NCBI GenBank assembly: GCA_018822435.1
Contig: JAHJKD010000035.1
Span: 1-32,493 of the forward strand
Length of the DNA: 32,493 nucleotides
From: Patescibacteria group bacterium
GTDB lineage: Bacteria; Patescibacteriota; Patescibacteriia; UBA9570; JAHJKD01
Direction of reading: 5' to 3'
The translations under genes were made by a program, and so were the position numbers. Each line of letters opens with the position of its first letter. Within the stretch, counting starts at the first letter, position 1. Positions 1 through 32,493 of this stretch are shown piece after piece. Below the pieces are notes generated by a model that was given only the letters and a program-made list of their open reading frames with translations, made no database searches and was not told the DNA's origin.

Positions 1-1
1 G

Positions 2-199
2 CAGGGCAAGAAAATAGAGGAAGCCAGTAAGAAAATGATGGAGATGTTTCAGGCCATTGCCCGGGACACGGAAAAATTTGGTGAAGAAATATCTGTATTA
101 GATAGGCATCTGACTAATGCTAAAGGTTCGCTGGAAAGAGTAGAGAAAAATTACAACAAGCTGTCTGGGCGCATTGATCAGGTTAAACTATTAAAATAA
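2..199 (+). CDS. C-terminal fragment of a coiled-coil protein, RmuC-like (5' truncated by window edge)
   Basis: Open frame 2 from the window start: QGKKIEEASKKMMEMFQAIARDTEKFGEEISVLDRHLTNAKGSLERVEKNYNKLSGRIDQVKLLK*; resembles the RmuC C-terminal region. Confidence 0.55.
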   Translation, partial: QGKKIEEASKKMMEMFQAIARDTEKFGEEISVLDRHLTNAKGSLERVEKNYNKLSGRIDQVKLLK

Positions 200-204
200 T
201 TTCA

Positions 205-324
205 CGCGCCCTCGTCAGGAGACTCGGGCTATTGGTAAATTCAGAGGGCCTGATATAGCCAATAGAGCGAGTCTCTCTTCGAGCCTGAGCCTCAGAGCCG
301 ATGGCCCGACGAGTCCGCGCGTAC
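205..324. repeat. Long palindromic repeat, family 1 (copy 1)
   Basis: cgcgccctcgtcaggagactcgggctattgg ... ccaatagagcgagtctc ... gacgagtccgcgcgtac; shares arms and loop (ttcagaGGGCCT) with the 3621-3715 copy. Confidence 0.8.
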
Positions 325-356
325 AACGAGATCGAACTAATAAATAAAAATTATTT

Positions 357-989
357 ATGTTTAATATAGAAGATTATTTTAACTTAGAATATACGGAACA
401 TAAAGAATTGTTTCAGGAGATTAAGCATCCTTGGGAAGTTATTCCAAAAATTGCGCCTTATTTAGAAAACAAGATTGGCAAAGAAGTGCATATTGGCGAA
501 GGTACAGTTGTGGAAGAAGGGGCAGTCATAAAAGGGCCGGCTTATATCGGCAAGAATTGTGAAATTAGAACAGGTGCTTATTTAAGGGGAAATGTAATAG
601 TGGGAGATGGATCTGTAATTGGTAATTCTACAGAGCTGAAAAATTGCTTGATTTTTAATAAAGCAGAGATTCCTCATTTTAATTATGTGGGTGATTCTAT
701 ATTAGGATATAAGGCTCACTTGGGTGCGGGTGCGATTATTTCTAATGTGACTATTCCTATGCGAGAAATTAAAGTAAGGACTCCGGAAAAGGAATATGCC
801 ACTGGCTTGCAAAAATTTGGTGCCATCATAGGGGATAATACTGAAATTGGAAGTAATTCTGTGATTAATCCCGGGTCTATGATTGGCCGGAATTGTTTGA
901 TATATCCACTTGTGTCTTGGCGCGGAGTGTTAGGAGATGATTTGATCGTGAAGTTAAGGCAGCAGCAGGAGGTTGTGGTTAAAAAGTAA
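357..989 (+). CDS. Left-handed beta-helix (hexapeptide repeat) protein, GlmU C-terminal-like / nucleotidyltransferase-associated
   Basis: Hexapeptide repeats (VHIGEGTVVEEGAVIKGPAYIGKNCEIRTGAYLRGNVIVGDGSVIGNS); no N-terminal nucleotidyltransferase domain. Confidence 0.8.
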   Translation: MFNIEDYFNLEYTEHKELFQEIKHPWEVIPKIAPYLENKIGKEVHIGEGTVVEEGAVIKGPAYIGKNCEIRTGAYLRGNVIVGDGSVIGNSTELKNCLIFNKAEIPHFNYVGDSILGYKAHLGAGAIISNVTIPMREIKVRTPEKEYATGLQKFGAIIGDNTEIGSNSVINPGSMIGRNCLIYPLVSWRGVLGDDLIVKLRQQQEVVVKK

Positions 990-1038
990 CATTAATTTGT
1001 ATGTAAGTAATTTCTTGTTAAAAATAACAGCTATTCGC

Positions 1039-1076
1039 AAATTTAAGCCCGGAATGAATTCCGGGCTTAAATTTTT
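1039..1076 (+). terminator. Intrinsic terminator-like perfect hairpin
   Basis: aaatttaagcccggaa-tgaa-ttccgggcttaaattttt: 16-bp perfect stem plus T tract. Confidence 0.8.
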
Positions 1077-1092
1077 AATGTGGAAAAGCAAA

Positions 1093-1121
1093 TTGACCCG
1101 GGGAGAGAAATGTGATATACT
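1093..1121 (+). promoter_or_regulatory. Sigma70-like promoter for the 1168 CDS
   Basis: TTGACC - 17 bp - TATACT. Confidence 0.7.
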
Positions 1122-1167
1122 ATATATAGTCAATAAGAAATATACTTAATAAAATTAATAAATATTT

Positions 1168-2001
1168 ATGGAAAAATCAAGTCAAAACATGCTATTAGGA
1201 GTAGCCATTGGCGTGGTTGTGGTTTTAGCCGGCGGATTTGCCGTCTATTTCGGTAGTGGCTGTGTGGATGGGGATTGTTTGGGCTTTGTGCGGAGTGCTA
1301 AAATCAAGGCACCAGCGACCGTTGATGTGGCGGTTGATCAACCTGCCCAGCAAGTAGCTGAGCAGCCGGAAGAAGATGTGGATTTTACAAAAGTATTTGA
1401 TTATACTGATGTAGAACCAATGAAATACGATAATATCTCTGTTTTTAAAGAAGCTAATGAGCCCATTGCTGGGGGCACAGGAAACGTTCCCTTGAAGGAG
1501 CCTGGTGATTGGCAGGAAATTGATTATCATCGTTATGAATTTCAATCTGATCAAATTGTCTCTGAGGGGACAGCAATTGCAGGTGTTCAAGATAATGATA
1601 TAAGAGCAACAGGCATAGAAGATTGGTCCGATATAAATAATATATATAATTATGTTTATGTAAAATCTGAAGTTCTGCCTGTCCAAAATAATGACAATCA
1701 AGATTGGAATAGTGTGACAGCTTCAGCTGTTTTTAATTCGTACCATGTAGTCGGGCAACCCTATGTATATTTAATAGTCGAAAAGAAGGGATTAATTCCT
1801 ACCCAAAATGTAGAAGTAGCGAGAAAAAGCATACCTATAAATAATGAGGGCCAAAGTTATTATATACAAACCGATCCTTTTACAATGGAAGCGGGTGAAC
1901 AGTATCAAATGTTCACAGTGGTTAGCGTTAATAATATACCTGCCCATGAATCAGAAAGCATATATGGCTGGTTTTCAGAAGTAAATTATAATACTCCTTA
2001 A
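1168..2001 (+). CDS. Hypothetical protein with N-terminal membrane anchor
   Basis: 277-aa ORF with N-terminal TM segment (LLGVAIGVVVVLAGGFAVYF), own promoter and terminator. Confidence 0.75.
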   Translation: MEKSSQNMLLGVAIGVVVVLAGGFAVYFGSGCVDGDCLGFVRSAKIKAPATVDVAVDQPAQQVAEQPEEDVDFTKVFDYTDVEPMKYDNISVFKEANEPIAGGTGNVPLKEPGDWQEIDYHRYEFQSDQIVSEGTAIAGVQDNDIRATGIEDWSDINNIYNYVYVKSEVLPVQNNDNQDWNSVTASAVFNSYHVVGQPYVYLIVEKKGLIPTQNVEVARKSIPINNEGQSYYIQTDPFTMEAGEQYQMFTVVSVNNIPAHESESIYGWFSEVNYNTP

Positions 2002-2040
2002 AGTTCGAGGAGATTGTGTTTAAAAAATGAGAGTGAATAT

Positions 2041-2077
2041 AAACTGTCCTGCCCCTGAAGGGGTGGGACAGTTTTAT
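2041..2077 (+). terminator. Intrinsic terminator-like hairpin
   Basis: aaactgtcctgcccctgaaggggtgggacagtttt: long stem followed by T run, 40 nt after the stop. Confidence 0.8.
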
Positions 2078-2102
2078 GTATTTTAAATAATAATACATGG
2101 TC

Positions 2103-2142
2103 CGTTAACCCCGGGCACGGAGGCCCGGGCCAACACGGGCCA
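2103..2142. repeat. GC-rich palindromic repeat in the convergent intergenic region
   Basis: cgttaaccccgggcacggaggcccgggccaacacgggcca; contains CCCGGG-cacggagg-CCCGGG. Confidence 0.5.
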
Positions 2143-2152
2143 TATATTAATA

Positions 2153-2845
2153 TTATTTACTAATATATTCCCACTTACCTTCAGCCAGGCGGCCTAAATT
2201 ATATTTTCCGATTTTTATACGTCTAAGATCCAGGACGCGGAAACCTACGGCCACAGTCATGCGCCTAATCTGGCGTTTTTTTCCGGTGGTGAGGACGATT
2301 TCAAAAAGATTGTTGTTTAAATATTTCATGCGCTTGGCTTTGACCAGGCCGTCACCTTCGCCGATGTCGACGCCGGCTTTGAATTTCTTGATTATTTCAG
2401 CGGCTATGTCTCGTTTCTTTTGCGTGGGCATGTCAATCAAGACATGATAAACTTTTTCATGTTCATTTTTAGGGTGAGTGAGTTCTTGCATAAGTTCGCC
2501 GTCATTTGTCAGGATGACCAGACCGCGGCTGTATTTGTCTAATCGGCCGGCAATAAATAATCTTTCTGGGATATCAATCAGTTCAAAGACGTTTTTTTCT
2601 GTTTCAAAATCCCGGTTTGTACAAGTGTAGCCTTTGGGTTTATTCAGTTTTATATAAATTTTCTTTTTTTCTTCTTTAATGACCTTTCCATCCACTTCAA
2701 CCACGTCACCTACGTCCACTCTCGCGCCTAATTTGGCCGTCTGACCGTTGATCTTGACGCTTCCTTGTCTTATCCGCTCTTCGGCTTTTCGGCGTGAACA
2801 AAGGCCGGAATTGGCGATGTATTTTTGTAATACTATTTTTGGCAT
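2153..2845 (-). CDS. RsuA/RluB/E/F-family pseudouridine synthase with S4 domain
   Basis: S4 domain (LQKYIANSGLCSRRKAEERIRQGSVKING) and catalytic GRLDKYSRGLVILTNDGEL; start moved to internal ATG (MPKIVLQKYIA) because the ORF N-extension is repeat sequence. Confidence 0.9.
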   Translation of the reverse strand: MPKIVLQKYIANSGLCSRRKAEERIRQGSVKINGQTAKLGARVDVGDVVEVDGKVIKEEKKKIYIKLNKPKGYTCTNRDFETEKNVFELIDIPERLFIAGRLDKYSRGLVILTNDGELMQELTHPKNEHEKVYHVLIDMPTQKKRDIAAEIIKKFKAGVDIGEGDGLVKAKRMKYLNNNLFEIVLTTGKKRQIRRMTVAVGFRVLDLRRIKIGKYNLGRLAEGKWEYISK

Positions 2846-2861
2846 GTTTTTATTATAGTCA

Positions 2862-2934
2862 TTGAAAGCGGATTTCACAACTCCGCCTGTATAGATGCGT
2901 GAAATAAAAGGCGGGCATGTGATGCCCGCTTTCA
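2862..2934. repeat. Paired short hairpins, repeat family 2 (copy a)
   Basis: tgaaagcggatttcacaactccgcc ... ggcgggcatgtgatgcccgctttca. Confidence 0.7.
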
Positions 2935-2950
2935 AATTGATTTATTATAT

Positions 2951-3604
2951 TTAAACTTCAGCGCTTTGAGCTAGTTCATCTGCCTCTTGCTGTTCCATCA
3001 TATCTTTTACTTTCATGAGGGTAATCAAGGTTCCCCTTTCCTGCTCATTTAATTTAGCAGTAATATATTTGATGGTTTCCGCATTATTAGGAATTAAAAC
3101 ATATTCTAAGGCATTTACACGACGTCTAGTTTTTTCCACTTCGGCGGCGAGGAGCTTGGCGGAATGTTCGATCTGGGCCAGCTTGATCATGTCTGGTAAT
3201 ACATCGTTGAAGTTTTTTAGAGCGGAATCTAATTCTGAAGAAGTAGATTTTAAAGAGTAACAGAGAAAGTCACCTTCTGATTTGTATTCAAATTGGGGCA
3301 CGTCTACGCTCATGACGTTTTTGGTAGTGGACTTAAGGGAAGTCTTTTTAGCCGGAACAGACAATGCTTCTTCCATGACTTCCGGCCTCATATCAGCCGC
3401 GGCAAAAACAAAAGACTCAAAACCTTTAGCCAGCTTTTCTTCGATGTTGGTCCGTAATTCTTTAGCCTCGCGAATAATGGCCATGAATTGTTTCATTAAA
3501 CCATCACGCTTTTCTTTTAAAAGCTTGTGACCGCGCTGAGCTGTTTTTTGCTTACGCTTAAGTTTGATGAGCTCTTGCCTGGTTGGATTTATATTTAGGA
3601 TCAT
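2951..3604 (-). CDS. atpD: V/A-type ATP synthase subunit D
   Basis: MILNINPTRQELIKLKRKQKTAQRGHKLLKEKRDGLM N-terminal signature; position at the end of the operon. Confidence 0.93.
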   Translation of the reverse strand: MILNINPTRQELIKLKRKQKTAQRGHKLLKEKRDGLMKQFMAIIREAKELRTNIEEKLAKGFESFVFAAADMRPEVMEEALSVPAKKTSLKSTTKNVMSVDVPQFEYKSEGDFLCYSLKSTSSELDSALKNFNDVLPDMIKLAQIEHSAKLLAAEVEKTRRRVNALEYVLIPNNAETIKYITAKLNEQERGTLITLMKVKDMMEQQEADELAQSAEV

Positions 3605-3620
3605 ATTTTTCTTTGTGGTT

Positions 3621-3715
3621 CGCGCGCCCTCGTCGGGAGACTCGGGCTATTGGTTAATTCAGACGGCCTTTGCTATGGCCAATAGGGCGAGTCTCCTGAC
3701 GAGTCCCGCGCGTAC
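3621..3715. repeat. Long palindromic repeat, family 1 (copy 2), between ATPase B and D genes
   Basis: cgcgcgccctcgtcgggagactcgggctattgg-loop-ccaatagggcgagtctcctgacgagtcccgcgcgtac; arms about 36 nt. Confidence 0.85.
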
Positions 3716-3723
3716 CAATATCA

Positions 3724-5214
3724 TTAATCTTCGCCTTCTTCTACCTTCATATCAGAAACTTCTTTCTGAGTAGAAGCTTCTTTGGCTAGTTCTTCCGCCT
3801 CTTCTTTTTTACTTTCTTCCTTCATTTTTTCCTTAGGAAGATATTTTTCAATTTCTTCTGGTTTAACACGCTTTAATTCGGAAACAGGGAGGATAGATAG
3901 CAGTTCCCAGCCAAGGTCTAATGTTTCAATGATGTCACGGTCTTCATTAAGGCCTTGTTGAACAAATTTTTCTTCAAACATATTGGCGAATTCCATGTAT
4001 TTCTTATCAGCTTCAGATAGAGCCGCTTCACCAAGAATGATAGCGAGTTCGCGAGCTTCTTTACCAGTGGCATAAGCGGCAAAAAGCTGGTTCAGGAGAC
4101 CAGAATGGTCTTCCCGAGTCTTGCCTTTTCCTATGCCCTTATCTTTTAATCTTGAGAGAGAGGGGAGAACATCTACATTGGGATAAATGCCTTTTTTATA
4201 AAGTTCGCGGGAAAGCATGATCTGGCCTTCAGTAATATAACCGGTAAGGTCAGGAATCGGATGAGTCTTGTCATCTTCAGGCATACTAAGAATTGGAATC
4301 TGTGTTACAGAACCAGGTCGGGCTTTGATTCTTCCGGCTCGTTCGTAAAGGGTGGCAAGATCAGTGTATAAATAACCAGGATAACCACGACGACCAGGGA
4401 TTTCTTTTCGAGCAGCTGAAATTTCACGCAAGGCTTCACAATAGTTGGTCATGTCAGTCATGATAACTAGTACGTGGTAACCTTTTTCAAAAGCCAGATA
4501 TTCAGCCACAGTCAGGGCAATACGAGGCAGGGTAATACGTTCCACCACCGGGTCATTAGCCAGGTTCATAAATAGAGAGGCTCTTTCAATCGCGCCAGTT
4601 TCCCTGAATTCGTTGATAAAGTATTCCGCTTCTTCAAAAGTAATACCCATAGCCGCAAACACGACCGCAGATTTTTCATCACCTGATTTGGCTTTTTCTG
4701 AAATAACTTTAGCTTGACGGGCGATTTGAGCCGCAATTTTGGCATGGGGCAGGCCAGAACCGGAGAAAATAGGAAGCTTCTGTCCGCGCACTAAAGGGTT
4801 CAGACCATCAATAGTAGAAATACCGGTCTGGTAAAAGTCATCCGGATAATCACGGGCATAAGGGTTGATCGGATAACCATTAATGTCTAGTTTCTTTTCC
4901 GCTATAATTTCCGGGCCTTTATCTTTAGGCTTACCAGCGCCATCGAAAATACGACCGAGTAAGTCTTCAGAGACGCCGATTTCCATGGTTTTGCCGAGGA
5001 AAGTAGCTTTGGTTTTGTCTATGTCGACACCGCGCGTGTCTTCAAAGAGCTGAACCACCGCATAGTCTTCGGTAATTTCCAGAACACGGCCGCGTCTTCT
5101 TGAGCCGTCGCCGGTTTCAATGTCCACCATTTCTTCATATTTTACATCCTTTACTTTGTCGACAACCATCAGCGGTCCGGCGATTTCTTTGATTGTTTGG
5201 TATGTTTTCTGCAT
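3724..5214 (-). CDS. atpB: V/A-type ATP synthase subunit B
   Basis: [30 protein letters not shown]; no catalytic P-loop, as expected for B. Confidence 0.97.
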
Positions 5215-5252
5215 ATTATTTTTATTATATTTAATTGATAATTTTTATTCGC

Positions 5253-5365
5253 CCTTCGGTACAATCCTTCGGTACGGCCTTCGGCCTACTCAGGATCACT
5301 CAGGGCTTTGCTTATATGAATAAAATCCTGAGTGATTTTGCATAGCAAAATCGTATCGAAGGATT
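5253..5365. repeat. Compound inverted repeats in the A-B intergenic gap
   Basis: aatccttcggtac (5263) pairs with gtatcgaaggatt (5353); actcaggatcactcagg with aatcctgagtgat; inner hairpin gattttgc-ata-gcaaaatc. Confidence 0.7.
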
Positions 5366-5370
5366 GATTA

Positions 5371-7131
5371 TTAATCTTCCGCTTTCAAAGCCTGAACTTT
5401 AGCCGGGATTTTTTTAACAAGTTCTTCCAGTTTATTCAAATCTTTTTCTTCTACCATTTTGGCACGAGAGATTTCAATTGAAAGATCTTCCAGAGATTTA
5501 AGCTGGGCCAGAGTAACGCCTTTTTTCAAAGCAGTTAGTCCTTCGTGATAGAAAATATTAATAGACTTTAAAATATAATATTGTTTTTTCAGAGAAGAGA
5601 AAGCATCAATATCGTCAAAAGCATTTTGTTGCAAGAAGTCTTCTCTGATAGATTTAGTCATTTCCAAAAGCCATTGTTCATCAGGAGAAAGAGCATCCAG
5701 GCCGACTAAACGGACGATTTCTTCTAAACCAGCTTCTTCCTGTAAGAGCTTCATTGATTCGGCTCTTAGAGTAGGCCAGTCTTCGGCTGTTTCTTGTTTC
5801 ATGTAATCTTGAGTATCATCAAGATAAAGAGAATATGAAGTCAGCCAGTTAATAGCCGGATAATGACGCCGGTATGCCAGCGTACCATCTAAGCCCCAGA
5901 AAACTTTTACTACTCTTAATGTGTTTTGAGTTACTGGTTCAGACAAATCTCCGCCCGGAGGGGAGACAGCGCCGATAACGGTCAGAGAGCCTTCTCTTTT
6001 TTGAGAACCAAGAGTCATAACTTTACCAGCTCTTTCATAAAAAGCCGCTGTACGGGAACCAAGATAAGCCGGATAACCTTCTTCACCAGGCATTTCTTCC
6101 AGACGACCAGACATTTCACGCAGAGCTTCAGCCCAGCGGGAAGTAGAATCAGCCATTAAAGCCACTTTATAGCCTTGGTCGCGGAAATATTCAGCTAAAG
6201 TAATACCAGTATAAATAGAAGCTTCACGAGCAGCCACAGGCATGTTTGAGGTATTAGCAATAAGAATTGTACGCTTCATCAGAGGTTCGCCGGTTTTCGG
6301 ATCTTTCAATTCTGGAAACTCAGTCAATACGTCAGTCATTTCATTACCGCGCTCACCGCAACCGATAAAGATAATAATGTCAGCGTCAGACCATTTTGAT
6401 AGGGCGTGCTGTACAACCGTCTTACCAGCGCCAAAAGGACCCGGCACACAAGCAGTTCCGCCTTTTACAACCGGGAAGAATGCATCAATAACTCTTTGGC
6501 CGGTGACCAGTGTTTCCTTGGGAGGAACTTTTTCGTTTACTGGGCGGGGGTTACGAATTGGCCAGACTTGCATCATAGCAATATCTTTACCATCAATTTT
6601 AGCCACCGCGTCTGTAACAGTGTATTCTCCTTCTTTAATGTCTTCGACTTTTCCAGATATGCCAGGAGGAACCATGATTTTATGAGTAATCAATGTTGTT
6701 TCTTCAACTTCACCAATAATATCTCCTTCAGATAGTTCATCGCCTACTTTTACGGTTGGTTTGAATTCCCATTTCTTTTCCCGGTTAATTGCTTCAGCTT
6801 CAATACCACGGGTAATAAACGGACCAGATTTTTCCATAAGAGATTCCAGAGGACGTTGAATACCATCGTAAAAGTTTTGCAGCAGTCCTGGGCCAAGCTC
6901 TACGGATAGAGGTTTACCAGTTTGGTAAACTGGTTCACCCGGCCCGATGCCAGATGTTTCTTCATACACCTGAATAGAAGCGCGGTCGCCTTTAAGTTCG
7001 ATGATTTCACCAACCAGCTTTTCTTCAGATACCTTAACCACGTCGAACATTTTCGCGTCTGTCATGCCTTTGGCAATAACCAGAGGGCCAGCTACTTTCG
7101 TTATAATTCCTTGTTTTTTTTCTTCTGCCAT
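5371..7131 (-). CDS. atpA: V/A-type ATP synthase catalytic subunit A
   Basis: P-loop [39 protein letters not shown]. Confidence 0.98.
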
Positions 7132-7144
7132 ATTTTTTATTGTG

Positions 7145-7167
7145 AGACGCGATAAATCGCGTCTTTA
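7145..7167. repeat. Short perfect hairpin in the F-A gap
   Basis: agacgcgat-aa-atcgcgtct followed by tt. Confidence 0.65.
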
Positions 7168-7181
7168 CAAAAATTAATTGT

Positions 7182-7505
7182 TTATTCGTTAGATAAAATA
7201 TCAGAGCCTACAGCTTGTTCAACAATTTTGGAGATATTCTTGAGGCCTTCGCCAGTGGTGCCTTCCTGAGAGGGAATAGAAATAATAGCGGGTAAGGCTC
7301 GGCCTTCCAGCTTGAGAAGCTCTTTTTCCAATTTTGGCGTCCAATCTTCAGTAATGAAAATGATGCCGTAATCTTCAGCTTCCCTAATTTTTTTCAATAC
7401 TTCAAGACCTTGTTCCTGAGTCGCAATATCATGCGTCTCCAGGCCCAGAGCCCTGAATCCCAGAATAGCGTCGTGATTTCCTAAAATGGCGATTTTATAG
7501 TCCAT
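7182..7505 (-). CDS. atpF: V/A-type ATP synthase subunit F
   Basis: MDYKIAILGNHDAILGFRALGLETHDI...GIIFITEDW; operon position. Confidence 0.92.
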   Translation of the reverse strand: MDYKIAILGNHDAILGFRALGLETHDIATQEQGLEVLKKIREAEDYGIIFITEDWTPKLEKELLKLEGRALPAIISIPSQEGTTGEGLKNISKIVEQAVGSDILSNE

Positions 7506-7513
7506 ATATTAAA

Positions 7514-8476
7514 TTAATAAATTTCCCTAATTCTTTCTTTGATCTTTGCTGGCTCAACTTTGTTGAGCTTGCCGGTCATGATCAGACGGACGTTGCGGAT
7601 AGCGTTTCTTTTAGCATAATAATATGCCACCACAATTTCGGGACCACAACCAATTCTTTTTGCTCCGCGTAAATATTCTAATTCTGCTTCTTCTACGTTC
7701 TTTTCTAGTCTCCAGAGATTCTTATCGTTTAAAAATTCCTGAATAGCTTTATCTAAGAGGTTGTGGAAGGAAACAGTGCGGAGAGCTTCATCAAGATCGC
7801 GGTCATAGACAGCCAGATATTTTGACGAAAGATAGTTCTTTGCAAAGGCCGAGTCTTTACCCATCAGCTTGGCACGTATAAAAAATTTGAGGGTATTGGT
7901 TTTGTGCTGCAGAGAGAAAAGACCCTTAATAAACCGGTTGTTCATATTTTTTACAGCTGTTTCCACAGCTTGAAAATATGCTTCGTCAAAATAGGCGTCA
8001 ATCGTAAATGGATCGTGATCCTGGGCTAAATCAACTTTAGCCTTATCAACTATAGTTTTAACTTTTTTCGGTACAGTAACAGCGGCGTCATCTTCTAAAA
8101 TATATTTTTTTAGATTATCAGTTTCTGCTGTGCCAAAGTCTTTAAGATCTTCTGATAAATCTTTGTCAGAAAATTTCATCTTAAATAGAACTTTGATGTT
8201 GCGGATATCATTTCTAATAAATAGAAAATCCCGCAAATTTTCATTTTCGATCAATGCGTTCAATTCATCTCGAGCCTGCCGAAAATCGTCATCTAAGGCT
8301 TTTTTAAACTCATGCGGCAACACGTCTGAAATATTGTCAGCGTAATCAGTATCATTAAATACCTTAAAAGCTGACTCCAGATCGGGAGCGTCTACCATGC
8401 GTTCAATATCAGTTTTAGTCAGCAACCGGTTTTCCATTGAGCGGAGCTTGCCGGCCGCATACTCGTAACTAGCCAT
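7514..8476 (-). CDS. atpC: V/A-type ATP synthase subunit C
   Basis: MASYEYAAGKLRSMENRLLTKTDIERMVDA; operon position between E and F. Confidence 0.92.
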   Translation of the reverse strand: MASYEYAAGKLRSMENRLLTKTDIERMVDAPDLESAFKVFNDTDYADNISDVLPHEFKKALDDDFRQARDELNALIENENLRDFLFIRNDIRNIKVLFKMKFSDKDLSEDLKDFGTAETDNLKKYILEDDAAVTVPKKVKTIVDKAKVDLAQDHDPFTIDAYFDEAYFQAVETAVKNMNNRFIKGLFSLQHKTNTLKFFIRAKLMGKDSAFAKNYLSSKYLAVYDRDLDEALRTVSFHNLLDKAIQEFLNDKNLWRLEKNVEEAELEYLRGAKRIGCGPEIVVAYYYAKRNAIRNVRLIMTGKLNKVEPAKIKERIREIY

Positions 8477-9038
8477 TAAATAATATGTTAGCGATGTCGG
8501 TTTCTAGTAAATCCTGTTGCCTTAAGACAATCTGTTCCCAGGTGTTGTCGATAATCAGGCCTTCGGATTTAAATACAAAGCCGCCTTTACCCTTAGTTGT
8601 GTCAGAAGAAATTTTGTACTTTGTACCGGCTTCAGAGGCAGCTGCTTTTATAGCAGATTCTGCACCTTTTACTGGAACAATTTCTCCTTCTTCAATTTTA
8701 GGCAAGGCTTTAATTAGATTTACCAAGATTTTTGTGGTGGCTGCGTCATTCAAAGAAGACAGCTTTTCGAGAGCTTTCTCGAAAACTTCGTCAATGACTT
8801 CTCTTTTTTTCTTTAAGATTTTGCCACTGACTTGAGACTGGACCTGGAAGCTGGCCTGGCTGACTTTGCGATCAGCCGTAGCTTTCAAGTTCTTCAAGAT
8901 TTCTTCTTTTTTATCGTGCAGTTTTTTTTCAAATTCGGCTTTCAAAGCATTAGCTTGTTCCTGGCCGGATTTTCTAATCTTGGCGACTTCGTCGTCAGTC
9001 TTTTGATCAATTGCGCTTAAAATGTCTGTCAGCGCCAT
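8469..9038 (-). CDS. atpE: V/A-type ATP synthase subunit E
   Basis: Coiled-coil N-terminus and C-terminal GGFVFKSEGLIIDNTWEQIVLRQQ. Confidence 0.9.
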   Translation of the reverse strand: MALTDILSAIDQKTDDEVAKIRKSGQEQANALKAEFEKKLHDKKEEILKNLKATADRKVSQASFQVQSQVSGKILKKKREVIDEVFEKALEKLSSLNDAATTKILVNLIKALPKIEEGEIVPVKGAESAIKAAASEAGTKYKISSDTTKGKGGFVFKSEGLIIDNTWEQIVLRQQDLLETDIANILFNG

Positions 9039-9042
9039 ATGA

Positions 9043-9519
9043 TTATTCTACGTTAATTCCATTAACTAAGAGGATGGTAGCCAGTAAGCCGATAACGGCA
9101 TATGTTTCTACCATAGCGGATAAGATAATAGCCTTACCCATTTCTTCCGGCTTTTTAGCCAGAACACCCATACCAGCGGCAGATACTTTTCCCTGATAAA
9201 TACCAGAAGAAAGACCAGCGATGGCAATTGGTAAACAAGCGAATAACAGAGCTAAACCTACGCCTGTTGATATTTCTACAGCGTCGCCGCCGAGAAGACC
9301 AATTTTTTGCAGTACCAAAACGGCACCCAAGAAACCATAAATACCCTGCGTACCTGGCAGAGCGTCCAAGAGCAGGACTTTACCAAATTTTTCCGGGTCT
9401 TCTGAAACTACGCCAGAACCTGCTTGTCCGGCCAGACCCATTCCGATAGCAGAACCGGTACCAGCCATGCCCACGGCGAGAGCTGCTCCGACTACTGCTA
9501 GTGCTAATCCAATACCCAT
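9043..9519 (-). CDS. atpK: V/A-type ATP synthase proteolipid subunit K (two-hairpin, 4 TM)
   Basis: 158 aa, LPGTQGIYGF, SGIYQGKVSAAG, MVETYAVIG motifs. Confidence 0.96.
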   Translation of the reverse strand: MGIGLALAVVGAALAVGMAGTGSAIGMGLAGQAGSGVVSEDPEKFGKVLLLDALPGTQGIYGFLGAVLVLQKIGLLGGDAVEISTGVGLALLFACLPIAIAGLSSGIYQGKVSAAGMGVLAKKPEEMGKAIILSAMVETYAVIGLLATILLVNGINVE

Positions 9520-9538
9520 AATTTTGAATTATTATTAA

Positions 9539-11503
9539 TTATTTACTAACTATATTGATAAACTTTGCTTCTTTTCTCAGCGGTTTGAAGCGGCTGCCGC
9601 CCCCTTCCATGAATTTGCCGAAAAATTCCACAAATTGCAGACGAGAGGAATGGATAAAGGCACCAAGCACATTAATAACCATATTGAAAAGATGTCCGCC
9701 AATGAAAATGAAGATCGCGATGAACCAGCCGACGTAAGGCACCATATCGACAACTAATAAAGCGATCAAGTTTACAACCATGGCAATAATGCCAGTGGCT
9801 AGTCCCAGGGCAAGGAGACGAGAGTAGGAGAGTACATCTGAGAAATAACCAACTAAGCCGTAGAGAGAACCAATTCCCTTAAGCAGTTTCATGATAATGT
9901 TTTTTTCTTTACGTCCTTGCGTCAGGATCAGGATCGCAATACCTGCATATACTATATATAAAGCAATTTTTCCTAAACTTTCCGGTAAAACTCCTACCAT
10001 AGTAGTGATCCAGAACATAACAGCGATAATAAAGAACATCCAGGAGCCATGATCTAAAATACCATCTTTAGCCCGGCCTGCCTTGATTTCATGGAACATA
10101 GCAATACCGATACCGAAGAGGATCTGGATAATACCCATAATTAAAGTAATAATCAAGACCGTAATCGGATTAGCAATCGGATCAATGATTCTAATGGACA
10201 TCAGGAAGTTTCCTAGCCAGGCTGGTAGTTGTTGATCCAGAATAATTCCGAACCAGCCGCCAAATAAGGCGCCGATCACAAAAGTGAAGAGACCGCCCCA
10301 GATAAGCACTTTGAACAGTTTGCTTTTCTCAGGCGGGATCTTAAAGATTTTGATGGCCAAAAAGGAAGTTAAAGCTAAAATAGCACCATATCCAGCGTCA
10401 GTCAGGCACATACCAAAGAAAATCAGGAAAAAACCAGTCAGATATGGAGTAGGATCAGGTTCTTTGGATAATGGCATGCCGTAAATTCCAGTTACCATTT
10501 CAAAAGGATAGAATAATTTTTTGTTTTTCAAAGGAACAGGTACATTTTCATCTTCTTTAATAGGTAGCTCATCAATTGTATACTGTTTGGTGAATTTTTC
10601 GATTTCTTTTTTAATAAGCTCAATGTGGTCTTTTTCCATCCAGGCCATAAGAGCAAAAGTATCTTCAGTACGAGAAGTGCTATTTCCAGCTTCATTTTTT
10701 TCTAGCTGCCAAGATAAGTAATCAAATATTACTTTCATATTTTTATCATGCTTGGCGTATTTCTGGATTTTTTTCTTGGTAGATTCTATTTCTTTTTCCG
10801 CTTTTATTACATTTTTTTCCAATTCAGAAATAGCATCAGCCGGTTTTTGATCCGGATGGGGAATATTCGCGTCTTCCCAGGAATAGTCAGATAAAATACT
10901 TTTCATTTTTGGCCAAGCCTGTTTTTCCGTAACTATTACTAAATATTGTTTTTTGTCGTCTTCTGTAATTTTTATGATTTCACTAGATTTTTCAATTTTT
11001 TTTATTTTTCCTAAGAATTCTTCAAATTTATCTTTGTCTAAACCGCCAATTATTGAGTTGGTATATTCGGTTTCGCCAAGTTCGGCCGGATTAAAATCAA
11101 GCCCTTTCCACATGGTAAGAGCTTCAATATCTGATTGATATTTTGTAATATTATTGGTTTGTTGGTTTACTTCAGCTTCTAAGTCTGAAATTTCTTCAAT
11201 AATACCTTTATAATCGAATTCATCAATGATTTCCTGGTATTGTTTTTCCGTTATTGTAATACCGCCTTCTTGAATTTGTTGGATCTTTTTCTTTAAAGGA
11301 AGCTTGGCTTCGTATTTTTTAAGGAATTTTAATGCAAAATTGACTTGAGCAAGATTATATTCCACATCAGATGAGCTTGCTTCCCGTGATTCTTCGGATT
11401 CTAAAATCTGGACCACACCAGCTTTATGCAGGAGGTCTATGATCTGATCTTTGTGCCTATTGAGCGAGATTAGATTTATTTTTGATACTGGATTTACAGC
11501 CAT
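9539..11503 (-). CDS. atpI: V/A-type ATP synthase subunit I
   Basis: 654 aa; N-terminal cytoplasmic coiled coils then multi-TM domain (FGMCLTDAGYGAIL, VLSYSRLLALGLATGIIA). Confidence 0.95.
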   Translation of the reverse strand: MAVNPVSKINLISLNRHKDQIIDLLHKAGVVQILESEESREASSSDVEYNLAQVNFALKFLKKYEAKLPLKKKIQQIQEGGITITEKQYQEIIDEFDYKGIIEEISDLEAEVNQQTNNITKYQSDIEALTMWKGLDFNPAELGETEYTNSIIGGLDKDKFEEFLGKIKKIEKSSEIIKITEDDKKQYLVIVTEKQAWPKMKSILSDYSWEDANIPHPDQKPADAISELEKNVIKAEKEIESTKKKIQKYAKHDKNMKVIFDYLSWQLEKNEAGNSTSRTEDTFALMAWMEKDHIELIKKEIEKFTKQYTIDELPIKEDENVPVPLKNKKLFYPFEMVTGIYGMPLSKEPDPTPYLTGFFLIFFGMCLTDAGYGAILALTSFLAIKIFKIPPEKSKLFKVLIWGGLFTFVIGALFGGWFGIILDQQLPAWLGNFLMSIRIIDPIANPITVLIITLIMGIIQILFGIGIAMFHEIKAGRAKDGILDHGSWMFFIIAVMFWITTMVGVLPESLGKIALYIVYAGIAILILTQGRKEKNIIMKLLKGIGSLYGLVGYFSDVLSYSRLLALGLATGIIAMVVNLIALLVVDMVPYVGWFIAIFIFIGGHLFNMVINVLGAFIHSSRLQFVEFFGKFMEGGGSRFKPLRKEAKFINIVSK

Positions 11504-11510
11504 TTGGGGT

Positions 11511-11834
11511 TTATTCGCTTATACTGGTTACAACTTTTTCAACAGCTTCGGACATTTTTTTTCCCGGAATGTTGTCCAGAGCTGCCATTTCCTCCTTAAG
11601 TTTGGCTTGTCCTTTGGTTTTTATTTCTTCAATCTGACTTTTTGCGTTTTTTAAAACCTGTTCGTTCTCTTTTCCGAGCTGATTTTGGGCATTATTCAGG
11701 TTTTCTTCTTGTTCTGCCTTTAAAATTCTGCGATTATCCTCCTCTTTTTTCTGGGCAGACGCAATTTTTTTATCTGATTCTGCCTCTTTTTGCTTGATTT
11801 GGTCGATTGAGCTATTTTGCGTCATAAAAATCAT
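11511..11834 (-). CDS. V/A-type ATP synthase subunit H/G-like coiled-coil protein
   Basis: Short all-helical charged protein directly upstream of subunit I; start may be the internal MTQNSS. Confidence 0.7.
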   Translation of the reverse strand: MIFMTQNSSIDQIKQKEAESDKKIASAQKKEEDNRRILKAEQEENLNNAQNQLGKENEQVLKNAKSQIEEIKTKGQAKLKEEMAALDNIPGKKMSEAVEKVVTSISE

Positions 11835-11882
11835 TAGTGATTTTAAAGAAAAATCAATAGAATTAGGATTAAATTTAATAAT

Positions 11883-11911
11883 AGTCTACTGCAATATAAT
11901 TAACATGTCAA
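11883..11911 (-). promoter_or_regulatory. Predicted sigma70-like promoter of the ATPase operon
   Basis: On minus strand TTGACA - 17 bp - TAGACT. Confidence 0.55.
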
Positions 11912-11956
11912 TAAAATTTAAACTCAAAAAGTGGATAAAATTTGACCAAGAATACC

Positions 11957-12014
11957 CAGATTATGCAAGATAGACCGCAGATTACGTAGATATAACTGCA
12001 GATTACGCAGATTT
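11957..12014. repeat. Degenerate tandem repeat, unit (c)cgcagattacgcagat, family 3
   Basis: cagattatgcaagatagaccgcagattacgtagatataactgcagattacgcagattt; related copy at 23629-23663. Confidence 0.7.
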
Positions 12015-12035
12015 GGAATGGGTTTTTTTAAAATA

Positions 12036-12044
12036 TGCTAAAAT
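12036..12044 (+). promoter_or_regulatory. Extended -10 element for the uvrD-like gene (leaderless arrangement)
   Basis: TGcTAAAAT ends 6 nt before the ATG at 12051. Confidence 0.5.
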
Positions 12045-12050
12045 AGGGTT

Positions 12051-14963
12051 ATGAAAGATGTATTAGAAGGATTAAATCCAGAACAGAAAAAGGCGGTCGT
12101 TCATGAGGGAGGACCGCTTTTAATTGTGGCAGGAGCAGGGACCGGCAAGACCACAGTGGTAACCAGGCGCATTGCCTGGCTTATTAATGATAAAAAAGTA
12201 CCAGCTGACCAGATCTTGTCCATGACTTTCACTGATAAAGCGGCCGGAGAAATAGAAGAAAGGGTGGAAGCCATGCTGCCGCTCGGGTATTTTGACATGT
12301 GGATATCCACTTTTCATAGCTTTGGAGAAAGAATATTAAAGGAACATGCTTTGGATATTGGTTTGCCCACGAATTTTAAATTGTTGTCTGAAACAGAACA
12401 GTGGCTTTTAATAAGAGAGAATTTAGATGAATTTGAACTTGATTATTATAAACCTAAGGCCAATCCGACGAAATTTATTCAGGCGCTAGTCAAGCATTTT
12501 TCGCGTGTGAAAGATGAGAACATCACGCCGGAAGAATATATCAAGTTCGCGGAAAGCAAAAAACAAGACAAAGACGCCATGATGAATGACGAAGGTGAAA
12601 AAGATGAAGCGCAGAGACTAATGGAGATAGCTTCAGCTTATGCCATGTACCAGAAAATTCTTTTGGATAATTCCGCTTTGGATTTTGGTGACTTGATTAC
12701 TTACACGATAAAACTTTTTAAAGAGAGACCGGCGATTTTAAAAAAATATCAGGAGCAGTTTAAATATTTTTTAGTAGATGAGTTTCAGGATACGAATTAT
12801 GCCCAGTATGATCTGATCAAAATGCTGGCTTTGCCGGACAACAATTTGACTGTAGTTGGAGATGACGATCAATCAATTTATAAATTCCGCGGGGCGTCTG
12901 TTTCCAACATCATGGAATTTAAAAAAGATTATAAAGGCTGTGAAGAAGTCGTGCTTGTGGATAATTATCGATCCGGCCAGAAAATCCTTGATTTGTCCCA
13001 TGAATTTATTCAACAAAATGATCCGGATAGGTTGGAAGCAAAATTGAGAATTGATAAAAATTTGATAGCAAAAGCGGTTGAGAAATCTGAAATAGAATAT
13101 ATTCCTTTTAATACGCAGGAAGAAGAAGCCAGGGGCGTAGTTCAAAAAATATTAGAACTAAAAAATAAAAATAATAACTGGAATGATTTTGCCATTTTGA
13201 TCAGAGCAAATTCCCAAGCTGACCAATTTATGCCGTACATGGATCGGGCAGAAATGCCGTATCAGTTCTTAGCGTCCAAAGGGTTGTTTAGCAAGCCGAT
13301 TATTATTGATCTGATTTCTTATTTAAGATTGCTGGATAATTACCATGAGTCTCGCGCATTATTTCGTGTCTTAAATTTGAAAGTCTTTGATATTAATTAC
13401 GAAACCATTCTTCAATTATTAAATTACGGAAATAAATTTACGCTTTCCCTCTGGGAAGCGACGCTTAATGCGCGGACTGTCTCAAAAATAGATGAGAAAG
13501 AAATAGCAAAAGTTGAAAAAGTTGTAGCCTTAATTGAAGAAGGCACTAATTTGGCGAGAGAAAAGTCAGTTGGCCAAATTTTATTAAAATTCCTTGAAAA
13601 ATCAGGGTATTTGAAGGAAATAACCAAGCAAGAAGGGCGAGAAACAGAAGAGAAAATGTTATATCTAAATCAGTTTTATAAATATATAGAGAAATTTGAA
13701 AAAGGCACGGACGATAAGAGCGTACAAAATTTTGTTCAGGAAATGGATCTGGTTCAGGAAGCAGGCGAAGAAGGTAATTTGCGTCCGGATTTTGATGAAG
13801 GCCCGGATAAGGTCAAGATCATGACTGTGCATGGCGCCAAAGGCTTGGAATATAAATATGTTTTTATAGTTAACCTGGTTGATAAGAGGTTCCCATCTAT
13901 TAAGAGGAACGATCCGATTTTAGTTCCTGAGGAATTGATTAAAGAAACTTTGCCCGAAGGCGATGTGCATCTTCAAGAAGAACGGAGATTATTTTACGTG
14001 GCTATGACGCGGGCCAAGCAGGGTTTATTTTTAACATCAGCAGAAAATTACGGGGGCAAGCGCAAGAAAAAACCATCGCGATTTTTAGTGGAAACCAAAA
14101 TGGTGCCTGGGCCTGAACCAAAACCGACTGGTAAGGTCATATTTGGATCACGAAAGCACGAAGAGACGAAAAGCGCGAAGCACGAAGGACCCGAAAAGCG
14201 CGAAATAAACAAAAATCAGAAATTTTCATTTACGCAATTAAAGGCATTTGAAACATGTCCATGGCAGTATCGATTTGGGCATGTGCTGCGCATACCAACT
14301 CCGGGCAAGCCAAGCTTTTCATTTGGTAAAACTATGCATGCCACTATGCATAAATTTTTTCTGGAATTCACTCGAAGAGGTGAAGGGCAAGCAGATTTAT
14401 TTAATTCTGGTGATAAAAAAGAAACTAATGCTCCTTCTTTAAAAAGATTATTAGAAATCTATGAAAATGAATGGATAGGCGAGTGGTATAAAGACAAATG
14501 GCAGGAAAAAGAATATCGAGGAAAGGGCAAGAAGGCCTTGCAAGAATTTTATAAAAAACACGAGAATAATTGGCCCAAGATTAAATATCTGGAAAAGCCG
14601 ATTAATTTCAAATTAGGTGAATATACATTAAAGGGCGTGATAGATAGAATAGATGATGATTTTTCTGTGGTTGATTATAAAACCGGGAAATTTCCTAAAA
14701 CAAAAAAAGGCGGGGAACAATTGTTATTATATGCCCTTGGAATTGAACAGACTTTAGATAAGCTGCCGAAAACATTAAATTTTTATTATCTTGAGGATAA
14801 TCAAGAAATGGAGATAGATATGGACGAAAAGAAGCTGGAAAAAGTGGAAAAGTGGGCTTTGGATCTGATCGTGGGAATCATGACGACCGATTACAAAGCT
14901 ACGCCCGGCTTTGATTGCAAGTTTTGTGATTATGCTTCAATTTGTGAATTTCGGAAGAAATAG
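12051..14963 (+). CDS. UvrD/PcrA-family superfamily 1 helicase fused to C-terminal RecB/AddB-like PD-(D/E)XK nuclease with putative Fe-S cysteines
   Basis: GAGTGKTTVV, VDEFQDTN, GDDDQSIYKFRGA; C-terminal FETCPWQYRFGHVLRIP, LKGVIDRIDDDFSVVDYKTGK, FDCKFCDYASICEF. Confidence 0.95.
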   Translation: MKDVLEGLNPEQKKAVVHEGGPLLIVAGAGTGKTTVVTRRIAWLINDKKVPADQILSMTFTDKAAGEIEERVEAMLPLGYFDMWISTFHSFGERILKEHALDIGLPTNFKLLSETEQWLLIRENLDEFELDYYKPKANPTKFIQALVKHFSRVKDENITPEEYIKFAESKKQDKDAMMNDEGEKDEAQRLMEIASAYAMYQKILLDNSALDFGDLITYTIKLFKERPAILKKYQEQFKYFLVDEFQDTNYAQYDLIKMLALPDNNLTVVGDDDQSIYKFRGASVSNIMEFKKDYKGCEEVVLVDNYRSGQKILDLSHEFIQQNDPDRLEAKLRIDKNLIAKAVEKSEIEYIPFNTQEEEARGVVQKILELKNKNNNWNDFAILIRANSQADQFMPYMDRAEMPYQFLASKGLFSKPIIIDLISYLRLLDNYHESRALFRVLNLKVFDINYETILQLLNYGNKFTLSLWEATLNARTVSKIDEKEIAKVEKVVALIEEGTNLAREKSVGQILLKFLEKSGYLKEITKQEGRETEEKMLYLNQFYKYIEKFEKGTDDKSVQNFVQEMDLVQEAGEEGNLRPDFDEGPDKVKIMTVHGAKGLEYKYVFIVNLVDKRFPSIKRNDPILVPEELIKETLPEGDVHLQEERRLFYVAMTRAKQGLFLTSAENYGGKRKKKPSRFLVETKMVPGPEPKPTGKVIFGSRKHEETKSAKHEGPEKREINKNQKFSFTQLKAFETCPWQYRFGHVLRIPTPGKPSFSFGKTMHATMHKFFLEFTRRGEGQADLFNSGDKKETNAPSLKRLLEIYENEWIGEWYKDKWQEKEYRGKGKKALQEFYKKHENNWPKIKYLEKPINFKLGEYTLKGVIDRIDDDFSVVDYKTGKFPKTKKGGEQLLLYALGIEQTLDKLPKTLNFYYLEDNQEMEIDMDEKKLEKVEKWALDLIVGIMTTDYKATPGFDCKFCDYASICEFRKK
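14149..14206. repeat. In-frame cacgaa(a)gc-type short repeat tract within the helicase-nuclease gene
   Basis: cacgaaagcacgaagagacgaaaagcgcgaagcacgaaggacccgaaaagcgcgaaat, translated SRKHEETKSAKHEGPEKREI. Confidence 0.6.
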
Positions 14964-14966
14964 GGT

Positions 14967-14995
14967 TTGCATAAAAACCAAAAAATTGTTAAAAT
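14967..14995 (+). promoter_or_regulatory. Sigma70-like promoter upstream of the 15036 ORF/pheS
   Basis: TTGCAT - 17 bp - TAAAAT. Confidence 0.55.
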
Positions 14996-15035
14996 ATGAG
15001 AAGGAAAAATAAGTAATTTTCGGTTTTAAAGTGCC

Positions 15036-15443
15036 ATGTCACTAAGAAGTTTTGTTATTTTAATGACTGTGGCCACCATTGTTTTTTGGGGGGCCTGGTT
15101 TACTGTCTTGTTTTTTATAGATCCTTTTTCAACCAATTTTATCGGCTTTTTGTGTTTTTATGTCAGCCTGTTTTTTGCACTAGTGGGATTATTTACTCTT
15201 ATTGGCTTTGTAATCAGGTATTTCTGGAAAAGGGGCAAACCAGCCTTTAAATTCGTGGGAATATCTATTCGGCAGGGGATCTGGTTTTCACTATTAATAG
15301 TCGCGTCCTTGATTTTACAAGGTGAGAAGCTGTTTACTTGGTGGGCCGGATTATTGATGGTATTAGTTTTAGCAATATTTGAAGCATTTTTCTTAAGTCG
15401 AAATATGGAGGGAAGAAAGAAGTATCAAAAATCACGAACTTAA
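15036..15443 (+). CDS. Small hypothetical multi-TM membrane protein
   Basis: 135 aa with about four hydrophobic segments; immediately upstream of pheS. Confidence 0.7.
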   Translation: MSLRSFVILMTVATIVFWGAWFTVLFFIDPFSTNFIGFLCFYVSLFFALVGLFTLIGFVIRYFWKRGKPAFKFVGISIRQGIWFSLLIVASLILQGEKLFTWWAGLLMVLVLAIFEAFFLSRNMEGRKKYQKSRT

Positions 15444-15446
15444 TTT

Positions 15447-16466
15447 ATGGATAAAGAAAAAATCAGAGGCCTATTAAAAGAAGCCGAGGCAAAGATTGGA
15501 ATAGCCAAAGGCTTAAATGAAGTAGAAAAAATTAAAAAAGAATATCTGGGACGGAAAGACGGCCAGATTTCTTTGATATTGCGCGGTTTGAAAGATATGA
15601 AGCCGGAACAAAAAAAAGAAGTCGGCCCGATGGCTAATTCAGCCAAGATTGAAATTGAAAAGATGATCAAAGACAAAGAAGAATGGTTTTTACTTCAGGG
15701 ACAGGAAGTGGCTGGGTTTGATATTACGTTGCCAGGATCAAAAACAACTACGGGCCATATGCATCCGATTGAAATTGTCCGGCAAGAATTAGAAGTTATT
15801 TTCAATTCAATGGGTTTTGATGTGATTGAAGGCGATAACCTGGTATCTGATTATTATAATTTTGAATCATTGAATATTCCCCCTGACCATCCGGCCCGTG
15901 ATATGCAAGACACTTTTTTTATTAAAGGGCACAAAGAACTAGTAATGCGGACACATACTTCGGCCATGCAAGTAAAAATTATGGAAGAGAGGGAGCCACC
16001 TTTGCGCGTGGTTGTTCCGGGAAGATGTTTTAGGAATGAAGCGACTGATGCCTCTCACGAGCATACTTTTCATCAACTGGAAGGATTTATTGTTGATAAA
16101 AATATTTCTATCAGCAATCTGATTTATACACAGAAGATGATTTTGAAAGAAATTTTCAAAAAGGACGTGAAAGTAAGATTACGGCCGGGATATTTTCCTT
16201 TTGTTGAACCTGGGTTTGAATTGGACTGCTCATGTCTTATATGTGATGGTAAAGGCTGTCCGGTTTGTAAGGGTTCAGGCTGGGTAGAATTGATACCTTG
16301 CGGCATGATTCATCCTAAAGTTTTGGAATCTGCCGGATATCCCAAAGGCAAGTACACTGGTTTTGCATTCGGACTTGGTCTGACCCGACTGGCTATGATG
16401 AAATTTGGCATAGACGACATCCGGTTGTTTATGGACGGAGACTTAAGATTTTTAAAACAGTTTTAG
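15447..16466 (+). CDS. pheS: Phenylalanyl-tRNA synthetase alpha subunit
   Basis: HPARDMQDTFFI, GRCFRNEATDASHEHTFHQLEG, GLGLTRLAMMKFGIDDIR. Confidence 0.98.
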   Translation: MDKEKIRGLLKEAEAKIGIAKGLNEVEKIKKEYLGRKDGQISLILRGLKDMKPEQKKEVGPMANSAKIEIEKMIKDKEEWFLLQGQEVAGFDITLPGSKTTTGHMHPIEIVRQELEVIFNSMGFDVIEGDNLVSDYYNFESLNIPPDHPARDMQDTFFIKGHKELVMRTHTSAMQVKIMEEREPPLRVVVPGRCFRNEATDASHEHTFHQLEGFIVDKNISISNLIYTQKMILKEIFKKDVKVRLRPGYFPFVEPGFELDCSCLICDGKGCPVCKGSGWVELIPCGMIHPKVLESAGYPKGKYTGFAFGLGLTRLAMMKFGIDDIRLFMDGDLRFLKQF

Positions 16467-16476
16467 AGTGTGTGGA

Positions 16477-16526
16477 CTCGCCGGAAGGCTCGCCCTATTG
16501 AGTAATAGCCCGAGGCTTCCGCCGAG
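16477..16526. repeat. Short-form palindromic repeat, family 1 (copy 3)
   Basis: ctcgccggaaggctcgccctattg-ag-taatagcccgaggcttccgccgag. Confidence 0.75.
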
Positions 16527-16546
16527 GGTAAAAAGTAAAATATAAT

Positions 16547-21033
<4,487 letters not shown>

Positions 21034-21042
21034 AAATCCGGG

Positions 21043-21091
21043 TTCGCCGGAAGGCTCGCCCTATTGCTAATAGCCTGAGCCTTCTGGCGAG
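21043..21091. repeat. Short-form palindromic repeat, family 1 (copy 4)
   Basis: ttcgccggaaggctcgccctattgctaatagcctgagccttctggcgag. Confidence 0.75.
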
Positions 21092-21105
21092 GGCAGACAT
21101 TAAAC

Positions 21106-21615
21106 ATGCTCTCAGTCATCCTAAAATCATTATGGTTCTTTCTGCCGATCGGGGCAGCGAACATGACCCCGGTCATATCCAAGGGGATTTTGAAATCCTG
21201 GGCCGTACCGATTAGTGAAAAGTGGCTGGGTAGTCATAAGACCTGGCGTGGTTTAATTTTAGGCGTACTGGCCGGTGAATTGGTGTATTTGATCCAGTGG
21301 TATGGCAATTGGGATTCTCTTAGTTTGTTTAATTATCAGGAATATCCTTGGTGGGCAGGTTTTGTACTTGGATTTGCCGCTCTTTTTGGAGACGCATTGA
21401 AAAGTTTTATCAAACGTCGTTTAAACAAAAAACCAGGCGCAACATGGTTTCCCTGGGATCAAATTGATTACACGGTCATGGGTTTGCTGGTTGGTACGAT
21501 CATTTTTCCGATTGGTTGGGAGACATGGGTGATTGTGATTTTACTTGGCATTCTTCTTCATATAATTACTAATAATATTGCTTATTGGTTGAAATTAAAA
21601 GATACGAGGTGGTAA
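21106..21615 (+). CDS. CDP-archaeol synthase (CarS)-like integral membrane CDP-alcohol synthase
   Basis: GSHKTWRGLILGVLAGE, ALFGDALKSFIKRRLNKKPGATWFPWDQIDYTVMG: CarS family hallmarks. Confidence 0.88.
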   Translation: MLSVILKSLWFFLPIGAANMTPVISKGILKSWAVPISEKWLGSHKTWRGLILGVLAGELVYLIQWYGNWDSLSLFNYQEYPWWAGFVLGFAALFGDALKSFIKRRLNKKPGATWFPWDQIDYTVMGLLVGTIIFPIGWETWVIVILLGILLHIITNNIAYWLKLKDTRW

Positions 21616-21619
21616 TTTT

Positions 21620-21647
21620 TTGACATATATAAGTTATATGTTATTAT
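21620..21647 (+). promoter_or_regulatory. Sigma70-like promoter (leader unit 1)
   Basis: TTGACA - 16 bp - TATTAT, 5 nt after the carS-like stop. Confidence 0.6.
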
Positions 21648-21660
21648 CTAATCAGGAAAT

Positions 21661-21686
21661 AGAGGCTCGGTGCCTCTGTTTTTTTT
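21661..21686 (+). terminator. Intrinsic terminator just downstream of leader promoter 1
   Basis: agaggc-tcggt-gcctct-g-tttttttt. Confidence 0.85.
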
Positions 21687-21737
21687 GTGTTTAGAACCAG
21701 GATGGACCTTAATTATTAAAATTAACCTTGATTATAT

Positions 21738-22115
21738 ATGAAAGACGAAATATTAGAAAAAATTACTTATGATGTTATAGGGTGTGCCATGCGCGTGCAT
21801 AACAAGCTTAAAAGTGGATTTCAGGAATTGATTTATCAAAGATGTTTGGCAATGGAATTCGAAAGAGAGGGAATTAAATTTGTTCGGGAAAAACAAATAG
21901 AAATTATTTACGACGGAGTTAAAGTCGGATTAAGAAGAGTAGATTTCTATCTGGAAGGAGGGATTACAGTGGAGTTAAAAGCTGTTTCAGATTTAGAATC
22001 AGTCCACCTCGCCCAGGCTAAAAATTATCTTGAAGCATTAAATATTAAAACTGGTTTATTACTAAATTTTGGCGCAAAGAGTCTCCAATACAAAAGACTT
22101 TACAATAATAAATAA
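21738..22115 (+). CDS. GxxExxY protein, PD-(D/E)XK nuclease-like fold
   Basis: GFQELIY motif; nuclease-like RVDFYLEGGITVELKAV and AQAKNYL. Confidence 0.92.
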   Translation: MKDEILEKITYDVIGCAMRVHNKLKSGFQELIYQRCLAMEFEREGIKFVREKQIEIIYDGVKVGLRRVDFYLEGGITVELKAVSDLESVHLAQAKNYLEALNIKTGLLLNFGAKSLQYKRLYNNK

Positions 22116-22137
22116 CCTAATCATGGCTAATCATCAT

Positions 22138-22207
22138 AATTATGGTTAATTCTGGTTCCAAAATTAAAAATTAATAAATAGGATTTGAACCAGAATTAAC
22201 CATAATT
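22138..22207. repeat. Long inverted repeat inside the right end of the GxxExxY unit
   Basis: aattatggttaattctggttccaaa pairs with tttgaaccagaattaaccataatt (one single-nt gap), loop about 21 nt. Confidence 0.85.
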
Positions 22208-22257
22208 TGAAAGATTATCCATGATAATATCATAATTAAGGTCAATCCTGGTTCCAT

Positions 22258-22286
22258 TTGACAAATTTTTCAGTATTCTTTATTAT
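22258..22286 (+). promoter_or_regulatory. Sigma70-like promoter of the secE-nusG operon (leader unit 2)
   Basis: TTGACA - 17 bp - TATTAT. Confidence 0.75.
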
Positions 22287-22300
22287 ATAACCAGGATAAC

Positions 22301-22321
22301 AAAGGCCCGCAGGGGCTTTTT
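22301..22321 (+). terminator. Terminator/attenuator-like hairpin in the secE leader
   Basis: aaaggccc-gcag-gggctttt followed by t. Confidence 0.6.
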
Positions 22322-22345
22322 AAGATACAATAATAAACAAACAAA

Positions 22346-22603
22346 ATGGCTGATATTAAAGGAAAATTGATGAAAAACATGCCCACTGCTCAGAAAGAGA
22401 AGAAGGAGGGTAATATTTTGATTCGATTTTGGACTTATTTAAAGGAATCCCGGGAAGAGCTTAAAAAAGTGTCTTGGCCGACAAGGAAAGATACTTTAAA
22501 AGGGACGTACACAGTGCTCGTTTTTACGTTGATTGTGGCCGTCTTTCTGGGCGTGCTTGATTACTTTTTTAATTTAGGATTAGAAGAATTTTTAACAAGA
22601 TAA
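22346..22603 (+). CDS. secE: Preprotein translocase subunit SecE
   Basis: ESREELKKVSWPTRKDTLKGT; upstream of nusG. Confidence 0.95.
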   Translation: MADIKGKLMKNMPTAQKEKKEGNILIRFWTYLKESREELKKVSWPTRKDTLKGTYTVLVFTLIVAVFLGVLDYFFNLGLEEFLTR

Positions 22604-22604
22604 T

Positions 22605-23150
22605 ATGCCAAAACAAACAGCACAACTTGGGCGCCGATGGTATGTTTTACATACATATTCTGGATATGAGGAAAATGTTTCCGAGAATTTAAATCAAAGG
22701 ATTGAATCGATGGATATGGAAGATAAAATTTTCAATGTTATGGTGCCGACAGAAAAAAAGATCAAGATCAAGAACGGTAAGAGAAAAATTGTAACGGAAA
22801 AGATTTTCCCTGGTTATGTCCTGGTGGAAATGATCGTGACTGATGATTCCTGGTACGTGGTTCGAAATACACCGAACGTGACCGGCTTTGTCGGATCAGG
22901 AACAACTCCCACCCCTGTTTCTGAAGAAGAGGTGAAGAGCCTGCAAAAAAGGATGGGTATTGAAGAACCAACATACAAGATTGATTTCAAAGCTAATGAC
23001 CCAGTCAGCATTATTGACGGTCCGTTTAAAGATATGGAAGGCAAGGTTGATGATATTGATGAAGAACGCGGCAAGGTCAAGGTTCTGGTTTCCATGTTTG
23101 GCCGTGAAACACCGGTTGAATTAGATTCATTACAAATTAAGAAATTATAA
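22605..23150 (+). CDS. nusG: Transcription termination/antitermination protein NusG
   Basis: RRWYVLHTYSGYEENVSENL, FPGYVLVEMIVTDDSWYVVRNTPNVTGFVG, KOW domain. Confidence 0.98.
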   Translation: MPKQTAQLGRRWYVLHTYSGYEENVSENLNQRIESMDMEDKIFNVMVPTEKKIKIKNGKRKIVTEKIFPGYVLVEMIVTDDSWYVVRNTPNVTGFVGSGTTPTPVSEEEVKSLQKRMGIEEPTYKIDFKANDPVSIIDGPFKDMEGKVDDIDEERGKVKVLVSMFGRETPVELDSLQIKKL

Positions 23151-23160
23151 TAATTAATAG

Positions 23161-23187
23161 TGAAAGCGGATTTCAGCAAATCCGCCT
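23161..23187. repeat. Short hairpin, repeat family 2 (copy b)
   Basis: tgaaagcggatttcagcaaatccgcct. Confidence 0.7.
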
Positions 23188-23202
23188 CCAATTAAATAAA
23201 AT

Positions 23203-23628
23203 ATGGCAAAAGAAGTAAAGACACAAATTAAATTGCAAATTCCGGCTGGCAAGGCTAATCCAGCTCCTCCAGTTGGCCCAGCTTTGGGTCAGCATGGTCT
23301 GAATATTCAGGAATTTTGCACAAAGTTTAATGATGAGACCAAAGATAAAATGGGGGATGTTCTTCCCGTAGTTATTACTGTGTATGAGGACAGGTCTTAT
23401 GATTTTGTTGTTAAGACCCCTCCGGCAGCTGAACTTATTAAGAAAGCAGCTAAGCTGAAAAAAGGCTCAAGCAAACCACTAACTGAAAAAGTTGGAGAAA
23501 TCACGCTTGCTCAGGTTAAAGAAATTGCAGAAATCAAAATGCCTGACCTGAATGCTTACGATATTGATGCAGCCTTAAAAATTATCGAAGGCACAGCCCG
23601 ACAAATGGGCATTACAGTAAAAAAATGA
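23203..23628 (+). CDS. rplK: 50S ribosomal protein L11
   Basis: [30 protein letters not shown]. Confidence 0.98.
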
Positions 23629-23663
23629 CCGCAGATTACGCAGATTTAACAGATTGCACAGAT
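23629..23663. repeat. Family 3 repeat (cgcagattacgcagat) abutting the rplK stop
   Basis: ccgcagattacgcagatttaacagattgcacagat. Confidence 0.65.
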
Positions 23664-23727
23664 ATAATTAATAAAGTGGGAGCGCTGTTAGTCAGCAGTG
23701 CGCTAAAACCACAAAATATATAATAAT

Positions 23728-24408
23728 ATGAAGAAAAGAAGCAAGCGCTATAATGAGGCGCTGAAGCAAATCGACAAGTCCAAAAAGTATCCTTTGGAAG
23801 AAGCTTTAAAATTGGTTTTGGCTGATAAGACCAAGTTTGACCAAAGCGTGGAAGTTCATCTGCGTTTGGGCATTGATCCGAAAAAAGGTGAACAATTAGT
23901 CCGGGGCCAGGTCGTATTGCCACATGGTACGGGCAAAGAAGTGAAAATCATGGCTTTTGTCGGACCAGAAAAAGAAGCAGAAGCAAAAGGAGCTGGGGCT
24001 GACATTATCGGCGGTGAAAGTGAGATACAGAAGATTAAAGAGACTGGGAAAATTGATTTTGATATTGCCGTAGCCACACCAGACATAATGAAAAAAATTG
24101 GTCCGATTGCAAAAATTTTAGGCCAGAAAGGCTTAATGCCTAACCCTAAAACAGGTACTATTGGTCCTAATGTGGCGGCAATAATCAAGGAACTTAAAGC
24201 TGGTAAAGTGGGATTCAAAAATGATGATTCAGCCAATATACATCAATTAGTGGGAAAAGCTTCCTTTAATGAAGATAATCTAAAGGAAAATATTAACGTC
24301 TTTATTGCGGCCGTTCAAAAAGCAAAACCGGCCAAAGCAAAAGGCACTTATATTAAGGGCATGACTATCTGTACTTCCATGGGCCCGGGCATAAAAGTAA
24401 TTGCATAA
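23728..24408 (+). CDS. rplA: 50S ribosomal protein L1
   Basis: MKKRSKRYNEALKQIDKSKKYPLEEAL; GLMPNPKTGTIGPNV. Confidence 0.97.
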   Translation: MKKRSKRYNEALKQIDKSKKYPLEEALKLVLADKTKFDQSVEVHLRLGIDPKKGEQLVRGQVVLPHGTGKEVKIMAFVGPEKEAEAKGAGADIIGGESEIQKIKETGKIDFDIAVATPDIMKKIGPIAKILGQKGLMPNPKTGTIGPNVAAIIKELKAGKVGFKNDDSANIHQLVGKASFNEDNLKENINVFIAAVQKAKPAKAKGTYIKGMTICTSMGPGIKVIA

Positions 24409-24412
24409 AATT

Positions 24413-24952
24413 ATGACGGAGGAAAATAAAACTCATAAACGACCGTCCTGGGACGACTATTTCATGGCTGTTTGCCGGATAGTAGCGGCCCGCTCTACCT
24501 GCGACAGATTGGCCGCTGGTGCTGTTTTAGTTAAAGATAAACGTATTATATCAACTGGATATAATGGTTCGCCTCCGGGTCTGCCGCACTGTGATGAGGC
24601 TGGCCACCTTCTTGAAGACGGCCATTGCGTTCGCACTATTCATGCGGAACACAATGCATTGCTTCAGGCAGCTGTAATTGGCGGTGTTTCTACGGAAGGG
24701 TCTACTTTGTATACTCTTTATAGCCCATGTATTCATTGTTCAAAATATATTGTGGCAGCTAAAGTAAAAAGAATAGTGATTGGAAAAGTATACCGAAATC
24801 AGCAGGTAATGGATTATTTAGGCAAGGCTGGAATAGAAGTGGATTTTTATGATCCAGATAATGACTGGAATACCCGGGTTTGCGACATGTTTACAAAAAA
24901 CATTGAAGAAAGAGAAAACGAAGGCGAAATAAATTTAGAAGGAAATAAATAA
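24413..24952 (+). CDS. dCMP deaminase family protein
   Basis: HAEHNALLQAA and CIHCSKYI zinc motifs. ORF track start at 24401 is a TTG; ATG at 24413 preferred. Confidence 0.92.
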   Translation: MTEENKTHKRPSWDDYFMAVCRIVAARSTCDRLAAGAVLVKDKRIISTGYNGSPPGLPHCDEAGHLLEDGHCVRTIHAEHNALLQAAVIGGVSTEGSTLYTLYSPCIHCSKYIVAAKVKRIVIGKVYRNQQVMDYLGKAGIEVDFYDPDNDWNTRVCDMFTKNIEERENEGEINLEGNK

Positions 24953-25497
24953 TGATTATTTTGGGCTTAACAGGCGAAAAATTATCAGGCAAGGGGACCA
25001 CCTCTGATTATTTAGTTGAGAAATACGATTATAAACATTATCGTTTTTCTAAAATTTTGGATGATATTGCTGACCGTTTATATCTGCCTAATACCCGTGA
25101 AAACCTGATAGAAGTGGCACTAATGCTAAGAGAGAATTTTGGCCCGGAAATTTTGGCCCATGTTTTAAAAAAGGATATTGAAAAGGACAAACCTGAATTT
25201 GCAGTTGTTGATGGTATCAGATATTGGGAGGAATATAGTATTTTAAAAAATTTGCCTGGTTTTCATCTGATTTATATTACGGCTTCTTTGGAAAATAGAT
25301 TTGCCAGGCAGCAAAAACGGCATGAAAAAGTAGGAGAAAGCGACATGGAAATGGAAGAATTTGAGCAGCAGGAACAAGGGCCGACAGAAGTGCTTATTAA
25401 AGAAATCGGTGAGAAAGCGGAATTTACCGTTGATAATGACGGATCTTTCGAAGAGTTGTATAATAATATAGAAGACATATGCCAGAAGCTGAATTAA
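24952..25497 (+). CDS. P-loop (deoxy)nucleoside monophosphate kinase-like / dephospho-CoA kinase-like ATPase
   Basis: Walker A-type GEKLSGKGTTSDYL; FAVVDGIRYWEEYSIL; embedded in nucleotide gene cluster. Confidence 0.7.
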   Translation: MIILGLTGEKLSGKGTTSDYLVEKYDYKHYRFSKILDDIADRLYLPNTRENLIEVALMLRENFGPEILAHVLKKDIEKDKPEFAVVDGIRYWEEYSILKNLPGFHLIYITASLENRFARQQKRHEKVGESDMEMEEFEQQEQGPTEVLIKEIGEKAEFTVDNDGSFEELYNNIEDICQKLN

Positions 25498-26192
25498 AAG
25501 TCACATTAATATCATACACAAAAGACCCGGAGCAGACCGTTTGTGCGGCTATTCGGCAGTGTTATTCGAATAAAGGCGGAACTGAATTAAAAGAAAAAAC
25601 CAAAGAAGAAGTTGTTAAGCGTTTGATCAAACAGATTATCAGCTCTGGCCACACTTCAACCATAGAACATGCGAATTTTACTTTTGCAGTTGAGGGCGTG
25701 TCCCGGGCATTAACCCATCAATTAGTACGACATAGAATCGCTTCTTTTTCTCAGCAATCCCAGAGATATGTAGAGGAAAAAGGAGAGCTGGATTATATTA
25801 TTCCTCCGAAAATAAGGAAAGACAAAAAGGCTTTGGAAAAGTATGAAGCGGACATAAAAAAAGCTCATGATGATTATAAGGCCTTAGTAGAGCAAGGCAT
25901 TGATAAAGAGGATGCCCGGTATTTACTTCCTAATGCGGCAGAAACCAAGATTGTCATCACCATGAACGCTCGTTCGCTCTTGAATTTCTTTGAAAAAAGA
26001 TTATGTACGCGAGCTCAATGGGAAATTAGAAGAATGGCTAATAAAATGCTAGATGAAGTGAAACCAGTGGCTCCGACCATATTTAAGTATGCCGGTCCGA
26101 CCTGTGAGACAGAAAAGATTTGCTGGGAAGGGGACTTGAATTGTGGTAAGTGGGAAATTATAGAAGGAGCGGAATTAAGGTCTAAGACATGA
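25479..26192 (+). CDS. thyX: FAD-dependent thymidylate synthase
   Basis: RHRIASFSQQS (RHRx7S) motif and C-terminal region. Confidence 0.97.
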   Translation: MPEAELKVTLISYTKDPEQTVCAAIRQCYSNKGGTELKEKTKEEVVKRLIKQIISSGHTSTIEHANFTFAVEGVSRALTHQLVRHRIASFSQQSQRYVEEKGELDYIIPPKIRKDKKALEKYEADIKKAHDDYKALVEQGIDKEDARYLLPNAAETKIVITMNARSLLNFFEKRLCTRAQWEIRRMANKMLDEVKPVAPTIFKYAGPTCETEKICWEGDLNCGKWEIIEGAELRSKT

Positions 26193-26815
26193 AGGGCAAA
26201 TTTATCACTTTAGAAGGCGGCGAAGGGTCAGGAAAATCCGTGGCTGCCAAGCACTTAAAGAAACTCTTAGAAAAAAAGGGCAAGAAAGTGATGCTGACCC
26301 ATGAACCAGGCGGAACTGTTGTGGCTGATAAAATCAGGAAGATTATTTTACATGAAAACAGGGAAAAGTTGGCGGACAGGGCCGAGCTTTTTTTATTTCT
26401 GGCTTCCCGGGCCCAACACATGGAACAGAAAATAATTCCCGCTTTGAAAAGAGGAGAAAATGTTATATGTGATAGGTTTAACGGATCTACTTTTGCATAT
26501 CAGGCTTTTGCCCGGAAAGTTGCGGATCTGGCCTTTATGAAAAAGATGGACAAATTTGTGAGGTGGGATGTGGATCCTGATTTGATTTTATATTTGGATG
26601 CTGATCCTAAAATCGGTTTAGCGCGTAGAAAGGGAGATAAGTCTAAAAAGTTAACTCGTATTGATAAAGAAAAATTAGATTTTCATAAAAAAGTGAGAAG
26701 TGGTTTTAATAAGTTATTGAAGTCGGAAAAAAATTGGGTCAAAATAAATTCAAATAAATCAATAAACGAAGTTTATAATCAAATAGATGAAGTTATTAAT
26801 AGAAAAGTTAGATAA
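26189..26815 (+). CDS. tmk: Thymidylate kinase
   Basis: FITLEGGEGSGKSVAAKHL, ICDRFNGSTFAYQ. Confidence 0.96.
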   Translation: MKGKFITLEGGEGSGKSVAAKHLKKLLEKKGKKVMLTHEPGGTVVADKIRKIILHENREKLADRAELFLFLASRAQHMEQKIIPALKRGENVICDRFNGSTFAYQAFARKVADLAFMKKMDKFVRWDVDPDLILYLDADPKIGLARRKGDKSKKLTRIDKEKLDFHKKVRSGFNKLLKSEKNWVKINSNKSINEVYNQIDEVINRKVR

Positions 26816-27212
26816 AGAAGCGAAACTGCCAGCTTACGCGATGCCCGGAGACGCCGGCATGGATTTTTTTACGAATGAAGAAAAAATCCTGAAGCCCGGC
26901 GAAAGACATTTGTTTTCTACAGGCATTAAAATTGCTGTGCCAGAAGGACATGTCGGCCTGGTCTGGGATAAAAGCGGCCTGGCCGTTAATCTTGGCCTGA
27001 CAACCATGGCAGGGGTTGTTGATGAGGGATACAGAGGAGAAGTAAAGATATTGGCTGTTAATTTAAGTGATGAAGATATTAAAGTTGATAGACATTCTAA
27101 GATCGCACAAATGCTAATTCAGAAGAAGGAAAGTGTAGATATTGAGGAAGTTAATAAATTAGAAGAAACTGAAAGAGGAGACGGGGGCTTTGGTTCAACT
27201 GGCTTAAAATAA
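26787..27212 (+). CDS. dut: dUTP diphosphatase (dUTPase)
   Basis: PGDAGMDFF, KSGLAVNLGLTTMAGVVDEGYRGEV, ERGDGGFGSTG. Confidence 0.97.
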   Translation: MKLLIEKLDKEAKLPAYAMPGDAGMDFFTNEEKILKPGERHLFSTGIKIAVPEGHVGLVWDKSGLAVNLGLTTMAGVVDEGYRGEVKILAVNLSDEDIKVDRHSKIAQMLIQKKESVDIEEVNKLEETERGDGGFGSTGLK

Positions 27213-27220
27213 GGCTAATA

Positions 27221-27285
27221 AGGCGGACATGTGATGTCCGCTTTCAATTAATAAGATGGAAGCGGATGTCACCACATCCGCCTCT
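27221..27285. repeat. Paired short hairpins, repeat family 2 (copy c)
   Basis: aggcggacatgtgatgtccgctttca ... ggaagcggatgtcaccacatccgcct. Confidence 0.75.
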
Positions 27286-27295
27286 GTAAAAACAT

Positions 27296-28033
27296 ATGAA
27301 AAAAAATTACAAATCAATTGAAAAAAAGATAGTAAAGTTCATAAAATCTGAAATTGGCCCCAAACAGGCAATTGTGGGCTTGTCTGGCGGCATTGATTCC
27401 GCGGTGGTGGCGTATTTAGCTGTTAAAGCTCTAGGCAGTAAAAAAGTTTTTGGTATCATGACGCCTTCATCAGCCAATGTTAGTGATGATTTAAGATTGG
27501 CTAAAAAAGTGGTTCGTAATTTGAAAGTTAAATCGTCTGTGATAGAGATTGAACCGATTATTAAAATAATGGAAAAAAAGGCCGGATTTTTTAAGAAGAG
27601 GCTGCCGCACGCTAATCTGACGGCCCGAATTCGCATGATAATGCTCTACGGCAAAGCTAATGAGCTGGATGCCATAGTCCTGGGTACAGGCAATAAATCC
27701 GAGCTAATGACCGGATATTTTACTAAACATGGCGACGGAGCTGCTGATATTTTGCCGATTGGTGATCTATACAAGACTGAAGAAAGGGGATTGGCTGGTT
27801 ATTTAGGCGTGCCTGAAGAAATCATTAATAGGACGCCGACAGCAGGCTTATGGAAGGGCCAGGAAGATGAAAAAGAAATGGGTGTTTCCTACGAAGAACT
27901 GGATTTAATTTTAGAAGCTTTGGATAAAAAGAAAAGCCTGGGATCATTTTCCCAGGCTAAAGTAAATAAGGTTAAAAAGATGATGGCCATGAGCGAACAT
28001 AAGCGTGAATTACCCCCGGTTTGCCAGCCGTGA
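27296..28033 (+). CDS. nadE: NAD(+) synthase (ammonia-dependent type, no glutaminase domain)
   Basis: IVGLSGGIDSAVVAYLA; GTGNKSELMTGYFTKHGDGAADILPIGDLYKTE. Confidence 0.96.
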   Translation: MKKNYKSIEKKIVKFIKSEIGPKQAIVGLSGGIDSAVVAYLAVKALGSKKVFGIMTPSSANVSDDLRLAKKVVRNLKVKSSVIEIEPIIKIMEKKAGFFKKRLPHANLTARIRMIMLYGKANELDAIVLGTGNKSELMTGYFTKHGDGAADILPIGDLYKTEERGLAGYLGVPEEIINRTPTAGLWKGQEDEKEMGVSYEELDLILEALDKKKSLGSFSQAKVNKVKKMMAMSEHKRELPPVCQP

Positions 28034-30064
28034 TTCTAAATCCTTAATTTTATTTTTTAATTCAATCATTTTAATTTCCCGGCCGACCATGGCTTTATTG
28101 GTTCTTTCCAGTTCATCCATTTTTTCCTGTAAGGCTTTTTCGGCAATCCTTTTTTCTGTAATGTCCCGGATAATATTCACAAATCCGACTACTTTATTAT
28201 TTTCGAGTTCTTGGCTAGCAGATATATGGATATATTTGATTTGTCCGTTTTTACATCTAATTTTTAAGTCCAGCTCTGGTGTGGACTTTCCCTTAACTAG
28301 ACCTTCTTTAAATAATTTTGCCAGATAAGGAATATTTTCCGGCAAAATAATATGGCGTAATTTTAAGAATGATTTTCCCGCTACTTCTTCTTTTTTATAG
28401 CCGACAATTTTTTCTAGTTGAGGATTAATAGTGATTATTTTACCATTACGGCCGGAATAAAGAATGCCATCTTTGGAATTTTCAAATATTGTACGGTATT
28501 TTTCTTCAGATTTCTTAATTTGTTCTTCTGCCTGCTTGCGTTGGGTGATATCTGTGCAACTGCCGATCCATTTTACCGGCCTGCTATGTTCGTCTAAAAC
28601 AGGTTTGCCTCTGTCTTCCCAATAAGCATAAGAGCCATCTTTCTTGCGAACCCTGTATTCCTCAAAAATCGGCCGTTGGCTTTGGCGATGGAGCTTTACT
28701 GAATCTATTAATCGCGTGCGGTCATCAGGGTGCATTAAATCAATCCAGGCTTTTATGGTATGTGATATTTCTCCAGGTTTATAACCCAGGACTTCGTCAA
28801 TCGGGCCAAACCATTCCAGATTGTCATTTTTTACATCCCACTCATATATGAGGTCAATACTAACATCGGCTGCCATTTTAAGGCGTTCTTCTGCCTGCTT
28901 GCGATCAGTCACATTTCTTAATGAAGCGATAATTGCCCGTTGTCCTTCATAATTTATCAATGTTCCCCAGGATTCAATCCAGAATTGTTTTCCTTTAATA
29001 TCTTTAACTTTATATTCTGATAGATAATTGCCCTTGCCTTTAATAACATCAAATATTTCCCTCAGCACTAATTTTTTCATTCCTTCTGTTAAAAAAATGC
29101 TGATATTCATCCCGAGCGCTTCTTTTATATCTTTGAATCCGAACATTTTTGCAGCTGCCTTGTTTCCGAACAATATCTTTCCCTTGAAATCAATAATAAT
29201 GACAGAGTCCAGGATGTTTTCTGATAAATTCTTGTATTTTTTCTCACTTTCTATAAGCCCTTGTTTCATTTTTTTTCTTTCCGAAATATCCCGGGCTATG
29301 CCGAGAATGCATCTTTTACCTTTTAGTTTTATTGGAAAAGATTTTATTTCCACTTTAATTTTTTTGCCGCCTCTTTGCAGAAGGGTGTATTCTTCCGGGC
29401 CGGAGGGCAGGCCGCGCAGATTGTGGGCCAGGGATTTGGCGGCTTTTTTAAGGTCGGCCCGACCGAGCATCCTGGTGCGGAACAGGTTCTGGCCCGCCAT
29501 TACCTTTTTAGAATAACCGGAAATCTGTTCCACCATTTTGTTGGCGTCAATAAAATTTCCTTTCAGGTCGATTATAAACATGGCATCAGGGGCTGAATCA
29601 AATATAATTTTGAATTTTTTTTCGCTTTCTTTTAGAACACTTTCACCTTTCTTTTGTTCTGTTATGTCTTGCCCGGAACTTAGAGTATTAATGATTTTTC
29701 CTTTTTCGTTTTTAATATAAATGTTATGGAAGGAAAGAAGCCTTTCTTCACCCTTTTTATTAATTATTGGATTTTCAAAATATTCAACATCTTTTATTTG
29801 ACCGGCCATTAATTCATTGAAAACATCACGAACATCTTTTTTCATTCGGGCCGGAAGAAAGTTGGTAAACCAATTTTTTCCAATAATTTCTTTTTCCGGA
29901 TATCCTAGAATTTTCGCGCCTTTTTTGTTTATTCTAGCAACTTTTCCTTCATTATCAAGAAGAACCAGCATAACCTCAGCAATATCGAAATATAAATTAG
30001 ATTGTTTGAGATCTTGCTTACATTTTTTTATTTCTTCTAGGGGTTTTTGCAGAGCTTTGTCCAT
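28010..30064 (-). CDS. Multi-PAS domain S-box protein lacking recognisable HisKA/HATPase or GGDEF output
   Basis: Repeated PAS/PAC signatures (GYPEKEIIGKNW, GYSKKVMAGQN, DITERK/DITQRK type linkers); ends in a coiled coil. Confidence 0.9.
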   Translation of the reverse strand: MDKALQKPLEEIKKCKQDLKQSNLYFDIAEVMLVLLDNEGKVARINKKGAKILGYPEKEIIGKNWFTNFLPARMKKDVRDVFNELMAGQIKDVEYFENPIINKKGEERLLSFHNIYIKNEKGKIINTLSSGQDITEQKKGESVLKESEKKFKIIFDSAPDAMFIIDLKGNFIDANKMVEQISGYSKKVMAGQNLFRTRMLGRADLKKAAKSLAHNLRGLPSGPEEYTLLQRGGKKIKVEIKSFPIKLKGKRCILGIARDISERKKMKQGLIESEKKYKNLSENILDSVIIIDFKGKILFGNKAAAKMFGFKDIKEALGMNISIFLTEGMKKLVLREIFDVIKGKGNYLSEYKVKDIKGKQFWIESWGTLINYEGQRAIIASLRNVTDRKQAEERLKMAADVSIDLIYEWDVKNDNLEWFGPIDEVLGYKPGEISHTIKAWIDLMHPDDRTRLIDSVKLHRQSQRPIFEEYRVRKKDGSYAYWEDRGKPVLDEHSRPVKWIGSCTDITQRKQAEEQIKKSEEKYRTIFENSKDGILYSGRNGKIITINPQLEKIVGYKKEEVAGKSFLKLRHIILPENIPYLAKLFKEGLVKGKSTPELDLKIRCKNGQIKYIHISASQELENNKVVGFVNIIRDITEKRIAEKALQEKMDELERTNKAMVGREIKMIELKNKIKDLESRLANRG

Positions 30065-30081
30065 ATATTTATAATAATATT

Positions 30082-30810
30082 TTAGAATTCAATTGATTGA
30101 CCACCAAAATAATTAACTAATCGACCAGCCAAATATCCGACAATCAGGGCGATGCCGCCGAGGATGAGTATGCGCAGGCCGGATTTGAGCCAAGAATCGA
30201 CCGTATAGCGGGAAGTGATGGATCCGAGCAGGAAGAGACCGAGCATAGTGCAGACAATGGAAATATATATGGACGCAGAAATCGGCAGGAAGAAATATGC
30301 GCATAAAGGAATAAAACCGCCGATAATATAGGAAAAAAACATGAATATGCCCAGCTTAAAAGCACTGACATGAGATTTGCCGCTGAGATTAAGCTCGCGC
30401 AAAGACATTTCTTTAAGCATGAGCTGTTTGTCTTTTGAGGCTGTATCCGCCATAGATTTAGAAATTTTTTCAGGCCAGCCATCTTGTTTATACATGTTTG
30501 CCAATTCTTCTTTTTCTGTGTGAGGCGATTCATCAATTTCTGAACTTTCTTCCTCCAGTTTTTTGGCGTCAATGCCTTTTTCTGATTTGTTAGCGACATA
30601 AGAGCCGATGCCCATAGAAATGGACTCGACAGAGATAATCACGATTCCTGAAAGAATAACCATGAATTTGTCCTGGCTACCGACGGCTATGCCAGTAATG
30701 GCTCCTAGAGTTGATACCATACCGTCCTGCATGCCAAAAATTATTTCCCGGATGGCCGAGAGCTTAGTCGGTTTTTGATTATGAATTAATTTTGCTCTAC
30801 TTTTTTCCAT
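30082..30810 (-). CDS. VIT1/CCC1 family iron/manganese transporter-like protein
   Basis: IREIIFGMQDGMVSTLGAITGIAVG, SMGIGSYVANKSE. Confidence 0.92.
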   Translation of the reverse strand: MEKSRAKLIHNQKPTKLSAIREIIFGMQDGMVSTLGAITGIAVGSQDKFMVILSGIVIISVESISMGIGSYVANKSEKGIDAKKLEEESSEIDESPHTEKEELANMYKQDGWPEKISKSMADTASKDKQLMLKEMSLRELNLSGKSHVSAFKLGIFMFFSYIIGGFIPLCAYFFLPISASIYISIVCTMLGLFLLGSITSRYTVDSWLKSGLRILILGGIALIVGYLAGRLVNYFGGQSIEF

Positions 30811-31090
30811 TATTATTTCCTTTTTTCTTTTTTAATTTTTTGTCTTCCGGTTTTTTTATAGTGAAATAATAGATGATCGCGCCGATAATGCCGGCCAGGG
30901 CCACGACCAAGACCCAGACGATCTTGTCGTTCTCGTTCTTAAAATCCCTTTTGGCAACATCGACCAGCATCAGCACCCAGATAACAAGAGAGGCAATAAT
31001 AAAGGCAAGGATAAGCAAATAAAAACCCATCCACAATAAGAAAAAACCGCCCATTACCAAGGGGATGATTAGCACGGCTAGGTCCTCCAT
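30797..31090 (-). CDS. Small membrane protein, PLDc_N (phospholipase_D-nuclease N-terminal)-like
   Basis: LVDVAKRDFKNENDKIVWVLVVALAGIIGAIIYYFTIKKP. Confidence 0.75.
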   Translation of the reverse strand: MEDLAVLIIPLVMGGFFLLWMGFYLLILAFIIASLVIWVLMLVDVAKRDFKNENDKIVWVLVVALAGIIGAIIYYFTIKKPEDKKLKKKKGNNNGKK

Positions 31091-31105
31091 ATATTTATTT
31101 TAATT

Positions 31106-31444
31106 TTAATTAGAAGTTAAAAATTTGCATTCAGGCGTGACTTCAACAAAATGACTAGCTTCCCGGGAGCGATAACTGGAACATTGATTTTCGGCAATGT
31201 CGTCAACATCAGTGCGCGGAGAATGAGCCACATCACAAACCCAATCAGGTTCGCTTTCCATGGGATCGCCCAAACAAGGGCTTTGTGACAGATCGTGCCC
31301 GGTATTAAGCGCATCCTGGCACAAGCTAATGCATTGGTTTGAAACAGATTGCTTCTCATTTTTTGTTATTTCATTTTGACTGCATGAAGCTCCCATTGCC
31401 AATAAGAAAAAAGGGACGATTAACAATAGTAATTTAATTTTCAT
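31106..31444 (-). CDS. Small Cys-rich secreted/lipoprotein, conserved hypothetical
   Basis: Signal peptide with Cys near cleavage (LLAMGASCSQ); SPCLGDPMESEPDWVCDVAHSPRTDVDDIAENQC. Confidence 0.7.
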   Translation of the reverse strand: MKIKLLLLIVPFFLLAMGASCSQNEITKNEKQSVSNQCISLCQDALNTGHDLSQSPCLGDPMESEPDWVCDVAHSPRTDVDDIAENQCSSYRSREASHFVEVTPECKFLTSN

Positions 31445-31459
31445 ATCAATATTATACCA

Positions 31460-32493
31460 TTATTTCTTAATTTTCCAAACATGGACAATAGGCTTGTCAT
31501 CATCAGCCCTATATTCCATGATAAATAATCTATCATGCTTCTGGTCAAAGGCAACTGAGCTGATATGACGTTTTTGTTGAGCAGATGTAACATTGTACAT
31601 GAATTCGTCTATATCCATGGTTGCATAGGGTTGCGGTTCCCAAGGTTTTAATTTTCCTGATGCGACTTTTTTTAGTTTTTTAGGATTGTAAAATAATAAT
31701 TGGCCTTTGAATCCGGTTGACCACCAGCCGCGATCGTCGTTAGGTGGGTCAGGGATGGGCGGATAAGGAGGGTCATCTGGCCAAACCACACCATTGGCAA
31801 ACCCATACCAATCCTCGCCCGTGCCTTTAGTGCCGGCGAAAATAACCCCTTTTTTATCATTGGCTTTGATCCAGGCGCCGCCGATCCATTCGTCGGAATG
31901 ATGATAGTTATTTAGTTTGTGTTGAGTGGTTGCCTCCCAATCATCAGAAGCCGTATATTTTATCAAGGCTTTACTTTTTAGGGTGGCCTGAGGAGAGGGG
32001 ACCTGGCCTTTGCCCCAGGGGCCGTAAGCGATCAAAGAAGGGCCCATGCCGGACCAGCCGCCGTCTCTAAACCGGCCGGTGGCCAAACGTTTGCCTTTGC
32101 TATTATTTCGCACCCATTTTTGGGGAATCTTAAATAAATAATCGCCACTGGTATAATTTGTTCTTTTACCCAAGTACCAAGGGCCTTTGGATTTTTTCTT
32201 GTCCAGAACAAGAAGGGACATGGCATGGGATTCCTGCAAGTCTTCATAAAAGTGCTGGCCCCAGGAAAAATGAACACGACCTTTTTTTTGATCACCGCGT
32301 GGTCCTAGATATTCAAGGCCCATACGCGGGATTTCTCGGTCGCCAATACCCAGGCCTTGTCTGATATTAGTAAAATTTTGGATAGTGCCGGCTGTATTTA
32401 AATCGTTCAGGTTGTTTGAAATAATTGGTTTAGGAATATTAATTTCGGAAACCCATTGGTTATGGTCGTGGCCAGTGGCGTACAAAGAGCCAC
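31460..32493 (-). CDS. Secreted/extracytoplasmic-type hypothetical protein, 5' truncated at window edge
   Basis: Frame remains open through the window end (GSLYATGHDHNQ...), so the ORF-track TTG 'start' at 32485 is internal. Confidence 0.75.
   Translation of the reverse strand, partial: GSLYATGHDHNQWVSEINIPKPIISNNLNDLNTAGTIQNFTNIRQGLGIGDREIPRMGLEYLGPRGDQKKGRVHFSWGQHFYEDLQESHAMSLLVLDKKKSKGPWYLGKRTNYTSGDYLFKIPQKWVRNNSKGKRLATGRFRDGGWSGMGPSLIAYGPWGKGQVPSPQATLKSKALIKYTASDDWEATTQHKLNNYHHSDEWIGGAWIKANDKKGVIFAGTKGTGEDWYGFANGVVWPDDPPYPPIPDPPNDDRGWWSTGFKGQLLFYNPKKLKKVASGKLKPWEPQPYATMDIDEFMYNVTSAQQKRHISSVAFDQKHDRLFIMEYRADDDKPIVHVWKIKK

Follow-up and report, generated by a model that had tools for sequence, protein, structure and literature searches.

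A GxxExxY gene between inverted repeats in a patescibacterial genome: a probable member of a family of mobile palindromes that carry a predicted PD-(D/E)XK nuclease

Introduction

In the genome of a Patescibacteria group bacterium (assembly GCA_018822435.1), one short gene of the GxxExxY family stands between inverted repeats in the gap in front of secE, and the question is what kind of unit this is and how it might move. The stretch of DNA analysed here (contig JAHJKD010000035.1, 32,493 nucleotides, referred to as the window) had been read before from its letters alone, and this earlier note proposed a small mobile unit of about 560 bp with 23-bp terminal inverted repeats (TIRs), which would spread by its own nuclease, through homing or nicking of the repeats, or in trans. 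The unit is best explained as one of a widespread family of palindromes that are mobile and in which the role of the transposase would fall to a PD-(D/E)XK nuclease, by analogy with REPIN-RAYT systems, and we put the probability of this reading at about two in three.

The element in the window and its relatives in the same genome

The features of the locus are collected in Table 1. The outer repeats, described earlier as 23 bp with one mismatch, are indeed complementary at 22 of 23 positions, and the arm motif has not a single match, even with up to three mismatches, in 100 dinucleotide shuffles of the window. Inside the stretch the arm occurs twice more (22136-22158, minus strand, and 22187-22209, plus strand), and these two copies build a hairpin with 42-nt arms (22120-22225). 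Similarity is highest between arms that are opposed in the fold: the outer pair has one mismatch and the inner pair two (of the 23 core positions), other combinations have three to six. The 569-nt strand as a whole folds with z = -5.2 relative to shuffles. The outer bounds of the 560-bp unit thus stand, but it is not a single unit, as the stretch appears from its repeats to be composed of a gene-bearing unit (about 21694-22158) and a nested gene-less palindrome (about 22187-22254) at the right end. The gene upstream (21106-21615) is CarS-like (CDP-archaeol synthase family) and lies between gyrB and secE, a place that is conserved in several relatives. A promoter-like sequence similar to the one directly right of the element is found upstream of secE also in relatives that have no insert.

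Table 1. Features of the GxxExxY locus (positions in the window)
Feature	Positions	Strand	Basis
Promoter-like TTGACA ... TATTAT upstream of the leader hairpin	21620-21647	+	consensus match
Leader hairpin AGAGGCTCGGTGCCTCT, then T run	21650-21689	+	directly precedes the left repeat
Left terminal repeat	21694-21735 (core 21694-21716)	+	tandem words GAACCAGGAT / GGACCTTAAT / TATTAAAAT / TAACCTTGAT
GxxExxY gene, 125 aa, predicted PD-(D/E)XK nuclease of the Cas4/RecB type	21738-22115	+	profiles, residues, model, fold matches
Inner arm 1, putative right end of the gene-bearing unit	22120-22161		pairs with 22184-22225; inverted repeat I1, 86% complementary
Inner arm 2, putative left end of the adjoining gene-less unit (about 22187-22254)	22184-22225		arm match
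Right terminal repeat	22232-22254	-	inverted repeat I2 with 21694-21716, 22/23; chance expectation 0
Promoter-like TTGACA ... TATTAT of secE, directly right of the element	22258-22286	+	consensus match

The genome (1.32 Mb in 63 contigs) was searched by pattern for further copies, as the earlier note had advised, and the arm of the window was found without a gene on contigs C22 and C61 (in 105-bp tandem units), C25 and C6. C22 and C61 both begin in the 105-bp tandem palindrome array, and since both contigs end in it, it is probable that the array broke the assembly there and that the two are neighbours. Additional GxxExxY genes are present on C54 and C55, the latter a tandem fusion of 269 aa, and a degraded one on C45, each with arms of its own, of which GAACCNNNGATTACGCAGATT is common to C54 and C45 and ACGAACTCGAATTAG belongs to C55. 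In the fusion (C55:9075-9830) the second domain has RVL in place of the usual ExK and is for this reason probably inactive. Of the leader hairpin GAGGCTCGGYGCCTCTGTTTT the genome has exactly three copies (C38, C45, C54), all immediately in front of GxxExxY elements, and the hairpin therefore probably travels with the gene. That it is a common terminator which served as insertion target was ruled out, as there are only these three copies, all beside GxxExxY.

A predicted nuclease under constraint

The single ORF enclosed by the repeats belongs to the GxxExxY family as claimed, with scores far above the cut-offs of TIGR04256 (129 bits, cut-off 35) and PF13366 PDDEXK_3 (121 bits, cut-off 22). E30, D69, E79, K81, Q93 and Y97 are among the invariant or nearly invariant residues, so that also the proposed D...ExK core (D69, E79, K81) is conserved. 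An AlphaFold2 model of the protein (pLDDT 92.5, pTM 0.86) has its nearest solved structures in the Cas4 protein SSO0001 (E 2e-4), AdnAB and lambda exonuclease, at modest TM-scores of 0.4-0.55, and the homing enzyme I-Bth0305I is among the weak fold matches. The protein thus models as a PD-(D/E)XK nuclease of the Cas4/RecB/lambda-exonuclease type, and it shares with these enzymes the fold and the QxxxY motif, but at about 125 aa it is without their extra domains and it is encoded in a mobile palindrome. A PDB sequence search with the window protein gave no match, and neither did the PADLOC defence profiles, of which the Cas4b profile matches a relative weakly; in PHROG there was only a weak match to a family of unknown function.

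Orthologues in the gap next to ruvX in Mucilaginibacter (see below) gave dN/dS values of 0.02-0.03 in five comparisons, two of them rough with dS above 1.2, and 0.13 in a sixth comparison in which one copy is broken. As judged from these sequences, the nuclease is under strong purifying selection.

Terminal repeats as a feature of the family

For each GxxExxY gene and for control ORFs, an upstream flank of about 230 bp was aligned to a downstream flank of the same approximate length in reverse complement, and a TIR was counted when the alignment beat all of 200 dinucleotide shuffles. In the class of the window, a TIR pair flanks 24 of the 27 testable GxxExxY genes and none of the 44 control ORFs. 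A second set, which spans Bacteroidota, Cyanobacteria, Chloroflexota, Desulfobacterota and further phyla, gave 45 of 77 testable loci and 3 of 46 controls; here about 40% of the genes lack a significant TIR pair within 200 bp. The family profile for the scan was built on a tighter alignment, the diverse one being too poor in conserved stretches. The arms usually consist of three to four tandem copies of a word of 7-10 nt that varies between elements (examples are TACGAAT, ACGCTGAT, CACAGAT and TGATT), and a typical outer end in the second set is GTCTGAAC.

Arm similarity and protein similarity are correlated (Mantel r = 0.64 over 70 elements, 0.34 in those of the class and 0.37 in the rest, reached in 0 of 2000 permutations each), so that the TIR words covary with the protein; the tests are uncorrected for phylogeny, and plain linkage would give the same result as recognition. 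Also, an arm resembles its partner at the same locus more than its counterpart in other species in 128 of 156 and 41 of 56 comparisons, and the matching of the arms thus appears to be maintained, by selection, gene conversion or renewal. Among the flanks viewed (L099-L178), the element often ends on its right side directly against the start codon (ATG) of the following gene, and on its left side it often provides the stop codon of the preceding gene or lies against it.

A target duplication, which had been named as a thing to look for, was not found: in 24 gene-bearing and 38 gene-less units there is no excess of flanking direct repeats of at least 4 bp, which argues against a standard cut-and-paste transposase.

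Insertion sites and past movement

The order carS-secE-nusG is syntenic in four relatives (G006, G004, G001, G050) that lack GxxExxY there, and the carS-secE gap measures 74-115 bp in these and 730 bp in the window. A junction without the insert, which the earlier note had asked for, is thus present in all four; as one genome per species was compared, these are insert-free gaps and not base-exact empty sites. The gene is patchily distributed, being found in 14 of 57 relatives and in 99 of 381 genomes of the class. In relatives, stop-free elements lie in frame within leuS for leucyl-tRNA synthetase (L356, G283:C102), recG (L357, G239:C1), lepA (L033, G024:C28) and a family-2 glycosyltransferase gene (L359, G448:C137), and GxxExxY is fused to recJ (L355) and to murB (L358). 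By Pfam, PDDEXK_3 at the in-frame insertions falls between or inside the domains of the host protein. An intein reading of these copies was ruled out, as only PDDEXK_3 is inserted and there is no Hint domain. The leuS gene has, in addition, short in-frame palindromic stretches of the same words. The TIRs of the lepA and recG copies, taken alone, are not above shuffles. As far as sequence comparison goes, the interruption of lepA, leuS, recG and the glycosyltransferase gene in relatives shows that the element was mobile in the past. Absence of other TIR copies, together with a gene fixed between carS and secE without empty sites, had been named as what would speak against a mobile unit, and neither is the case; family-wide TIRs, gene-less copies, insert-free junctions and in-frame insertions all bear the proposal out.

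A second view of movement comes from Mucilaginibacter, compared at one genome per species, where the gap between ruvX and a methyltransferase gene holds the gene at 23 loci, in both orientations, and is otherwise short and empty or has arms only. L249 and L253/L254, with flanks that are 96-97% identical, differ by the element, and because another hairpin occupies the spot in L249, no base-exact junction or target duplication can be read there. Other hairpin repeats (TGTCATGCTGAACG..., CATTGCGAGGTACGAAGCAATC...) are present in this gap in L213, L214, L215 and L249, so that it appears to be a hot spot for palindromes generally. In L216, L257, L268, L274 and L277 the gap holds another gene, starting like ...NQFEEIKHINDIG..., that is unrelated to GxxExxY. 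In Mucilaginibacter the gene often remains at a single locus, so movement is rare. For the family as a whole there are eight records on plasmids and none on phages, so that the elements are mainly chromosomal.

These sites bear on two other explanations. If the element were a homing element, the nuclease would cut a specific empty site and repair would copy the element in; PD-(D/E)XK homing enzymes do exist, with I-Bth0305I among the fold matches, and certain loci, ruvX among them, carry the element in many species. The insertions lie at unrelated sites, however (carS-secE, lepA, leuS, recG, the glycosyltransferase gene, ruvX and others), with no single cognate site among them, and gene-less copies are dispersed genome-wide. 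The homing route that the earlier note had considered is thus a poor fit in its classical form and very improbable. GxxExxY might also be a domesticated nuclease in DNA repair, defence or RNA processing, with the palindromes as binding or regulatory sites and movement past or incidental. Strong purifying selection at a constant locus, the tight fit of elements between stop and start codons and the maintained complementarity of the arms would all agree with such a host function, but the presence of the gene is patchy, conserved housekeeping genes are interrupted in frame, broken copies are common and the window protein matches no PADLOC defence profile, and this explanation is therefore improbable as well.

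Gene-less palindromes and their association with the gene

Palindrome ends were searched in 20 named genomes with two to seven GxxExxY genes each, using the pattern TCTGAACYNTGATTNNNNTGATT with at most one mismatch and the reversed pattern as control. Up to 42 ends were found per genome and none with the control; one Spirosoma has 42 ends and four genes, one Anabaena 33 ends and five genes. Most of the gene-less units inspected are palindromes of 60-160 nt, some of them in tandem arrays with a 4-nt spacer, and such hairpins are more numerous than the genes, several of which are apparently broken in this set.

Mucilaginibacter has the gene in 80 of 101 genomes, and in these 101 genomes there are 1813 ends in total versus four control hits. 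The median is 15 ends per genome with the gene and one without (Mann-Whitney p = 2.7e-4, n = 101 genomes), and having at least five ends is associated with gene presence (Fisher p = 5e-5), p-values that are indicative only, as the species are phylogenetically non-independent and kinship is uncorrected. In three genomes with 24-42 ends the gene was not found, which may reflect recent loss or incomplete assembly. One of the end-rich genomes, G089, has 40 ends and no gene, and as its near sisters G105 and G163 keep the gene along with 36-39 ends, a recent loss is suggested.

Mobilisation of miniature inverted-repeat elements (MITEs) usually takes place in trans, and to our knowledge no transposase chemistry has been described for a lone PD-(D/E)XK nuclease. 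Both would be expected if the palindromes were MITEs that depend for their movement on a conventional transposase encoded at another place in the genome, with GxxExxY as cargo or as a gene prone to capture. At 30 loci inspected, however, the only protein-size ORFs between paired ends are of GxxExxY size and none is of the size of an insertion sequence, nor was a parent element with a DDE transposase and the same ends among them. The lack of target duplications, the covariation of protein and TIR across many phyla and the tracking of gene presence by palindrome number likewise speak against a passenger role, and we give it a low, though not negligible, probability.

A proposed mechanism and its place among known systems

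In the preferred reading, a nuclease-bearing mobile palindrome, a full copy consists of a long inverted repeat whose loop holds a single GxxExxY gene, and defective copies would be the same palindrome minus the gene. The nuclease would recognise the tandem words of the arms, probably on a hairpin extruded in single-stranded DNA, and cut or trim the ends of the palindrome, after which host repair or replication may copy or paste it elsewhere. It could serve its own copy in cis and gene-less copies in trans. Such a processing of hairpins is favoured because the arms can fold in this way and because the relatives of the enzyme in structure act on DNA ends; against it stands that a lone PD-(D/E)XK nuclease is not known to join strands. 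It is tempting, if at somewhat less than even odds, to see here a new class of autonomous transposable elements of about 450-600 bp, possibly among the smallest, which would occur in many bacterial phyla, insert in frame in housekeeping genes and have as sole enzyme a Cas4-like PD-(D/E)XK nuclease that works on the hairpin of its own element, without a transposase of the DDE, HUH, serine or tyrosine type.

The closest working analogy appears to be REPIN-RAYT (PMC3116915, PMC8049555). In both cases inverted doublets that form hairpins are dispersed, often in tandem and mostly intergenic, and gene-less units outnumber few or single enzyme genes that are vertically inherited and constrained. Gene-less hairpin doublets are dispersed here as well, the enzyme gene is vertical at the ruvX locus in many Mucilaginibacter species, and the gene is retained over long times under strong selection like the RAYTs. 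RAYT is a tyrosine (Y1, HUH) transposase, however, whereas the only enzyme here is a PD-(D/E)XK nuclease, and the elements for this reason are not REPIN-RAYT members; also, the gene here lies inside its own palindrome, the arms have tandem words of 7-10 nt, and there are several gene copies at unrelated loci.

MITEs and small insertion sequences are similarly short, bounded by TIRs, AT-rich and intergenic, but for the elements described here no target-site duplication was found and, at the 30 loci inspected, no parent insertion sequence, and full copies encode a nuclease and not a DDE transposase. The Rickettsia palindromic elements (reviewed in PMC10969869) also lie in frame within protein genes; going by their description only, they are of about 150 bp and gene-less, whereas full copies here bring a nuclease domain into LeuRS, RecG and LepA. 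The intervening sequence of 23S rRNA with the S23 gene (PMC4990558) is likewise a very small selfish element with one short gene, but its site is the 23S rRNA and its product the S23 protein, whereas a PDDEXK_3 nuclease at intergenic and protein-gene sites is found here.

Implications

No earlier description of such elements was found in the open-access literature, which is what the search covered, and the TIR strings are in no open-access paper; GxxExxY itself appears there for example in a brief mention, as the neighbour of a reverse transcriptase. For this large family of unknown function, the setting in a mobile palindrome gives a concrete and testable role. If the nuclease does move the palindrome, an enzyme class would be added to the known ways of DNA movement, with a structural tie to Cas4, whose part in CRISPR adaptation is to trim DNA. 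This would also account for dispersed repeats in Bacteroidota, cyanobacteria and bacteria with small genomes, and nuclease-bearing elements would be shown to land in frame within LeuRS, RecG and LepA.
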